A stretch of DNA of 64,000 nt from Hymenobacter lapidiphilus (lineage in GTDB: Bacteria; Bacteroidota; Bacteroidia; Cytophagales; Hymenobacteraceae): positions 62,001 to 126,000 of the forward strand of contig NZ_JABKAU010000002.1 in assembly GCF_013377885.1 (NCBI RefSeq), written 5' to 3'. The translations under genes and the position numbers were made by a program. The notes beneath the pieces were generated by a model that was not told where the DNA came from, did not search any database, and worked only from the letters and a program-made list of their open reading frames with translations. Position 1 is the first letter of the stretch, and every line of letters starts with the position of its first letter. This document shows, piece by piece, positions 1 to 64,000 of this stretch.

Positions 1-2639
1 CGGGGCTGCCCATCTTCACTGAGCTCCGTGATGGCCCGCGGGTTCATGAGGCTGCTTAGCAGGCTGGCCTCAAAAATGAGCGGCTGGCTGCTCACGAGCA
101 GCTCGCCGCGGGCATCGTACAGGTTGAGGTCGGTTTCGGTGAGCGACGCTACGTTTTCGGCCAGCTCCACGAGGTCGGCCCGGTTGGCATCTTCGGCCAG
201 CAACGCCCGGTTTTTCAGTAGGTTTTCCTGCACAGCCTGACCCCGGCGCAGGTACGAGCGCAGCAAATCGCGCTTGTAAGAGCTGGTTACCTGCCCGGCA
301 ATGGCGGCACTCACCACCACCAGTGGCACCAATACGCCCAGGTTAAGAAACACCTGAATTTTGGTACTGAAATTGGTGCGCAGCATGGAGCGGTAACGCC
401 CACGGGCCAGCACTAACGCCCCCATCAGCAGCAGCCAGCAGAAGCTGTAAAGCAGAAACAGAAACGAGAAATTAGCCAGCCAGCCCGTAAACGAGTACGT
501 GGCCGTCGTCACCACCACCAGCCGGTCGGACTTACCTGGCCCGCGTACGGCCAGGTGGTGGTAGCCGTTCAGCACGAGCCCCGTGGAGTACAGCCGCGGA
601 TCATCAAAGAGGCGGGGCAGCAACTCGTTGATGTAGTCGAAGTCGCCTTCGCTGTACACCAGCTGGTTTTTCTCGAAGCCCGCGTAGCTCAGGTCGGTAC
701 CCAGCTGGGGTTGAAAGAACTTCTGATCGACCAGCAGCTCGGGCACTACGCTGTTGGTGGTCAGTTTTTTCAGCGTCAGCTCCAGCGCAATGGTGCTGCT
801 GCCTTGTTCGGGCTCGGGGGCGGGCACGGCAATAAAGGCCACATAGCGCCGCGAATCAAAGGCGCGGTTGCCGTCGCGCACCAGGTAAATGTTGGGGTAG
901 TCGGTGGGGCTGGCGTTGCGCAGCAGATATTCGCGGGTCGTTTGTAGGTTGCCCCCGATAGCCACGCCCCGTCCCTCGGGCCGGAACAGCAATACCCGAA
1001 CTTCGTATTTGTCAAAGTAGTCGCGCAGGTAGTACTTTACTACCTTCTGCTTGATCAGGTCGAGGTTGATAAAGGGACTGGCCAGCATCGTGCGCAGCAC
1101 CGGGTCGCGGGCCATTTCGCCACCGCGCTCCACCAGCAGGTACTCACCCTGCAAATCATTATCGGTTAGCAGGTTGGAGGCCAGGCTTTGCTTATTGAGC
1201 GTGAGCTGGCGGTTGAAGTGCTCATAGAGAGCCAATGCACCCACGGCCGAGCTGAGGCCCAGCAGCACAAACACAAACAGGTATAACTGGTACGGCAGCG
1301 CGGCGGCGGCTGGTACCAGCCCCGTAAGCCGCAATCCCAGAAAAAAGGCGAGTGTGAACCCTAGCAGCGTACTATGCACCAGCTGCAGGCCCAAGCCAGC
1401 CGCCAGAAACACCACGGCCGAGAGCAGCAGCAGCCCCGCTCCCAGATAGCGCGTGGAAGGCCGGACCACCCGCACAAACACCTGCGCCAACAGATAAAAG
1501 CCTACCACGTAGCTGCCGGCATGCAGCACAATAGCCAAGCCCAGCAACACCTTGAACGGGCTTACCTGAATGTCCTGGGTGATATCGAGCAGCAACTGCG
1601 AGTTGCTGAAGCTGCTGCTGTAGAAATCGTAGAGCAGCTCCAGCAGCCCATAGAAGCCCAGCACCACGCCGGCACCCAACGCCATGCGCATCTGCCAGCT
1701 TTGCAGCCGTTCAATCCGGAGCGGCAACCCGTAGCGCCGAAACAGACGCAAGCCGTACCAGGCGGCTGCGGCCAGCAATAAAGCGTTCAGCAGCAGGTCG
1801 CCCAGCGAAGGCGAAAGCCAGGAGGCGGCATACACCCGCGGGTCGAAGAGCCGGAACTCCAGCAACGAAAACGGCAGACTCAGCTGCAGCATCACGGCCC
1901 GAAGGGCCAGCAGCGGCAACAGTACCAGCAGCACTCCGGCCAGCGCCTGGCCCTGGGCAAACCGGCGGCGGGCCCACAGCAGCCAGGCCGCCACGTAGGC
2001 TCCCACGCCCAGCAACAGCAGCGCCAGTGGCAGGTATTTGCCCGTAATGGCATCGGCCTGCAGGCTTTCCACCGAAAACAGGTAGTTGCCCTCGTTCGAC
2101 ACTACCCGAGGCCGGCCCGTGTCGGTCTTCTCCACCAACAACCGCACGCTCAGGCCCTGGAAAACGCCCTGGCCGTTGCCGTCGCGCAGGTAGCGGTTGC
2201 TGATGCCGTAGCTGATTTCGAGCGGAATGTACGTTAGCAGCACGTAAGGCCCCTCGGCGTGGCGCAGCACCAGAAACTTACCGAAACGGGTTTCCAGCAG
2301 CCGCTCGTGGTAGCGTTGGGTGGCCTGCTCCACATCGGGGCGCACCGCATGATCAGACCAGTACAGCAGCTGCTCGTTGCGGAACACGAACGTCGGGTAG
2401 GTCGTGTGGCTCGTCAGGCTGCGGAAATCCACCCGGCCCGTAGCCAGCCGCTGCAGCACATCCGTCGACTCCCGCTCGCCCGTCATCTCGGCTTCCATCA
2501 GCACCTCCTGTAGCCGGGTAGCCGAAGCCTGCAGTACCAGCTTGGGGTCCTGGCCGTAGCGGTTGCTCGCGTACGCCCCCACAAAGCACAGCGTTGCCAG
2601 CAGCAGCAGCCAGCGCGGAAGATTACGACGAAGTTTCAA
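1..2639 (-). CDS. Large membrane sensor histidine kinase, N-terminal part (partial)
   Basis: The frame is open from a TTG at 2639 to the window edge, about 880 codons with no stop, so the C-terminus lies outside. A TM helix follows the start (MKLRRNLPRWLLLLATLCF). Then come a periplasmic stretch of about 200 residues, a block of about eight hydrophobic helices, a second extracellular region, another TM pair, and the beginning of a third sensory segment (LYDARGELLVSSQP, IFEASLLSSLMNP). This order and the last motif match my recollection of a Bacteroidota family of 1100-1300 residue kinases that end in HAMP, HisKA and HATPase domains; those domains are not visible here, so kinase is an inference. 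No ATG exists upstream in frame before the GC-poor leader, so a TTG start is chosen. It reads away from nothing related; the next gene downstream is unknown. Multi-pass membrane protein; ligand unknown. Confidence 0.72.
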   Translation of the reverse strand, partial: MKLRRNLPRWLLLLATLCFVGAYASNRYGQDPKLVLQASATRLQEVLMEAEMTGERESTDVLQRLATGRVDFRSLTSHTTYPTFVFRNEQLLYWSDHAVRPDVEQATQRYHERLLETRFGKFLVLRHAEGPYVLLTYIPLEISYGISNRYLRDGNGQGVFQGLSVRLLVEKTDTGRPRVVSNEGNYLFSVESLQADAITGKYLPLALLLLGVGAYVAAWLLWARRRFAQGQALAGVLLVLLPLLALRAVMLQLSLPFSLLEFRLFDPRVYAASWLSPSLGDLLLNALLLAAAAWYGLRLFRRYGLPLRIERLQSWQMRMALGAGVVLGFYGLLELLYDFYSSSFSNSQLLLDITQDIQVSPFKVLLGLAIVLHAGSYVVGFYLLAQVFVRVVRPSTRYLGAGLLLLSAVVFLAAGLGLQLVHSTLLGFTLAFFLGLRLTGLVPAAAALPYQLYLFVFVLLGLSSAVGALALYEHFNRQLTLNKQSLASNLLTDNDLQGEYLLVERGGEMARDPVLRTMLASPFINLDLIKQKVVKYYLRDYFDKYEVRVLLFRPEGRGVAIGGNLQTTREYLLRNASPTDYPNIYLVRDGNRAFDSRRYVAFIAVPAPEPEQGSSTIALELTLKKLTTNSVVPELLVDQKFFQPQLGTDLSYAGFEKNQLVYSEGDFDYINELLPRLFDDPRLYSTGLVLNGYHHLAVRGPGKSDRLVVVTTATYSFTGWLANFSFLFLLYSFCWLLLMGALVLARGRYRSMLRTNFSTKIQVFLNLGVLVPLVVVSAAIAGQVTSSYKRDLLRSYLRRGQAVQENLLKNRALLAEDANRADLVELAENVASLTETDLNLYDARGELLVSSQPLIFEASLLSSLMNPRAITELSEDGQP

Positions 2640-2749
2640 ACAGATACCACAAGTAAGGCAGGGCTGTAAACCTACAACCTTGGGGCCAAAAAAAACGCCC
2701 CCCGAAGGTGGCGTATATTCTCACAGCTTTACCGGAAGTGGCTACGCCT

Positions 2750-3169
2750 CTAGCGAGCCTGGCCGGCTTCAGCATACTGCGGGTTATAGTTCACACCACC
2801 AAACAGATAGAGCATCAGTGTGCGGGAGTAGCGCAGGTTGAAAGGCGTCATCAGCACGGCTACTATTGCTACGGCCATTATGTACACCCACGTATCGGGG
2901 TCGCCGAGCAAGTAGTACACCAGCGCGCCAATCACGAGCATCATACCCGTCGAGAAGCCAAAGCTGATGTACATAGCACCCCAGTAAAAGCCCGGCTCGG
3001 GCTCGTAGGCCTGGCTGCACACCGGGCATTGGGCAGGCATTTCGGTGAAACGGGCCAGGTTGAGAGCCGAATGTGTGAACAACGGGCCACGGCGGCAACG
3101 CGGGCAGCGCTGCTGCACCATACCCGCCAGCACCGAGTCGGCTGCTGCAGGATACGCCTTAGAGGCCAT
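2750..3169 (-). CDS. DUF983 family membrane protein
   Basis: A 139-residue protein starting MASKAYPAAA. Near the N-terminus it has two paired cysteine motifs, CPRCRRGPLF and CPVCSQAYEPEPGFYWGAMY, typical of a zinc-ribbon-like head, followed by two TM helices. The CPRCRxGxLF...C..C.....PEPGFY.GAMY pattern is the signature of DUF983, a family commonly found beside cytochrome c oxidase genes in Bacteroidota. The start at 3169 was chosen because the longer reading (from 3235) lies inside the preceding gene; as called, it overlaps that gene by 11 bp, suggesting translational coupling. It is the last gene of the oxidase-assembly part of the operon. Function in oxidase maturation is an inference from position only. 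Confidence 0.85.
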   Translation of the reverse strand: MASKAYPAAADSVLAGMVQQRCPRCRRGPLFTHSALNLARFTEMPAQCPVCSQAYEPEPGFYWGAMYISFGFSTGMMLVIGALVYYLLGDPDTWVYIMAVAIVAVLMTPFNLRYSRTLMLYLFGGVNYNPQYAEAGQAR

Positions 3170-3434
3170 CCTGGGCAGCTTTCTTTTTCTTCTGCTGATT
3201 TGTGTGGCGATACCAGAAAAAGCCCACGCTGCCAATCAGCAAATACGGAATGGCCATCAGGTACACAATGCCCTTGTTGAGGCCCGTGGTATCGTAGCTA
3301 TCCTTGTCTTTGCCACCCGCTACCAACTGGGTTTTGCATAGTGTGCACTGGGCCTGGGCGGGTGCTGGTACCAGCACACTCAGCAGCAAGGTTACCAGCA
3401 GGGCCAGCAGACCCGTTACAGCAAATTTCTTCAT
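3159..3434 (-). CDS. Small secreted/membrane protein with CxxC motif, oxidase cluster
   Basis: A 91-residue protein. Residues 1-29 form a signal peptide or first TM helix (MKKFAVTGLLALLVTLLL, ending APAQAQ). This is followed by CTLCKTQL, a linker, one TM helix (about residues 54-74) and a lysine-rich cytosolic tail. The CxxC directly after the predicted cleavage site would be periplasmic and could bind metal or be redox active; there is no CH, so it is not a heme c site. I do not recognise a named family. Position between DUF983 and DUF420 genes in an operon with cytochrome oxidase suggests an accessory role in oxidase assembly, which is inference. Confidence 0.75.
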   Translation of the reverse strand: MKKFAVTGLLALLVTLLLSVLVPAPAQAQCTLCKTQLVAGGKDKDSYDTTGLNKGIVYLMAIPYLLIGSVGFFWYRHTNQQKKKKAAQDGL

Positions 3435-3504
3435 GGCGTTGAGATGATAAACGTGTCTTTGTATAACCCTGAAACCGGCCCCGAAGGTTCGGCCACAGCT
3501 CTTT

Positions 3505-4065
3505 CTAGGAGGTGTAGTAGGGCGAAATCATGAAATACACGATAACCCCGGTTACCGATACATACAGCCACACCGGATACGTCCAGCGGGCAATACGGCG
3601 GTGCTTCTGGAACTGCTCGGTAAGGGCGAAATAGAGCGTGAACAATACTAGCCCCACCGTGGCGGCGGCCAGTACTATGTGCGTGAGCAGAATGAAGTAG
3701 TACACGCCCCGAATCAGCCCCTGGCCCCCGAACGTAGTACTGGTAACCTGCGAGTGGTAGGCCACATACGACACCAGAAACAATGAGCCCAGTAAAAAGG
3801 CCAGTCCCATCATGGCGCGGTGCCGGGCCACCTGCTTGTTGCGGATAAAGTAGTAGCCCAACATCAGGCATACCGCCGTCAGCGAATTGAGCCCGGCATT
3901 TACGGCAGGCAGAACCTTCACATCGAGCCCCGGGATGACGAATACGCCGGGAAAGAAGTACAGTACGGCTACTGCGAGAGGCACAACAGCACCGAGCACG
4001 GCGGCCAGCACTTTGTACTTGGCGGCACCGGTAGCAGGGTTGGCAAGCGGGTTAGGGGTTGTCAT
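3505..4065 (-). CDS. DUF420 family membrane protein
   Basis: A 186-residue protein with five predicted TM helices. The first is at about residues 20-40, the second at 52-70 (a long VLPAVNAGLNSLTAVCLML loop-helix), and the last ends ISPYYTS. The N/S-rich helix 2, the His in HRAMMGLAFLLGSLFLVSY and the HSQ and HIVLA histidines match DUF420, the family that contains Bacillus YozB and is usually encoded with heme-copper oxidases. Its start overlaps the end of the SCO-like gene by 14 bp. A role in oxidase assembly is likely from context but the biochemical function is not established by the sequence. Confidence 0.82.
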   Translation of the reverse strand: MTTPNPLANPATGAAKYKVLAAVLGAVVPLAVAVLYFFPGVFVIPGLDVKVLPAVNAGLNSLTAVCLMLGYYFIRNKQVARHRAMMGLAFLLGSLFLVSYVAYHSQVTSTTFGGQGLIRGVYYFILLTHIVLAAATVGLVLFTLYFALTEQFQKHRRIARWTYPVWLYVSVTGVIVYFMISPYYTS

Positions 4066-4714
4066 AGATGTACAGCAACACGCTGATTTCAGTGATAAGC
4101 CGGTTCATATCTCGCTCGCTGGTACCGTTGTAGCGGCCACGCACGTAACCGTCGCGGTCTACGAGCAACACAACGAGCGGATCTGGGCCGGCACTAGCGG
4201 TGGTGGCGGAAGGCAGAAGCTGTAGCTCCTGCTTTAATAACCGGTTCACCGTGCTTTCGTTTCCGGTCAGAAAAAACCATTTGCCGGCAATAGCGCCTGC
4301 CTGCTCGGCGTAGCGTGCGGCGGCGGCCATCGAGTCGGGGCTGGTGAGCACCGAAGCCAGCCGCACGCGGGGTTCCTGCCGGTATTTCTCCTGTAGCCGC
4401 ACCAATTGAGCCGTCTGGCGCTGGCAGTCGGTCGGGCAGCCGGGGGGCATTGCGCTCAGTATGTACAGGCCTTGGGCCTTCAGCTCGGCACCGGTTACCT
4501 CGCGCCCGCCGGCACCTTCGCGCAGCTGGAACGACCCGAGTTGGTGGTAAACAGTATCGCGCTGCCACTTTCCGGCCACCAGCGTCGAGTCAACGCGTTC
4601 GGGCAGATAAAAGGGCAGCGCGTAACGGTTGGTACCGAAGCCTTTCAGAAACAGAAAAGCCAGGACCGGAACCAGCAACATCAGGCCCAACAGTAATACT
4701 TGTTGGGGCCGCAT
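4052..4714 (-). CDS. SCO1/SenC-like protein with atypical metal site
   Basis: A 220-residue protein with one N-terminal TM anchor (about residues 6-24) and a periplasmic thioredoxin-like domain. The SCO cysteine pair is present as CPTDC at residues 93-97, and the late strand VVLLVDRDGYVRGRYNGT matches the SCO pattern LIDPDGRVRGxYxGT. SCO proteins deliver copper to the CuA site of oxidase subunit II, using the two cysteines and a distal histidine that normally lies just before the late strand. Here that segment reads ASAGPDPLVVLLVDRDG, with no histidine. The protein may be a thiol reductase-type SCO or use another ligand. It sits in the oxidase operon between subunit IV and DUF420, which supports a role in CuA maturation. 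Confidence 0.82.
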   Translation of the reverse strand: MRPQQVLLLGLMLLVPVLAFLFLKGFGTNRYALPFYLPERVDSTLVAGKWQRDTVYHQLGSFQLREGAGGREVTGAELKAQGLYILSAMPPGCPTDCQRQTAQLVRLQEKYRQEPRVRLASVLTSPDSMAAAARYAEQAGAIAGKWFFLTGNESTVNRLLKQELQLLPSATTASAGPDPLVVLLVDRDGYVRGRYNGTSERDMNRLITEISVLLYIYDNP

Positions 4715-4717
4715 AGG

Positions 4718-5047
4718 CTAGAAAATAGCTTCGTGAATGGCGTTACCCTCGGTAATGAGTGCCACCAGCAGCCAGATCAACAAGCCCATCGGAATCAGAA
4801 TCGTCCAGATGAGGCCTTTGGTCTCATGCTTCAAGTGCATGAACTCGGCCACGATGAAGAAGGCTTTGAAGATGGTGAGGATGATGAAAATCGAGTTGCG
4901 CAACGTGCTCGAAGGCATAACGAAGGCAATAGCAAATTCCAGCGCTGTAATGGCCGTAATAATCCAGAAGGTTTTCCAGATCCAGGCCGTGTTGGGCTTC
5001 GGAATCTCGCCGGGATGGACCGGCATTTGCGTGGTGTGATTAGCCAT
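4718..5047 (-). CDS. ctaF: Cytochrome c oxidase subunit IV (CtaF/CoxD-like)
   Basis: A 109-residue protein with three TM helices. The start MANHTTQMPVHPGEI at 5047 is preferred over a longer reading, because the extra 56 residues overlap the upstream subunit III gene and are low-quality. The central motif KAFFIVAEFMHLKHETK is the hallmark of prokaryotic cytochrome c oxidase subunit IV (KaxxVaxyFMHLkxe). This small subunit stabilises the oxidase core in the inner membrane. It directly follows subunit III (73 bp gap) and precedes the SCO-like gene by 3 bp, so it is part of the same transcript. Confidence 0.9.
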   Translation of the reverse strand: MANHTTQMPVHPGEIPKPNTAWIWKTFWIITAITALEFAIAFVMPSSTLRNSIFIILTIFKAFFIVAEFMHLKHETKGLIWTILIPMGLLIWLLVALITEGNAIHEAIF

Positions 5048-5120
5048 GAGCGTAGATAGGGAAACACAGCTGCCGACTGGCCGCCCCAATGGGTGCCCGC
5101 CGGAAGCAGAGCCAGGAAAA

Positions 5121-5894
5121 TTAAACCAGGTAGAAGAAGGTGAATACAAACACCCACACCAAGTCAACGAAGTGCCAGTAGAGGCCGATTTTCTCCACCA
5201 TCTCGTAGTGGCCACGCTTCTCGAACGTACCGTTGGTGGTGGCGATGAAGCAGTAGATCAGCAGGCAGATACCCGAGAATACGTGCGTACCGTGGAAACC
5301 GGTGATGAAGAAGAACAGGTCGGCAAAGAGCACCGGACCGTACTGGTTGACGGCCAGGTTGGCTCCGAAAAACCGGGTACCGTCGTTCATTAGCGTGCCC
5401 TCGTCGGTGCCGGTGATGAAGTGACTCCACTCCCAGGCCTGGCAGCTTACGAAAATAACTCCGAACAGAATTGTCCACAGCAGCCATTTCTGCACATCCT
5501 TCTTATCGAAACGCTGGCCAGCCTCTACGGCCAGCACCATCGTTACCGACGAGAAGATAAGAATCATCGTCATCAGGGCCACAAAGGCCAGTGGCAGGTC
5601 GAAACCGTGCAGACCCGGGAAGGCGTTGAATACTTTTTCCGGAATGGGCCAGTAAGCCGTGGAGAACTCGAAAGCCTCAGGCGTGCCGGTGTAAGGCTGG
5701 TACCGGTGGCGGATAAGGCCGTAGGTGGTCAGGAAGGCAGCGAACGTGAAGGCGTCCGACAGCAGGAAGAACCACATCATCAGCTTGCCGTAGCTGGCAT
5801 TGAAGGGCTCATTGCCGCCGTCCCAGGTGCCAGTGCGTGGCTTGTCCAGGGCGGAATCGGAAATTGCCTGCGTCGTCGGGGAAATGGTGGACAT
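5121..5894 (-). CDS. ctaE: Cytochrome c oxidase subunit III
   Basis: A 257-residue protein with about six to seven TM helices. It shows the subunit III signatures: a first helix with LMMWFFLLSDAFTFAAF, the WEWSHF motif, the ITGFHGTHVFSG motif and the C-terminal GLYWHFVDLVWVFVFTFFYL. Subunit III binds lipid and keeps the proton pathways of subunit I functional; it has no cofactor. A soluble insertion (about residues 57-95, PYTGTPEAFEFSTAYWPIPE) is longer than in mitochondrial homologs. It is followed by subunit IV and preceded by a second, shorter subunit III-like gene 25 bp upstream, a duplication common in Bacteroidota oxidase clusters. Confidence 0.93.
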   Translation of the reverse strand: MSTISPTTQAISDSALDKPRTGTWDGGNEPFNASYGKLMMWFFLLSDAFTFAAFLTTYGLIRHRYQPYTGTPEAFEFSTAYWPIPEKVFNAFPGLHGFDLPLAFVALMTMILIFSSVTMVLAVEAGQRFDKKDVQKWLLWTILFGVIFVSCQAWEWSHFITGTDEGTLMNDGTRFFGANLAVNQYGPVLFADLFFFITGFHGTHVFSGICLLIYCFIATTNGTFEKRGHYEMVEKIGLYWHFVDLVWVFVFTFFYLV

Positions 5895-5919
5895 AGCGTG
5901 CGGGGGAGTTTACAACAAT

Positions 5920-6507
5920 CTAGTTGTTCAAAAGTAAGAACAAATACAGGTACAACCAAAGTACGCCCAGGAAGTGCCAGTAGATGGTAACGTTGCCAAT
6001 GGAGAGCATCTCGCGGGAATGCACCTGATACTTAAAGCTTTTCCGCACGACAACCAGCAGAAAGATGAGGCCTGTAATGAGGTGAAAACCGTGAACTCCG
6101 GTTAATACATACAGAAATGAGCCGGAAGGGTTGGAATCGGTGCCCGCAAAAAAGATACGGCCATCAACCAGTTGCCCCCAGAGCATCCACTGGCCTACCA
6201 GAAACGCCATACCCAGCCCGAAGGTGAGCAGCAGCGCCAGCCGCACTTGTTTCAGGTCGTCGCGGCGTGCGGCCACCCAGGCCCACTGCACCGTAGCCGA
6301 GCTCAGCAGCAGCACCACGGTAGTATACAGAAAACCAGGAGGCAGGTTGAATTCCAGCCAGTTGCCCTCATTGCGGCGCACAATATAGGCACTGGTGTAA
6401 GCAGCAAAAATCATGAAAATGCTGACCATCATCAGCATGAGCAGAAACCGGGTCGGATGTATTCCGGTGGCCGGCTCCTTGGTATTCAGGGCTTCGTTAG
6501 CAAGCAT
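5920..6507 (-). CDS. Heme-copper oxidase subunit III, second copy
   Basis: A 195-residue, five-helix subunit III-like protein. The start MLANEALNTKEPATGIHPTR at 6507 is chosen because the alternative 15 residues upstream are polar and unlike family N-termini. Signatures are AAYTSAYIVRR at the first helix, VLTGVHGFHLITGLI and IYWHFLGVLWLYLYLFL. It lacks the two N-terminal helices and the soluble insertion of the neighbouring subunit III, so it is the short type also seen in bo3 and caa3 oxidases. Both copies may occupy different positions in one complex, or serve as alternative subunits; the sequence cannot decide. It lies 155 bp downstream of the heme O synthase gene. Confidence 0.9.
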   Translation of the reverse strand: MLANEALNTKEPATGIHPTRFLLMLMMVSIFMIFAAYTSAYIVRRNEGNWLEFNLPPGFLYTTVVLLLSSATVQWAWVAARRDDLKQVRLALLLTFGLGMAFLVGQWMLWGQLVDGRIFFAGTDSNPSGSFLYVLTGVHGFHLITGLIFLLVVVRKSFKYQVHSREMLSIGNVTIYWHFLGVLWLYLYLFLLLNN

Positions 6508-6662
6508 ATGGTTGAATGTGAGATTATGAGAGGTAAGAAGTGAGACAGGCATCGGGAGATGGATCTTGGAGAACCCGGGGACGACGTCTGTTTATTTTTA
6601 ACACTGAACAAGAGCCTTTTGTCTCACTGTTTAGGTCTCAAATCTCACTTCTAGAGAAAGAG

Positions 6663-7514
6663 CTATATTTTATCCAGCACCAACGCAATCTGCACGATGG
6701 GCAGATATAGAAAGGAACCGAACATGATACTCATGGCCGCTTTTTTGCTGACGGTCCGCATCAGGTAAAACGTCTGCATCAGAAACAGCACCCCGCACAC
6801 GGCTGCCACCATCGGGTACACAGTCCCGGTCATCCCGAAGTAGAAGGGCAGCAGGCTGAGCGGAATCAGCACCATGGTGTAGGTCATTATCTGGAAGGCG
6901 GTGCGCAAATCCTTTTTGCCGGGCGAAGGAAGCATCTTGAATCCGGCCTTCTTGTAATCGTCGTCGAGCACCCAGGCAATGGCCCAGAAGTGCGGGAACT
7001 GCCACATAAACTGGATACCGAACAGAATCCAGCCTTGCAGGCCCAGAAAACCAGTAGCGGCCACCCAGCCAATAAGCGGCGGCAACCCGCCCGGAATGGC
7101 CCCAACAGCCACGCAGATTGGCGAGATGGTTTTGAGCGGCGTGTACACGAACCCGTACAGGATAAGGGAGAGCAGCGCCAGTGCCGCCGACAGCGGATTG
7201 AACACCAGCGCCAGCAGCGTCAGCCCGGCTCCGCCCAGCACGAGCGTGAATCCCCAGGCTTCCAGCGGGCTGAGAATACCCAGTGGCAGTGGCCGTTGCG
7301 CCGTGCGCTTCATCTGCCGGTCGAGGTCGATTTCGAAAATCTGGTTGATTGTATTAGCCGCTCCCGTAACGGCCAGCCCACCTACCATTACCAGTAGTGC
7401 CCGTCCCCAATGCAGTTCGTTGGCCCCCAGCAAATAACCAATGGCGCTGGAGAAAGCCACCGTGAGGGCCAGCCGGAACTTAATCAACTGGAAGTACGCC
7501 TTAGCCTTACTCAT
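6663..7514 (-). CDS. ctaB: Protoheme IX farnesyltransferase (heme O synthase)
   Basis: A 283-residue UbiA-family prenyltransferase with about nine TM helices. The first aspartate-rich motif is NQIFEIDLDRQMKR, followed by TAQRPLPLG, the family signature for substrate and Mg-farnesyl diphosphate binding. The second site is AIAWVLDDDYKKAGFKMLP. It converts heme B plus farnesyl diphosphate to heme O in the cytoplasmic membrane, the first step to the heme A used by the aa3 oxidase encoded upstream. It follows the heme A synthase gene by 57 bp in the same direction, giving a two-gene heme A module inside the oxidase cluster. Length is normal for CyoE/CtaB. Confidence 0.95.
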   Translation of the reverse strand: MSKAKAYFQLIKFRLALTVAFSSAIGYLLGANELHWGRALLVMVGGLAVTGAANTINQIFEIDLDRQMKRTAQRPLPLGILSPLEAWGFTLVLGGAGLTLLALVFNPLSAALALLSLILYGFVYTPLKTISPICVAVGAIPGGLPPLIGWVAATGFLGLQGWILFGIQFMWQFPHFWAIAWVLDDDYKKAGFKMLPSPGKKDLRTAFQIMTYTMVLIPLSLLPFYFGMTGTVYPMVAAVCGVLFLMQTFYLMRTVSKKAAMSIMFGSFLYLPIVQIALVLDKI

Positions 7515-7571
7515 TAACGGGAGAAAAACGGTGTATATGGCGGAAAACCGCCCCCTAATGGGGGTGCAAAG

Positions 7572-8654
7572 CTACGCAACAACGGCCGGAGTAGCCACCT
7601 GCAACGGTATCTTAGTAGCCTGGCTGTAGGCAATCATAGCCTGAAACTGTGCCCCGAAAAGCATAGTGGCAAGTGTTAGGTGCACGGGCTGCGCAAATGC
7701 CGGGAAGGCGAAGTGAGCCAGCGTAATGCCCGCCACGATTTCGGATACTACGAGTACGGCAATGGCTGTCGCCAGCCGGTGCAGCCCGCGTGAAGGCAGC
7801 TTGTACAGCATGTACACCAGATAGGCGTTCAGCAGCACGATGAGAATAGAAAACGACCGATGCACTTTGAAGGTGGTTCCGAGCTGATCTACCCAACCGG
7901 CCCGGCCCAGGTAATGGCTAGCCGAAGCCAGCAGATCAACTTCCTCGCGTACCTGAGTGCCCAGCACAATCTGGCCGAAGGTGAAGAGCACGGACACGGC
8001 CAGCGCTGCTTTCAGACCCGGCAGGACCATCAGAACCTCCTGGGTACCTCCTGCCAGCCGTTGCGAACGGATAACGGCGTACAGTAGTAGCCCCACAATC
8101 ACGAGGGCGAGTCCCATATGCACCGTTACCATAATAGGTAGCAGGTTGGTCGACACGACCAACGAGCCCAGCCAGCCCTGCACACCGGTTAGTAGAAATG
8201 AGGCCAATGCCAACCAGAACACCGGTCGGTCGCGACGCCAATACGGCAGCGCAAACAGCACCGTAGCGAATACAAACACCCCGATCAGTACTCCAATCAA
8301 GCGATTTATGTATTCAATCCAGGTTTTCACCGGATTGAAGTCCGTTTCGATGTACTGCGAAGGATGGTCGAAAATGTCGCCCGCCACTTGATGAAAGCCC
8401 ATGCCCTCCAGCCGGGCCGCCAGTTTCTTGTTCTTCGCCACGCGCTGGGCCGTGTAAATTTCCTTGTAATCGGCGGGTAGCTGACTGATATGCGTAGGCG
8501 GCACCCAAGTACCAAAACACTTAGGCCAGTCGGGGCAGCCCATGCCTGAACCGGTGCTACGTACAATGCCACCCACCAGGAACAGCAGATAAACGGATGC
8601 CACCGTCAGGATGCCGACGAACCGGAAGCGGCGCACAAAAGCAGGAATTACCAT
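7572..8654 (-). CDS. ctaA: Heme A synthase (COX15/CtaA family)
   Basis: A 360-residue protein with eight predicted TM helices. The first extracytoplasmic loop carries the cysteine pair in GSGMGCPDWPKCFGTW, conserved in COX15/CtaA. Heme-ligand histidines fall in helices with VTVHMGLALVIVG, KVHRSFSILIVLLN and ITLAHFAFPAFAQPVHLTLA. The enzyme oxidises the C8 methyl of heme O to the formyl group of heme A. The extracytoplasmic insertion between the first two helices (about residues 50-120) is the long, COX15-like form. It is read together with heme O synthase and is separated from ctaD by about 255 bp that contain a terminator, so it may have its own promoter. Confidence 0.94.
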   Translation of the reverse strand: MVIPAFVRRFRFVGILTVASVYLLFLVGGIVRSTGSGMGCPDWPKCFGTWVPPTHISQLPADYKEIYTAQRVAKNKKLAARLEGMGFHQVAGDIFDHPSQYIETDFNPVKTWIEYINRLIGVLIGVFVFATVLFALPYWRRDRPVFWLALASFLLTGVQGWLGSLVVSTNLLPIMVTVHMGLALVIVGLLLYAVIRSQRLAGGTQEVLMVLPGLKAALAVSVLFTFGQIVLGTQVREEVDLLASASHYLGRAGWVDQLGTTFKVHRSFSILIVLLNAYLVYMLYKLPSRGLHRLATAIAVLVVSEIVAGITLAHFAFPAFAQPVHLTLATMLFGAQFQAMIAYSQATKIPLQVATPAVVA

Positions 8655-8847
8655 TAGTTGAAAAACTGGTGGCTGTTAACTGTCGATCAGCGAAAAAAGC
8701 GACTTGAAAAGAAACCCCAAGGCTTGACAGGAGAGCTATACCTCTGCCCCCTTGCTTACCTTATAATAACCGTTTAAGGAGCTAATTGCTTCTCCGCAGA
8801 GACTATAATTATCCTTAATGATGAGAATATAGGCCGAGGAGTATCAC

Positions 8848-8883
8848 GCAAAAAAACAGGCCGCCGTTGGTACGGCGGCCTGT
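8848..8883 (-). terminator. Intrinsic terminator after ctaD
   Basis: A perfect 12-bp stem (ACAGGCCGCCGT, loop TGGT) is followed on the minus strand by a run of seven T residues. It lies just downstream of the ctaD stop and separates the act/cta transcript from the heme A synthase gene. The rest of the 255-bp gap (8655-8909) shows nothing else I can identify. Confidence 0.9.
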
Positions 8884-8909
8884 TCTCAAATGCATGCACC
8901 AACTGGCGC

Positions 8910-10760
8910 TTACTCCATCTCCTTCTCGTAGGGCAGATTTGATGATTGCGTCTGCGAGTAAGGTACAGTCTGAGGAATAAAATCCTCTTCAGCACCAGGC
9001 TTGCTGTAATCATAGGGCCAGCGATGCACAGCGGGAATATCGCCAGGCCAGTTGCCGTGACCGGGAATAACCGGCGTCGTCCACTCCAGCGTCGTCGAGT
9101 TCCAAGGGTTCTCGGTGGCACGACGGCCGCGCCAGATGCTGTAGAAGAAGTTGAAGATAAAGATGAACTGACCCAGGAAGGCAATAATAGCCGCCACCGA
9201 GATAAACTTGTTCAGGTCAGCAAACTGGCTGAACGTGTCGAAGCCAGTCCAGGCGTAGTAACGACGGGGGAAGCCGGCAATACCTACATAGTGCATTGGC
9301 AGGAATACCAGATACACACCGGCAAAGGTCAGCCAGAAGTGCAGGTAGCCAAGTTTCTCGTCCATCATGCGGCCGAACATCTTGGGGAACCAGTGGTAAA
9401 CACCAGCCCACAGACCGAAGAAGGCCGACGAACCCATTACGAGGTGAAAGTGAGCTACTACGAAGTACGTGTTGTGCAACTGAATATCAAGAGCAGCATT
9501 ACCGAGAACGATACCCGTAAGACCACCAGCAATGAACAACGACACAAAACCGATAGAGAACAGCATAGCCGTAGTGAAGCGGATGTTACCGCGCCACAGC
9601 GTAGCCAGCCAGTTGAACACCTTAACAGCCGAAGGCACTGCAATAATCAGTGTCAGGAACATGAATACCGATCCGAGGAAAGGGTTCATGCCTGTCACGA
9701 ACATATGGTGGGCCCACACGATGAAAGAGAGCAATGAAATGCCAAGCAACGAGCCAATCATGGCGCGGTAGCCAAAGACAGGCTTACGGGCGTTGGTTGC
9801 CAGAATTTCCGACACCATACCCATAGCAGGCATAATCACGATGTACACCTCGGGGTGACCCAGGAACCAGAACAAGTGCTGGAACAGAATAGGCGAACCA
9901 CCGGTGTTAGGCAGGGCCTGACCAGCAATGTAGATATCAGACAGGAAGAACGAAGTACCGAACGAGCGGTCAAAAATCAGCAGCAATGCGGCCGAGAACA
10001 AAACCGGGAACGAGAGCAGACCCAGAATGGCCGTCAGGAAGAAAGCCCAGATGGTGAGCGGGAGCTTGCTCATGCTCATGCCCTGCGTACGCAGGTTGAT
10101 GACGGTAGTGATGTAGTTTACACCACCCAACAGCTGCGAAATAATAAACAGCGCCATTGATACCAGCCAGAGCGTCTGGCCCGCACCCGAACCGGCAATA
10201 GCCTGAGGCAGCGCCGAGAGTGGCGGATAAATTGTCCAGCCTGCTGCAGCCGGCCCGGTTTCAATAAAGAGCGAAGCGAACATAACCACGCTGGATCCAA
10301 AGAAGAACCAGTAAGAGAGCATGTTCATGAAGCCCGATGCCATATCGCGGGCACCAATCTGCAGCGGAATCAGAAAGTTGGAGAACGTACCGGATAGGCC
10401 GGCAGTCAGTACGAAGAACACCATGATAGTGCCGTGCATCGTTACCAAAGCCAGGTAGAACTCAGGGTTCAATTTGCCGGCCTCAATCCACTTGCCTAGT
10501 AACGGCTTAAGCCATTCCAGCGTAGCCTCAGGCCAGCCCAGCTGCAAGCGGAACAGGCTGGAGAGAGCACCACCAATAATTGCCCAGAAGATACCCGTAA
10601 TCAGGAACTGCTTAGCAATGTATTTATGGTCAGTGCTGAAAACGTATTTCGACAGGAATCCCTGCTCATGATGCTCGTCGTGGTGCGCGTGGTCGTGGCC
10701 CGGTTCGGTGGCCCCGATGCCACCCTGCACCTGCTCTTGCGTTGGAAAGTTAGCTGCCAT
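8910..10760 (-). CDS. ctaD: Cytochrome c oxidase subunit I (aa3 type)
   Basis: A 616-residue catalytic subunit with 12 core TM helices. CuB and heme a3 ligands are visible: GHPEVYIVIMPAMG carries the helix VI histidine and the proton-channel glutamate of A1-type oxidases, AHHMFVTGM the paired CuB histidines, and HNTYFVVAHFHLVMG the heme a3 and heme a histidines. The N-terminus (about residues 20-33) is a His/Glu-rich cytosolic extension, GHDHAHHDEHHEQ, often seen in Bacteroidota. It reduces O2 to water and pumps protons, taking electrons from the CuA of subunit II, whose gene lies 24 bp upstream. A long C-terminal hydrophilic tail (about residues 555-616) is present. It ends at a strong terminator. 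Confidence 0.97.
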   Translation of the reverse strand: MAANFPTQEQVQGGIGATEPGHDHAHHDEHHEQGFLSKYVFSTDHKYIAKQFLITGIFWAIIGGALSSLFRLQLGWPEATLEWLKPLLGKWIEAGKLNPEFYLALVTMHGTIMVFFVLTAGLSGTFSNFLIPLQIGARDMASGFMNMLSYWFFFGSSVVMFASLFIETGPAAAGWTIYPPLSALPQAIAGSGAGQTLWLVSMALFIISQLLGGVNYITTVINLRTQGMSMSKLPLTIWAFFLTAILGLLSFPVLFSAALLLIFDRSFGTSFFLSDIYIAGQALPNTGGSPILFQHLFWFLGHPEVYIVIMPAMGMVSEILATNARKPVFGYRAMIGSLLGISLLSFIVWAHHMFVTGMNPFLGSVFMFLTLIIAVPSAVKVFNWLATLWRGNIRFTTAMLFSIGFVSLFIAGGLTGIVLGNAALDIQLHNTYFVVAHFHLVMGSSAFFGLWAGVYHWFPKMFGRMMDEKLGYLHFWLTFAGVYLVFLPMHYVGIAGFPRRYYAWTGFDTFSQFADLNKFISVAAIIAFLGQFIFIFNFFYSIWRGRRATENPWNSTTLEWTTPVIPGHGNWPGDIPAVHRWPYDYSKPGAEEDFIPQTVPYSQTQSSNLPYEKEME

Positions 10761-10784
10761 AGGTAAAACGTGCAGTAAGAATGT

Positions 10785-11861
10785 TTAAAGCGAAGCCTTA
10801 GCAGCCGTAGGCGTTACCACCGCAGCGGCAGCCGGGGTAGCCGGTGCTTTATCAACCAATTTGTCCGACTTCTGTTTGAAGCTGGCTAATACTTCCGGGT
10901 TTTGTTCCGAGAACGACTTCTGCTTGGTAAACCAAGCTACATAATCGTCCGGCTCATCCACGATGATGCTCATTTTCATGGCAAAATGGCCACGGCCGCA
11001 AATCTGATTGCAAGCTAACTCATAGGTGAAATTCGGGTTGCCCGTTTGGGCCCGCATCTCATCAGTAGTTTTAGTAGGCGTAAACCAGAACTTGGTCGGC
11101 ATACCTGGTACAGCGTACATCTGCACCCGGAAGTTGGGCATATAAACCGAGTGCAACACATCGCGCGAACGAATACGCAGCAACACTGGGTGACCTTTAG
11201 GAACGTGGATTTCTCCGGCCGTAAAATCGTCAACCCCATTCTGGTCGCTCAGATCGAATCCGAACTCATTTACCGCGTCGATCAGCCGGTAATTGACCAC
11301 ACCCAGCTTCTGGTCACGACCGGGGTAACGCACCAGCCAGTTGAACTGCTTGCCCATTATCTCCAGCACAACCGCGTCTTTAGGAGCGGGACCGGTGATA
11401 CGGGTCCACTCCTTCCAGCCAGCAAATACCAGAGCGGCCATTACAATAGCTGGAATCAACGTCCAGATAACCTCGATCTTGTTGTTATGAGGGAAGAAGA
11501 AAGCCCGGCGGTTATCCTTATGCTGGTACCGGTATGAGTACCAGAACAGCAACACCTGCGTCAGCACAAAGGCTACACCCAGAACGGCCATCGACCCCCA
11601 AAACATTTTATCGGTGGCTAAACCGTGTACGGAAGCAATCGGCGGATTCATTCTGTCGAAGTTCTCAACGAATGACCAGGCGAACCAAGCGCCACCACCT
11701 ATCAGGAACACCATAAAGAGAATGGCATTCACGCGGTTGCTTACGCCCACCTCCCGATTGGAGCTGCCCGAGAATATTGAAGTCAGTATCTGGAGGCGAA
11801 ACAACAGGCCGAATACGACCAGTAACAGCGCCAAAACCAGAACAATGCTCAGAGTAGTCAT
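10785..11861 (-). CDS. ctaC: Cytochrome c oxidase subunit II (CuA subunit)
   Basis: A 358-residue protein. The start MTTLSIVLVLALLLVV at 11861 is preferred to a longer reading at 11900, since it gives a clean first TM helix. Three hydrophobic segments precede a periplasmic cupredoxin domain. The CuA ligands are all present: an upstream histidine in DVLHSVYMPNFRVQ and the cluster CNQICGRGHFAM. There is no CxxCH, so this is a plain aa3 subunit, not a caa3 fusion. The electron donor must therefore be a separate cytochrome, plausibly the ACIII heme subunits encoded upstream. An Ala/Pro-rich tail of about 45 residues follows the cupredoxin domain. It begins 94 bp after actF. Confidence 0.95.
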   Translation of the reverse strand: MTTLSIVLVLALLLVVFGLLFRLQILTSIFSGSSNREVGVSNRVNAILFMVFLIGGGAWFAWSFVENFDRMNPPIASVHGLATDKMFWGSMAVLGVAFVLTQVLLFWYSYRYQHKDNRRAFFFPHNNKIEVIWTLIPAIVMAALVFAGWKEWTRITGPAPKDAVVLEIMGKQFNWLVRYPGRDQKLGVVNYRLIDAVNEFGFDLSDQNGVDDFTAGEIHVPKGHPVLLRIRSRDVLHSVYMPNFRVQMYAVPGMPTKFWFTPTKTTDEMRAQTGNPNFTYELACNQICGRGHFAMKMSIIVDEPDDYVAWFTKQKSFSEQNPEVLASFKQKSDKLVDKAPATPAAAAVVTPTAAKASL

Positions 11862-11955
11862 TTGCAAGGGTAGAAGTGAGAGTTGAGAGGCTAAAGGCAA
11901 GTCCCTGCTACCAGAACAGGATGGCCTTTCTACTACTCAATACTCATGTCTGAGA

Positions 11956-13302
<1,347 letters not shown>

Positions 13303-13311
13303 AGCAGGGGA

Positions 13312-14055
13312 TTAAATAGCTTCGCCGTTGCGTGCCGGGTCGCCCGCTCCGGGGTTCTTCGACATCTCGTTCGAGCCAGCTTTTGTGGGGTTCGTTTTCA
13401 TCTGGCCTGACGTCATAATCGAGTCGGCCGTGGGTACGTTAGCATTAGGGCTGCCAACTTTTACCATATCAGCCAGCCCATCTGGGCCTTTGCCAAGCTG
13501 CAGAGCCCGCACATACATGGCTATTTTCCACCGCTCTTCAGGGTTCACCTGCGAGCCGTGTGGCATCATGCGGTTACGTCCCCACTGAATTACGTGGTAG
13601 ATGTGACCGTCATTCTGGTTCTTGTATGCGCCTGCCGAGTAATTGGGCACCCCTTTGAACTTGATACCTACCGGTCCCTGTCCATCGCCCTGCTCACCAT
13701 GGCAATGCTGGCAGTTACGCGAGTATAGCACCTTGCCTTCTTCCAAGTGAGTTTTGGTGTAGGCATACGGGTTGTTCAACGTAGTCTCTGCCGTTTCTAC
13801 ATCGTCTTTGGCGATGTGCGTGTAGTAGGCCAGCTTGCCGCGTGGAATAGTACCCACAGCCGGCGTACGCTCGTTAATACCCATAGGATTAACGCGGTTG
13901 GCACCCACTTGGCTCAGCGGCTCGTACGGAATAGAGGTGTACATCTCAGGGGCGTACTCCAGGCCCGGATCGTTGGCCTGATTACAGCCCGTAGTCAGCG
14001 CCGCAGCCAGCAGCACCGCCGACGCCTGTAGCGATATTTTCAGCGAGTGCATCAT
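13312..14055 (-). CDS. actE: Alternative complex III subunit ActE, monoheme cytochrome c lipoprotein
   Basis: A 247-residue protein with a lipoprotein signal (lipobox LTTGC at about residues 20-24), so the mature form is anchored in the membrane facing the periplasm. A single class I cytochrome c domain has the heme site CQHCH at about residues 113-117 and a distal methionine candidate in NRMMPHGSQ. ActE is the likely exit point for electrons from ACIII to the aa3 oxidase. The C-terminus (about residues 195-247) is a low-complexity Asn/Gly/Lys-rich tail. The start codon shares one base with the actD stop (TAATG), so the two are translationally coupled. Confidence 0.93.
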   Translation of the reverse strand: MMHSLKISLQASAVLLAAALTTGCNQANDPGLEYAPEMYTSIPYEPLSQVGANRVNPMGINERTPAVGTIPRGKLAYYTHIAKDDVETAETTLNNPYAYTKTHLEEGKVLYSRNCQHCHGEQGDGQGPVGIKFKGVPNYSAGAYKNQNDGHIYHVIQWGRNRMMPHGSQVNPEERWKIAMYVRALQLGKGPDGLADMVKVGSPNANVPTADSIMTSGQMKTNPTKAGSNEMSKNPGAGDPARNGEAI

Positions 14056-14579
14056 TAGAACTTGGACATTTCTTTTTGATTAACCTCCGATGCCCCATTC
14101 TCGCGCAGGATCTGCGTGAGCTTGTTCATATCGGTGTTCTCATTCACTTCAATGGCCATCACGAACTTGTCGTCGGTCGAACGCACATCCAGTACCGGAG
14201 TGCGCCAGCGCGGGTAGAGCTTGCTGATGGCGTAGAAGGTAATCACCATTCCGTGGCAGCAGAAAAGCACGGTCAATTCGAATGTTACCGGAATAAAGGC
14301 TGGTAACGCGATATGCGGCTTGCCACCGATAATCATCGGCCAGTCGAAACCCAACATATAGATCTGCATCCATAGTGCGAACGACAGGCCAGTGAGACCG
14401 AAGAAGAACGCGGCAATGGGCAGGCGCGACCGTTCGATACCAAGAGCGTCGTCGATGCCGTGGATGGGGAACGGGGTGAAGACTTCGTAGATTTTAACGC
14501 CGGCTTCCCGAACGTTTTCCACGGCGTGCAGCAGCACGTCCTCGTCTTCGAAAATACCGAGGGCGAAGCGCTTAGTCAT
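14055..14579 (-). CDS. actD: Alternative complex III subunit ActD (DUF3341)
   Basis: A 174-residue protein with two central TM helices (about residues 57-80 and 97-120) between a cytosolic N-terminal alpha/beta segment ([20 protein letters not shown]) and a C-terminal domain. The motif [13 protein letters not shown] followed by RSRLPIAAF is the DUF3341 signature. ActD is a small structural subunit of the quinol:cytochrome c/oxidase oxidoreductase; it binds no cofactor. It overlaps actC by 8 bp and shares a base with actE, which marks tight operon coupling. Confidence 0.94.
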
Positions 14580-16026
14580 GCTTATCGTAGTTTACCGGGG
14601 CCGAGGCAGGCACTCCGTGGGTGGTAACGGGTTGAGGGGCGTGGTGCGGATCGCGGCCGGTGTAGGTCGGGCCATTATCCACCGTGTACTTGAGCACCGA
14701 CTTTACTTCGGCCATGTTAATGACCGGGAAGAACTTGGCGAACAGCAGGAACAGCGTAAAGAACAGACCAATTGTACCCACGTAGATACCTACGTCGATA
14801 ATAGTTGGCGAGAACATAGCCCACGAGGAAGGCAGGTAGTCGCGGTGCAGTGAGGTTACGATAATCACGAAACGCTCGAACCACATACCGATGTTCACAA
14901 TAATCGAGAGGATGAACGTGAGCGGGATGCTGTAGCGCACTTTACGGAACCACACCAGCTGGGGCGTAATCACGTTGCAGGTCATCATGGCCGCGTAAGC
15001 CCACCAGTAAGGGCCGGTAGCCCGGTTGATGAAGGCATATGATTCGTACTCCACCTGCGAGTACCAGGCAATGAAGAACTCCGTGATATACGCCACACCT
15101 ACGATCGAGCCGGTTACCATCATGATTTTGTTCATGAGGGCGATGTGCTCAATGGTGATGTAGTCTTCCAGCTTAAACACAACCCGGGTAATAAGCATCA
15201 GCGTCAGTACCATGGCGAAACCCGAGAAGATAGCACCAGCCACGAAGTAGGGCGGGAAGATGGTGGTGTGCCAGCCCGGTACAACCGAGGTAGCAAAGTC
15301 CATCGATACGATGGTGTGTACCGAGAGTACCAGCGGGGTCGAAACACCGGCCAGAATCAGCGAAACGGTTTCGTAGCGGCTCCAGTGCTTGGCCGAACCT
15401 TTCCAGCCCATGCTCAGCAGCGAGTAGGCTACTTTAGCAATCGGACCCTTGGCCCGGTCGCGGATGGTAGCAAAGTCAGGAACCAGACCGGTGTACCAGA
15501 ACACCAGCGATACGGTGAAGTAGGTCGAGATGGCGAATACGTCCCAGAGAAGGGGCGAGTTGAAGTTCACCCACAGCGAACCAAACGTGTTCTGCAGCGG
15601 GAATACCCAGTAGGCCAGCCACGGACGGCCCATGTGCAGTACCGGGAACATGGCCGCGCAGATTACGGCGAAGATGGTCATGGCCTCGGCGGCACGGTTG
15701 ATGGACGTCCGCCACTTCTGACGGAACAGCAGCAGTACAGCCGAAATCAGAGTACCGGCGTGGCCGATGCCTACCCACCACACGAAGTTGGTGATATCCC
15801 AGGCCCAGCCGATAGTTTTGTTCAGACCCCACTCACCGATACCATACCAAAGGGTGCGGTAAACAGAGTAGAAGAATACGCCGAGGAGCAGAAGGGCGAC
15901 GCTCAGGGCGGCCATCCACCGAATATTCGGGGCGGCTTCTACCTGGCGACACACGTCCTGGGTGACGTCGTGGTACGTTTTCCCCCCGGTTACGAGCGGC
16001 TCCCGTACAGGTGATACGTGCTGCAT
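14572..16026 (-). CDS. actC: Alternative complex III subunit ActC (NrfD/PsrC family)
   Basis: A 484-residue NrfD/PsrC-family membrane protein with about ten TM helices. It starts [25 protein letters not shown] and shows [29 protein letters not shown], typical for ActC. In ACIII, ActC forms the quinol-binding site next to the [3Fe-4S] cluster of ActB and may couple oxidation to proton transfer. Helices with [13 protein letters not shown] and [25 protein letters not shown] hold the conserved His and Asp residues. The cytosolic C-terminus (about 445-484) is polar and His-rich. It follows actB by 115 bp and overlaps actD. Confidence 0.95.
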
Positions 16027-16141
16027 AGTGGTTGAATTTGGTTGTTGGGGCTTCAGGAATTCGGGGACTTGGCTTCGTGGCGAATGAACTGGCGCTATAA
16101 AACCAACTCCCTAAATCCCCAACAAGCTAAGCACCGATAGT

Positions 16142-19100
16142 TTAAACGTTGAAATCGAGTTGATCCGTGTTACGGATTTTGGTCAGGTAGGTGATGTTGG
16201 GCTGCACGTTGATGGAGTCCAGGGCGTGGAAAGCCCGCTCCCCATCTTCGCGGCGCAACAGCTGCGACAGGCGCGACTCGGGGTCACGCATATCGCCGAA
16301 TACGATGGCTTGGGTAGGGCACGACTGAGCACAGGCCGAAACAACTTCCCCATCCCGGGGGCGACGCTTCTCCTTCTTAGCCTCCAGCTTACCAAGCTGA
16401 ATCCGCTGCACGCACATGGAGCACTTCTCCATCACGCCGCGGGCGCGCACCGTTACATCGGGGTTGAGTACCATGCGACCCAGGTCGGTGAACATGTGGC
16501 CGTTTACAGCTTCGAACTTCTCGTTGCTGTAGTACGAGAACCAGTTGAAGCGACGCACCTTGTACGGGCAGTTGTTGGCGCAGTAGCGGGTACCTACGCA
16601 ACGGTTGTAGGTCATCTGGTTGAGACCTTCCGAACTGTGGGTAGTAGCCAGTACCGGGCAAACCGTTTCGCAGGGAGCGTGATTGCAGTGCTGGCACATG
16701 AGGGGCTGGAACACCACCGACGGGTTGGCCGACGGATCTTCCATAGCCGCGTAGGTGTCGAGCTTGCCCTTCTCGTCAAACTGCTCTTTATTAGCGTCGG
16801 AGCTGTAGTAGCGGTCGATGCGCATCCAGTGCATCTCGCGGCGGTTGATAACCTCCTGCTTGCCTACTACGGCCACGTTGTTCTCGGCCTGACACCCAAC
16901 TACGCACGCACCGCAACCGATGCACGAGTTAAGGTCGATGGCCATCCCCCAGTGGTGGTTCTTGTACTCGTAGTCCTGCCACAGCGACACTTTACGAGGA
17001 GCCTCCAGTCCGTCGGGGGTCGAAATTCTGATGTAGTTGGTTACCTCTTTGGGGTTCTTCTGGTACTCCTTCAGCGACGCCACCTGCACCACTTCTTCGC
17101 GGTCCATGATGGTGTGGTGGGTCTGGGTCTGAGCAATCGGCGACTGGGTGCCGGTAGCCTCAATCTGCACCGAGGTGGTGTAGTTGATAGTGCCGTTACG
17201 CATCGTCAGCAGCGGCAGCACGTTAGCACCAACCTGGTCGGCAACTTTACCGGCAGCCTCGCGGCCGTAGCCGATGGCAATACCGATAGTGCCGGTAGCT
17301 TGGCCGGGCTGAATCAGGATGGGTAGCTGAATACTCTTGCCGTTGGCCGTTACCTTCACTACATCACCCTGCTCCCACTTCTGCTCCACGGCATAAGCGC
17401 GGGGAACAGTTACGTAGTTACCCCAGGTAGCCTTCGAAATCGGGTCGGGCAACTCCTGCAGCCAAGGGTTGTTGGCTTGGGCGCCGTTACCAAGGCCTAC
17501 TTTCTCGTAAACAGCCAGCTCAATGCCAGCGCCCTTGTTGGCACGAATCGCGCTCATGGCGCTATTCGTATCCATTGCGGGCTCCAACTGGGCAACCGGA
17601 GCGGGCAGAGCCGAGCCGCGGGCTACGCCATCGTGCACAACTTTATCCCAAGCTTTCACGAAGCCCGCGCTGCCTAATACGCCCTGCCACTGCTGGCGGA
17701 GGTAGTTGTAGTAAGTGGTCGGGTTACCGGCCCAAGTCAGGAGCGAATCCTGCGCCTGACGGGTGGCAAACAGTGGCGTAATGACGGGCTGGGCCAAGCT
17801 CAGGTAGCCGCGCTTGGGCTCATAGTCATTCCACGATTCCAGGAAATGGTGGTCGGGAGCGGCGTAAAGGCACAGCTTGCCGGTTTCGTCGAGCCGGTCG
17901 TTAAGCGAAATGCTGGTTTTTACTTTGCCAGCCTGCAGTGCTTTGCCCAGTTCGGCACCCATTGGGTGGTCGTACACGGGGTTGGCATTGTAGAAAATCA
18001 CTGCGCCAATCTGACCGGCGATGATGTCCTTGATCAGACGGGCCATGCGGGCGTCGTCGCCCTGGCGTACGTAGGAAGGGTTAGCTGTATCGACAGCGGC
18101 TGAGCCGAGGTTCTGGTTGATAGCGGCTACCAGCGTCTGGATGCCGGGGTCGTTGATGCCCGATACGACAAGGCCGCGCGAACCGGCGCGACGCAGGGCG
18201 GCCGCCGCCTCGGCGAGCTTCTTGGAGGCTGGGGCAACGCCCCCTCCCACTACGGCATTATACAGGTCGGCTGTGGCCGCACCCATGGCCGAAGGCTTCA
18301 GCGACTCGCGAACATCGGCGTTGGAGCCGGTAAGCGAGAGGTTGGTTTCAAACTGGTAGTGCTTCGACATGGCACGCCGCTCGCTCGATACCTTGCGGTT
18401 CTCCACGTACTGGCGGGCAAACTCCACGGGCGAAATCCAGGTACCCAGGAAGTCGGCGTCAAGGCTCACAATAACGTCGGCCTTGCTGAAATCATAGGCC
18501 GGCAGTACGCCGCCATTAGCCCGGAGAAGTGCCGACGACGAGTTCACGTCGTACATCACATGCTCGCCCCCACCGAAGCGGGCGGTAAACTCGTTGATTA
18601 CTTTTTTGGTCGAGGGGCTGATGATAGTCGGCGACACGATGGCCACGCGGCCCGCACCGGCCAATGCGGCCCGTACTTCTTGGTCGAGCTGATCGGTAGC
18701 AATGCGCTGGCCCTTTTTGGTAAAGAACTGCAGCCGGGCATTATCATACAGGCTCAGGACAGCTGCCTGGCCACGAGCCGACAAGCCGCCACCCGTGATG
18801 GGCGACTCGGGGTTGCCCTCCAGCTTGATCGGCCGACCCTCACGGCATTTCACGAGCACGGCATTATAATCCTGGCCGTTGAAGAACGTGGAGGCGTAGA
18901 AGTTGGCAATGGTAGGATCTACTTCCTCGGGCTTGTTGAGGTAAGGAATAGCCTTACGGACGGGCGCTTCGCAGCTGGCCAGCGTCGCGGCGGCCAATCC
19001 GAAGCCCATCAGCTTCAGAAAGTCGCGGCGCGGGGCAACTGTCGCATCCGTCGAACCGTGGCCTTCCTTCACCGGCATGAAGTCGGCAAACTCGGTCATG

Positions 19101-19171
19101 GCGTTCTTGATGAACTCCGGCGAGTTTTCCAGTTCCTCAATTCCCTTCCAGTACTTGGGCGACTCTTGCAT
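16142..19171 (-). CDS. actB: Alternative complex III subunit ActB, molybdopterin-like plus iron-sulfur domains
   Basis: A 1009-residue fusion. The start MQESPKYWKGIEELENSPEF at 19171 is chosen because a longer reading adds 43 unlikely residues. A twin-arginine-like motif, RRDFLKLMG, lies at 48-56 followed by a lipobox-like ASC at about 67, so it is probably exported folded and possibly lipidated. Residues 70-700 resemble a molybdopterin oxidoreductase domain; in ACIII this domain is known to lack the cofactor. The C-terminal ferredoxin part carries four cysteine groups: CIGCGACVVGC, CQHCNHAPCETVCP, CVGTRYCANNCP, and CSMCVQ with CAQSCP. It relays electrons from quinol to the hemes of ActA. It lies between actA and actC. 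Confidence 0.95.
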   Translation of the reverse strand: MQESPKYWKGIEELENSPEFIKNAMTEFADFMPVKEGHGSTDATVAPRRDFLKLMGFGLAAATLASCEAPVRKAIPYLNKPEEVDPTIANFYASTFFNGQDYNAVLVKCREGRPIKLEGNPESPITGGGLSARGQAAVLSLYDNARLQFFTKKGQRIATDQLDQEVRAALAGAGRVAIVSPTIISPSTKKVINEFTARFGGGEHVMYDVNSSSALLRANGGVLPAYDFSKADVIVSLDADFLGTWISPVEFARQYVENRKVSSERRAMSKHYQFETNLSLTGSNADVRESLKPSAMGAATADLYNAVVGGGVAPASKKLAEAAAALRRAGSRGLVVSGINDPGIQTLVAAINQNLGSAAVDTANPSYVRQGDDARMARLIKDIIAGQIGAVIFYNANPVYDHPMGAELGKALQAGKVKTSISLNDRLDETGKLCLYAAPDHHFLESWNDYEPKRGYLSLAQPVITPLFATRQAQDSLLTWAGNPTTYYNYLRQQWQGVLGSAGFVKAWDKVVHDGVARGSALPAPVAQLEPAMDTNSAMSAIRANKGAGIELAVYEKVGLGNGAQANNPWLQELPDPISKATWGNYVTVPRAYAVEQKWEQGDVVKVTANGKSIQLPILIQPGQATGTIGIAIGYGREAAGKVADQVGANVLPLLTMRNGTINYTTSVQIEATGTQSPIAQTQTHHTIMDREEVVQVASLKEYQKNPKEVTNYIRISTPDGLEAPRKVSLWQDYEYKNHHWGMAIDLNSCIGCGACVVGCQAENNVAVVGKQEVINRREMHWMRIDRYYSSDANKEQFDEKGKLDTYAAMEDPSANPSVVFQPLMCQHCNHAPCETVCPVLATTHSSEGLNQMTYNRCVGTRYCANNCPYKVRRFNWFSYYSNEKFEAVNGHMFTDLGRMVLNPDVTVRARGVMEKCSMCVQRIQLGKLEAKKEKRRPRDGEVVSACAQSCPTQAIVFGDMRDPESRLSQLLRREDGERAFHALDSINVQPNITYLTKIRNTDQLDFNV

Positions 19172-19335
19172 TTGTTGGGGGCTTGGGTTCCTGCGCACTG
19201 GGGGTCTTATGTTCGACGCCCTGCGGTCCGCAAGAGGGTGCTTGTCTTGACTTGGGAAGTTGTGTGTTGATCTTATTGCGCTGAAGGCTGACAAGAGCAA
19301 TTTTGATTGCTCTCCAGGCTTACCGCACTAAGCGC

Positions 19336-20691
19336 TTAGTAGTGGCACTTCGAGCACTCGGTGCCGCCATTCGACGATACCGTGAAGGGAACTGCGCCGT
19401 TCTTGGAGTCGTGCAGCTTCACGAGGTTGTCGTAGTAGCCGTTGCCCTTGGTGTTGAGCGGCGTTTCGCGGTGGCAGTTGATGCACCAGCCCATTGTGAG
19501 GGCCGAGTACTGGTAAACCACTTCCATGTTCTCGATAGGACCGTGGCAGGTTACGCACTCCAGACCGGCCACTTGGGTATGCTGGGAGTGGTTGAAATAG
19601 GCCAGATCCGGGATGTTGTGTACCCGCACCCACTGGATAGGCTGTTTGCGCTCGATGGCACGGTAAATCTTCTTGATTTCCGGCGACTCCGTCTTGATCT
19701 GCGAGTGGCAGTTCATACAGATGTTAGGCGACGGAATGTTGGCAGATTTGCCCTTGTACACCGAAGTGTGGCAGTAAGCGCAGTTGATCTGGTTTTCGCC
19801 GGCGTGCAGCTTGTGCGAAAAAGCAATAGGCTGGGTAGGCTGGTAGCCTTGGCTCAGGCCTACGCCCATGGCACCCTGAATAGTTTCGTAGAGCACAGCC
19901 AGCACAAACACGGTGCCCACGATACCGCGTACAGCCGTCGACTTGTAGATACGGCTGTAGTCGAAACGCTCCTCAATCTGCTCCCGGTCGCGGCCATCGA
20001 GGTCCTTGCGGCCGCGCAGCACGTCCTTCATGATGTTGGCAATAATAACCAGCGTTACCACCAGTACAATCAGCACCACTACCAGCACAATCAGCAGGAT
20101 GTTCATGGAGCTGCTGGCCTCACCGTTTGCAGCAGCTGTACCATCCACTGCGGCAGCATCACCCGACTGGGCAGTCAGGCCAGTGGCTGCGCCCGTAGGC
20201 TTACCCTCTTCCGAAGTAATGTAGGCAACGATAGACGTGATTTCGGCATCCGAGAGCTGGAAGCTCGGCATCTGCTGCTTCTGGTACTGATTGTAGATTT
20301 TCACGGCGTACTCGTCGCCGGAAGCTACCACCTTGCTGGAGTTCTTGATCCAAGGAATGATCCACGACATGGGCCGACGCTTGGTGATGCCGGCCATGGC
20401 TGGTCCCACTACCACTTCGTTGATGGCGTGGCACTGGGCGCAATTGCCTTTGAACAGCGCATCACCGGCGGCAATGGCGGCCGGGTCGGCGGTGGTGGTA
20501 CCGGCAGCGGCGGCCGGCGCAGCGGCGGCTACGGTGCCGGGCGTTACGCCAATGTCGCTGGGGTTGTTAGAAGTCGCCACCTCTGCCCCATCCGACTGGA
20601 CTCCTTGGGCCATGGCATAACCAAAGCTGACAAAGAACAGAAGCAGAGCAAGAAAGAGGCGGGGAAGGGAACGTAGTCGGATGCTATCCAT
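19336..20691 (-). CDS. actA: Alternative complex III subunit ActA, multiheme cytochrome c with extra N-terminal heme domain
   Basis: A 451-residue protein and first gene of the act/cta operon. A signal peptide (about 1-29) precedes an Ala/Pro-rich linker and a class I cytochrome c domain with CAQCH at 84-88. A second linker leads to a TM helix (about 195-217) and then another TM (about 243-262). The C-terminal domain has five more heme sites: CAYCH, CMNCH, CVTCH, CINCH and CSKCH at the very C-terminus, with single histidines between them as distal ligands. The pentaheme part is the canonical ActA; the N-terminal monoheme domain is an addition. The protein carries electrons from ActB iron-sulfur clusters toward ActE and the oxidase. 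Confidence 0.95.
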   Translation of the reverse strand: MDSIRLRSLPRLFLALLLFFVSFGYAMAQGVQSDGAEVATSNNPSDIGVTPGTVAAAAPAAAAGTTTADPAAIAAGDALFKGNCAQCHAINEVVVGPAMAGITKRRPMSWIIPWIKNSSKVVASGDEYAVKIYNQYQKQQMPSFQLSDAEITSIVAYITSEEGKPTGAATGLTAQSGDAAAVDGTAAANGEASSSMNILLIVLVVVLIVLVVTLVIIANIMKDVLRGRKDLDGRDREQIEERFDYSRIYKSTAVRGIVGTVFVLAVLYETIQGAMGVGLSQGYQPTQPIAFSHKLHAGENQINCAYCHTSVYKGKSANIPSPNICMNCHSQIKTESPEIKKIYRAIERKQPIQWVRVHNIPDLAYFNHSQHTQVAGLECVTCHGPIENMEVVYQYSALTMGWCINCHRETPLNTKGNGYYDNLVKLHDSKNGAVPFTVSSNGGTECSKCHY

Positions 20692-20738
20692 CGCACAGAT
20701 TAGCTAAAAAAAAGAAACGCGGGGGTGCTTCAAGGCCA

Positions 20739-20769
20739 CAAATGTAACTTGGGAAAGCCAGAGAACAAA
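20739..20769 (-). promoter_or_regulatory. Promoter of the act/cta respiratory operon
   Basis: On the minus strand TTTG (20769-20766) is followed after 19 bp by TACATTTG (20746-20739), a full match to the Bacteroidota sigma-ABfr consensus (TTTG ... TAnnTTTG). The predicted transcript start is about 45 nt upstream of the actA start codon at 20691. Confidence 0.75.
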
Positions 20770-20801
20770 CCAACGGGGGCTATTTTTCGCCCTCCGCGGC
20801 A

Positions 20802-20822
20802 AGCTTAGACTTATTCTAAGCT
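20802..20822. promoter_or_regulatory. Perfect inverted repeat, candidate operator
   Basis: AGCTTAGA, a 5-nt spacer (CTTAT), then TCTAAGCT. It lies about 35 bp upstream of the -33 box of the act operon promoter and about 210 bp upstream of the rpsF -7 element, in an otherwise featureless region. This is a typical place for an activator or repressor of the respiratory operon; the cognate regulator is unknown. Confidence 0.35.
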
Positions 20823-21031
20823 CTATTATTTTGTTGCTTTCTAGCAACCCAGTACCTGCCTGAACACCTCAATTCGGGCCCGGCCGCCGCACAAGGGCTG
20901 CAACCTATTCGGCTCGGCAAAAAAACCCTCGTTACAAGGATAAGGTTTGAGGCTGGACAGTCAAAAAGCTGAGAGGCAAAACTTTCCCTGTAATCTACTT
21001 GAATATAGCTGGTTATTGCGGCTAAAAAGCA

Positions 21032-21039
21032 TACCTTTG
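21032..21039 (+). promoter_or_regulatory. Predicted -7 element of the rpsF operon
   Basis: TACCTTTG matches TAnnTTTG exactly and lies about 40 bp upstream of the rpsF start. A convincing -33 TTG at the usual 19-20 bp spacing is not visible; the nearest TTG is 13 bp upstream. Confidence 0.55.
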
Positions 21040-21080
21040 CCCCTCATTTATTTTTTCACATCATATTCCACCCCGTCGTA

Positions 21081-21452
21081 ATGGCAGTAAGAAATTACGA
21101 GACGGTCTTCATTCTGACTCCCGTGTTGAACGAGAGCCAAGTGCAAGAGACGGTCGAGAAGTTCTCGCAGGTGCTTAAGGAAAATAGCGCCGACATCATC
21201 AACCTTGAATCGTGGGGCCTTAAAAAGCTGGCCTACCCGATCGAGAAAAAAAACACCGGGTATTATTTCCTCGTGGAGTTCACCGGCGAAGGCAACATCG
21301 TAGATGTGCTGGAGCTGGCCTTCCGTCGTGATGAGCGCGTCATCCGTTTCCTGACTACCGTACTGGATAAGTACGCCCTGGAATACGCTGGCCGTCGTCG
21401 CAAAGGCGAAATGAATCAACCCAAACCTAAAACGTCCGAAGCAGTTGGCTAA
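21081..21452 (+). CDS. rpsF: 30S ribosomal protein S6
   Basis: A 123-residue protein starting [20 protein letters not shown], which is the S6 N-terminal strand, and containing [25 protein letters not shown], the central S6 motif, and a helix with [15 protein letters not shown]6 binds 16S rRNA in the small-subunit platform as a dimer with S18, whose gene follows directly. The C-terminus has a short basic tail ([13 protein letters not shown]). It is the first gene of rpsF-rpsR-rplI, the usual order in bacteria. Length is normal for Bacteroidota. Confidence 0.97.
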
Positions 21453-21462
21453 GCAACGTAAA

Positions 21463-21714
21463 ATGAGTCTCGCCAACGAGCGTCTGCACAAGCAGGACGC
21501 CCGTAAGAAGTACTGCCGCTTTCAGAAAGCCGGTATCAAGTACGTCGACTACAAAGACCCGAACTTCCTGCTGAAGTTCGTCAACGAGCAGGGCCGTATT
21601 CTGCCCCGTCGTATTACCGGCACCAGCCTCAAGTTCCAGCGTAAAGTAGCCCAGGCAGTAGCCAAGGCGCGCCACCTGGCCCTGATGCCCTACGTAACCG
21701 ACTCGTTGAAATAA
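21463..21714 (+). CDS. rpsR: 30S ribosomal protein S18
   Basis: An 83-residue basic protein with the S18 signatures [38 protein letters not shown] and [20 protein letters not shown]. The ATG at 21463 is preferred; an in-frame TTG at 21445 would overlap rpsF by 8 bp and add MAKQRK, so translation from it cannot be excluded. S18 pairs with S6 on the 30S platform. The gap from rpsF is only 10 bp, consistent with coupling. Confidence 0.96.
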
Positions 21715-21717
21715 GTT

Positions 21718-21804
21718 GTTGGTATTTAGTTGTCGGTTGTCAGTTGTTAGCTGAAGCAGACCTTTTGAATCTAACAACTGACAACTAACAACTAGCAACT
21801 CAAA
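21718..21804. repeat. Inverted repeat of CAACT-type units between rpsR and rplI
   Basis: The left arm is built of units such as TTGTCGGTTGTCAGTTGTTAG. The right arm starts CTAACAACTGACAACTAACA, continues ACTAGCAACT, and ends just before the rplI start. The arms can fold into a long imperfect hairpin between two ribosomal protein genes. The same unit type recurs at 33764-33844 and a variant (AGCTAACAGC) at 30712-30852. Confidence 0.8.
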
Positions 21805-21810
21805 AAAGAC

Positions 21811-22254
21811 ATGGAAGTATTTCTGAAAGACGACGTTAAGGGCCTCGGCTACAAGAACGACCTCGTGACGGTAAAGCCCGGCTACGGCCGCAATTACCTG
21901 ATGCCCCAGGGCCTGGCCGTACTGGCCGACAAAACCAACAAGAAAATCGTTGCCGAGAACGTCCGTCAGGCCGCTCACAAGGCCGACAAGGTGAAGGGCG
22001 ATGCCCAGGGCCTGGCCGACCAGATCGGTGACATGGTACTCGACATCCCGGCTAAGGTGGGTGAAAGCGGCAAAATTTTCGGCCGCGTAACCACACTGCA
22101 GCTCTCCGACGCCCTCAAGGCGAAGGGCATCGAGGTAGACCGCAAGCGTCTCTCGTTCGATACCGACCCCACGTCGGTAGGCGAGTACACTGCTTCGGCC
22201 GACCTGCACCGCGAGGTGAAGCACAAGATTCGTTTCAACGTAGTGGCCGAGTAG
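21811..22254 (+). CDS. rplI: 50S ribosomal protein L9
   Basis: A 147-residue protein starting MEVFLKDDVKGLGYKNDLV and followed by KPGYGRNYLMPQGLAVLAD, the N-terminal 23S rRNA-binding domain of L9. A long connecting helix (about 50-80) leads to a C-terminal domain with KIFGRVTTLQLSDALKAKG and HREVKHKIRFNVVAE. Length and domain plan are typical. It closes the rpsF-rpsR-rplI operon and is followed by a strong terminator. The upstream gap of about 95 bp is filled by an inverted repeat, which is unusual in a ribosomal operon. Confidence 0.97.
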   Translation: MEVFLKDDVKGLGYKNDLVTVKPGYGRNYLMPQGLAVLADKTNKKIVAENVRQAAHKADKVKGDAQGLADQIGDMVLDIPAKVGESGKIFGRVTTLQLSDALKAKGIEVDRKRLSFDTDPTSVGEYTASADLHREVKHKIRFNVVAE

Positions 22255-22279
22255 GCTGCCACAGAAACGCCATTGAGGC

Positions 22280-22323
22280 AAACAAAACGCCCGGTTGCTT
22301 TAGCAGCCGGGCGTTTTGTTTAT
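22280..22323 (+). terminator. Intrinsic terminator after rplI
   Basis: A 20-bp stem with one G-U pair (AAACAAAACGCCCGGTTGCT against AGCAGCCGGGCGTTTTGTTT, loop TT) is placed 26 bp after the rplI stop. The A-rich 5' flank and T-rich 3' flank make it usable in both directions. Confidence 0.88.
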
Positions 22324-22548
22324 TGGCCACGGCATAAACTGCCCTACTTATTACGACCTTTGTTCGTATACCCGTCTGGCTGGCTTCTTTTTTGAAGTTT
22401 GTGCCGGTCTTCTCTCCCATCTTAAAGGCAGCAACTGAGCCGCGTTTCCACATAGGCAATGCGCCCCGCTGACCGGTCCGTTTGGCCGGAAGCGGGCGGT
22501 TGAGTAGGTTGCCTGCCCGTTGGCCCGTTCGGGGTCTAATTCAGCCCA

Positions 22549-25167
22549 ATGTTTCGTACTGAAATCCCGCTTACGCCCCTCCCCCACCAGTTGCCGCCCT
22601 CGGCCCGGGTGCTCACGCTGGGCTCCTGCTTTTCGGATGCTATCGGCGCGCGCCTGACCGAGTTCAAGGTCGCGACGCTGGTTAACCCGTTTGGCACTGT
22701 GTTCAACCCCATCTCGGCCTGCAAGCTGCTACGCGCGGCGGCCGGCGAGGATGTTGACTGGCAACAGCACTTGGTAGAGGCCCGTGGCCGCTGGCAGAGC
22801 TACGACCTGCACGCCGAAATTGGGGCCGACTCGCCGGTGGAGCTGTTGCAGCATATCAACGAGCTAACCCGCGAGGTAGGGGTGTTCCTGGCCACGGCCG
22901 ATGTGGTGGTACTCACGCTGGGCTCGGCCTTTGCTTACCGCCTGCGTGAAACCGACGAGCTGGTGAGCAACTGCCATAAGGTTGCGGCCGACCAGTTCGA
23001 CAAGGAGCTGCTGACGGCCGATGAAATTATTGCAGCCGTTGCCGAAACCCACGCGTATCTGCGCCGGGTAAATCCTAAGCTGCGTTTTGTACTGACAGTG
23101 AGCCCTGTGCGCCATCTTAAGGATACGCTGGTGCTGAACTCGGCCAGCAAGGCGATGCTGCGCGTGGCCTGCCATTACCTGAGCGAGCTGCTGCCCGATG
23201 TTACCTACTTCCCGGCCTACGAGCTGCTGGTAGACGACCTGCGCGACTACCGCTTTTACGCCACCGATATGCTACACCTCTCGGAGTCGGCCGAGAACTA
23301 CGTGTGGGACAAGTTTACGCGCACCTACTTCGACGCGGCTTTCGGGCGCTTTAAGAAGGAGTGGGAAGGCATCCGGCAGAACCTGGGCCACCGGCCCCTG
23401 CACCCGGCTGCCCCCGAGCACCGCGCCTTCCTGGAAAGTACGCTCGAACGCCTGCGCAAGCTCAGCACCACAGCCGATGTGCGCATGGAGCTGCTGCATG
23501 TGGAGCGCGAACTGGCCAACCTGCCCGAGCCCAAGGCTCCGGCACCTATAGAGGAGGAGGTATACGATGATGGCGAGGAGCGCATCGACATCGGCTCGTT
23601 CGATGACCAGGCCGCGACCCCGAAAGTACAGCCCGTTGCCGCTGCGCCGGTAGTAGCTGCCGCCATTGAGCCAGCTACTAAGCCGGAAGCCGGCAAGAAG
23701 CAACCTGCGAAGAAGGAAATCAACCGGGCGGTGTTTGCCAAGACCCGGCTTACATCCCAGGCCAGCCTCATCCGGCCCGGTTCCGGCTTACTGGTAGAGG
23801 ATGCCGAAGAGACGGAAGCCGAAGAAACCGATACGACTGACACAACTGAATCCGCTGATTCGACTGTGTCGGCTGAATCGGCTTACGACCACGCCTACTC
23901 GCCCACCAGCACCGACCTGACAGATGAGGTCGAAACTGATGAGGACGACGAAACTGACGAAGCCGATGAATCGGGTGAGCCAGAGACGCCTGAGGAAGCG
24001 GCCCGCCGTAAAAAGCGCCGTTCGCGGGGTGGAGCCAAGCGCACCAAGCGCAAGCACGCCCGCTTGGCCGCTGAGCAGGGCCACACCGAAGGGCAGCCCG
24101 AGGGCAGCGCTGTAGCCACTGCGCCCGCGCCACTGCCCGATGCGCCATTGCCCCGTACTTCGGCCAATACTGTTCAGCCTGATGACCAGGAGGAACCGGC
24201 ATCGGAAGTGGTGTACGTGACGGAAGCACAGTTGCGCCAACCCCGCCCGCAGCCCACGCCCTCTGCTGACAGCCCAATCGAGCCAGCCAGCACCGACGAC
24301 ACCGAGCCGGCCACACCGGAAGCAGACGAAACAACGCCCGAAGCCCGTCGTAGCCGGAATAACCGTCGGGGCAACAAGCGCGAGCAGGCCCCACGTTATG
24401 GTGGCCGCCCCGGCCGCCAGCCGCTTTACGCCATCGATGCCGAAGGCCCTGCACCTATTGCTGCTGATACGGCTCCCGCGGCAACGACTACGCCCACGGA
24501 GAGCAACACCACTGAGCCGGTGATGCCGAGCCCGGCCGTACCAGCATCTGCTGAGGTAAGCGAGAAGCCAGCCGCAAAGAAGCGCACCCCAAGGCCGAAA
24601 GCGCCCCGGCAGCCGGCAGTTGCATCAGCTACTCCAGCCGAACCGGCACCCGTTGAAGCTGCGCCAGCAGCAGCGACTCCGGTAGCCACACCCGCTCCTG
24701 CCGCTCCAGTAACACCAGAGCCTGCCGCTGCTAAACCGGCGGCCCGGCCTGCTCGCCGCAAGCCCGCTGCGCAGCCTAAAGCGACTACCGCCGCTGTAGC
24801 AACCGAAGCTGCGCCACCGAAAGCTGCTGCCCAGCCAGCACCGGAAGCTGCCAAGGCTCCGGTCCGAAAGCGAGCTGCTGCCAAACCGAAAGTTGCGGCA
24901 ACACCTCAGGCTGCTGCTACCACTGAACCTGCCCTGCCAAAGCCAGCCGCCCCTGCCAAGCCTAAAGCACCAGCCAAAGCGAAGCCGAAGGCGACCAGCG
25001 AGGCACCCCCCAAAAAAACTCCTAAAGCCGCAGCCAAGCCCAAAGCAGCGGCCGAGAAGGCTGTAGCTGATCCGAAGCTTACTGCTGCCAAGACGGCTCC
25101 GGCCAAAGCCCGAACAGCCGCCAAACCAGCCAAGAAGTCTGGGCCCAAAAAGCCAGAAGCGCAGTAA
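22549..25167 (+). CDS. GSCFA domain protein with very long charged, histone-like tail
   Basis: An 872-residue protein. Residues 1-330 are a GSCFA domain: FRTEIPLTPLP, the name motif LTLGSCFSDAIG with nucleophile-like Ser/Cys, VNPFGTVFNP, VLTLGSAFAY and the late YATDMLHLSESA. GSCFA is an SGNH-hydrolase relative of unknown substrate, usually about 320 residues in Bacteroidota. Here it is followed by about 540 low-complexity residues. First comes an acidic Thr/Glu/Asp/Ser stretch (about 410-475), then a basic patch RRKKRRSRGGAKRTKRKHAR (about 485-505), then an RG-rich patch RRSRNNRRGNKREQ (about 600). A long Ala/Pro/Lys region resembling bacterial histone H1-like proteins (KPAAKPKAAA-type units) ends the protein. 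The tail suggests nucleic-acid or polyanion binding; this is inference. Confidence 0.85.
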   Translation: MFRTEIPLTPLPHQLPPSARVLTLGSCFSDAIGARLTEFKVATLVNPFGTVFNPISACKLLRAAAGEDVDWQQHLVEARGRWQSYDLHAEIGADSPVELLQHINELTREVGVFLATADVVVLTLGSAFAYRLRETDELVSNCHKVAADQFDKELLTADEIIAAVAETHAYLRRVNPKLRFVLTVSPVRHLKDTLVLNSASKAMLRVACHYLSELLPDVTYFPAYELLVDDLRDYRFYATDMLHLSESAENYVWDKFTRTYFDAAFGRFKKEWEGIRQNLGHRPLHPAAPEHRAFLESTLERLRKLSTTADVRMELLHVERELANLPEPKAPAPIEEEVYDDGEERIDIGSFDDQAATPKVQPVAAAPVVAAAIEPATKPEAGKKQPAKKEINRAVFAKTRLTSQASLIRPGSGLLVEDAEETEAEETDTTDTTESADSTVSAESAYDHAYSPTSTDLTDEVETDEDDETDEADESGEPETPEEAARRKKRRSRGGAKRTKRKHARLAAEQGHTEGQPEGSAVATAPAPLPDAPLPRTSANTVQPDDQEEPASEVVYVTEAQLRQPRPQPTPSADSPIEPASTDDTEPATPEADETTPEARRSRNNRRGNKREQAPRYGGRPGRQPLYAIDAEGPAPIAADTAPAATTTPTESNTTEPVMPSPAVPASAEVSEKPAAKKRTPRPKAPRQPAVASATPAEPAPVEAAPAAATPVATPAPAAPVTPEPAAAKPAARPARRKPAAQPKATTAAVATEAAPPKAAAQPAPEAAKAPVRKRAAAKPKVAATPQAAATTEPALPKPAAPAKPKAPAKAKPKATSEAPPKKTPKAAAKPKAAAEKAVADPKLTAAKTAPAKARTAAKPAKKSGPKKPEAQ

Positions 25168-25204
25168 ACACAAAACCCAGCCCCACCGGCTGGGTTTTGT
25201 GTTT
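25166..25204 (+). terminator. Bidirectional terminator after the GSCFA gene
   Basis: A perfect 17-bp stem (AAACACAAAACCCAGCC, loop CCACC) whose left arm begins inside the TAA stop codon of the GSCFA gene. The A and T tracts sit inside the stem, as in many Bacteroidota terminators. Confidence 0.9.
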
Positions 25205-25487
25205 ATAGGGAATTTGCACTACTTCACAGACAGTCAGTTTTCACTGCAACTGCGCAGCTTGCAATAGCAGCTACCAGGCCCGAACTGTCGTCTGCACACA
25301 AAATCGGCTGGCAATTCGGGCAAGCTCCTGCCTCATTGCATCAAGCGCCCAACATGATGGTAGCAACGGGTGGAATTTGCGCTAACAGCTTCCGCGGGGC
25401 CGGCCGGTGCTGTATCTTTACTACCTGTTCCGCCACCGCGGGCTGCTGCCGGCCAGCCGGTATTTATGTTTCTGTTTTTGCCTTCTG
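25168..25487. other. Intergenic region before priA
   Basis: A 320-bp gap holding the terminator of the GSCFA gene and the predicted priA promoter. The DNA between about 25205 and 25410 contains no clear ORF, repeat or RNA motif that I can see. Confidence 0.5.
25413..25420 (+). promoter_or_regulatory. Predicted -7 element of priA
   Basis: TATCTTTA differs from TAnnTTTG only at the last base, a form that recurs before several genes here (43454, 59849). If used, transcription starts near 25426, which rules out the ATG at 25407 as the priA start. Confidence 0.45.
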
Positions 25488-28037
25488 TTGAGTCTTTCGT
25501 TTGATTTTGTACAGCCCGCGCCGGAACCGGCGGCCGACCGCGTCACGCTGTTCGCCGACGTTATTCTGCCCCTGCCGCTGCCCCGCCTCTACACCTACCG
25601 CGTACCGTTCGAGCTGAGCGACCAGGTGGTAATTGGCGGGCGCGTGCTGGTACAATTCGGGGCCAAACGGACGCTTAGCTGCATTGTGGCGGCCGTGCAC
25701 CAGACGCCGCCCGCCGCGTACCAGGCCAAGTACATCCTCGAATTTATCGACGATGCGCCCGTGGTGACCCAGCCCCAGCTAAAGCTGTTCGGCTGGATTG
25801 CCGAGTACTACCTCTGCACGCTGGGCGAGGTGATAAATGCAGCGTTGCCCTCGGCCCTCAAGCTCAGTTCCGAAAGCCGGGTGCAGCTGCACCCGGCCTA
25901 CGAGCCGGACAATCACCCCTACCCACTCGGCGAGCAGGAGCAGAAGGTGGTGGACGCGCTGAGCACCGGCGAGGAAGTAGGCAAGTCGCTGACGTTTACT
26001 GAGGTGGGCGAGGTGCTGGGCATTGCCTCCTTCCACAAGTACATCAAGTCGTTGATGCAGAAGGATGTGGTGTTCCTGTTCGAGCACCTCAAGGACAAAT
26101 TTTCGCCCAAAGTGGTGAAGAAGGTGCGGCTGGCGCACCGCTACGTAGCCGAGGCGGCCTTGGAGGAGCTGTTCGGGCAGCTGGCCAGCAAGGCCAAGCA
26201 GCTCGATGTGGTGATGCGCTACCTGCAGCGGGTACCCGTGTATCAAAGTGAGCACGCCAACCACCGGGGCCTCGAAAAAGCGGCCCTTACGTCGGCTCCG
26301 CACCTGTCGCCCTCGGCGGTGAACACGCTTATCAAAAACGGCATTCTGGAGCAGTTCGACCAGATTGTATCGCGCTTTCCGTTGGATGAGGATGATGCCC
26401 AGGCCAACATGCACTTCACGCTGAGCGAGACGCAGGTGGAAGCCCGCGACGCGGTGATGCGCGAGTTTCAAACCAAAGACATTGTGCTGCTGCACGGCGT
26501 AACGGGCGCGGGCAAAACCGAAATCTACATCGACCTGATAAAGCAGGCGCTGGATGGTGGCGGGCAGGTGCTGTACCTGCTGCCCGAAATTGCCCTTACG
26601 GCCCAGATTGTCACCCGGCTCATGCGGGTGTTCGGCTCGCGGCTGGGCGTGTACCACTCCAAGTTCTCCGACAACGAGCGGGTAGAAGTGTGGAACGGGG
26701 TGCTCTCGGGCCGGTTTCAGGTAGTGGTAGGCGTACGCTCGGCCGTGTTTCTGCCCTTTGATAATCTCTCGCTCACGATTGTGGACGAGGAGCATGAGTC
26801 GAGCTATAAGCAGTACGACCCGGCCCCGCGCTACAACGCCCGTGAGGTGGCCCTGATGATGGCCCACTTCCAGGGCAGCAAAACGCTACTCGGTTCGGCC
26901 ACGCCGGCCGTGGAAACTTACTACCAGGCCCGCGCCGGGCGGTACGGGCTGGTGAGCCTGACCAAGCGCTTCGGCGAGGCGGGCCTGCCCGAAATCGTAC
27001 TCGTAGATACCCGAAAGAGTCGGGAGCAGAAGACCATGCTCAACCACTTCACGCCCGAGTTGATGGCGGAAATGGAGAGCAAGCTGGCCCAGCAGGAGCA
27101 GGTGATTCTGTTCCAGAACCGCCGCGGCTACGCCCCGTTCATCAACTGCCTCGACTGTGGCTGGATACCCAAATGCACCAACTGCGCCGTGAGCCTCAGC
27201 TACCACAAGCAGGCCCACGAGCTGCGCTGCCACTACTGCGGCCATCACGACCGGATGCCTACCCAGTGCCCCGCCTGTGGTTCGCGCAACGTGAAAACCG
27301 TAGGCTTCGGCACCGAAAAAATCGAGGATGACTTGAAGGTGATGCTGCCCCAGGCCAACGTGCAGCGCATGGACCTGGACACGACCCGCGCCAAGAATTC
27401 GTATCAGCAGATTATTTCCGACTTCGAGCAGCAGAAAACCAACGTGCTGGTGGGCACTCAGATGGTGACCAAGGGCCTCGACTTTGCCAACGTGAGCCTG
27501 GTGGGCATCATCAACGCCGACTCCATCATTCACTACCCCGACTTCCGGGCCCACGAGCGGGCCTTCCAGATGTTTGTGCAGGTGAGCGGGCGGGCGGGCC
27601 GCAAGGGCAAGAAGGGCCGCGTGATTATCCAAACGGCCGACCCCGAGCAGGTCATCTTCGACAAGGTGATGCGCAACGACTACCTGGAGTTCTACGAGTA
27701 CGAAATAACCCAGCGCCGGGAGCACGGCTACCCGCCGTTTATGCGCATCATCCGCCTCACGGTGAAGCACGTGGATGTAACGGTGGGCGAGCGGGCGGCG
27801 CTGCTGCTGACCCAGGAGCTGGTAAACCGGCTGGGCCGCGAGGCCGTGCTGGGGCCCGAGGCGCCCTATATCTTCCGCATCCGCAACTTCTACCTCCAGG
27901 AAATCACCATCAAGCTCAGCCGCGAGCACACCGTGCTCAAAGCCGCCAAAGCCGACGTGATAGCCGCCATGGACATAGTGCGCGACCAGAAGGAGTTCAA
28001 GCAGGTGCGCCTGGCTGCCGACGTAGACCCGATGTAG
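25488..28037 (+). CDS. priA: Primosomal protein N' (replication restart helicase PriA)
   Basis: An 849-residue superfamily 2 helicase. An N-terminal DNA-binding domain (LFADVILPLPLPRLYTYRVP) precedes Walker A GVTGAGKTEIYIDLI and the DEEH box IVDEEHESSYKQ, then LLGSATPAVETYYQA. Two zinc-binding clusters follow: CLDCGWIPKCTNCA and CHYCGHHDRMPTQCPACGS. The helicase motif VSGRAGRKGKKGRV is typical of PriA. It reloads the replicative helicase at stalled forks. The TTG at 25488 (MSLSFDFVQPAPEP) is proposed as the start because the predicted promoter lies at 25413 and the extra residues from an upstream ATG at 25407 are unlike PriA. The exact start remains uncertain. Monocistronic. Confidence 0.95.
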   Translation: MSLSFDFVQPAPEPAADRVTLFADVILPLPLPRLYTYRVPFELSDQVVIGGRVLVQFGAKRTLSCIVAAVHQTPPAAYQAKYILEFIDDAPVVTQPQLKLFGWIAEYYLCTLGEVINAALPSALKLSSESRVQLHPAYEPDNHPYPLGEQEQKVVDALSTGEEVGKSLTFTEVGEVLGIASFHKYIKSLMQKDVVFLFEHLKDKFSPKVVKKVRLAHRYVAEAALEELFGQLASKAKQLDVVMRYLQRVPVYQSEHANHRGLEKAALTSAPHLSPSAVNTLIKNGILEQFDQIVSRFPLDEDDAQANMHFTLSETQVEARDAVMREFQTKDIVLLHGVTGAGKTEIYIDLIKQALDGGGQVLYLLPEIALTAQIVTRLMRVFGSRLGVYHSKFSDNERVEVWNGVLSGRFQVVVGVRSAVFLPFDNLSLTIVDEEHESSYKQYDPAPRYNAREVALMMAHFQGSKTLLGSATPAVETYYQARAGRYGLVSLTKRFGEAGLPEIVLVDTRKSREQKTMLNHFTPELMAEMESKLAQQEQVILFQNRRGYAPFINCLDCGWIPKCTNCAVSLSYHKQAHELRCHYCGHHDRMPTQCPACGSRNVKTVGFGTEKIEDDLKVMLPQANVQRMDLDTTRAKNSYQQIISDFEQQKTNVLVGTQMVTKGLDFANVSLVGIINADSIIHYPDFRAHERAFQMFVQVSGRAGRKGKKGRVIIQTADPEQVIFDKVMRNDYLEFYEYEITQRREHGYPPFMRIIRLTVKHVDVTVGERAALLLTQELVNRLGREAVLGPEAPYIFRIRNFYLQEITIKLSREHTVLKAAKADVIAAMDIVRDQKEFKQVRLAADVDPM

Positions 28038-28074
28038 GCGAATTGCAATGGCGGTGTTGCGCTACACGTGCAAC

Positions 28075-28839
28075 TCATTGGGAGCCCACCAGCAACAAGG
28101 TAAATCCTGCTAGTAAAAGCAGGGCGGACAGCCACCAGAATAAAGCAGCCAAACCTAGTAATAGGCCTATCCCAAAAGTAACTCCAGCGCCTAAGAGAAG
28201 TTGCTTGCCTAATTTCTTACCTGAAGGCTTATCAATTTCATTTTTGATAGATAACACCGCTTCTGGGGTGGTATTCATTTCTCGCGCTTCCCTCTGTAAA
28301 CGTCGCCGGCCCTTAGGTCCTTGAACAAACAGCAGTGCAACCCCTAGACCAAACAGAATAAATCCCGTCAAAACCCCGATTCCTTGGGCCAACCCTCCCC
28401 AAGAGGTTGGTGTAGGGTCTGTAGAGCCACTAACTATTGCAACACCCAATCCATAAGCCGCCATCACCGCACCGCCTACATTCACAACCGTTGTTAGCGG
28501 GTCGGCTGGGATGGTAGGAGTTGGTCGCAACAGGCGTTCTAGAGCCGTATCGGGTAGGGCCACCAGTAACGTGGGCGGAGCGACTACCCAGCCATCCCGC
28601 ACCTGTACTACTGGTTGAGGTGTTAGACCAGCAATCAGGTCGGGAGATCCTTGGGGCAAGGCAGCGGATGGCACCGGCTCGGTAGCGTACTTATTTAACA
28701 ACGGCGGCACATCGGCAGGTTGCGGGCGAACTGCACCGTACTCACTGACTCGCGGGAGGGTTGGCGAGAAACGGGCGCTTTGGCAGCAGGCCAGCAAAGT
28801 GCATGTTAATATAGCGGTCAGTAATGTGCTTCTCACCAT
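28075..28839 (-). CDS. Putative lipoprotein with C-terminal membrane helices, unknown function
   Basis: A 254-residue protein. A lipoprotein-like signal (LTCTLLACCQS, cysteine near residue 18) is followed by a Pro-rich segment (about 20-90), a hydrophobic stretch with VGGAVMAAYGLGVAIV, TM helices at about 140-160, 205-225 and 230-250, and a basic loop GRRRLQREAREMN between them. I recognise no family. Base composition is lower in GC than its neighbours and the helices are glycine-rich. It converges with priA (37-bp gap) and is followed on the same strand by nothing related; the next gene upstream, 29096-29698, also combines a lipobox, an Ala/Pro segment and C-terminal Gly/Leu helices, so the two may be related in design. 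Confidence 0.65.
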   Translation of the reverse strand: MVRSTLLTAILTCTLLACCQSARFSPTLPRVSEYGAVRPQPADVPPLLNKYATEPVPSAALPQGSPDLIAGLTPQPVVQVRDGWVVAPPTLLVALPDTALERLLRPTPTIPADPLTTVVNVGGAVMAAYGLGVAIVSGSTDPTPTSWGGLAQGIGVLTGFILFGLGVALLFVQGPKGRRRLQREAREMNTTPEAVLSIKNEIDKPSGKKLGKQLLLGAGVTFGIGLLLGLAALFWWLSALLLLAGFTLLLVGSQ

Positions 28840-29037
28840 AAAAATTGAGCGTAGATGTTGGCTGTATGAGAGGGACGAAGGAGCTACTATGGCCCTTATG
28901 TAATGGATGATGAAAAGTACTGCAATGCGTGGTAGTATCTAATCCTTTTTCAGCTGAATCAGATTTCACAAAAGCACTCCGGATGCCTTATAAAGCCGCT
29001 CACGGCACTCCGGGCCACGCTCAAATCAGACTTCACG

Positions 29038-29075
29038 AAAAACGCCCCGGCTGCCAACTGGCAACCGGGGCGTTC
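29038..29075 (-). terminator. Terminator of the 29096-29698 gene
   Basis: A 15-bp stem with one G-U pair (AACGCCCCGGCTGCC against GGCAACCGGGGCGTT, loop AACT) is followed by a T tract on the minus strand, 20 bp after the stop. Confidence 0.85.
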
Positions 29076-29095
29076 TATAGCAATGTACGCTTTGT

Positions 29096-29698
29096 CTAGA
29101 TTTCGTCGAGCAGGTACAGAATAACCAGTACTACACCGATGATGAAGATAATGGAGCCAAGGATGCTGAAAATGGCACCGATAGTACCCCCTAGTACGCC
29201 AAGTAAGCCTACCAGCAAGCCCACCAGCATCAGAATAAGACCCTGACGCAACTTGCCTTCAAGGCGGTTGGTAGCAGCCGTTTCCGACGACTTCTTCACG
29301 ATGCCGGCTTTGGCCGCCAGCTTATCAGCTTGCTTGGTGATTTTATTCACCAACGCTTTCTGCATGAAGTTAAGCTTGGCGGCTTTGGTACCCTTGGCCG
29401 GAGCGGCAGCCGTTACGGGAGCAGCCTTGGCAACTGGTGCAGCTGTGGCTACAGCGGCGGGGGCAGCTACGGGAGCTACAACAGCCTCGGGCATTGCCAC
29501 TGCCTCAGCAGCAACCTGCGGCGCTACAGCAACCTCGGGGGCTGGGGTTGGCTTGATGATGGTAGACCGCTGGGTGCCGTGGTAAGCCGAGCCCGTTTTG
29601 GGCAGCATAGCATACTCGGCGCGGTTGCAGCTCGTTAGAGCAATACCAACGGCCGCTACAGCGGTGAGTTTGCGCAACAGACTGGACAAGTGTTTCAT
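29096..29698 (-). CDS. Ala/Pro-rich lipoprotein with C-terminal membrane hairpin, unknown function
   Basis: A 200-residue protein. The signal with lipobox ALTSCNR (cysteine near 24) is followed by an Ala/Val/Pro-rich linker of about 60 residues, likely disordered. A basic helix (LNFMQKALVNKITKQADKLA) follows, then two hydrophobic segments rich in Gly/Leu/Ile (about 148-170 and 173-195) ending LYLLDEI. The C-terminal segment resembles small hydrophobic hairpin proteins, but I cannot assign a family. A lipobox together with C-terminal inner-membrane helices is odd for a single protein, since lipidated proteins are usually soluble after the anchor. Confidence 0.68.
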   Translation of the reverse strand: MKHLSSLLRKLTAVAAVGIALTSCNRAEYAMLPKTGSAYHGTQRSTIIKPTPAPEVAVAPQVAAEAVAMPEAVVAPVAAPAAVATAAPVAKAAPVTAAAPAKGTKAAKLNFMQKALVNKITKQADKLAAKAGIVKKSSETAATNRLEGKLRQGLILMLVGLLVGLLGVLGGTIGAIFSILGSIIFIIGVVLVILYLLDEI

Positions 29699-29920
29699 AA
29701 TAAAAGAAAGAAAAGTGGAAAATGTGAGAGCGTTTTGTACGAGCTAAATTAGAAAATAAGCATACATAAACAGAAAAATCATCCAATTATGCGCCGGCGT
29801 GCGGAGACTCTGGCCAAGTGGCCAAGTGCTTACTGCCGCCCGCACCCGCTAACTCAAGCCATACCGAACCGTTCCACCGACCTTTCTGTTAGCAGCAAGT
29901 CCGATATTTGCCTTCCGCTT

Positions 29921-30700
29921 ATGGTCAACCAAATGAGATTATTCCTGCCCATCAGTGCGCTGGGAATCCTGCTGCTAGGCATCGGGGCCTGTACCCAGTC
30001 GCTGAGCGAGGGAACGGCCGCCCAGCTCATTGAGCAGCGCCGCGCCAACATTGCTCCCGATACCAGCGGCTACGAGCGGCGTGCCCCGCAGGATATCAAT
30101 GGTATCGGCAAATACTACATGGGCCGCCAGATTGCCCACGTAATGGGCCACGAGGGTGCCTCCTGGCTCGACCGCTCCAACCGCGCCCGCGAGGAAGACA
30201 CCGACCAGCTGTTGCGGGCGCTCAAGCTAAAGCCCTCCGATGTGGTGGCCGACATTGGTGCTGGCACGGGCTATTTCACCTTTAAAATGAGCGCGCTGGT
30301 ACCTCAGGGGAAAGTGCTGGCAGTCGATATTCAGCCCGAAATGCTGGCCAGCCTGCGCGCAACCACGGCAAAGCTGGGAGCCAACAACGTGATTCCGGTG
30401 CGTGGCACCACCCAAAACCCCAACCTACCCGCTGGCCAGGTCGATTTGGTGCTGTTGGTAGATGCCTACCACGAGTTCGACCACCCGCGCGAAATGGCCC
30501 GTGCCATCCGTCAGGCACTCTCGCCCACCGGCCGGCTGGCGCTGGTCGAGTACCGGGCCGAAGACCCCAACGTACCCATCAAGCGCATCCACAAAATGAG
30601 CGTGGCGCAGGCCCGCCGCGAAATGGCCGCCGTAGGCCTGCGCCTCACCGACTCGGTGGAAACCCTGCCCCAGCAGCATCTGCTATTTTTCCAGAAATAA
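29921..30700 (+). CDS. SAM-dependent methyltransferase with lipoprotein-type signal
   Basis: A 259-residue class I methyltransferase. The start MVNQMRLFLPISALGILLLG at 29921 (or the internal ATG at 29933) gives a signal peptide with lipobox GIGAC. The Rossmann core shows motif I DVVADIGAGTGYFTFKMSALV, the acidic residue in VLAVDIQPEM, and motif IV VDLVLLVDAYHEFDHP. Between signal and core is a segment with YYMGRQIAHVMGHEGASWLDR, a motif also seen in other methyltransferases annotated next to signal peptides. The odd point is the export signal: SAM is a cytosolic cofactor. Either the signal serves only as a membrane anchor facing inward, or the start is wrong. Substrate unknown; the gene is followed by a composite inverted repeat. 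Confidence 0.8.
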   Translation: MVNQMRLFLPISALGILLLGIGACTQSLSEGTAAQLIEQRRANIAPDTSGYERRAPQDINGIGKYYMGRQIAHVMGHEGASWLDRSNRAREEDTDQLLRALKLKPSDVVADIGAGTGYFTFKMSALVPQGKVLAVDIQPEMLASLRATTAKLGANNVIPVRGTTQNPNLPAGQVDLVLLVDAYHEFDHPREMARAIRQALSPTGRLALVEYRAEDPNVPIKRIHKMSVAQARREMAAVGLRLTDSVETLPQQHLLFFQK

Positions 30701-30711
30701 GCTTTTTTCTT

Positions 30712-30852
30712 AGCTATTAGCTGACAGCTGTTGGCTGTTAGCTCCCGTTCTTTGCGCTGCCGTTTGCTTTTGCTGATTAGATTTCGGCAAAAGCAAACGG
30801 CTTTATCATACTCGCTCAAAAGCTAACAGCTGTCAGCTAATAGCTATCAGCT
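30712..30852. repeat. Nested inverted repeat between the methyltransferase gene and queA
   Basis: Outer arms are made of AGCTAACAGCTGTCAGCTAA-like units (30712-30743 and 30821-30852). They enclose a separate perfect 15-bp hairpin (GCCGTTTGCTTTTGC, 30759-30773 with 30787-30801). The outer right arm ends 8 bp before the queA ATG. The unit design parallels the CAACT repeats at 21718 and 33764. Confidence 0.85.
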
Positions 30853-30860
30853 CAAAAAAA

Positions 30861-32087
30861 ATGTCTGACCCGCGCCGGCTTTCCATTCACGATTTCACCT
30901 ATCAGCTTCCGCCCGAGCGCATTGCGCCCGAGCCCTTGGCCAACCGCGACCAGTCGCGGCTGCTGGTTTATCAGCAGGGGTTGTTGGGCGACCGGACGTT
31001 CTGCGACTTGCCCGCACTGCTACCGCCCGATAGCCTGCTGGTGTTCAACGATACGAAGGTGGTGCGGGCGCGGCTGTTTGCCCGGCGGCCGACAGGCGGC
31101 ATGGTGGAGCTGTTTTGCCTGGAGCCGGTAGCGCCGCACCGCGCTATTGAGTTGGCCATGCAACAAACCGGCTCCTGCGTGTGGAAATGCCTGGTGGGCA
31201 ACGGCCGCCGCTGGAAAGAAGGCCCCGTAACGTTGGAGTTCGAAGCCCACGGCCAGCCGGCCACCCTCCGGGCCGAGCGCACCGAGCAGCACGACGGCTA
31301 CGCCCTGATTGCTTTCAGCTGGGAACCGGCCGAGCTACCGTTTGCCGAGGTGCTGCGTGCCGCCGGCCACCTGCCCCTGCCGCCCTACCTCAACCGCCCC
31401 GATACGGACGTGGATGCCGTGCGCTACCAGACGGTGTACGCCGCCCACGAGGGCGCCGTGGCCGCTCCTACGGCCGGGCTGCACTTTTCGGATGCCGTGC
31501 TGGCCGAGCTGGCCGAGCGCCGCACTGCCGCCGCCCGGGTAACGCTGCATGTGGGCGCGGGCACGTTTCAGCCAGTGAAGGCCGACCAGATGGCCGACCA
31601 CCCCATGCACGGCGAGCCGTTCAGTGTAACGGCCGACACGCTGCGGCGGCTGCTGGCGCACCTGGCAGCCGGCCACCCCATCATTCCGGTGGGCACTACC
31701 AGCCTGCGCACGCTCGAAAGCCTGTACTGGCTTGGGGCGGCGCTGGTGCAGCAGCCGGCCCGGCTGCCTACCTGGCACGTTAGTCAGTGGCAGCCCTATG
31801 AGCCCGACACCGAGGTATCGACCCAACAGGCACTGGAGGCGCTGTTGGCCCAACTGGAGCTCACCGGCTCCGATACGCTGCACGCCACCACCCAACTGCT
31901 GATTGCGCCCGGCTACCGTTTTCGAATGGTGCGCGGCCTCATCACCAACTTTCATCAGCCCGAAAGCACGCTGCTGCTGCTAGTAGCCGCCCTGCTGGGG
32001 CCCGACTGGCGGCGCGTGTACGAGCACGCCCTGGCCAACGACTACCGCTTCCTCAGCTACGGCGACTCGTCGTTGCTGCTGCCCTGA
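30861..32087 (+). CDS. queA: S-adenosylmethionine:tRNA ribosyltransferase-isomerase
   Basis: A 408-residue QueA. It starts MSDPRRLSIHDFTYQLPPERIAPEP, close to the QueA N-terminal pattern for YxLPxxLIAxxP, followed by RDQSRLLV and FNDTKVVRARL. The substrate-binding core has GAVAAPTAGLHFSDAVL and VTLHVGAGTFQPVK, and the C-terminus has RGLITNFHQPESTLLLLVAAL. It transfers the ribosyl part of SAM to preQ1 in tRNA, making epoxyqueuosine at anticodon position 34. The protein is about 50 residues longer than E. coli QueA, as is usual in Bacteroidota. No other queuosine gene lies nearby. Confidence 0.95.
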   Translation: MSDPRRLSIHDFTYQLPPERIAPEPLANRDQSRLLVYQQGLLGDRTFCDLPALLPPDSLLVFNDTKVVRARLFARRPTGGMVELFCLEPVAPHRAIELAMQQTGSCVWKCLVGNGRRWKEGPVTLEFEAHGQPATLRAERTEQHDGYALIAFSWEPAELPFAEVLRAAGHLPLPPYLNRPDTDVDAVRYQTVYAAHEGAVAAPTAGLHFSDAVLAELAERRTAAARVTLHVGAGTFQPVKADQMADHPMHGEPFSVTADTLRRLLAHLAAGHPIIPVGTTSLRTLESLYWLGAALVQQPARLPTWHVSQWQPYEPDTEVSTQQALEALLAQLELTGSDTLHATTQLLIAPGYRFRMVRGLITNFHQPESTLLLLVAALLGPDWRRVYEHALANDYRFLSYGDSSLLLP

Positions 32088-32304
32088 GCGGCAGGCGAAG
32101 CCACCAGCAGAAGGAAAGGGAGAGCAGAACCACGCGCCCGACCTTACCCGGAAGGACAGCTTAGGAGGTTCCAGCTCATGATGGTAGCCAGGCGAACTTT
32201 ACTGTTGCAGAAACCTGTTTACCGTCTTATGCGGCTCATTTCCCGCTGTCTTCGGCATTTCGCCGTATAAGGCCCCAAGTTCTTTTTTCCACTTGCTTTC
32301 CATC

Positions 32305-32658
32305 ATGAAAAAGATATTTCTAACAGCTGCTGCCCTGGTTTTCACTACGGCCGCTGCTTTTGCTCAAAGCACCCCAGCCACCATTACCCCCGCTCCTACT
32401 GCCGATGACCGGACCAAAGCAGGCGAAGTAATCCAGGATGCCAAGCAGGGCACTGTGGAGGCTGCCCAAGCGACGGGCAACGCAGTAGAAACCGGCGCCC
32501 GCGCAACCGGCAACGCAGTAGAAACCGGTGCCAAGGCAACCGGCAACTTCGCCGAAAAAGCCGCCAATAAAGCCGCCCGTGCCGCCAAGAAAGCCGCCCG
32601 CGCCACCAAGAAGGGCGCTAAGGCCGTTAAGAACAAAGCCGTAGACGTGGTTGACTAA
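32305..32658 (+). CDS. Small secreted Ala/Lys-rich repetitive protein
   Basis: A 117-residue protein. A signal peptide (MKKIFLTAAALVFTTAAAFA, cleavage near residue 21) is followed by a helical region with an 11-residue repeat of the type ATGNAVETGAR / ATGNAVETGAK / ATGNFAEKAA. A lysine-rich tail of AxKAAxAxKK units follows. The 11-residue periodicity and lack of hydrophobic core resemble LEA-like or apolipoprotein-like amphipathic helices; no catalytic motif exists. It stands alone with its own terminator. An upstream ATG four codons earlier gives MLSI before MKK and is less likely. Function unknown; export to the periplasm is inferred. Confidence 0.75.
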   Translation: MKKIFLTAAALVFTTAAAFAQSTPATITPAPTADDRTKAGEVIQDAKQGTVEAAQATGNAVETGARATGNAVETGAKATGNFAEKAANKAARAAKKAARATKKGAKAVKNKAVDVVD

Positions 32659-32678
32659 ACGCACTTCGTTTCTTGTAT

Positions 32679-32714
32679 AAAAAAAGAGCTTGCCTTCGGG
32701 CAAGCTCTTTTTTT
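32679..32714 (+). terminator. Intrinsic terminator with UUCG loop
   Basis: A perfect 16-bp stem (AAAAAAAGAGCTTGCC) with the very stable TTCG tetraloop, followed by T residues on both strands. It serves the small gene ending at 32658 and, on the other strand, the M14 peptidase gene ending at 32742 lies upstream of it, so it works for both. Confidence 0.92.
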
Positions 32715-32741
32715 ATGACTGCAACCAGCTGTAATCGGTCA

Positions 32742-35369
32742 TTATAGAATAAATATGGCGTTGCCGAACAGCAGCTTGCCGCCCTGCCAGAAGGCCCGGA
32801 ACAGCGGATTGTCGGCCAGGTACACGATTTGGCCGCGGCCCAGGTCCTGGGTACCCAGTACGAAGCTGTCGGTGAGGCCGGCGCGGGTTTTGCGGCCGGC
32901 GAAACCCGAGGCGTAGCTGTTCTTTTTGAGGACACCCACGTTCCAGCCACCTTCGGGCAGGAATTTGTAGTTGGGTGCTTCACGGAGCAGAGCGAAGTAG
33001 GTGTTCCCGTAACCAAAGGCCAGCGGGTGGGTGTTGTCGAGTTGCACCCGAAACACACTGCCTTGCACCCGGTCGGCAATACCGTCGCGCTCGGCGTCGG
33101 CGTAGCGGCGCAGGGCGGCGTAGGGCGCTTTTTTGTTGATGGCCGTCGAGTCGGTGGGTTTGGCTTTGAGCAGCAGGTCTTTCTGGCCAGCCAGGAAACG
33201 CGAGGCTCCTTCGAGGGCAATGAGGCGGCCACCCCCGCGCACCCAGGTTTTCACGGCGGCCAGGGCTTTTTCGTTCATGATGTCGTCGTAGCGGCCATCG
33301 GGCAGTATCAGCACATCGAACTTGCTAAGCGGTACGCTGCCGAAATAGTCGGTGCCAAGCACTGTGATGGGGTAGCCCACCTGCTGCTCAAAAAAGTGCC
33401 ATACTTCGCCAAACGCCGTGGCATCGACGCCCGGGCCGGCCAGCACGGCCACGTTGGGCATAGCCAGCGGCCGCACCGAGCGCGAGCCCAGGTCGCCACC
33501 GCTGGTAGAAAGGCCCGACTGCACGGCCTGCACCAGCACGCCCGCCGAATCGGCCTGGGCACGTACCAGTTGGTCGAACCGTGCCCCGAGCCGCTCGTTG
33601 CCGGTGCGCGCAATAATGAGCGTGCCGCGGCTATACTTCTGGCCTTCGGTTTCGAAGGGCTCCTCGGCCACCCGCAGCTTCACGCCCTGCTGCAGCAACC
33701 GGCTCAGGAAGCGCACATCCTGCAGGTTATTCCAGCGGGCCAGGTAGGCGTAGGGGGCGTCGGTAGTTGTTGGTTGCTGGTTGTTAGTTGTCAGCTTGTT
33801 CTGGCTATTCGCACTGACAACTGACGACTGACCACTAGCAACTGAATTCACTGCCAGCTGCCCCTTCAGCGCGTAGCCATTCAGGCCAAAGGCGTAGGGC
33901 AGCGACCAGGCAGTAAGGTCATACGTGAGCGAGTCTTCGAGTTGGGCCTGGGGCTCGAACAGCACTTTTACCAGCGTCGATTTGGGCTGATACATGCTGA
34001 TAACTACGTCCCGGGGCTCGATCTGCACGGTTTCGGTTTTGCCGGTGGCGTAGCTATAGCCGGCCTGGCGGGTACGTTTGGTTGCGAAGCCGTAGCTGAT
34101 CTGCTGGCGGTCGAGGTATTGCGTGAGGGCGCGCACCTGGCCGGGGTCGGAGGAGCCGGCCAGCACGTACGACTTGTACTCGCCCTTGGGCCGCGTGCGG
34201 GCGTCGTCGTAGAACTTGCGGAACTCGCGGGTCAGGTCCTGGTGGCGCTCGGCGGCGGCCTGCAGCGTGGCCAGGCTGGTGGCGTGGTGGTGCTCGATGC
34301 GCTGGCTCAGGGTGAGCGTGTCGCCGTCGGTTTTGGCGTAGGCCACGCCGGCCACGCCGCCACCGCCCTGCTCGTAGGTTACGCCAATAGCGCCGTTGAA
34401 GCTCGGCCAAGTGTCGCCGTAGAAAGGCGCGAACAAGTCGTAGGTTTCGCGGGTGAAGTAGAGCCAGTTGTTCTTATCAAAAACTTTCCGGTTGTAGTCG
34501 CCGATGATGTCCTGGAACTGCCGCTGCCAGGCCGTGAGGTCGGCGTGGAAGGGCTTGGCGGCAGGCGAGAAGTAGTAGGGGTTGTTGGGCCCCATCTCGT
34601 GAAAATCGGCGTGCACCTGGGGCAGCCACTGGTTGTACACGGCAATGCGCTGGCGGCTCTCCTGCTGGGTCTGCCAGGCCCAGTCGCGGTTCAAATCGAA
34701 GTAGTAGTGGTTGTAGCGGCCGCCGGGCCAGGGCTCCCGGTGCTCCCAGCTCAGGGGTGAGGCGTTGGTTTGCTTGTTGGCGACACGGTTGTACCACTGC
34801 GCATACCGGTCGCGCCCGTCGGGGTTCACGCAGGGGTCCACTATTACCACCAGGTTCTGCAAGTAGCTCTGCACAGTGGTATTGGCGGGGTTGGCCAGGT
34901 CGTAGAGCACCTGCATCACGGCCTCCGACGACACCGCCTCGTTGCCGTGCACGTTGTAGCTCAGCCACACCACGGCCGGCGTAGCGCCCTTCACGGCCCC
35001 GGTTTCGAGGCCAGCCAGCCGCAGGTTGTCGCGCCGGATATCGTCGAGGCGGGCCAGGTTGGCGGCTGAGGCAATGTACACCAGCTCCAGCGGGCGGTTT
35101 TCGTAGGTGGTGCCGTAGCGCTCCAGCTTCATCCGGTCGGGGCTGTGGGCCGCAATGTGGGCCACGTAGCGTAGCAGCTCGGCATGGGGCGTGAAGCGGG
35201 CCCCCAACTCGTAGCCCAGAAATTGGGCGGGCGTCTGCAGCGGGCCATCGGCCGGGCCGGCCAGCGGGTTGGGGAAGGGCGCTGAGGCCGGCGCCTGGGC
35301 CAAGGCGCCAAAGCACGTTAGCAGCCCCACTAGCAGCAGGCTCAGGGCCTGTAGCGTAATTTTTTTCAT
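32742..35369 (-). CDS. M14 family zinc carboxypeptidase with C-terminal amidotransferase-like domain
   Basis: An 875-residue secreted protein starting MKKITLQALSLLLVGLL with a signal peptide ending near 25. The M14 zinc site is HGNE at 141-144 (VVWLSYNVHGNEAVSSE), the substrate site includes NPDGRDRYAQW, and a further histidine lies in VHADFHEMG (about 253-257). The domain EQGGGGVAGVAYAKTDGDTLT holds the late catalytic region. The C-terminal 250 residues form a flavodoxin/GATase-like fold (NVAVLAGPGVDATAFGEVW, FDVLILPDGRYDD, WVRGGGRLIALEG) usual for this Bacteroidota family. Residues about 508-536 (SVASGQSSVVSANSQ and NKLTTNNQQPTTTD) are encoded by an inserted inverted repeat. It diverges from a CocE-type hydrolase. 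Confidence 0.9.
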   Translation of the reverse strand: MKKITLQALSLLLVGLLTCFGALAQAPASAPFPNPLAGPADGPLQTPAQFLGYELGARFTPHAELLRYVAHIAAHSPDRMKLERYGTTYENRPLELVYIASAANLARLDDIRRDNLRLAGLETGAVKGATPAVVWLSYNVHGNEAVSSEAVMQVLYDLANPANTTVQSYLQNLVVIVDPCVNPDGRDRYAQWYNRVANKQTNASPLSWEHREPWPGGRYNHYYFDLNRDWAWQTQQESRQRIAVYNQWLPQVHADFHEMGPNNPYYFSPAAKPFHADLTAWQRQFQDIIGDYNRKVFDKNNWLYFTRETYDLFAPFYGDTWPSFNGAIGVTYEQGGGGVAGVAYAKTDGDTLTLSQRIEHHHATSLATLQAAAERHQDLTREFRKFYDDARTRPKGEYKSYVLAGSSDPGQVRALTQYLDRQQISYGFATKRTRQAGYSYATGKTETVQIEPRDVVISMYQPKSTLVKVLFEPQAQLEDSLTYDLTAWSLPYAFGLNGYALKGQLAVNSVASGQSSVVSANSQNKLTTNNQQPTTTDAPYAYLARWNNLQDVRFLSRLLQQGVKLRVAEEPFETEGQKYSRGTLIIARTGNERLGARFDQLVRAQADSAGVLVQAVQSGLSTSGGDLGSRSVRPLAMPNVAVLAGPGVDATAFGEVWHFFEQQVGYPITVLGTDYFGSVPLSKFDVLILPDGRYDDIMNEKALAAVKTWVRGGGRLIALEGASRFLAGQKDLLLKAKPTDSTAINKKAPYAALRRYADAERDGIADRVQGSVFRVQLDNTHPLAFGYGNTYFALLREAPNYKFLPEGGWNVGVLKKNSYASGFAGRKTRAGLTDSFVLGTQDLGRGQIVYLADNPLFRAFWQGGKLLFGNAIFIL
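33764..33844. repeat. CAACT-type inverted repeat inside the M14 peptidase coding sequence
   Basis: Arms GTAGTTGTTGGTTGCTGG... (33764-33793) and ...CTGACAACTGACGACTGACC, then ACTAGCAACT (33813-33844), are of the same unit type as the intergenic repeat at 21718-21804. The element keeps the reading frame and adds about 28 Ser/Thr/Asn/Gln residues to the protein. Confidence 0.8.
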
Positions 35370-35467
35370 CATGCAGCGGAAGTAAAATCGGAGAGCAGTG
35401 AAACTCTGGCTCAAAGAAAGCATATTTGAGCAGGCCTTGCTTAGCTAATAGCGAAAATACGCGCTGT

Positions 35468-35546
35468 AGCGCGAAGCTCCAGCTTCGCGTTTCGTTGAGC
35501 CAAATCAGCCCAACGTCAGCAACGACACGCGAAGCTGGAGCTTCGT
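35468..35546. repeat. Pair of palindromic GCGAAGCT-AGCTTCGC elements
   Basis: Two inverted copies, CGCGAAGCTCCAGCTTCGCG and ACGCGAAGCTGGAGCTTCGT, are spaced by about 40 bp in the divergent region between the M14 peptidase and CocE-like genes. Each is itself a near-perfect palindrome, as in REP elements. Confidence 0.8.
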
Positions 35547-35570
35547 GATACACCTTCGTCAACCAAAAAT

Positions 35571-37511
35571 ATGCCCCACTCCTACTTCCGCCCGGCCCTG
35601 CTGGCGGCCCTGTTCTCGGCCGGCTGCTTCGCGGCCCAGGCCCAGCAGCCCGTTTCGTACCCGCTACCTTCTGAAGCCGACCGGCAGCAAATGGCCCAGG
35701 TGTTGTCCGATACGCTCTACATTCAGCAGCACTACACCAAAACGGAGCACCGCATTGCCATGCGCGACGGCGTGAAGCTGTATACCGTGGTGTACGCGCC
35801 CAACGACGCCGACAAGGTGCGCTACCCGGTTATGCTCAGCCGCACTCCCTACGCCGTGGGGCCCTACGAGGCGGGCAAGTACAAAAAGAGCCTCGGCCCC
35901 AGCTCTACGATGATGCGGGAGGGCTACATTTTCGCCTACCAGGACGTGCGCGGCCGCTATATGTCGGAGGGCGAATTCGTGAATATGCGGCCCGCCAAAG
36001 ACGCGCCCAAGGGCAAGAACGACATCGACGAAGGCACCGACACCTTTGACACCATTGAGTGGCTGGTGAAGAAGGGCCCGAAAAATAACGGCCGCGTGGG
36101 GCAGTGGGGCATCAGCTACCCCGGTTTCTACACCGCCACCGGCCTGCTCAGCCGCCACCCGGCCCTCAAGGCCTCCTCGCCCCAGGCCCCCATTGCCGAC
36201 TGGTTCTGGGACGATTTCCATCACAACGGCGCGTTCTTCCTGCCCCACGCCTTCAACTTCCTGGCCTCGTTCGGGCTGCCCCGGCCCGTGCCCACGCCTA
36301 CCGGCAATCCCGGCTTTAAGCATGGCACACCCGATGGCTACGACTTCTTTATGAAGATGGGCCCGCTTAAGAACGCCGATGCCCGCTACTACAAAGGGCA
36401 GGTAGCGTTCTGGAACGAGATGATGGCCCATCCCAATTACGACGCGTTCTGGCAGGCCCGCAACCTGCGGCCTCACCTCAAAAACCTGAACAAGCAGACG
36501 GCCGTGCTCACCGTGGGTGGCTTTAACGATGCCGAGGATTTGTTCGGAGCGCTCAAAATCTACGAGAGCATAGAAAAGCAGAACCCCGGCATGCAGAACG
36601 GCCTCGTGATGGGCCCCTGGGTGCACGGCGGCTGGGCCCGCGGCACCGGCGAGGTAGTGGGCAACGTTGCCTACGGCGAGTCGCCCTCGCTTTACTATCA
36701 GAAGGAGATTGAAGCCCCGTTTTTCAAATCGTATTTGAAAGACAACAAGCGGCCTAATGTGCCCGAGGCTACTGTGTTTGAGGGCGGCACCAACAAGTGG
36801 CGCACTTTTGATGCCTGGCCGCCCAGGCAGTCCCAGGAGCGCACGATGTATTTTCAGGCCGATGGTAAAATTGGGTTCGAAGCCCCAACCGGCGGCCAAG
36901 CCGAGTTCGACCAGTACATCAGCGACCCGGCCAAGCCGGTGCCCTCCAACGAAAACATGGCCACGGGCATGACCCGCGAGTACATGACCGACGACCAGCG
37001 TTTTGCCAGCCGCCGCCCCGACGTGCTCACCTACCAGACCGACGTACTGACCGAGGATATGACGCTGGCCGGCCCTATTGAGGCACTATTGCAGGTGGCT
37101 ACCACTGGCACCGACGCCGACTGGGTGGTGAAAATTATTGACGTTTACCCCAACGATACACCTGACAACCCACGCCTGAACCCGAGCGTGAAGCTGGGCG
37201 GCTACCAGCAGATGGTGCGCTCGGAGGTGATGCGCGGCCGGTTCCGCAATAGCTTTAGCCAGCCCGAAGCCTTCGTGCCGAACCAGGTAACGGCCGTGCC
37301 CTTCACCGTGCAGGACCTGTGCCACACCTTCCGCAAGGGCCACCGCCTGATGGTGCAGGTGCAAAGCAGCTGGTTCCCGATGGTCGACCGCAACCCCCAG
37401 ACCTTCGTGCCCAACATTTTTGAAGCCGACGAAAAGGACTTCCAGACGGCAAACCACCGCCTCTACCACTCCCCTGCCAAGGCCTCACAACTGAAGATAC
37501 GCGTGCTTTAA
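35571..37511 (+). CDS. CocE/NonD-type serine hydrolase (S15 peptidase family)
   Basis: A 646-residue secreted protein with a signal peptide (about 1-24, ending FAAQAQQ). The alpha/beta-hydrolase domain starts at HRIAMRDGVKLYTVVYAPN. The nucleophile elbow is GQWGISYPGFY. The catalytic acid is probably in GGFNDAEDLFGALKIY and the base in GPWVHGGWARGTG. A jelly-roll C-terminal domain follows (PIEALLQVATTGTDADWVVKIIDVYP, GHRLMVQVQSSWFP). Members cleave X-Pro dipeptides, cocaine esters, cephalosporin esters or glutaryl-7-ACA; alpha-amino-acid ester hydrolases are the closest recalled group. The substrate is not clear from sequence. It diverges from the M14 peptidase, so the pair may both serve extracellular peptide use. 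Confidence 0.92.
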   Translation: MPHSYFRPALLAALFSAGCFAAQAQQPVSYPLPSEADRQQMAQVLSDTLYIQQHYTKTEHRIAMRDGVKLYTVVYAPNDADKVRYPVMLSRTPYAVGPYEAGKYKKSLGPSSTMMREGYIFAYQDVRGRYMSEGEFVNMRPAKDAPKGKNDIDEGTDTFDTIEWLVKKGPKNNGRVGQWGISYPGFYTATGLLSRHPALKASSPQAPIADWFWDDFHHNGAFFLPHAFNFLASFGLPRPVPTPTGNPGFKHGTPDGYDFFMKMGPLKNADARYYKGQVAFWNEMMAHPNYDAFWQARNLRPHLKNLNKQTAVLTVGGFNDAEDLFGALKIYESIEKQNPGMQNGLVMGPWVHGGWARGTGEVVGNVAYGESPSLYYQKEIEAPFFKSYLKDNKRPNVPEATVFEGGTNKWRTFDAWPPRQSQERTMYFQADGKIGFEAPTGGQAEFDQYISDPAKPVPSNENMATGMTREYMTDDQRFASRRPDVLTYQTDVLTEDMTLAGPIEALLQVATTGTDADWVVKIIDVYPNDTPDNPRLNPSVKLGGYQQMVRSEVMRGRFRNSFSQPEAFVPNQVTAVPFTVQDLCHTFRKGHRLMVQVQSSWFPMVDRNPQTFVPNIFEADEKDFQTANHRLYHSPAKASQLKIRVL

Positions 37512-37524
37512 CGAGAAAAACAGG

Positions 37525-37650
37525 ACGTCATTCTGAGCGAAGCCGGAGGCGAAGTCGAAGAATCTCTACCGCAGTGCAAACCTCTTTATTGGGTTTACTG
37601 ATGTAGTAGAGATTCTTCGACTTCGCCTCCGGCTTCGCTCAGAATGACGT
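37525..37650. repeat. Long inverted repeat, GTCATTCTGAGCGAAG family
   Basis: Perfect arms of about 45 bp (ACGTCATTCTGAGCGAAGCC ... at 37525-37569; 37606-37650) with a 36-bp centre. It lies 14 bp after the CocE-like stop. It is one of four full copies in the window (also 45661, 54529, 61773). Confidence 0.92.
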
Positions 37651-37666
37651 TTTTTTGGCTATTGAT

Positions 37667-37927
37667 TTACAACCGGCCGATGTTACCGTAGTCGGGCTCG
37701 GGAATCTGGTGGCGCAGGTCGTGCTTCACTTTTTCTACCACGCCGCGGCCGAAGAGGCTGATGCCGGCATTGAGCACGAGCAGGGCCGCCGTACCGGCCG
37801 AAACCCATTCGGCGGTCGATTCGCGGCGGCGTTTTTTATCGGCGGCCCATTGCACCAGACAGGTACCCAGGCCGATAGCTAGGAGGCCGGCCGGAGCGAA
37901 GGCCAGCCATTTTTCTTTGTGCGTCAT
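37667..37927 (-). CDS. Small two-helix membrane protein, unknown function
   Basis: An 86-residue protein: MTHKEKWLAFAPAGLLAIGL with a first TM helix at about 8-28, a basic loop ADKKRRRESTAE, a second TM helix at about 42-60 and a charged C-terminal tail (VEKVKHDLRHQIPEPDYGN). It has no recognised motif. It converges on the inverted repeat at 37525-37650 and diverges from the gene at 38095. Coding is supported by a clean N-terminus and the alternation of polar and hydrophobic segments. Confidence 0.6.
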   Translation of the reverse strand: MTHKEKWLAFAPAGLLAIGLGTCLVQWAADKKRRRESTAEWVSAGTAALLVLNAGISLFGRGVVEKVKHDLRHQIPEPDYGNIGRL

Positions 37928-37997
37928 GATGGAGCTACAGATGCGGAGTTGGACGGAACGAGCGGGAATCTGCTAAGATAACCAGCCGGCCGGCTTT

Positions 37998-38030
37998 TTG
38001 GCTACTGCCGCTCCTGTAATCGTACCTTCG
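37998..38030 (+). promoter_or_regulatory. Predicted promoter of the 38095 gene
   Basis: TTG at 37998-38000 and TACCTTCG at 38023-38030, 22 bp apart, resemble the Bacteroidota -33/-7 elements with one mismatch in the second. A start near 38036 leaves a 60-nt leader. Confidence 0.4.
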
Positions 38031-38094
38031 CGGCCCAAGGTTCCCGTTTTCAAGCCAGATTCTCCGGATTACTCCGGCGCCACTCCTGCTGCCG

Positions 38095-38568
38095 ATGCCC
38101 AACTCTCCCTACCAGCGCCTGCTCGACTTAGCCTTCGCCGAGCCCGCCGCCGCCGCCCGCTACCTCACGCCCGCCACCCGCGAGGCCTACCACATTTTCG
38201 GGCAGGCCGCCCCCGCTGATATTGCCTACCGCTTCGAGCGGGTGCGGCTGGGCGTGGCCCTGGCCCTGCTGCGCCTGCTGGCCGAATTAGGCGACATGGA
38301 GGAGGCCCGCCAGGTACTCGATGTGCTGAAAAACGCACTACAAGCCCCATCCGTAGCCGGCATCGACAAGGCCATGCAGAAGGGCGCTACTACGTTCGAC
38401 CGCCTCTACGCCAACCTTTATGTGAACGAAGACGGCGAGCAGGTGCTGCACCTGTTCGAGCGCGCCCTCGACGCCGATACCCAACGCCTGATGGACGACG
38501 TTATTAGCGAGGCGCTGCGGCTGGTTCCGACCCTGGATTTCAGCCACGACGAAGAGGACGACGACTAG
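38095..38568 (+). CDS. Conserved-looking alpha-helical protein, unknown function
   Basis: A 157-residue, soluble, mostly helical protein: MPNSPYQRLLDLAFAEPAAA, a central helical repeat-like region (GVALALLRLLAELGDMEEARQVLDVLKNAL) that looks TPR-like, and an acidic C-terminus DFSHDEEDDD. No enzyme motif is present. The codon use and amino-acid composition match neighbours. It is transcribed alone and ends about 80 bp before a strong bidirectional terminator shared with the SusD gene. Confidence 0.65.
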   Translation: MPNSPYQRLLDLAFAEPAAAARYLTPATREAYHIFGQAAPADIAYRFERVRLGVALALLRLLAELGDMEEARQVLDVLKNALQAPSVAGIDKAMQKGATTFDRLYANLYVNEDGEQVLHLFERALDADTQRLMDDVISEALRLVPTLDFSHDEEDDD

Positions 38569-38650
38569 GTGTTTATCTTTCAAAAAAGTTGCCTGGTGCT
38601 TTTAGGGTCCAGTTCTGCTGGGCATTGCCCTGAGCACCATTCAGGTTACT

Positions 38651-38724
38651 AAGTGTTATTTTTCAATCAAAAAAAGCCGTTCCGGATATTCGGAACGGCT
38701 TTTTTTGATTGAAAAATAACACTT
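38651..38724. terminator. Very long bidirectional terminator hairpin
   Basis: A perfect 34-bp stem (38651-38684 with 38691-38724) with a 6-nt centre GATATT. The core is AAAAAAAGCCGTTCCG against its complement and is extended by an AT-rich arm (AAGTGTTATTTTTCAATC). It ends next to the SusD stop codon and closes both converging transcription units. Confidence 0.92.
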
Positions 38725-38725
38725 G

Positions 38726-40102
38726 CTACTCGTAGCCAGGGTTTTGCACCAGGTTGGGATTGGCGTTGATTTCGCGCAGTGGAATTGGAAGCACCAGCCG
38801 ATTGGAGTTGAAAGGCAGCACTTCGGTAGAAGCGTTGGGCGGCATAGTACTGCTTTGGGTGCGCTTAAGATCATGGAGGCTAAATCCTTCAAAAAGCAAC
38901 TCCAGCCTGCGCTCCTTTAGAATGGCGGCCAGTGTGAGGTTTGCCAGGGCCGGCAGGGCCACCCGCGCCCGGATGCGGTTGATATCAGCCAGTGGCGCGG
39001 CACCCACGCTGCTACCGGCCCGGAAGTTAGCTTCGGCGCGCGTCAGGTACATTTCAGCCAGCCGAATCAGCTTGATGTTCCCATATAGCACATTATACTT
39101 GGTGCTATACACCACGCCGCTGATGGTTTGGAATAGCTCGGCCCGTGCGTCGCCCTCTTCAAACTGGTCCAGTAGCTGGTCCTGCACTTCGATATCGGCC
39201 CGGCGGTCGGCCGAGTAAAAGGTATTCAACTCGTTGCGCCCGCTTTGGGCCGTTACCTGAATAGCGAACAGGTCTTCGGTCGTGTTCCCCAGCAGGTCGT
39301 TGTTGGAGGTGAACTCATCGGCATAATCGGGCACCAGGGCCCCGCCGGGTACTTGCAGAGCGCGGTTGGCAGCGGCGGCGGCGGCGGGGTAGTTGCCCTG
39401 CTGCAGATACACGCGGGCCAGCAGGCCGGCGGCGGCGTACTTGTTAGCGAAGAAGCCATTACTGGCCGGCAGCAGGGTCTCCGCCGACGTCAGGTCGGTA
39501 ATTACCTGAGCATACACTTCGGCCACCGTGTTGCGGCTCACTTGGTTGGCCGGCGCAATAATGCTGGTAGGCATGAGCACGAGCGGAACACCAAGGTTGC
39601 TCTGGGGGTTGCCATCGTTCCAGGCCTTGGCGTACAGGCGCACCAAGTCGAAGTACACCAGCGAGCGAATAAATCTGGCCTCCCCTTCCACCCGCGCCTT
39701 CTTGGCCGGCGTATCGAGCCGGTCGATGGCACTAAGCACATTATTTACCCGGTTAATGGCATTGTACGATACCAACCAGGTACTTTCGGTGAAACCATTA
39801 TCGCGCAGCACCACCTTGCGCTGGTACTGGTTGGGCGGAATGAAGGTACCTACGAAGTCGATGTCGCCGGAATTGGCCAGCAAGTCGCTCGTCAGCTGAA
39901 AGTAGCCCCCGTAGGCCTCGATGTTCTGAATTCCGGTGTAGCTGCCCACCATGGCCGCCTCCACGTCGTTGGACGTGCTCAGGGCCACGGCGGCGTTTAT
40001 GTTATCGACCGGCTCCACGTTGAGCTTGTCGTTGCAGCCGCCCACCAGCAGGCCTAGGCCGAGAAATGCGGCGGTAGCCGCCTGATACAGTATCTTTTTC
40101 AT
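38726..40102 (-). CDS. SusD/RagB family outer-membrane lipoprotein
   Basis: A 458-residue protein with a lipoprotein signal (lipobox LLVGGCND, cysteine near 23). The SusD N-terminal TPR-like helices follow (LNVEPVDNINAAVALSTSNDVEAAMVGSYTGIQ). The family C-terminal motifs are LIRLAEMYLTRAEANFRAG, DINRIRARVALP, ILKERRLELLFEGFSLHDLKRT and the final NPNLVQNPGYE. SusD-like proteins sit over the SusC channel and capture glycans or other large nutrients at the cell surface. It follows the SusC gene by 34 bp in an operon. No glycoside hydrolase, sulfatase or anti-sigma gene lies beside the pair, so the substrate cannot be inferred. Confidence 0.95.
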   Translation of the reverse strand: MKKILYQAATAAFLGLGLLVGGCNDKLNVEPVDNINAAVALSTSNDVEAAMVGSYTGIQNIEAYGGYFQLTSDLLANSGDIDFVGTFIPPNQYQRKVVLRDNGFTESTWLVSYNAINRVNNVLSAIDRLDTPAKKARVEGEARFIRSLVYFDLVRLYAKAWNDGNPQSNLGVPLVLMPTSIIAPANQVSRNTVAEVYAQVITDLTSAETLLPASNGFFANKYAAAGLLARVYLQQGNYPAAAAAANRALQVPGGALVPDYADEFTSNNDLLGNTTEDLFAIQVTAQSGRNELNTFYSADRRADIEVQDQLLDQFEEGDARAELFQTISGVVYSTKYNVLYGNIKLIRLAEMYLTRAEANFRAGSSVGAAPLADINRIRARVALPALANLTLAAILKERRLELLFEGFSLHDLKRTQSSTMPPNASTEVLPFNSNRLVLPIPLREINANPNLVQNPGYE

Positions 40103-40136
40103 GAGTTCAGCGGTTTAGGATGTCCGGTTGCCGGGG

Positions 40137-43100
40137 CTAGAAGCCCAGCGTGACGCCGAAAGTATAGGTGCGGGGCTGCGGGGCAGTGTAGAAATCGATG
40201 CCCTGGTTGATGTTGCCCTGCGTACTGGTACCGTTACCTGTGGGGTTGGAGTTACCCGCCAAGTAATCGGTGCTTACTTCCGGATCCCAGCCTTTGTATT
40301 TGGTGAAGGTGAGCAGATTGAGGCCCTGCGCAAACACCCGCACCGACTGCAGCCGCACCCGTTGCGCCAGCGTTACGGGTAGCGTGTAGCCCAGCGTAGC
40401 GGTCCGCAGACGCCCGTAGTCGCCGTCGCGCACGAACCTCGACGACAGCGCAATACCATTGCCGCCGAACAGTTCGGCCCGCGGTACGTCGGTGATATCG
40501 CCCACCTGCCGCCAGCGCCGGAGCTGGTCGCGGGTCTGGTTATCGGGGCCGTTATTGAAGCCCACCGAGTAGAACTGCGCCCCGGAGTCGAAAATCTTGT
40601 TGCCAAACACGCCTACAACCACCACATTCAAATCAAACCCTTTGAAGGTGAATGTATTGGTGATACCGCCCGTCCAGGTTGGGTTGGGGTCGCCCAGCGG
40701 CACTAGCCCGGCCTCGTTGCTGTCATCCGTCGTGTTCCGGTCGTTGTTGCCGTTGGCGTCGGGAGTGTTTAGGTAGTAAAGCGCATTGCCAGTGGCCGGA
40801 TCTACCCCGGCGTACTCCGGTCCTACAAACACACCCAGCGGCTGGCCTTCTTGCGCCCGGTTAAGGTTGGAGCCCAGAATAGGCGGCCCGTCGAGGTTGG
40901 TGACGCGGTTGCGGTTGCGGGCCGCGTTGAAGCTGGTTGTCCAGGTGAAGGGACCTTCGATGTTACGAGTGGTCAGGGACAACTCGATGCCCCGGTTTTC
41001 CATGTCGCCCACGTTCCGGAACACGGAGGCGAAGCCCGAGGTACCGGGTACCGGCTGCGAGAGCACCAAGTCACTGGTTTTTTTCAGGTATGCGCCCACC
41101 TCACCGCTGAAGCGTCCATCCAGAAAGCCAAACTCAATGCCGGCATCCGCCTGGGTAGTCGACTCCCAGGTGAGGTCGGGACTGGCCAGTTGCAACGGCC
41201 GCTGGCCCGGAATGCCCACGTAGCCCGAAGTGCCCGAATACAGAGGCAAGGCCGCGAAGTTGGGAATACCCTGGTTGCCAGTGCGGCCCAGGCTACCCCG
41301 GATTTTAAGTAGGCTCAGCGCCGCGTTATCCTGCAGAAACGATTCTTCCGAAACCAACCAGCCCACCGATGCAGCCGGGAAGAAGCCATAGCGGTTGTTG
41401 ACACCAAAACGGGAGGAGCCGTCGAGGCGGGCGCTCAGGCCCAGCAGATACTTGCCCGCATAATTGTAGTTGGCGCGCCCAAAGTAAGATACTAACGTAC
41501 TCGCGGTTTCGCCCGACGAGCCAGCCGTTATCTGAGCTGCACTGACCAGCGTTTTATAAGCATCGGAGGCAAACTGCGACCCTTCAACGCTGTTAGTTTT
41601 AATCTGCGTTTCCTCATACGAAGTGCCCACCGTTAGGTCGAGGGTATGCACCTCGTTCAGCACTTTGTTATAGCCCAGGTAGTTGTTCACCACCATCCGG
41701 GCGCTGTTGGTCGTCGCGTTGAAGCCGAAGCCGTTGGTAGGGCCGGTGTTACGCGAAGTAACGCGGCCCAAGAACTGGTTTTCGCTCTGGTTGATGATAT
41801 CGGTACCCAGCTGCGAGTTGAACACCAGCCCCGGTAGCAACTGGTACTGCGCATACACGTTGCCCAGAATCCGGTAGGAGGTGGTAATATAGTCGCCGTT
41901 CTGGACGCTGATGAGCGGATTGTAGTAGAATGGGAACGTGGTGTTCGGCTCGCCGGTGGCCGGGTCGAGCAGACCACTCATAAGGCCTGAGCGCGGGTCA
42001 ATGAAGGGCGTAATCGGGGCCAGGGCCACGATTTGCATGGGTGAGCTGAAGGCATTATCGTTAGGCAGCCGCTCATTTACCGAGCGCGAGAGGCCGATGT
42101 TGAGGCCCATTTTCAGCCGGTCGGTGGCTTGGTTGTCGAGGTTAAAGCGGGTATTGATGCGCTGGTAGCGGTTGTCGACCAAAATACCATTGTTGTCGCT
42201 GTACTGGCCTGAGAAAAAGAACTTGGTTTTTTCGTTGCCTCCGCTCAAACTCAGGTCGTACTGGCTGAACGGAGCCTTCTGGAAAGCGCGGTCCTGCCAG
42301 TTGGTGTCCACGCCATTGGTAGCATAATCGGGCTGGGCTGCATAGCGGGTGAGGCGGGCATTAATGGATGCTTGCGAGAAGCCACCATTCAGACCGGCTT
42401 CCGTCAGCAGCTCAATGTATTCTGTGGCATTGAGGAACTCGCGCTTGTTGGTAGGCGTGCTCCAGCCGGTCTGGTAGCCGAGCGTGAAGCGCGTACCACC
42501 CTGCTGGCCCCGCTTGGTCGTAACAATTACTACCCCATTAGTGCCCCGCGAGCCGTAAATAGCCGTTGCCGCCGCATCTTTCAACACGCTAATGCTGGCA
42601 ATGTCGTTAGGGTTGATGTCGGCAATCGGGTTGGTGGTGGCCGAAGTCGATGAGAGGTTATCCGATACTACCGGAATACCGTCGACCACATACAGCGGCT
42701 GGTTGTCGCCGCTGATGGACGATACGCCCCGCACTCGCACCCGTATGCCCTGGCCCAGCTTACCGCTGCCGCTTTCCACAAAAACACCTGCGGCCTTGCC
42801 CTGCAGGGCCTGCTCGAACGAGGGCAGCGGCGCATTGGCCACATCTTTGCCACTCAGCTGCACGACCGAACCCGTCAGGTCGCGCTTCGACTGCGTGCCG
42901 TAGCCTACTACTACGGCCTCGCTCAGCTCGGTGGCATTGCTGACCAGCGCAATGCTGAGGCTGCTGCGCTCCCCCACGCTTGCGGTTTGGGTGACAAAAC
43001 CGATGGAGCTGATAGTGAGGGTAGCGCCGGGGCTCACGCTGAGTGTGAAGCTACCGTCGGAGCTGGTGCTGGTGCCGTTGGTAGTGCCGCGTTCCAGCAC

Positions 43101-43229
43101 CGTCACGCCGGGCAGTCCCGAGCCGCCCCCGTCCGTTACGCGCCCACTAACGGCGCGGGTTTGCCCAACAGCCGTGCCGGCAGTTAGCAACATTCCTCCC
43201 ATCAGAGGAAACAAGTAGTTTTTTCTCAT
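40137..43229 (-). CDS. SusC/RagA family TonB-dependent outer-membrane transporter
   Basis: A 1030-residue protein. A signal peptide (about 1-22) is followed by a carboxypeptidase-like regulatory domain (AVSGRVTDGGGSGLPGVTVLERGTTNG). The TonB box region and plug follow: VVVGYGTQSKRDLTGSV, QALQGKAAGVFVESGSGKLG and the SusC signature VLKDAAATAIYGSRGTNGVVIVTTK. The remaining 800 residues form the beta-barrel ending in GVTLGF, with a terminal aromatic. It imports nutrients with SusD using TonB energy. The N-terminus has no extra STN domain, so it is not obviously coupled to an anti-sigma factor. It diverges from RNase D; a -7-like TACCTTGC lies at 43361-43368 on the minus strand. Confidence 0.96.
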   Translation of the reverse strand: MRKNYLFPLMGGMLLTAGTAVGQTRAVSGRVTDGGGSGLPGVTVLERGTTNGTSTSSDGSFTLSVSPGATLTISSIGFVTQTASVGERSSLSIALVSNATELSEAVVVGYGTQSKRDLTGSVVQLSGKDVANAPLPSFEQALQGKAAGVFVESGSGKLGQGIRVRVRGVSSISGDNQPLYVVDGIPVVSDNLSSTSATTNPIADINPNDIASISVLKDAAATAIYGSRGTNGVVIVTTKRGQQGGTRFTLGYQTGWSTPTNKREFLNATEYIELLTEAGLNGGFSQASINARLTRYAAQPDYATNGVDTNWQDRAFQKAPFSQYDLSLSGGNEKTKFFFSGQYSDNNGILVDNRYQRINTRFNLDNQATDRLKMGLNIGLSRSVNERLPNDNAFSSPMQIVALAPITPFIDPRSGLMSGLLDPATGEPNTTFPFYYNPLISVQNGDYITTSYRILGNVYAQYQLLPGLVFNSQLGTDIINQSENQFLGRVTSRNTGPTNGFGFNATTNSARMVVNNYLGYNKVLNEVHTLDLTVGTSYEETQIKTNSVEGSQFASDAYKTLVSAAQITAGSSGETASTLVSYFGRANYNYAGKYLLGLSARLDGSSRFGVNNRYGFFPAASVGWLVSEESFLQDNAALSLLKIRGSLGRTGNQGIPNFAALPLYSGTSGYVGIPGQRPLQLASPDLTWESTTQADAGIEFGFLDGRFSGEVGAYLKKTSDLVLSQPVPGTSGFASVFRNVGDMENRGIELSLTTRNIEGPFTWTTSFNAARNRNRVTNLDGPPILGSNLNRAQEGQPLGVFVGPEYAGVDPATGNALYYLNTPDANGNNDRNTTDDSNEAGLVPLGDPNPTWTGGITNTFTFKGFDLNVVVVGVFGNKIFDSGAQFYSVGFNNGPDNQTRDQLRRWRQVGDITDVPRAELFGGNGIALSSRFVRDGDYGRLRTATLGYTLPVTLAQRVRLQSVRVFAQGLNLLTFTKYKGWDPEVSTDYLAGNSNPTGNGTSTQGNINQGIDFYTAPQPRTYTFGVTLGF

Positions 43230-43360
43230 GCGTGGGACCTCTCAGAGAGGCAGCTAAAGTGAAGCAGCCACTGCATCGGGGCGGGGCCGGGGCACGAAGC
43301 TGGGCGCTGCTACCGAGACCAGAATCCAACCACTGTACCGGTCTGGATTCCGAGAGGACT

Positions 43361-43368
43361 GCAAGGTA
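43361..43368 (-). promoter_or_regulatory. Possible -7 element for the SusCD operon
   Basis: On the minus strand TACCTTGC is similar to TAnnTTTG, about 130 bp upstream of the SusC start. No -33 TTG at standard spacing is seen, so this is weak. Confidence 0.3.
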
Positions 43369-43453
43369 TCTGCAATAAGCAATATATTTTATCGGAAATG
43401 CAACTGTTCTAGTTTCAACTACTCGTATTTATGGCCAAACGCCGCCCGCTACC

Positions 43454-43461
43454 TACCTTTA
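43454..43461 (+). promoter_or_regulatory. Predicted -7 element of the rnd gene
   Basis: TACCTTTA is one base from TAnnTTTG. Its position 51 bp before the ATG at 43512 supports that start and argues against an upstream in-frame ATG at 43431. Confidence 0.5.
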
Positions 43462-43511
43462 CTACCATTGCCCGCCAGCTTGTGCGGGCTGTCATTCTTG
43501 CCTATTACTTA

Positions 43512-44681
43512 ATGCCCGATATTCAGTTTATCACAGACGCATCGGCCGTGGCCGAAGCGGCCCGCAACCTGCACCAAAGCACCCGCATCGCCCTCGACCT
43601 GGAGTTCGATGATATGCGCTACCGCTACGGCCGCCACCTGGCCCTGATTCAGGTGTTCGATGGCCAGACCGTTTACCTGATTGACCCGCTGGAGCTGGAG
43701 AACGAGGCCGAAGACCTGGAACCGCTCTGGCAGGTGCTGCGCGACCCGGCCATTACCACCATATTCCACAGCTGCAAATCCGATATTCTGCTGCTCGATG
43801 AGCTCTACGGCGTACACGTGCGCAACATCGTGGATACCAGCGTGCAGCACACGCTGCTGGCCGAAGCCGACAACAACATCTCGCTGGGTCGCCTTATTCA
43901 GGAGGAACTGGGCCTGGAAGTAGACAAGGGCGAGCAGAAGTCGAACTGGCTGAAGCGCCCGCTCACCGAGGCCCAGAAGCAGTATGCAGCCAACGACGTG
44001 CTGTACCTGTTCGAGCTGACCGACCGGCTCAGCGCTAAACTGGCCGCGTTGGGCCGCACCGCCTGGGCCGAGCAGGAAAACGAGGCCCTCGAAGCAGTGC
44101 GCTACACCCGCGACGAGCGGCCCTACATGCGCCTAGCCGGCAAATACCGGATTCAGCCCGTCGAGCTACCCATGTTCCGCGACCTGTTTATGCTGCGCGA
44201 TGAGGTGGCCCGCCACATCGACCGGCCCTCTTATATGATTGCCAGCAACGACCGGCTGGCCGAGCTCACGCGCCTGCCCGTTACGAGCACAGGCCATCTG
44301 CGCAACGCCAACGGCCTGCACCCCGAGCTCAAGCGCGGCACCTTTGCCGACCGCCTCGTGGCCCTAAGCCAAGAAGACCGGGCGCCCGAGCCGCCGCTGC
44401 CCGCCGACCGCCGCGGCTTCCCGTCGCGGCGCCGCCTGAGCGGGGCCAAAGCCGCCGAAGCCGATGCCCGCGAAGCCCTGCTGACTACGCTCAAAACCCA
44501 CCTCGCCGCCGACCACAGTGCCATCATGGCCAACCTCGTGCTCAGCAACCGCCTCATCAACGACATCATCGAGCAGGGCGCCGACCAGGTTTTGCGCCCC
44601 TGGCAGCACCAGTTGCTCACCGAAACTGCCCAAAAGCACAGTCTGGACTTTTCGAAAGTAGCCGGGCCGTTTGAGAAGTAA
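43512..44681 (+). CDS. rnd: Ribonuclease D
   Basis: A 389-residue 3'-5' exoribonuclease. The DEDDy exonuclease residues are visible: Exo I IALDLEFDDM (D29, E31), Exo II TIFHSCKSDILLLDELYG and Exo III KQYAANDVLYLFEL. KSNWLKRPLTEAQKQYA between them is typical of RNase D. A C-terminal HRDC-like helical region starts near YMRLAGKYRIQPVELP. It trims tRNA and other stable RNA precursors. The start MPDIQFITDAS at 43512 is supported by the promoter at 43454; a longer reading adds 27 residues with a hydrophobic patch that is not family-like. The stop is 2 bp from a GC-rich inverted repeat. Confidence 0.93.
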   Translation: MPDIQFITDASAVAEAARNLHQSTRIALDLEFDDMRYRYGRHLALIQVFDGQTVYLIDPLELENEAEDLEPLWQVLRDPAITTIFHSCKSDILLLDELYGVHVRNIVDTSVQHTLLAEADNNISLGRLIQEELGLEVDKGEQKSNWLKRPLTEAQKQYAANDVLYLFELTDRLSAKLAALGRTAWAEQENEALEAVRYTRDERPYMRLAGKYRIQPVELPMFRDLFMLRDEVARHIDRPSYMIASNDRLAELTRLPVTSTGHLRNANGLHPELKRGTFADRLVALSQEDRAPEPPLPADRRGFPSRRRLSGAKAAEADAREALLTTLKTHLAADHSAIMANLVLSNRLINDIIEQGADQVLRPWQHQLLTETAQKHSLDFSKVAGPFEK

Positions 44682-44682
44682 G

Positions 44683-44783
44683 ATGTAGGGGCGGGGCTTG
44701 TCCCCGCCCGCCGCTCGCGCCGCTGCAACGGTAATCGTCCAGCGGCGCGGATGGCGGGCGGGGACAAGCTCCGCCCCTACATC
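44683..44783. repeat. GC-rich inverted repeat (GTAGGGGCGGGGC family), copy 1
   Basis: The arms GATGTAGGGGCGGGGCTTGT.. and its complement flank a GC-rich centre with its own short palindrome (GCGCCGCTG..CAGCGGCGC). It is related to copies at 47327-47450 and 52115-52227. All three directly follow, or overlap, the 3' end of a plus-strand gene. Confidence 0.9.
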
Positions 44784-44787
44784 GTGC

Positions 44788-45114
44788 CTACTTCAGCTTC
44801 TCGTTGTTCTTGTGCCGCGTGGCGTCGCGCTGAGTTTTCTTGGCCAGGTTGCGGTTCAGGGCGTCGGTGAGGTCGATGCCGGTTTGGTTAGCTAGGCAGA
44901 TGACCACGAACAGCACATCGGCCAACTCGTCAGCCAGCACTTTGTCCTTGTCAGATTCCTTGAACGACTGCTCGCCATACTGCCGGGCGATAATGCGGGC
45001 CACCTCGCCCACTTCCTCCGTGAGCATGGCCATGTTGGTTAGCTCATTGAAGTACCGGACGCCGGTGGTCTTGATCCACGCATCTACAGTTTGCTGAGCT
45101 TCTTCGATAGTCAT
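44788..45114 (-). CDS. MazG-like nucleotide pyrophosphohydrolase
   Basis: A 108-residue, all-helical protein. The metal-binding pattern is LTEEVGEVARIIAR (EExxE) followed by VLADELADVLFVVICLAN (ExxD), the core of the MazG/all-alpha NTP pyrophosphatase fold. Family members hydrolyse (d)NTPs, often aberrant ones, to monophosphates; the exact substrate is not given by these motifs. The length is that of single-domain enzymes such as those related to mouse dCTPase. It precedes nothing on its strand except the repeat at 44683 and is preceded by dtd, 43 bp away, so both may be cotranscribed as a small quality-control pair. Confidence 0.88.
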   Translation of the reverse strand: MTIEEAQQTVDAWIKTTGVRYFNELTNMAMLTEEVGEVARIIARQYGEQSFKESDKDKVLADELADVLFVVICLANQTGIDLTDALNRNLAKKTQRDATRHKNNEKLK

Positions 45115-45157
45115 GAATCAGAAGTTTGAGGGGTGATGATGAGGAAGTTCGCAGGTG

Positions 45158-45598
45158 CTAACTGTCGAGTACAATGGTTACCGGGCCGTCGTTGAGCAGC
45201 TCTACCTGCATATCGGCCCCAAACTCGCCGGTGGACACGGGCCGGCCAAGCAGTCGGGCTACTGTCTGCACGAACTGCTCGTAGAGCGGCACGGCCAGCA
45301 GCGGCGGCGCGGCCCCAACATAGCTGGGTCGGTTGCCCTTGCGGGTGTCGGCCAGCAGCGTAAACTGGCTCACGACCAGCACTTGGCCACCCACATCCTG
45401 CACCGAGCGGTTCATCTTGCCTTCGTCGTCGGCGAAGATGCGTAGCTGCACCATTTTGCGGGCCAGCCGGTCGAGAATGGCGGCATCGTCATCGGGCGCG
45501 AAGCCGGCCAGCACCAGTAAGCCGGGGCCAATCTGGCCGGTAACGCGGCCCTCCACGGTAACCCGGGCATGGCGGACGCGCTGGAGAACAAGACGCAT
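45158..45598 (-). CDS. dtd: D-aminoacyl-tRNA deacylase
   Basis: A 146-residue protein starting [21 protein letters not shown], the DTD N-terminal pattern. The catalytic [17 protein letters not shown] (family SQFTLxA) and the C-terminal [11 protein letters not shown] (NxGPVT) contain the cross-subunit Gly-Pro active-site elements. It frees D-amino acids, and glycine mischarged on tRNA-Ala, from tRNA, acting as a homodimer in the cytosol. Length is standard. It is followed 43 bp later by the MazG-like gene. Upstream (45599-45799) lies an inverted repeat of the GTCATTCTGAGCGAAG family, and the gene diverges from the GT-C protein gene. Confidence 0.95.
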
Positions 45599-45660
45599 GG
45601 GCGGTGAGATGATGAGTTTTACGTGCTGCCAGTGCTTGGCAGGCAGTTTTCAGGTCAACA

Positions 45661-45763
45661 AAGAACGTCATTCAGAGCGAAGCGAAGAATCTCGCGTGAG
45701 TCGTTGCACAACTGCGCAGTGACTTCACGCGAGATTCTTCGCTTCGCTCTGAATGACGTTCTT
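45661..45763. repeat. Inverted repeat, GTCATTCTGAGCGAAG family, copy 2
   Basis: Perfect 39-bp arms (45661-45699 and 45725-45763) with core CGTCATTCAGAGCGAAGCGA and a 25-bp centre. It lies between the divergent dtd and GT-C genes and ends 36 bp before the TTG start proposed at 45800. Confidence 0.92.
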
Positions 45764-45799
45764 TGCTGGCTCGGTTTTTCCTGCTTTAACCAGCGCCCG

Positions 45800-47371
45800 T
45801 TGAACAGCTCACTCCCCCTCTCGCGGCCACAATCGTACTACCTCGGCCTCGCACTGCTGCTGCTGGTGCCGGTGCGCCTGTACGGCCTCACCGAGGGCGC
45901 GCTGCCCGACTTCGACTCGGTGCGCAACTGGCAGATTGTGCAGGAAGTGGCCGCCGGCAACCTGCGCCACCTGTTCCGGCACGCCAGCCCGCTATTCATG
46001 CTGCTTTATGCGCCGGTGGCCTGGCTCACGTCCGATTATCGGGTGTTTCTGGTGCTCAACGCGCTGCTGGCCCTGGTGGCCGTGGGGCTGCTGGCGGCCT
46101 TTATAGCCCGCGAAACCCGGCTGCCGGGCTGGCAAACCGGGCTGCTCACGCTGCTCATGGGCACGGCCACTTTCCTCACCTACGGCGGCCGCGACTTTAC
46201 CATGAGCGCCGGCAGCCTGCTGTGTTTCGCCGGACTGCTGGCCGCTTATTACCAACGGCTCCGGCAGCCTAGCTCAACCACCGTCTATCGGGCCGCTATC
46301 TGGCTGCTGCTGGGCCTGAGTTTCAACTATAAATTCCTGCTGACGCTCCCCATTCTGACCGTGCTGGAGTGGTGGCAGGCCGATGGGCTGCTGCTGCGGC
46401 GGGGCCACTGGTGGCGTGTGGGCCTGCTGCTGGCCGCCCCTTTCGTGGTGCTGAGCACTGTGGGCTGGCTGGCGGGCCTGCGCTGGTACGCCTGGTTGGG
46501 CGTGTATTACAACGTGCTGTTTCCGGGGGCCGCCAACGCTGCCGGCCGCATCGCTACGCTGCACCTCGATTTGCTGTACTACCTGCGCTTTATGCTCGAT
46601 TTTGAATCGTGGCTGGTGTGGGTGGGGCTGCTGGGGCCGCTGGCATTGCTGGGGCAGCAATGGCGCGCCGGCCGCCTCGGGCGGGGTCAGCCGCTACCGC
46701 TGGAACTGTACGTGGCCATCTGGGGCTGGTGCCTGCTGGCAGGCATGTCGTTGCTGCTGAAAGCGCCGCGGGGGCTGCTGTGGGCCTACGGGCTGTGGTA
46801 CGCGCTGGGGCTGCTGATGCTGGCACGGCCGTGGCGCGGCCGGCGGATTCCGGCTCCGGCGCTGTTAATGTTGGTACTTCTGGTGCTAGCTGGCAACCTC
46901 TACCGGCTTCAGCGCGAAGTGTACGCCTACGTCCGGCCCACCAGTTACCCGGCCGTAGCCGCGTGGCTGGCGGCCCACGGCGGCGGCCCCGTGGCCAGCA
47001 CGGTAGGCTTGGCGTTGGCACCCTTTCATCCTGATACAGTGCGCTCAATAGTGAGCGAGCAGGCCCTGACCACCCTGAGCCACCGGGGCTACCGTTACGT
47101 GGTGCTCGACGCCTATTGGCGCGTGACCAACGTGCAACAGTTCGACTCGCTGCGCCGCCAGCCGCCGCTAGCCGCCTGGCCCGAACCTAGTCTCACTTCT
47201 CCTTTACTCTTTCTGGAGCACTCCGAGTTCACCGGCCTCAGCTACCAGCAAACCCTACACCTCCAGCAGCAAGCCCGCCAGGATACGGCGCAGCTACGGG
47301 TGTATGAGATAAGTGAATACGTGCAGTTACAGCACGACGTAGGGGCGGGGCTTGCCCCCGCCCGCCGTTGA
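45800..47371 (+). CDS. GT-C type membrane glycosyltransferase-like protein
   Basis: A 523-residue protein with about eleven TM helices. The TTG at 45800 (MNSSLPLSRPQSYYLGLALLL) is proposed as the start because an open frame extending further upstream is encoded by the inverted repeat and has no promoter. The first periplasmic loop has LPDFDSVRNWQIVQE, an acidic motif like the DD/ED catalytic site of GT39/ArnT-type lipid-linked sugar transferases. A soluble C-terminal region follows (about 410-523). Donor and acceptor are unknown. The last residues GAGLAPARR are encoded by the left arm of a GC-rich inverted repeat, so the natural stop was probably lost or the repeat supplies it. Confidence 0.72.
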   Translation: MNSSLPLSRPQSYYLGLALLLLVPVRLYGLTEGALPDFDSVRNWQIVQEVAAGNLRHLFRHASPLFMLLYAPVAWLTSDYRVFLVLNALLALVAVGLLAAFIARETRLPGWQTGLLTLLMGTATFLTYGGRDFTMSAGSLLCFAGLLAAYYQRLRQPSSTTVYRAAIWLLLGLSFNYKFLLTLPILTVLEWWQADGLLLRRGHWWRVGLLLAAPFVVLSTVGWLAGLRWYAWLGVYYNVLFPGAANAAGRIATLHLDLLYYLRFMLDFESWLVWVGLLGPLALLGQQWRAGRLGRGQPLPLELYVAIWGWCLLAGMSLLLKAPRGLLWAYGLWYALGLLMLARPWRGRRIPAPALLMLVLLVLAGNLYRLQREVYAYVRPTSYPAVAAWLAAHGGGPVASTVGLALAPFHPDTVRSIVSEQALTTLSHRGYRYVVLDAYWRVTNVQQFDSLRRQPPLAAWPEPSLTSPLLFLEHSEFTGLSYQQTLHLQQQARQDTAQLRVYEISEYVQLQHDVGAGLAPARR

Positions 47372-47450
47372 ACGATAGTCGTCAAGCAGAATCATTGAAA
47401 CGGTGCGAACGGCGGGCGGGGGCAAGCCCCGCCCCTACGTCGTGCTGTAA
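47327..47450. repeat. GC-rich inverted repeat, copy 2, overlapping a gene end
   Basis: Perfect 43-bp arms (47327-47369 and 47408-47450) beginning TTACAGCACGACGTAGGGGC. The left arm encodes the last 15 codons of the GT-C protein and its TGA stop. It is also the 3' boundary of the converging mltG gene. Confidence 0.93.
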
Positions 47451-47468
47451 CATTCACCTCGCACTTCC

Positions 47469-48503
47469 TCAGCGTTTCACCCCCAGACTATCGAGGCGGC
47501 GCTGGTAGCGGCGGGCATTCTGTAGGTGTTCGGCGTAGGTTTCGGCGAAATCGGAGAAGCCGCTGCCGTCGGGGCGGGCGCAGAAGAACACGAACTTGTG
47601 GCGGGTGGGGCGCAGCACGGCATCAAGGCTTTGGCGGTTGGCCGACGTGATGGGGCCGGGCGGCAGGCCCTTGTACCGGTAGGTGTTGTAGGGCGAATCC
47701 ACCAGTTTGTCCTTGTTGAGCACCCGCTTCACCCCGAAGTTGCCGATGGCCCAGAGCAGCGTGGGGTCGGCTTGCAGGCGCATGTTGGTGCGCAGGCGGT
47801 TGAGGTAGGCCCCGGCAATAATGGGTTTATCGAGCGGCTGGGCAGTTTCGCGCTGCACGATGCTGGCCAGCACGTGCACCTGGGTAAGCGAAAGGCCCAG
47901 CGAATCGGCTTGGCGGCGGCGCTCGGACGTCCAGAACCGGGCGTGGGTGGCGGCCGCCGAGTCGAGCAGCTGCGGGGCCGAGGAGTTCCAGAGCAGGCGG
48001 TAGGGCCCCGGCAGAAACAGCGTGAGTATCGTGGTGGTATCGAGGTGGTAGCGGCGTTGCAGGTGAGCATTGTCGTTCAGCAGGCGGCGCAGGCTTACCG
48101 AGTCGGCCTCGAAGGCGCGGGCCAGCTGCCGGGCCAGCTGGGGCTTGTACTTAAAGGCGTTCAGCGTGAAAGCCACCGTGTCCTGCTCGCCGCGGGCCAG
48201 CATTTCTACCAGCGCCCGGTTGCCCAGGCCGGGCCGCAGCTGGTAGCGGCCCGGCTGCACGCGCTGCGGATAGTTGTACCAGCGCGCCACCTGGTCGAAG
48301 GTCTGGTCATTCTTCAGCAGCTCGTGGTAGCGCAACGAATCGAGCACCGCCTCATAGTCGGCCCCGGTACCGATATACAGGTAGGCCGACCCGAACGCCG
48401 ATTCGCGCACGTTGGGCCGCTGCAGCAGCCACCAGGCGGCACCCAGCCCCACTAGAATCAGGGTGCTGAAGGCCAGCAGGAAAATGAGCCAGAATCTGCG
48501 CAA
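47469..48503 (-). CDS. mltG: Endolytic murein transglycosylase MltG
   Basis: A 344-residue protein with an N-terminal TM anchor (about 5-27) and a LysM-like segment, then the YceG catalytic domain. The motif HVLASIVQRETAQPLDKPIIAGAYLNRLR contains the conserved catalytic glutamate, followed by MRLQADPTLLWAIGNF and SPYNTYRYKGLPPGPI, all typical of MltG. It cleaves nascent glycan strands at the inner membrane and so sets their length. The family's usual IVEKE is IVQRE here, keeping the second glutamate. It is transcribed toward the inverted repeat; 222 bp separate it from the XRE regulator gene upstream. Confidence 0.93.
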   Translation of the reverse strand: MRRFWLIFLLAFSTLILVGLGAAWWLLQRPNVRESAFGSAYLYIGTGADYEAVLDSLRYHELLKNDQTFDQVARWYNYPQRVQPGRYQLRPGLGNRALVEMLARGEQDTVAFTLNAFKYKPQLARQLARAFEADSVSLRRLLNDNAHLQRRYHLDTTTILTLFLPGPYRLLWNSSAPQLLDSAAATHARFWTSERRRQADSLGLSLTQVHVLASIVQRETAQPLDKPIIAGAYLNRLRTNMRLQADPTLLWAIGNFGVKRVLNKDKLVDSPYNTYRYKGLPPGPITSANRQSLDAVLRPTRHKFVFFCARPDGSGFSDFAETYAEHLQNARRYQRRLDSLGVKR

Positions 48504-48643
48504 AGTGAAGTCGTGAGGGTGAAGCAGTGACGGGTCGCCGGGGGCAGCCTGCCCTGCAAAGAAACAGGATTTGCAACGGCCCGCTTCGGCCCACCGCCAA
48601 TAACAAGGTTCTGCCCCAGCGGTCAGCAGAAGGACCTCGCTGA

Positions 48644-48685
48644 ACAGGGTTTAGAGCCGTGACCCTTCGCGGCTCTAAACCCTGT
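48644..48685. repeat. Perfect 16-bp inverted repeat between mltG and the XRE regulator
   Basis: ACAGGGTTTAGAGCCG and its complement are separated by 10 nt. It lies just after the regulator gene (minus strand), but no T tract follows, so it is not a standard terminator. It could be an RNA-processing or REP-type element. Confidence 0.7.
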
Positions 48686-48725
48686 AAACGGGCTCGAAAA
48701 CCTGCTCAGCTGAGCAGCGAATACG

Positions 48726-50216
48726 CTACGCCTCGTTTACCAGCGCCGCAATGGCGTCCTGTAACTCCTGCTGGCGCTGGCGGCGCTCCACTTCGAGCGG
48801 GGCGGCGGCGCGCACTTCACAGTCGGGGATGGTGCACCGCTCGCAGGTTTCGTTGACCTCCTTACGAATGATGGCGGGGTCGGCGGCGAAGCGGATTTTC
48901 TGGCTTAGCGTATCGTCGCAGAGCAGACCCACCGTCACGCTCACGGCGGGCTCGATGGCCGTACCGGCCCGGGCCAGTGTCAGGCACAGGTATTCGTCGC
49001 CGTTGGGGTAAAGCGAGCGTTGAGCGCCGAGCGTGTAGGCCGGCGCGCCAGTAGCCAGCGGCTGCTGGCGCAACTCGGCCAGCAGCCGCACCGAAATCCA
49101 GCGGCGGCAGTAGTGCTCGTGCAGCTCGTTGCCGTGGGGGTTGTGCAGGCGCGAAAGGTGCAGCTCCTTGGTCAGGCGGTAGTCGGCTGAGGCATTGGCC
49201 TGGTCGAAGCGCAGAAAAAACAGGCTCTGCAGCCCAAAATGGCGGGGCAGCAGGTTGGTGATGCGCTGCATGAACATCTCCGGCGACACATCGTAGCGCG
49301 TGAGCAAGGCCAGCAGATCGGCCGGCTCCCAGGTTTTTGCCGCAAACAGGGCCGTCAGGTCGCGCACCAGCGTTTCCTCATCCATCAGCAGGGCCCCGGC
49401 AAAGTACGAGGCCTTGAAGTTGTTGAGCACCTCATCGAACGAGCGCACCGGAAACGAGGCATTCACGTAGGGCCGGTCTTTCAGATTGAGGTAGTTGAAG
49501 GCCACCTCACGGCCCAGCACGAAGCCCTCCTGGGCCCCACTCAGGCCCTGGCGCAGCAACAGCCGCCGCGACTTGGGCTGAAACACCGACCGCAACCGCC
49601 CCAGGTGCGCGTACTCGACCAGCCCATCCCGGTCGAGGGTGTAGCCATACTGCGCGGTGAGCACCCGCTCCAACTGGGTCCGGTCGGGTGACGACGTAGC
49701 AGCGGCCACGCCATGCTCCACCACGAAGGTGCGCGCGTCCTGCTCCAGCTCCTCAAAATAGTTGTCGTGCATCTCCTGATAAGAGCGCAATGCGGCCAGA
49801 AAGAAGTTTTCCTGGCGCATCTCATAGTTGCGCGCAATTTCGAAGAGCGTGCTGATGAAGGCGTTCATCTTGGCCGGCGCGTTGGCAATCAACTCCACAA
49901 TGCGCAACGGGTCGAGGCCGAACATTTCCAGCGGAAACTCCTTGAGCAAATCCGACTGTAGCAGCTCGGAAATGGGTTCCAGGCGCCGGCTCAGCGTCAG
50001 CGACACCAGCTGGTCGTAGCTCACGCCCAGCACCTTGCTCAGGCTCAGAATTTTATCGGCCTTGGGGTATTTTTTGCCCTTTTCTATCTCGTTGAGGTAG
50101 GACACCGACACGTCGCAGGCGCGGGCCATTTCGGCGGGCGTGAGGCCCCGCTCCTGCCGCAGCTCGCGCAACTTCAGCCCAAATATCAAGCGAACAACCT
50201 GGCCGTGGCTCAGCAT
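48726..50216 (-). CDS. XRE-family regulator of the RamB/ScfR type, probable glyoxylate-bypass regulator
   Basis: A 496-residue protein. An N-terminal helix-turn-helix (about 14-70: RELRQERGLTPAEMARACDV, SVSYLNEIEKGKKYPKADKI) is followed by a large sensory region. Near the C-terminus is the cysteine motif CERCTIPDCEVRAAAP, matching the conserved CxxC....CxxRAxP end of RamB/PrpC/ScfR-type short-chain-fatty-acid regulators, which sense acyl-CoA or redox state. No HExxH zinc-peptidase motif is seen in the middle domain. It is divergent from malate synthase and isocitrate lyase, with a 14-bp palindrome between, so it most likely controls acetate use through the glyoxylate shunt. Regulation and ligand are inference. 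Confidence 0.88.
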   Translation of the reverse strand: MLSHGQVVRLIFGLKLRELRQERGLTPAEMARACDVSVSYLNEIEKGKKYPKADKILSLSKVLGVSYDQLVSLTLSRRLEPISELLQSDLLKEFPLEMFGLDPLRIVELIANAPAKMNAFISTLFEIARNYEMRQENFFLAALRSYQEMHDNYFEELEQDARTFVVEHGVAAATSSPDRTQLERVLTAQYGYTLDRDGLVEYAHLGRLRSVFQPKSRRLLLRQGLSGAQEGFVLGREVAFNYLNLKDRPYVNASFPVRSFDEVLNNFKASYFAGALLMDEETLVRDLTALFAAKTWEPADLLALLTRYDVSPEMFMQRITNLLPRHFGLQSLFFLRFDQANASADYRLTKELHLSRLHNPHGNELHEHYCRRWISVRLLAELRQQPLATGAPAYTLGAQRSLYPNGDEYLCLTLARAGTAIEPAVSVTVGLLCDDTLSQKIRFAADPAIIRKEVNETCERCTIPDCEVRAAAPLEVERRQRQQELQDAIAALVNEA

Positions 50217-50389
50217 ATAGGAACTGGTAAGATGGGATGGAGCGGAAAGACCGGGCTTTGTGCCAGCCAGGAAATAGCGGATGTAAGGGGCAATTCGCTG
50301 ATTGCCCTGATCCGGCCGGCACTGATTTACATGTTTTTTTTACGCCGTAAGCCCGTAAATCTACGATTTTGCTAACCCGATTAAAAATT

Positions 50390-50403
50390 AGCGAATATTC
50401 GCT
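50390..50403. promoter_or_regulatory. Perfect palindrome, candidate operator in the aceB control region
   Basis: AGCGAATATTCGCT is a perfect 14-bp palindrome that overlaps the -33 box of the aceB promoter. A half-site-like ATTCGCT recurs at 50416-50422, just before the -7 element. This position suits repression by the divergent XRE regulator. Confidence 0.6.
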
Positions 50404-50433
50404 TGTTTGATAAAATTCGCTTTTATACATTTG
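50403..50433 (+). promoter_or_regulatory. Promoter of aceB
   Basis: TTG (50403-50405) and TACATTTG (50426-50433), 20 bp apart, match the Bacteroidota promoter consensus fully. The predicted transcript start near 50439 lies about 45 nt upstream of the ATG at 50485, which also rules out an upstream ATG at 50407. Confidence 0.75.
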
Positions 50434-50484
50434 ATGCACTGCCCCCGGGCAGCTTTCCCATCGTTTACTTCAACCCCGCTGCGT

Positions 50485-52110
50485 ATGTCGCCTTTCGCCG
50501 AGCCCCAGATTCTGGCCCCCACCTACCGCACTCCCGAGCGGGTGCAGGTAACGGGCGAATACTCGCCCGCCTATGCCGAAATCCTGACGCCCTCGGCGTT
50601 GGCTTTTGTGGCCGAGCTGCACCGCCGCTTCGAGGCCACGCGCCGCGGGCTGCTGCAGCGGCGCACCGAACGGCAGCAGCGGCTGGCGGCCGGCGAGGCC
50701 TTCGATTTTCTGCCCGAAACCAGGCAGCTGCGCGAAAAGCCCTGGACCGTGGCCCCGCTGCCCGACGACCTGCTCGACCGGCGGGTGGAAATAACGGGCC
50801 CCACAGAGCGCAAAATGATTATCAACGCCCTGAATTCGGGCGCCAAGGTGTTCATGGCCGACCTCGAAGACTCGACTTCGCCCACCTGGGCCAACGTGGT
50901 GGAGGGCCAGCGCAACCTGCGCGACGCCGTGCGCCGCACCATTTCCATCAGCACGCCCCAGAAAGAGTACAAGCTGAACGAGAAAACCGCCGTGCTCATG
51001 GTGCGCCCCCGCGGCTGGCACCTGCTCGAAAAACACCTGCTCGTGGATGGCGAGCCGGTGAGTGCTTCGCTGTTCGATTTCGGCCTCTACTTCTTCCACA
51101 ACGCCCACGAGCTCTGCGCCCGCGGCACGGCGCCCTACTTCTACCTGCCTAAAATAGAGAGCCACCTCGAAGCCCGCCTCTGGAACGACGTGTTTGGCTT
51201 CGCGCAACGGTCGCTGAAAATGCCCAAGTGCGTTATCAAGGCCACGGTGCTGATTGAGACGCTACCGGCCGCTTTCGAGCTGAACGAGATTCTGTGGGAA
51301 CTGCGCGAGCACTCGGCCGGCCTCAACTGCGGCCGCTGGGACTACATTTTCAGCTACATCAAGCGGCTGGGGCTGGGGGCCGAATTCCGGCTGCCCGACC
51401 GTGCCGCCGTAACCATGACGGTGCCGTTTATGAGCGCCTACTCGCAGCTGGTCGTGCAGACCTGCCACCGCCGCGGCGTGCACGCCATGGGCGGTATGGC
51501 AGCCCAGATTCCCATCAAAAACGACCCCGAAGCCAACGAACGGGCCCTCGAAAAAGTCCGCCAGGATAAGGTGCGCGAGGCCCGCGCCGGCCACGACGGT
51601 ACCTGGGTGGCGCATCCCGGCCTGGTGCCGGTGGCGCTGGAGGTCTTCAACGAGCTGATGCCCCAGCCCAACCAAATCGACAATAAGCGCGACGATGTGC
51701 AGGTGACGGCCCAGGATTTAGTGCAGGCGCCGACGGGCGACATCACCGAAGCCGGCCTGCGCCTCAACCTCGATGTGGCCGTGCGCTACCTCGAATCGTG
51801 GCTGCGAGGCAACGGCTGCGTCCCGATTCACAACCTGATGGAAGACGCCGCTACCGCCGAAATTTCCAGGGCCCAGGTGTGGCAGTGGCTGCACACGCCC
51901 GGCACCCAGCTGGCCGACGGCCGCCCGCTGACCGTAGCACTGTACCGTGAGCTGCTCCCGGCCCAGCTCGAAGCCATCCGCCAGGAAATCGGCGACGAGG
52001 TATATGCACAAGGCAAGTACCTCGAAGCCGCCCGCCTCTTCGACCGGCTGGTGATGAGCGAGCAGTTCATCGAGTTCCTGACCCTACCGGCCTACGAGCA
52101 GCTGGCGTAG
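50485..52110 (+). CDS. aceB: Malate synthase A
   Basis: A 541-residue protein. The start [20 protein letters not shown] at 50485 is chosen from the promoter position. Signatures are [42 protein letters not shown], the catalytic-loop HGGMAAQIP equivalent [20 protein letters not shown], and [18 protein letters not shown]. It condenses acetyl-CoA with glyoxylate to malate in the cytosol, completing the glyoxylate bypass with isocitrate lyase, encoded 228 bp downstream. It is the short A-isoform in length. The stop is 4 bp before a GC-rich inverted repeat. It diverges from the probable regulator. Confidence 0.96.
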
Positions 52111-52114
52111 TCAG

Positions 52115-52227
52115 AACGCTGTAGGGGCGGGGCTTGTCCCAGCCCGCCGTTGAACGGTTCCCGTTGAACAAGTACCGTTGCAGCGGCGCGAACGGCGGGC
52201 GGGGACAAGCCCCGCCCCTACACCGTT
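52115..52227. repeat. GC-rich inverted repeat (GTAGGGGCGGGGC family), copy 3
   Basis: Arms of 37 bp (52115-52151, 52191-52227) with two mismatches, starting AACGCTGTAGGGGCGGGGCT, between aceB and aceA. It would form a hairpin in the aceB-aceA transcript and may set the relative expression of the two genes. Confidence 0.9.
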
Positions 52228-52338
52228 TTAATATTCTCTTCAAATTTTCCGGGTTTCCTCCACCGGGTCAAAGCACTGGTTTTGCCCCGCCAGGCCTCGC
52301 TTTGCCCATACTTTTCTCCTCCTCAACCCCCTACCGCC

Positions 52339-53628
<1,290 letters not shown>

Positions 53629-53630
53629 TT

Positions 53631-53808
53631 GATCATGGATTAGCGCGGACTCTTTCGGATTTCACGGATTTTGTAGTCGATTAAGAAAGGCCACCTCAGG
53701 TTGAGGTGGCCTTTCCATTTTCAGCAAAAGAGCAGTTGTGGACTATCAGTGATGCGCCCCGACTACAAAATCCATGAAATCCGAAAAAATCCGTGCTAAT
53801 CCGTGATC
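53631..53808. repeat. Composite inverted repeat (GGATTAGC..CGGATT family) around a terminator
   Basis: Imperfect 49-bp arms (53631-53679 and 53760-53808) share GGATTTCACGGATTTTGTAG and its near complement, flanking an 80-bp centre with the terminator at 53686-53714. The right arm supplies the last residues (ITD) and the TAG stop of the comB gene on the minus strand. Confidence 0.88.
53686..53714. terminator. Intrinsic terminator between aceA and comB
   Basis: A perfect 13-bp stem (AAAGGCCACCTCA, loop GGT) with A and T flanks, inside the composite repeat. It can serve both converging genes. Confidence 0.85.
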
Positions 53809-54512
53809 TGGATGCGGCCGTTTTTGAATACCGGCACCAGATCGTACTCATCCTGGCGGATGCAGAAGGCCATGTCCTGGTGGGCTTCGAGGTGGTTGAG
53901 GCGACGGACATGGGCCGAGCGGAGCAGGTAGCCGCCCAGGTCAGGCTCGGCGGCAGCCCACAGGTCGAGGGCGGCTAGGGTAGCATCGGAGGCGGTGGTA
54001 TCGAAATCGGCTTGCAGGCGGGCAGCCAGGGCCCCGCCAAACAGCGTGTCTTCGAGGCAGAAATGGCCCTTCCAGCCGGCGCACACCACTACCACATCCT
54101 TGTTCAGGAGGCGCAGATGGTTGGCTACGGCCCCCAGGTTGAGGAAGGCCCCGACTACGATTTCATCGGCGGCAGCCGAGAGGTGCAGGGCGTGGGTGCC
54201 GTTGGTGGTGGTGAGGGCCACGGTACGGCCTTGCACGGCCACTTGGCCATCGAGGTAGCCGAAGGGCGAGTTGCCCAAGTCCACGCCTTCGGCCTGGCGG
54301 CCGTCGCGCTCGGCAGCCGTCAGGTAGCCCTGGGCGGCCATTGCCCGGCACTCGTCCAACTCGCTAAAAGGCACAAGGTGCGCTACGCCCGCGGCCAGCG
54401 CCGTTACAATGCTGGAGGTGGCCCGCAACACATCAACCACCACCGCCACCTTGCCTTTCAGGTTATAGAGCGGCAGTAGTTCAGGGGAGAAACAGATGTC
54501 GAGAGTAGGCAT
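53796..54512 (-). CDS. comB: 2-phosphosulfolactate phosphatase (ComB family)
   Basis: A 238-residue protein. ComB signatures are VVVDVLRATSSIVTALAAGV, ERDGRQAEGVDLGNSPFGY, ALTTTNGTHAL and CAGWKGHFCLEDTLFGGALA. ComB removes phosphate from 2-phosphosulfolactate in coenzyme M synthesis in archaea; Bacteroidota carry homologs without the rest of that pathway, so the true substrate here is uncertain. None of comA, comC or comDE is in the window. The stop codon lies in the right arm of an inverted repeat. Upstream (54529-54624) there is another repeat, so the gene is flanked by two different repeat families. Confidence 0.9.
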   Translation of the reverse strand: MPTLDICFSPELLPLYNLKGKVAVVVDVLRATSSIVTALAAGVAHLVPFSELDECRAMAAQGYLTAAERDGRQAEGVDLGNSPFGYLDGQVAVQGRTVALTTTNGTHALHLSAAADEIVVGAFLNLGAVANHLRLLNKDVVVVCAGWKGHFCLEDTLFGGALAARLQADFDTTASDATLAALDLWAAAEPDLGGYLLRSAHVRRLNHLEAHQDMAFCIRQDEYDLVPVFKNGRIQITD

Positions 54513-54528
54513 TGAACGTGTGAAAAGG

Positions 54529-54624
54529 GAACGTCATGCTGAGCGAAGTCGAAGCATCTCTACCGCAATAGCATATGATTACTGTTGCGGTAGAGATGCT
54601 TCGACTTCGCTCAGCATGACGTTC
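54529..54624. repeat. Inverted repeat, GTCATKCTGAGCGAAG family, copy 3
   Basis: Perfect 40-bp arms (54529-54568 and 54585-54624) with core GTCATGCTGAGCGAAGTCGA and a 16-bp loop, between comB and gcvT (both minus strand). It would form a stable hairpin after the gcvT stop and may end that transcript. Confidence 0.93.
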
Positions 54625-54640
54625 TACTCCGAATGAATTC

Positions 54641-55747
54641 TTAAACTTCCTCCGTGCCGGGTACGAAGGGCAGCTTGATCACCGTGGCGGGCAGGTTCTT
54701 GCCGCGTACCTGCACGAAAATAGAGGTGCCGGGGGCCGCCAAAGCGGTTTGCACGTAACCCAGACCCACGCCCTTGCTCAGGCTCGGCGACTGGGTACCG
54801 CTGGTTACCTCGCCAATGGTTTCGCCGGCTTCGTTTACCAGCGGGTAGTGGCTGCGCGGGATGCCGGGGCCGTCCATCAGGAAGCCGACCAGCTTGCGCT
54901 CCATGCCGGCAGCCTTCTCGGCCTTCAGGTTTTCGGAGTTAGTGAACTCCTTGGTGAACTTGGTAATCCAACCCAGACCGGCTTCCAGGGGCGAGGTTTC
55001 GTCGGTGATGTCGTTGCCGTAGAGGCAGTAGCCCATTTCGAGGCGCAGCGTGTCGCGGGCACCCAGGCCGATGGGCTTGAGCCCGTGAGGCTGGCCGGCT
55101 TCCATCACGGCATCCCAAACCTGCTTGGCGTGCTCGTTGGGCACGTACAGCTCGAAGCCGCCCGCGCCGGTGTAGCCGGTGGCCGAGATGATGACGTTGG
55201 GCGCGCCGGCAAACGTGCCCTGCACGAAAGAGTAGTACGGAATGGCGCTCAGGTCGGTATCGGTGAGGCCCTGCAGGGCGGCAATGGCCTTGGGGCCCTG
55301 CACCGCAAACAAGCTCATCTCCTCCGACACGTTCTGCATATCGGCACCCTCGGTGTTGAACTGCTGAATCCAGTTCCAGTCCTTCTCGATGTTGGAGGCG
55401 TTTACGACGAGCAGGTAGTCCTCTTCGGCCAGCATATACACCAGCAGGTCGTCTACCACGCCGCCGGTCTGGTTGGGCAGGCAGCTGTACTGGGCCTTGC
55501 CGGGCACAAGCTTGCTGGCGTCGTTGCTGGTTACGCGCTGAATGAGGGCCAGGGCCTGGGGGCCGCGCACCCGGAACTCGCCCATATGCGACACGTCGAA
55601 CATGCCCACGGCCCGGCGCACAGTGTGGTGCTCGTCGAGGTCGGAGGAATAGCGCACGGGCATGTTGTAGCCGGCGAAGGGCACCATTTTGGCCCCGAGC
55701 TGCTGGTGAACGTCGTTGAGCGGAACGGTTTTGAGCGTGTCGGACAT
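54641..55747 (-). CDS. gcvT: Aminomethyltransferase (glycine cleavage T-protein)
   Basis: A 368-residue protein starting [20 protein letters not shown]. GcvT motifs are [84 protein letters not shown] and [21 protein letters not shown]. It releases ammonia and passes the methylene group from the H-protein to tetrahydrofolate. The other gcv genes are not in the window. Length is standard. It diverges from the CZB-kinase operon; a -7-like TACTTTCG lies at 55822-55815 on its strand. Confidence 0.97.
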
Positions 55748-55814
55748 GAAAGTGAGGTGGGATGGTGAAACGAACCGGCCGGAAGGGGCAGAATGGGGTC
55801 ATCCGGCGGTGGTG

Positions 55815-55822
55815 CGAAAGTA
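55815..55822 (-). promoter_or_regulatory. Predicted -7 element of gcvT
   Basis: On the minus strand TACTTTCG lies about 68 bp before the gcvT start and is one base off TAnnTTTG. It is 35 bp from the oppositely directed element at 55858. Confidence 0.4.
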
Positions 55823-55857
55823 GCCAATTATGGCCGGCTGGTCCGCCGCGGGTTGGC

Positions 55858-55865
55858 TATCTTTG
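55858..55865 (+). promoter_or_regulatory. Predicted -7 element of the CZB-kinase operon
   Basis: TATCTTTG matches TAnnTTTG exactly, 69 bp before the ATG at 55934. This supports the short start of the CZB protein. No clear -33 TTG at 19-20 bp spacing is visible. Confidence 0.5.
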
Positions 55866-55933
55866 GCTCAGCGCCGCTCCGGCTGTTGTTCTGCCACACC
55901 GGTATTCGACCGGTTTGCCTCTACTTTTTCTCT

Positions 55934-56296
55934 ATGACCGACGACCTGAAACAAGAATTCGATGCGGCCCGCATCAAGCACCTGCTCTTCAAGTCGAAGC
56001 TGCGCTCCTTTCTTTATGGCAGCGACACGGCCCAGGGACCCATCCGCGACCCGGAGCAATGTGCCATGGGTCAATGGATAACCCAGCGCGCCCTGCCTGC
56101 GTACGGCCATCTGCCCGAAACCCACGAGCTCGACCGTCTGCACCGGCTCATCCATCTGGAAGGAAGCCGCCTGATGGACCTGCGCCTGGCCGGCCAGTCC
56201 GACGCGGCCACGACCGGACTAGGCCATATCAACAAGCTCGCCGATGATATTGTGGCGTTGCTGCACATCATAGAAACCCGGGCGCGGGCGGCATAA
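55934..56296 (+). CDS. Stand-alone CZB (zinc-binding sensor) domain protein
   Basis: A 120-residue four-helix protein made only of a CZB domain. The zinc ligand pattern is complete: H16 (ARIKHLLFKSKL), C43 in EQCAMGQWITQ (family CxxGxW), and H70 and H74 in LHRLIHLEG. CZB domains usually sit at the C-terminus of chemoreceptors or diguanylate cyclases and sense zinc or hypochlorous acid through the cysteine. Here it is a separate small cytosolic protein, 37 bp before a histidine kinase and part of a three-gene operon with a receiver protein. It may act as an input or connector protein for that kinase; that link is inferred from gene order. Confidence 0.88.
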   Translation: MTDDLKQEFDAARIKHLLFKSKLRSFLYGSDTAQGPIRDPEQCAMGQWITQRALPAYGHLPETHELDRLHRLIHLEGSRLMDLRLAGQSDAATTGLGHINKLADDIVALLHIIETRARAA

Positions 56297-56333
56297 GCCG
56301 CCGGCCACCTGTCTTCGCTCTCTCCCCCACCCC

Positions 56334-57875
56334 ATGAACCTTAAGCTCCGGCTCTCCACCAAGCTCTTTGCAGGGTTTCTGACTATTTCGGCGCTTTTCG
56401 CGGCCGTGGTATTTCTCAATTACCAACTCTCGCGGGCCGTGCTGCGCAATTCGCAGCGGGTGGCCAATTCGCAGCGAATCACCAATGAGGCTACCTCACT
56501 GCTGCGCAACATCATCGACATGGAGGCTGGCTTTCGGGGCTACCTGCTGCTCAACAACGAAGTGCTGCTGACGCCTTACTACGAGGGCGAAAGAAAGCTG
56601 CTGGGCCGTTTTGGCAGCCTGCGCGACGAAATGCCGGTGGCCGGGCAGCAGTTCCGGCGGCTGCAGCAGGTGCAGCGGCTGTTCGAGCAGTGGAATTCCT
56701 ATTCACACCTGCTCATTGGTGAGAAGCGCGAAGCTCTGCGCAGTGACCCTACCCAGATTGGCATCAGCGGCCTTGAGCACGCCAATCTGGCTTCCGACCT
56801 TACAGGCAAAGTGCTCATGGATCAGGTTCGGGTGGTGTTTGCTGAGTTCGACCAGTCGGAGGCCTTATCGCGCCGCCAGCAGCGCCTGCGCCTGCAGGCC
56901 AGCATCCGCGAAACCCGCATCCTGTCGGTGGGTGTTACGCTCTTTACTATTGCCTTGGGGCTGCTGTATGCGGCGTATCTGGTGCGGCAGCTTTCGCGGC
57001 GCATCGGCGGCATGGTAGGCCAGGCCCAACGCATTGCCGGCGGCGACTATGCCACCCATATTCCGGACACCGAGCAGGACGAGCTGACCAAGCTGGCCAC
57101 GTCGCTCAACACCATGACCGACACCATCAATACCACCATCCGGCAGCTGGAGCGCCGCAACCAGGAACTCGACCAGTTTGCCTACGTGGTATCGCACGAT
57201 TTGAAAGCGCCGTTGCGGGGCATCGAAACGGCTTCGCGCTGGATTGAAGAGGACCTGGGCCAGGATGTACCAGACCACATTCGCGAGTTTCTGGTGCTGA
57301 TGCGCACACGGGTGCGGCGCATGGAACACCTGATTACCGGCATTCTTGACCTGGCCCGGGTAGGGCGCACGCCCCAGGCCGATGAGGCCGTGTTTGTGCG
57401 CCAGCTGCTGCGCGAAATCATTGATTCACTGGAGCTACCGGCCGGGTTCGAGGTGGAACTGCCCTTTTATCTGCCCACGCTGCACACCAACCAGATCCAG
57501 CTAGAGCAGGTATTCACCAACCTCATCAGCAACGCCGCCAAGTACCACCACGACCCGGCCCATGGCCACGTGGCCATCGGTTGCGTCGAAATGCCCGATT
57601 TTTACACCTTCTCGGTAACCGACAACGGGCCAGGCATTGCCCCCGAGTACCACGAGCGAATCTTTATCATCTTCCAGACCCTGACCGAGCGAGACACGCT
57701 GGAAAGCACCGGCGTAGGTCTGGCCATCGTCAAGAAAATTGTGGAGCGGCGAGGCGGCACCATCCGCGTGGAGTCGGCCGAAGGGGCCGGAGCCAGCTTC
57801 ATTTTCACCTGGCCCAAGCGGGTGCTTACCCGCCCAATGCCCCCTTCGGAGCCAGTTGTCCGTATAGCCAAGTAA
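56334..57875 (+). CDS. CHASE3-HAMP sensor histidine kinase
   Basis: A 513-residue inner-membrane kinase. TM1 (about 10-30) and TM2 (about 197-217) flank a helical periplasmic CHASE3 domain with ITNEATSLLRNIIDMEAGFRGYLL-type residues (56-72). Then come HAMP (about 218-270), a HisKA domain with phospho-acceptor H288 in YVVSHDLKAPLRGI, and HATPase with N box LISNAAKYHHDP, G1 DNGPGIAPEYHERIF and G2 STGVGLAIVKKIV. The kinase core is of the phytochrome-like type that pairs with Rcp1-style single receivers, and such a receiver gene follows 29 bp downstream. The CZB gene precedes it. Signal unknown. Confidence 0.95.
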   Translation: MNLKLRLSTKLFAGFLTISALFAAVVFLNYQLSRAVLRNSQRVANSQRITNEATSLLRNIIDMEAGFRGYLLLNNEVLLTPYYEGERKLLGRFGSLRDEMPVAGQQFRRLQQVQRLFEQWNSYSHLLIGEKREALRSDPTQIGISGLEHANLASDLTGKVLMDQVRVVFAEFDQSEALSRRQQRLRLQASIRETRILSVGVTLFTIALGLLYAAYLVRQLSRRIGGMVGQAQRIAGGDYATHIPDTEQDELTKLATSLNTMTDTINTTIRQLERRNQELDQFAYVVSHDLKAPLRGIETASRWIEEDLGQDVPDHIREFLVLMRTRVRRMEHLITGILDLARVGRTPQADEAVFVRQLLREIIDSLELPAGFEVELPFYLPTLHTNQIQLEQVFTNLISNAAKYHHDPAHGHVAIGCVEMPDFYTFSVTDNGPGIAPEYHERIFIIFQTLTERDTLESTGVGLAIVKKIVERRGGTIRVESAEGAGASFIFTWPKRVLTRPMPPSEPVVRIAK

Positions 57876-57904
57876 TTCACTGCCTTTATCTGCTCTGCCT
57901 GCCC

Positions 57905-58348
57905 ATGCCCCTCTCCTCCCAGCAACCTGCCATTCTGCTTGTCGAAGACGACCAGCTCGATATCATGAACGTACAGCGCGAGTTGCGCAAAAACAACGTG
58001 AACGTGCCGCTGCATGTGGCCCGCAACGGCCGCGAGGCCCTGGATTTGCTGCGCGGTGAAGGCGGCCAGACCCGTATTCCGCTCCCCCACGTGGTTATGC
58101 TCGATCTGAACATGCCCCGCATGAACGGGCTGGAGCTGCTCGAAATTCTGCGCGCCGACCCCGAATTCCAGCACCTAAACGTATTCATCACCACCACCTC
58201 CGATCTGGAAACCGACCGTCTTAAAGCCCAGCAGCTGGCTGTAAGCGGCTACATCATCAAGCCCCTGAGCTTCGATACGTTCGGCGAAGGCGGTACCACA
58301 GTCGATGGATTCAGCCTGTTTCTGGATCTGCTGAAGCTTAAGAGCTAA
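57905..58348 (+). CDS. Single-domain response regulator (Rcp1-like)
   Basis: A 147-residue receiver-only protein, start MPLSSQQPAILLVEDDQLD. Key residues are acidic pocket E14-D15-D16, phospho-acceptor D67 in VMLDLNMPRMNG, the switch Thr in VFITTTSD and K119 in YIIKPL. It has no output domain, as in Rcp1-type regulators of phytochrome-like kinases; the 26 residues after the lysine (including SFDTFGEGGTTVDGFSLFLDLL) form the usual extended last helix. It probably receives phosphate from the kinase encoded just upstream and passes the signal by protein contact. It ends at a bidirectional terminator shared with rnhB. Confidence 0.93.
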   Translation: MPLSSQQPAILLVEDDQLDIMNVQRELRKNNVNVPLHVARNGREALDLLRGEGGQTRIPLPHVVMLDLNMPRMNGLELLEILRADPEFQHLNVFITTTSDLETDRLKAQQLAVSGYIIKPLSFDTFGEGGTTVDGFSLFLDLLKLKS

Positions 58349-58362
58349 CAGCCAAAGTCATC

Positions 58363-58416
58363 AAAAAGCGGCAAAGCGGCCATCAGATACGTCTGGTAGC
58401 CGCTTTGCCGCTTTTT
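58363..58416. terminator. Bidirectional terminator between the receiver gene and rnhB
   Basis: A perfect 18-bp stem (AAAAAGCGGCAAAGCGGC, 58363-58380, with 58399-58416) with an 18-nt loop, and A/T tracts at both ends. Confidence 0.9.
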
Positions 58417-58445
58417 AGTGGATACCACTTATACTAGCCGTTGCT

Positions 58446-59042
58446 TTACAGGAGCCGGAACCCCATGCGGTGGTGTTCGGTGGGGCCGTGTGCCCGAATG
58501 GCAGCACGGTGCGCGGCCGTAGGATAGCCGGCGTTCTGCTCCCAGCCATAGGCCGGATAGGCAGCCGCCAGCTCCCGCATCCGGTCGTCGCGGAAGGTTT
58601 TAGCCAGCACCGAGGCCGCCGCAATTTGGCGGTAGAGGCCGTCGCCGCCCACTATGCAGGTGTGGGGCAGCGTAGGGTGCGGCCGGAATCGGTTGCCATC
58701 GACGAGCAGGTGGGTAGGCGTGGGCCGCAGCTGGTTGGTGGCCCGGTGCATGGCCAGGTAGCTGGCCTGCGCAATATTGAGCGCAGTTATTTCGGCCACC
58801 GAGGCTTCGGCCACGGCCCAGGCTACAGCTTCGCGGCAGATTTCGGAGCGTACCAGCTCGCGGCGCCGGGCCGTCAGCTGCTTGGAGTCGTTGAGGTATT
58901 CTGACCTAAAATCGGGTGGCAGCAGCACGGCGGCCGCAAAAACGGGCCCGGCCAGGCAGCCGCGCCCGGCTTCATCAAGTCCCGCTTCGAGCGGCTCGCC
59001 GGTATAGGAAACCAATAGCATTTGCGGAGCAGGGCGCTTCAT
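58446..59042 (-). CDS. rnhB: Ribonuclease HII
   Basis: A 198-residue enzyme. The active-site motif GLDEAGRGCLAGPVFAAAV holds the first acidic residues. NDSKQLTARRRE, the third acidic residue in HLLVDGNRF, and GGDGLYRQIAAASVLAKTFRD follow, as in all RNase HII. It removes ribonucleotides from DNA and RNA primers in the cytosol. Length is standard. It is transcribed alone toward the terminator at 58363. A -7-like TAGTTTTA lies at 59060-59053 on its strand, only 11 bp before the ATG, so a leaderless transcript is possible. Confidence 0.95.
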   Translation of the reverse strand: MKRPAPQMLLVSYTGEPLEAGLDEAGRGCLAGPVFAAAVLLPPDFRSEYLNDSKQLTARRRELVRSEICREAVAWAVAEASVAEITALNIAQASYLAMHRATNQLRPTPTHLLVDGNRFRPHPTLPHTCIVGGDGLYRQIAAASVLAKTFRDDRMRELAAAYPAYGWEQNAGYPTAAHRAAIRAHGPTEHHRMGFRLL

Positions 59043-59083
59043 GAGCAGGGCGTAAAACTATTCCAGCTGTTAGGCTGCCAAAG

Positions 59084-59143
59084 AAAGGCCTCACTCAGCT
59101 GAAACAGCCACAAAGATGGTTGTTTCAGCCGGGTGAGGCCTTT
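59084..59143. terminator. Hairpin terminator downstream of the 59184-59444 gene
   Basis: A long imperfect stem. AAAGGCCTCAC at 59084 pairs with GTGAGGCCTTT at 59133-59143, and inner TGAAACA pairs with TGTTTCA. It lies between rnhB and the small hydrophilic gene, both on the minus strand. Confidence 0.8.
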
Positions 59144-59183
59144 GCCGGTTATGCTAGCCGGATATTCTGGACTTGGGTCGTTG

Positions 59184-59444
59184 TTAGTGCGTGCCGGCGT
59201 TCGAACCTTCGCGACCGGGATTCTGCTCGCCACGGCGGGTGCCCTGGCTGTCGCGGGGGCCGTTGTCGATGTTAGACTCCTCGTCTTCGGTCATGTACAC
59301 GTTGGTCGTGGGGCCGAGGCCGTCGTTCTTCTCCGCCAGTGCCGACTCAGCTTCGGCATGCTTGAGGTTGAAGAGCGGGTCGCCTTCCTTCAACGACTTA
59401 TCAGTTGGCTTGTTTTCGGGCTGCTTGTTGGGTTGGTTGGCCAT
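59184..59444 (-). CDS. Small hydrophilic, probably disordered protein, unknown function
   Basis: An 86-residue protein starting MANQPNKQPENKPTDKSLKE. It is rich in Asn, Glu, Pro, Gly and Lys, with no hydrophobic core, signal or cysteine. The middle has EGDPLFNLKHAEAESALAEK and the end TRRGEQNPGREGSNAGTH. Such proteins occur in Bacteroidota as stress or unknown small proteins. A start at 59444 is used since the upstream extension to 59573 runs through the terminator-like region. It is preceded by the candidate small RNA at 59575-59724. Confidence 0.68.
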   Translation of the reverse strand: MANQPNKQPENKPTDKSLKEGDPLFNLKHAEAESALAEKNDGLGPTTNVYMTEDEESNIDNGPRDSQGTRRGEQNPGREGSNAGTH

Positions 59445-59574
59445 TATGGGAATGGTGCCGGGCGGAATGTGAACGGCCGGCAGTAGTAGCCTACGCACCA
59501 CTTTGGCGGGAGGTTGGCCCCGGTTGCGCGCCGAAGTCCCAATCGACCCACCTTGGACCAGAAAAAAGAGCAAT

Positions 59575-59724
59575 AAAAAAGCCGCTACCCTAGGTAGCGG
59601 CCTTTTCGGTCATACTGGCTGGCAGCGGTTCATTCATCCACCCTACTAATTGCTGCCATGATGCCAATACTACGCGGTAAGAGCCTTCCTTTCCATAAAC
59701 CTTACCAGCGCTGAATAATTAGTA
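59575..59724 (-). ncRNA. Candidate structured small RNA or attenuating leader
   Basis: On the minus strand a TAnnTTTG element (TACTTTTG, 59735-59728) is followed by about 150 nt ending in an intrinsic terminator (GCCGCTACC, loop TAG, then T tract; 59601-59575). A 10-bp closing stem CCTACTAATT / AATTAGTAGG (59726-59717 with 59651-59642) encloses an inner stem GGTAAG/CTTACC extended by CGC/GCG, and a second small stem-loop. No convincing ORF fits inside. It does not match a known RNA family from memory (not tmRNA, SRP, 6S or RNase P as I know them). The 86-residue gene starts 130 nt further on, so a riboswitch or attenuator leader is an alternative. The predicted start falls within the first bases of the closing stem. 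Confidence 0.45.
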
Positions 59725-59727
59725 GGT

Positions 59728-59735
59728 CAAAAGTA
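59728..59735 (-). promoter_or_regulatory. Predicted -7 element of the candidate small RNA
   Basis: TACTTTTG on the minus strand matches TAnnTTTG exactly. A -33 TTG at 19-20 bp spacing is not seen. Confidence 0.5.
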
Positions 59736-59848
59736 TACGAACGGCGTGGGCCGAATGGATTTTTTGGCCCAACGGAAAGTTTCACCCGCTCAATGGATCT
59801 TTTTACCCGGTGGGCTGTAGGTGCGGTACGCACCTTTTTCTGCCGTCG

Positions 59849-59856
59849 TATCTTTA
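59849..59856 (+). promoter_or_regulatory. Predicted -7 element of the NUDIX gene
   Basis: TATCTTTA, one base off TAnnTTTG, 30 bp before the ATG at 59886. It supports the short start and argues against a longer reading from 59793. Confidence 0.45.
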
Positions 59857-59885
59857 CCCCCTTTCTGCTCCCTCACTTTTCCTCT

Positions 59886-60455
59886 ATGGCCAACCCTGCC
59901 GCTGATTTCGACGAGACGCACAACCCCTGGCAGACGCAGGCCTCCGAAGTAAAGTACCAGAACCCCTGGATCCGGGTGCGTGAGGATCAGGTGATTACAC
60001 CTGGCGGCACGGCCGGCATCTACGGCGTCGTGACGATGAAGAACAAGGCCCTGGGTATTGTGCCGGTCGATGCCGAGGGCAACACCTGGTTGGTAGGCCA
60101 GTACCGCTACCCCTTAAGCGAGTACAGCTGGGAAATTCCGATGGGTGGCGGGCCGGTGGAACTCGACATACTCGAATCGGCCCGGCGCGAGCTACGCGAG
60201 GAAACCGGCCTGCTCGCCCACCGCTGGACCAACATCATGCGCCTGCACACCTCCAACTCGGTAACCGATGAGGAAGGCTTTGTTTTTCTGGCCCAAGAGC
60301 TGGAGCAGGGCGACACCGAGCCCGAAGAAACCGAGGACCTGCGCCTCTGGAAACTCCCGCTGGCCGAAGCCGTGCAGCTGGTTATGGACGGCCGCATAAC
60401 CGACGCCGTAAGCGTGGCCGGCCTGCTGAAAGCCGGCCGCCTGCTAGGCATGTAG
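59886..60455 (+). CDS. NUDIX hydrolase (ADP-ribose pyrophosphatase-like)
   Basis: A 189-residue protein starting MANPAADFDETHNPWQTQAS. The Nudix box is in EIPMGGGPVELDILESARRE with LREETGL (about residues 78-104); REL-REETG is intact. The upstream glutamate appears shifted by one residue relative to the strict Gx5Ex7REUxEExGU pattern. Features such as YQNPWIRVREDQVITPGG and WLVGQYRYPLSEYSWEIP are those of ADP-ribose/NDP-sugar hydrolases. It cleaves nucleoside diphosphates linked to X; the exact substrate is not given. It precedes plsC by about 95 bp. Confidence 0.9.
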   Translation: MANPAADFDETHNPWQTQASEVKYQNPWIRVREDQVITPGGTAGIYGVVTMKNKALGIVPVDAEGNTWLVGQYRYPLSEYSWEIPMGGGPVELDILESARRELREETGLLAHRWTNIMRLHTSNSVTDEEGFVFLAQELEQGDTEPEETEDLRLWKLPLAEAVQLVMDGRITDAVSVAGLLKAGRLLGM

Positions 60456-60480
60456 GCGTGGCCATTCCGGCAGCGCCTAC

Positions 60481-60511
60481 ACGTCATTCCTAGCGACGTG
60501 AAGAATGACGG
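60481..60511. repeat. Short degenerate relative of the GTCATTCTGAGCGAAG repeat
   Basis: ACGTCATTCCTAGCGACGTG and a partial complement GAATGACG in about 30 bp, between the NUDIX and plsC genes. It looks like a decayed or minimal copy of the longer repeat family. Confidence 0.5.
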
Positions 60512-60536
60512 GCATTCTTTACCCAGCTATCCACCT

Positions 60537-60544
60537 TACTTTCG
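60537..60544 (+). promoter_or_regulatory. Predicted -7 element of plsC
   Basis: TACTTTCG, one base off the consensus, lies only about 6 bp before the ATG at 60550. Use of it would give a leaderless or very short leader transcript, so it may be spurious. Confidence 0.25.
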
Positions 60545-60549
60545 CGGCT

Positions 60550-61389
60550 ATGATGCACCTGCTTCGTTACATCGGCCAGCGCCTGTACACCAGCTGGGCG
60601 ACCTTCTGGTTTGCGGTTCCGTTTTTGGTTACCTACCCGGTGCAGTGGGGCCTGAGCCACTGGCCGGCGGGCTGGCCTTACCTGCGGGCGCTCAACAAAG
60701 CTTGGTCGCGGTTCTTCATTATGATGTGGGGCGTACCGGTGGAGACCATACGGGCCACCGAAACAGTGCCGCCGGGCCAGCCCTGCCTGTATTTGGCCAA
60801 CCACAGTTCCCTCATTGATATTCCGCTGCTGTTTCGGACCCTGTCGGACGGCCCGAACGTGCTGGGCAAAAGCTCGCTGGCTAAAATCCCGCTTTGGGGG
60901 CCAATTTTCGGACGCGCCTACATTACCGTCGACCGCAACAGTGCCGTGAGCCGGGGCCGGGCCATCGTGCGGGCCCGCCAGGAGCTGGCAGCCGGCCGCT
61001 CGGTTATCATCTTCCCCGAAGGCCAGATTTCGAGCCAGCCCGGCCAGCAGCTGGAGCCTTTCAAGGAGGGTGCTTTTCAGCTGGCCATTGCCACGGGCGT
61101 GCCCATCGTGCCCATCACCATGCCGCTCAACCACCACTTTCTGCCCGATGTAGGCGGGCTGCGGGTGCGCTGGGCCCGGCTGGCCATCGTGATGCATGCG
61201 CCCATCAGCACGGCTGGTCTTACCGCCGCTGATGTGCCCGCCCTGCAGCAGCGCGTATTCGAGGTTATCACCAGCGGCCTACGGCCCGAAGCCGGCGGCA
61301 TTCCCGGCCCAGGTAGCTGGCGCCCCCAAGCGGCCCGGGCCGAAGCGGCTCCTGCTGCTACTACTACCCGGCCCGAACCGGTTGGCTGA
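60550..61389 (+). CDS. plsC: 1-acyl-sn-glycerol-3-phosphate acyltransferase (PlsC family)
   Basis: A 279-residue membrane enzyme. The start at 60550 (MMHLLRYIGQRLY; the second ATG at 60553 is also possible) avoids a longer, unlike N-terminus. One or two N-terminal TM segments (about 12-32) precede the acyltransferase core: the HX4D motif NHSSLID (H85-D90), GRAYITVDRNSAVSRGRA, the substrate motif IIFPEGQISSQPGQQLEPFKEGAF (FPEG) and VPIVPITMPLNHHFLP. It acylates lysophosphatidic acid to phosphatidic acid. The C-terminal 45 residues are Pro/Ala/Gly-rich. Specificity within the family is not certain. Confidence 0.92.
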   Translation: MMHLLRYIGQRLYTSWATFWFAVPFLVTYPVQWGLSHWPAGWPYLRALNKAWSRFFIMMWGVPVETIRATETVPPGQPCLYLANHSSLIDIPLLFRTLSDGPNVLGKSSLAKIPLWGPIFGRAYITVDRNSAVSRGRAIVRARQELAAGRSVIIFPEGQISSQPGQQLEPFKEGAFQLAIATGVPIVPITMPLNHHFLPDVGGLRVRWARLAIVMHAPISTAGLTAADVPALQQRVFEVITSGLRPEAGGIPGPGSWRPQAARAEAAPAATTTRPEPVG

Positions 61390-61415
61390 GCAGGGCACAA
61401 CCGGCCGAAGGGCCG

Positions 61416-61423
61416 TATCTTGC
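61416..61423 (+). promoter_or_regulatory. Possible -7 element of gatC
   Basis: TATCTTGC, similar to TAnnTTTG, 42 bp before the gatC ATG at 61465. It supports the short start. Confidence 0.35.
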
Positions 61424-61464
61424 GGCTATCAACTGCTTTTTTCACCTCTGAACTCCCCGCTCCC

Positions 61465-61752
61465 ATGAGCACCGACCTGGCTACTCTGCGCGGCCTGGCC
61501 CACTTGGCCCGCCTCGAATTCGACTCCACCAACGAGCAGCAGGTGCTCGGCGACCTGAACAAGATCCTGGACTGGGTGGACCAGCTCCGCCAACTCGACA
61601 CCACCGATGTGGAGCCACTGGTACACCTGAGCCAGGAAATAAACGTGCTGCGCCCTGACGAGGCACAAAACACCGTCGGCCACGCCGCCGGCCTAAGCAA
61701 CGCCCCGCGCAAAGACTCCGACTACTTCCGGGTGCCAAAGGTGCTGGAGTAG
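61465..61752 (+). CDS. gatC: Aspartyl/glutamyl-tRNA amidotransferase subunit C
   Basis: A 95-residue protein starting MSTDLATLRGLAHLARLEFD, the GatC N-terminal helix, followed by LNKILDWVDQLRQLDTTDVEP, LVHLSQEINVLRPDE and the C-terminal NAPRKDSDYFRVPKVLE. These segments are the GatC hallmarks. It is the small subunit that holds GatA and GatB together for tRNA-dependent Asn or Gln synthesis. gatA and gatB are not in the window, so gatC is unlinked, as in many Bacteroidota. It is followed by an inverted repeat. Confidence 0.96.
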   Translation: MSTDLATLRGLAHLARLEFDSTNEQQVLGDLNKILDWVDQLRQLDTTDVEPLVHLSQEINVLRPDEAQNTVGHAAGLSNAPRKDSDYFRVPKVLE

Positions 61753-61772
61753 GTTATGCACGCGATAAAGTT

Positions 61773-61869
61773 GTCATGCTGAGCGAAGCCGAAGCATCTC
61801 TACCGCAATAGTAATCCTGACGTTGGGTTAGCATTGCGGTAGAGATGCTTCGGCTTCGCTCAGCATGAC
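61773..61869. repeat. Inverted repeat, GTCATKCTGAGCGAAG family, copy 4
   Basis: Perfect 37-bp arms (61773-61809 and 61833-61869) with core GTCATGCTGAGCGAAGCCGA. It lies between gatC and the large membrane protein gene, ending 32 bp before the TTG start proposed at 61902. Confidence 0.93.
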
Positions 61870-61901
61870 TCGTTCTGGTAAACCCCTTATTCCCGCCCCG
61901 C

Positions 61902-64000
61902 TTGACTTCGCCCGTTCCTTCCCCGAGCACCCGCCGCTGGCCCTGGCCGTTACTGCTGCTGGCTTTGTGCGCCGCGTTGGCCGTTGGGCTGGCCAGCTGG
62001 CACTACTTCACGGCCGAGAATACCGTGCAGCCCCTGCAGCCCGTAACCCAGCTGACGCCGGTACCCACCACCGTGGCCGAGGTGGCCGTGGGGCTGGCCC
62101 GGCTGCCGGTGCAGGCCAACGGCTACCTCGTTACCCAGACCTACGACGTGGCCGGTCCGTTTCTGCGGCCCGGGGCGGCGCTGGGGCTGGTGGCGTTGCT
62201 GGGCGTGGCGCTGGCCTATTTTCTGGCGGCCGTCAGCCCCCTGAGCCGGCTCTACTTTGTGGCGGCAATGGCTCTGGTCATCTTCCTGCTCATGTCGCTG
62301 AACGCCGACCTACTGGATGTGTTTGAAACCGGCCGGCAGTATGTGCTGGTCCTGAGCCTGGTGCTGCTGGTGGGGCCGGCGTACTACTTCCATGCCTTCC
62401 GGCCCGAAACCCCTTTTAATACGCGCCTGGGCACGTTTGCTGCCTTAGTGGCGGGCCTGGGGCTATTGGTGTTTCTGCAAAACCCCAACCCCGCCGACTA
62501 CACCGCGCTGCATCTGAGCGCCTATTTCACCCAGGCCGGAGCGGTGGCCTTTGCGCTGCTGGTGCTCTGGGTGGCCTTCGAGAATGTGCATGGCTTACTG
62601 TGGGTGAACACACAGGCCGCGACGCCTGCCGGCCGCTACGGGCTGTGGGCGTTCCTGCTGGCGGGTGGCTTGTACTTAACTATCCTGCTGCTTTATTACC
62701 TCAACCAGAACCAGTTGCTGGTGCTACCCGGCATCCAACTCGACCCCTATCTGCTGCTGCTGCCAGCCGTGGCCGTGGCCTGGCTGGGCCAAAGCCGCCG
62801 GGCCGCCACGCTGCCGGCCGGGGTGCCGCCGGGCGCTGCAGCCACCCTGCTGCTGGTGCTGGTGCTGCTGGCTGCCGGCACGCTCGGCTACGCCCTGGCC
62901 ACCGCCAACGACCCGCTGCTGCAGGCCGGCCGCGACTTTACGGCCCTGGCCCTGCTGGGCGTGGGCGGGGCTTTCTTGCTCTATGTGCTATTGAATTTCG
63001 GGCCGCTACTGCGCCAGAAGAAGGCGGTTTACCGCGTGGTGTTTCAGCCCCAGCGGTTTCCGTTTTATGCCATGTACGCGCTGGGCATAGTGGCCGTGGT
63101 GGGCGTGAGCATGCGCAACAACTTTTTCGTGCTCGACCAGGTGCAGGCCGGCACCTACAATAACCTGGGTGATTTGGCCCGGCTGGAAAGCGAGCTGACA
63201 CCCGATGATATGTCGCGGGCGCTGCTGGCGGAGCGCTACTACGCCGAAAGCGACGTGCTCGACCAGCACAACCACAAGGCCAGCCTGGGCCGGGCGGCGC
63301 TCTACCGCTTCCGCCTACAGCGCCAGAACGAAATCAACATCCTGCGCCGGGCGTTGGAGCGGCGGCCTTCGCCCCGCATCTCGTTGCGCCTGGCTGCCCT
63401 CTACAACGAACAGCAGGACTTTTTCGACCGGCTGGCCGTGCTGCAGGAAGGGCTACAAGCCAACCCCACCAACGCGGCCCTCAACGCCGACCTGGCTCAA
63501 CTGTACTCCCGCTCCGCCCTATCCGACTCGGTAGCGCACTACCGCGCCCGCGCTGCTGCCGCCACCGGCTCCGATGACGCCATGCTGGCCGCCAACGAGC
63601 TGGCCTACCGCATCCGGCAGCAGGATTGGGCCGGTGCCGCCGCGCTGGTACAGGAAACCCGCTCCTCTGACCCTGACAATGCCGCCCTGCAGGCTAATGC
63701 CCTGCTGCTGGCCCGGCTCACCGGTAAGCCTGCCGCGGCCCCCACGCCCCTGCCCGACACTACCCGAACGCTCAACGAAGTCCGCTTCGCCCGGCTTTAC
63801 CACGATGCCCTGGGCCGCGCTACCCGCCACGACACCACCTTGCTGGCGCTGCTGCCCGCCCTGGCCGCCAACCCCGCCAACGCCCCGTTTCTTGACCAGC
63901 TAACACTGCTCCGGGCCTTTACGCACCACTACGGCGGGCAGCCAGTGGCTGCCCAGCAGGCCCTGCTGCCACTGGCCAGCGGCTCAGGAGCCGGCTCGGC
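61902..64000 (+). CDS. Large multi-spanning membrane protein with helical C-terminal region (partial)
   Basis: An open frame from a TTG at 61902 to the window edge, about 700 codons without a stop; the C-terminus lies outside. The frame is closed just upstream by TGA at 61866, so TTG is the first usable start (MTSPVPSPSTRRWPWPLLLL). About twelve hydrophobic segments lie in residues 13-400, with periplasmic loops such as SWHYFTAENTVQPLQPVTQ. After about residue 410 the sequence becomes soluble and helical with TPR-like periodicity (LARLESELTPDDMSRALLAE, LRRALERRPSPRISLRLAAL, VLQEGLQANPTNAALNADLA). The plan of TM domain plus TPR tail occurs in O-antigen-ligase-like and other membrane scaffold proteins, but no signature motif is seen, so function is unknown. 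Confidence 0.8.
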   Translation, partial: MTSPVPSPSTRRWPWPLLLLALCAALAVGLASWHYFTAENTVQPLQPVTQLTPVPTTVAEVAVGLARLPVQANGYLVTQTYDVAGPFLRPGAALGLVALLGVALAYFLAAVSPLSRLYFVAAMALVIFLLMSLNADLLDVFETGRQYVLVLSLVLLVGPAYYFHAFRPETPFNTRLGTFAALVAGLGLLVFLQNPNPADYTALHLSAYFTQAGAVAFALLVLWVAFENVHGLLWVNTQAATPAGRYGLWAFLLAGGLYLTILLLYYLNQNQLLVLPGIQLDPYLLLLPAVAVAWLGQSRRAATLPAGVPPGAAATLLLVLVLLAAGTLGYALATANDPLLQAGRDFTALALLGVGGAFLLYVLLNFGPLLRQKKAVYRVVFQPQRFPFYAMYALGIVAVVGVSMRNNFFVLDQVQAGTYNNLGDLARLESELTPDDMSRALLAERYYAESDVLDQHNHKASLGRAALYRFRLQRQNEINILRRALERRPSPRISLRLAALYNEQQDFFDRLAVLQEGLQANPTNAALNADLAQLYSRSALSDSVAHYRARAAAATGSDDAMLAANELAYRIRQQDWAGAAALVQETRSSDPDNAALQANALLLARLTGKPAAAPTPLPDTTRTLNEVRFARLYHDALGRATRHDTTLLALLPALAANPANAPFLDQLTLLRAFTHHYGGQPVAAQQALLPLASGSGAGS

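Follow-up and report, generated by a model that had tools for sequence, protein, structure and literature searches.

The 64,000 nucleotides of Hymenobacter lapidiphilus DNA analysed here (the window) very probably contain one member of a family of small regulatory RNAs that is real, runs across Hymenobacter and is so far undescribed, though very probably of a known kind, the small regulatory RNAs. Comparison of genomes supports the gene, its fold, its promoter element, a set of upstream boxes, the existence of paralogues and the spread through the genus (Table 1). I infer that the gene is transcribed, and the product at this locus would very probably be a free RNA.

A preliminary description of the locus had proposed a structured small RNA gene on the minus strand. 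That much of it stands, with the gene running from about 59724 to 59572 and homologues in 95 of 120 genomes of the genus, and the fold it drew does not: other hairpins are conserved, its closing stem is not. Its wider claim, of a free structured RNA of unknown family with a promoter and terminator of its own, is borne out, for a predicted transcript, by the homologues, by compensatory changes, by the conserved promoter element and by the lack of any Rfam family scoring over its cut-off. It was also right that there is no ORF of useful size, none being found inside the RNA in an ORF check. What distinguishes a trans-acting RNA is found here as well: its own promoter element and terminator, and no tie to any one downstream gene.

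Table 1. Features of the RNA gene and its upstream region, in window coordinates
Feature	Position	Strand	Remarks
sRNA gene, about 150 nt	59572..59724	-	start placed from TAnnTTTG and end from the T run; ends inferred, +/- 3 nt
Upstream box A, GCCCACCGGGTAAA	59802..59815	-	21 bp from box B
Upstream box B, ATTGAGCGGGTGAA	59781..59794	-	21 bp from box C
Upstream box C, GTTGGGCCAAAAAA (matrix consensus TTTGTCCAAAAAAA)	59760..59773	-	conserved at -38 of TAnnTTTG
Promoter -7 element, TACTTTTG (TAnnTTTG)	59728..59735	-	at a fixed place in 97/98 copies
Hairpin 1	59672..59711	-	minimum-energy fold; compensatory changes
Loop 1 motif, UGGAAAGGA	59687..59695	-	in 99/99 kept copies; copies kept by core GGAAAGGA
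Hairpin 2	59612..59670	-	minimum-energy fold; compensatory changes; loop 2 within at least 5 pairs in 97/99 copies folded singly
Loop 2 motif, AGUAGGGUGGAUGA (core GGGURGA)	59634..59647	-	GGGT[AG]GA in 90/99 copies
Intrinsic terminator, 15 pairs, then T run	59575..59607	-	stem covaries in homologues

Distribution of the RNA

An initial DNA search gave matches in 10 of 59 genomes (that of the window included), all of one genus and one of them with two loci. A covariance model, R1, was followed by a successor, R2, built from 99 copies, and it is R2 that was used for the census. At E<=1e-7 it finds 124 copies in 95 of the 120 genomes of the genus, the lowest scoring 65.5 bits; 75 genomes have one copy, 12 have two, seven have three and one has four, making 20 of the 95 multicopy. 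At 1e-7 R2 finds nothing in the other 25 genomes. Most of these gaps are not explained by incompleteness, since 21 of the 25 genomes reach at least 90% completeness with no more than 5% contamination. Ninety-nine of the 124 copies were aligned and studied, and these are the copies counted below.

How far does the RNA extend beyond the genus? R1 matched 22 of 148 genomes of the order at E<=0.1, eight of them within the genus, and the loci from this search that were scanned (L046-L061, two of them from the genus) had the motif in place in no case. R2, set against 291 genomes of the order (33 from the genus, 258 from outside), matched 67 of the 258 at E<=0.001, with no score exceeding 43.0 bits; four loci inspected from those 67 genomes (L241-L244) all lacked GGAAAGGA, and the remaining weaker matches outside the genus are taken as matches to the terminator. 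A strict pattern requiring both loop motifs, run across named genomes, returned 42 stretches; all but one are titled Hymenobacter, and the exception comes from an uncultured Bacteroidetes bin. Searches of more than 40 genomes used stricter filters, at which some weak matches are lost. As far as searched, then, the RNA appears specific to Hymenobacter, with nothing convincing outside it. Spread by plasmids or viruses was considered and rejected, the window's copy having no match in plasmids and the two-motif pattern none in viral contigs.

Two hairpins and a terminator

Folded to minimum energy, the whole stretch forms hairpin 1, hairpin 2 and the terminator. From 59728 to 59575 it folds at -58.3 kcal/mol (z = -3.47), a value as low being reached by none of 200 shuffles. 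The shorter stretch bounded by the would-be closing stem, 59728 to 59643, is not unusual (z = -1.05, with 28 of 200 shuffles as low).

Every element named in the preliminary description can be read in the letters: the TAnnTTTG, both arms of a 10-bp closing stem (CCTACTAATT at 59726-59717 and AATTAGTAGG at 59651-59642), the inner stems GGTAAG/CTTACC and CGC/GCG, and the terminator with its T run. The terminator begins nearer than the 75 nt or so it was given, about 34 nt past the closing stem. The closing stem itself goes unformed in the full minimum-energy fold because its 3' arm sits in hairpin 2, and it forms only if the stretch is made to end just after it. Neither is it conserved. All ten pairs are present in only eight of 37 close homologues, and the pairing, in 68.2% of cells, is barely above the 67.7% of shuffles, 35 of 500 of which are as high. 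I therefore reject it as a conserved structure; complete in those eight, it may form as an alternative within the clade to which the window belongs. The check that had been suggested for the fold was whether homologues show covarying pairs, and it is the structure of two hairpins and a terminator that passes it.

For that check an alignment of 37 close copies was made blind to structure, its rows found with R1 and the structure counted being that of its first row. Eleven of the 33 pairs of the two-hairpin and terminator structure have changed on both sides, compared with 3.9 in shuffles, and none of 500 shuffles reaches 11, a test in which related rows can exceed shuffles. The structure is paired in 93.8% of cells (91.2% in shuffles), and structures slid along the same alignment drop to 40-64%. 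A covariation measure that counts further pair types does not rise above the shuffles on this alignment (329 of 500). In the alignment of all 99 copies (97 distinct), 29 of the 33 pairs change on both sides, a count that leans towards the structure since the alignment was fitted to that of R1. Folded one at a time, 97 of the 99 copies place loop 2 in a hairpin separate from hairpin 1, and 72 place loop 1 inside a hairpin loop.

The two loops

Both loops (UGGAAAGGA and GGGURGA) are almost invariant while the stems around them vary. The universal presence of UGGAAAGGA is partly a matter of selection, copies having been retained on its core, GGAAAGGA. The model hits without that core, six of 104, were dropped from the set: two (L126, L130) look to be unrelated, and the other four are additional hits that overlap a true copy at its terminator.

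Loop 2 allows a little more freedom. Where it contains GGGURGA it mostly reads AGUAGGGUGGAU, and a diverged group, 18 of the 99 copies, has GGGGUAGAC, which sits in a small hairpin in the two folds inspected. Three copies read GAGTGGA (GAGUGGA in the RNA) and six have neither form, four of the six reading GGGTGAAT (GGGUGAAU in the RNA).

Could the conservation be that of a protein? GGATGA occurs in 58 of the 99 copies, and a small ORF starting in loop 2 was considered and rejected, its frames shifting between copies. No conserved reading frame was found, frame and length both varying among the 99, and a leader peptide or small protein gene is rejected likewise, no frame being kept across them.

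Relation to known families

Rfam 15 has no match in the window. Twenty-five homologous loci compared with Rfam at E<=1 gave none over its gathering cut-off, the best being ar35 (RF02346) at 39.0 against a cut-off of 45. This model, of an alphaproteobacterial small RNA, resembles the present family in having two hairpins and a terminator. Over the whole model, two diverged copies of the GGGGUAGAC type, L116 and L124, score 39.0 and 35.4 bits, both short of 45, and the scores are helped by the terminator; the GC-rich terminator stem alone gives 16 bits with the ar35 model (on the reverse strand). The ar35 consensus as printed lacks GGAAAGGA, and the window's own copy has no ar35 hit at E<=10. 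The RNA of the signal recognition particle (SRP; RF00169) is rejected too: the only match in the genome, one over the cut-off, sits on another contig, C39.

In the literature searched there was little on regulation by small RNAs in Hymenobacter beyond one review, and a search for small regulatory RNAs in Cytophagales found none. Among the titles listed by broader searches none concerned a Hymenobacter RNA, and among those listed for ar35 none dealt with that RNA, which is not proof that the Hymenobacter RNA is unpublished.

A promoter element and three upstream boxes

The exact TAnnTTTG noted earlier on the minus strand is TACTTTTG, and its place is conserved. The motif by itself would count for little, since the window has 14 instances where 18.4 are expected, not above chance; it is evidence only by virtue of its fixed place in the homologues, where 97 of 98 copies have it upstream of GGAAAGGA at a distance of 38-43 nt.

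Further upstream lie three conserved boxes, A, B and C, at about -80, -59 and -38 of TAnnTTTG and thus 21 bp apart, judged by position-specific conservation in 86 de-duplicated copies (86 of 97 upstream stretches once near duplicates were removed; L134, without an exact TAnnTTTG, was left out). The spacing amounts to two helical turns, and it suggests that an activator binds there.

Do the boxes belong to the RNA or to its neighbours? The 99 copies fall into several settings. In 72 (class A, the window's locus) the RNA has as neighbours a NUDIX gene and a gene homologous to the window's 86-aa gene, with a gene for RNase HII beyond as a rule. The other 27 lie elsewhere, in neighbourhoods that are themselves repeated and lack the 86-aa gene, and there the cassette of promoter, RNA and terminator recurs. 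Six (class B) are beside a carboxypeptidase-regulatory-like gene, five of which have an Xre-like gene as their other neighbour; 12 (class C) are between a gene resembling those for diaminopimelate decarboxylase (a PLP-decarboxylase-like gene) and a glycosyltransferase-like or other large gene; three (class D) are near a LuxR-like gene, the names in classes B to D having been assigned by eye; and six (class E) are in various neighbourhoods.

A matrix for the boxes was made from class A copies only (51 of the 72 after removal of near duplicates) and applied to all classes. In class A, from which the matrix is not independent, the expected position of box A ranks within the top 1% in 63 of 72 copies, that of box B in 67 and that of box C in 71. 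The corresponding counts are 6, 4 and 5 of 6 in class B, 12, 11 and 12 of 12 in class C, 3, 0 and 2 of 3 in class D and 1, 4 and 0 of 5 in class E. The boxes thus recur at paralogous loci outside the matrix set, well in classes B and C and partly in D and E, and therefore accompany the RNA gene rather than the neighbouring NUDIX gene.

For that gene (59793-60455) a start at 59886 is more likely than one at 59793, since the near relatives L002 and L003 open the frame at MANPAADFDETHNPW, and the later start places the boxes in an intergenic region. Between the boxes and this likely start there is a terminator-like hairpin, AGGTGCGGTACGCACCT, with a T run (59819-59835, plus strand).

In the window's own genome the exact pattern of boxes B and C is found at the RNA gene only, and so is box C with TAnnTTTG. 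In a search of 120 genomes for wider use of the boxes, the B and C pattern has 25 matches, as against nine for a control in which the pattern is read backwards, and 21 of the 25 are at copies of the RNA. Of the other four, three lack a TAnnTTTG at the corresponding distance in the sequence inspected and one precedes an ORF. Box C with TAnnTTTG has 90 matches (63 in the control), 49 of them at copies of the RNA as judged by coordinates; the remaining 41 are not above chance.

The one match that precedes an ORF (L190, in genome G099, minus strand, near 1501) has boxes B and C before TTCCTTTG and an ORF starting MLFSMTGFGQARRE, which we take to be YicC-like. The genome has no R2 match. This ORF is perhaps another target of the same candidate activator.

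How the RNA might act

I propose that the RNA acts in trans, most likely through its loops. The TAnnTTTG promoter would drive a free RNA of about 150 nt, its expression probably aided by a candidate activator at the three boxes set 21 bp apart, and the transcript would fold into hairpin 1, hairpin 2 and the terminator. The two purine-rich loops (UGGAAAGGA and GGGURGA) would then serve as seeds for C/U-rich sites in target mRNAs, and pairing near translation starts would alter the expression of those mRNAs. The model predicts that such targets contain sites complementary to the loops, UCCUUUCCA or UCYACCC.

Pairing with mRNAs has, to my mind, an even chance of being the mode of action, and it is favoured over the decoy discussed below. 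It has a precedent in the phylum: FopS and GibS of Bacteroides are multicopy RNAs that act by seed pairing (PMC11697453). These are the nearest published systems, and like the Hymenobacter RNA they are multicopy, mostly intergenic and conserved in short segments; a further likeness is that FopS is transcribed from the phylum's canonical promoter (PMC11697453, PMC7366714). They differ in length, in the place of the seed and in the promoter. FopS is about 65-70 nt long with its R1 seed in the 5' part (PMC11697453, PMC7366714), whereas the Hymenobacter RNA, by its inferred ends, is about 150 nt long with its motifs in two hairpin loops; its 5' end is variable and the loops hold what is conserved. 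In GibS the promoter motif, PM2, places its elements at -10 and -30 relative to the start, compared with boxes at -38, -59 and -80 of TAnnTTTG in Hymenobacter.

Some observations sit less easily with this account. Loop 2 is GGGGUAGAC in 18 of the 99 copies and has neither GGGURGA form in six. The boxes falter in the smaller classes, box B failing in all three copies of class D, and boxes A and C in four and five of the five of class E. As for pairing in the manner of FopS, the protein acting on FopS in Bacteroides is RbpB, of the RRM family. That family (RRM_1) has no match in 12 of 13 genomes of the same genus (G000-G012) and one marginal match in the other. Outside the genus, RRM_1 proteins were matched in three of six genomes belonging to other families within the order.

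Hairpin loops as strongly conserved as these would suit protein binding just as well. In place of pairing, then, two loops rich in GGA or G might sequester an RNA-binding protein, the upstream boxes switching the decoy on. CsrB and RsmZ, which bind and sequester CsrA, are RNAs of this sort. Nearly invariant loops on covarying stems are what a decoy would be expected to have, and the several copies in 20 of 95 genomes and the dedicated boxes suit it too. Against it, CsrA/RsmA has no match in any of 39 relatives, the window's own genome included, the controls being positive in three of 14 genomes (E. coli, B. subtilis and T. maritima). The two loops, moreover, are not copies of one motif, they give only two sites per RNA, and loop 2, in the 18 copies with GGGGUAGAC, has no GGA. 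I regard the decoy as possible, and rather unlikely.

A broader parallel may be drawn with RNAs of the CsrB/RsmZ and Qrr types, which have several hairpins with conserved loops, occur in several copies and have sites for activators upstream. The Hymenobacter RNA shares these traits. It differs in that CsrA has no match among the 39 relatives, in that TAnnTTTG is not a sigma-54 promoter and in that the loops are not one repeated motif. One might imagine a circuit like those of Csr or Qrr assembled from unrelated parts: a multicopy riboregulator with a dedicated three-site activator, its loops either read by an RNA-binding protein or serving as twin seeds. I regard such a circuit as rather unlikely.

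Whichever reading is closer, there is now a genus-wide RNA gene with a fold, a promoter element, candidate control sites and paralogues, and its loops and its boxes would each point to a partner. With CsrA unmatched and RRM proteins mostly missing, whatever reads the loops would bear on RNA control in Bacteroidota.

Other readings fare much worse. It is very improbable that the RNA binds RNA polymerase as a diverged RNA of the 6S type. The slot for one looks open, no 6S RNA being found elsewhere in the genome (RF00013 and RF01685, no match at E<=0.001), an absence not established by a search in which RF01685 had no positive control. A 6S RNA is a single long rod with a central bubble, whereas here there are two separate hairpins and a terminator, in up to four copies per genome, and no Rfam 6S model hits the locus at E<=10.

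There is equally slight reason to think that the RNA binds ribosomes, its purine loops pairing with the anti-Shine-Dalgarno tail of 16S rRNA. AGGAG does occur around loop 2 in 53 of the 99 copies, but it is not conserved: neither the window's own copy nor any of the 18 GGGGUAGAC copies has it. Ribosomes of Bacteroidia, furthermore, are reported to keep that tail sequestered (PMC9976891).

Least credible of all is the alternative offered in the preliminary description, that the RNA is a terminator-type leader which controls the downstream 86-residue gene (59444-59184). That gene does follow on the same strand, with its homologue adjoining the RNA at 72 of 99 copies, but conservation fades beyond the terminator in one homologue alignment, 27 copies lie elsewhere without the gene, and in 15 of these 27 (all 15 of classes C and D) the next downstream ORF, among those of 100 codons or more, lies on the other strand. 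Such a leader is thereby excluded as the general role.

The 86-aa protein itself has no Pfam match at E<=0.01. Between its gene and that for RNase HII, at 59084-59143, is a 27-nt inverted repeat (89% complementary) that looks like the terminator of the 86-aa gene.
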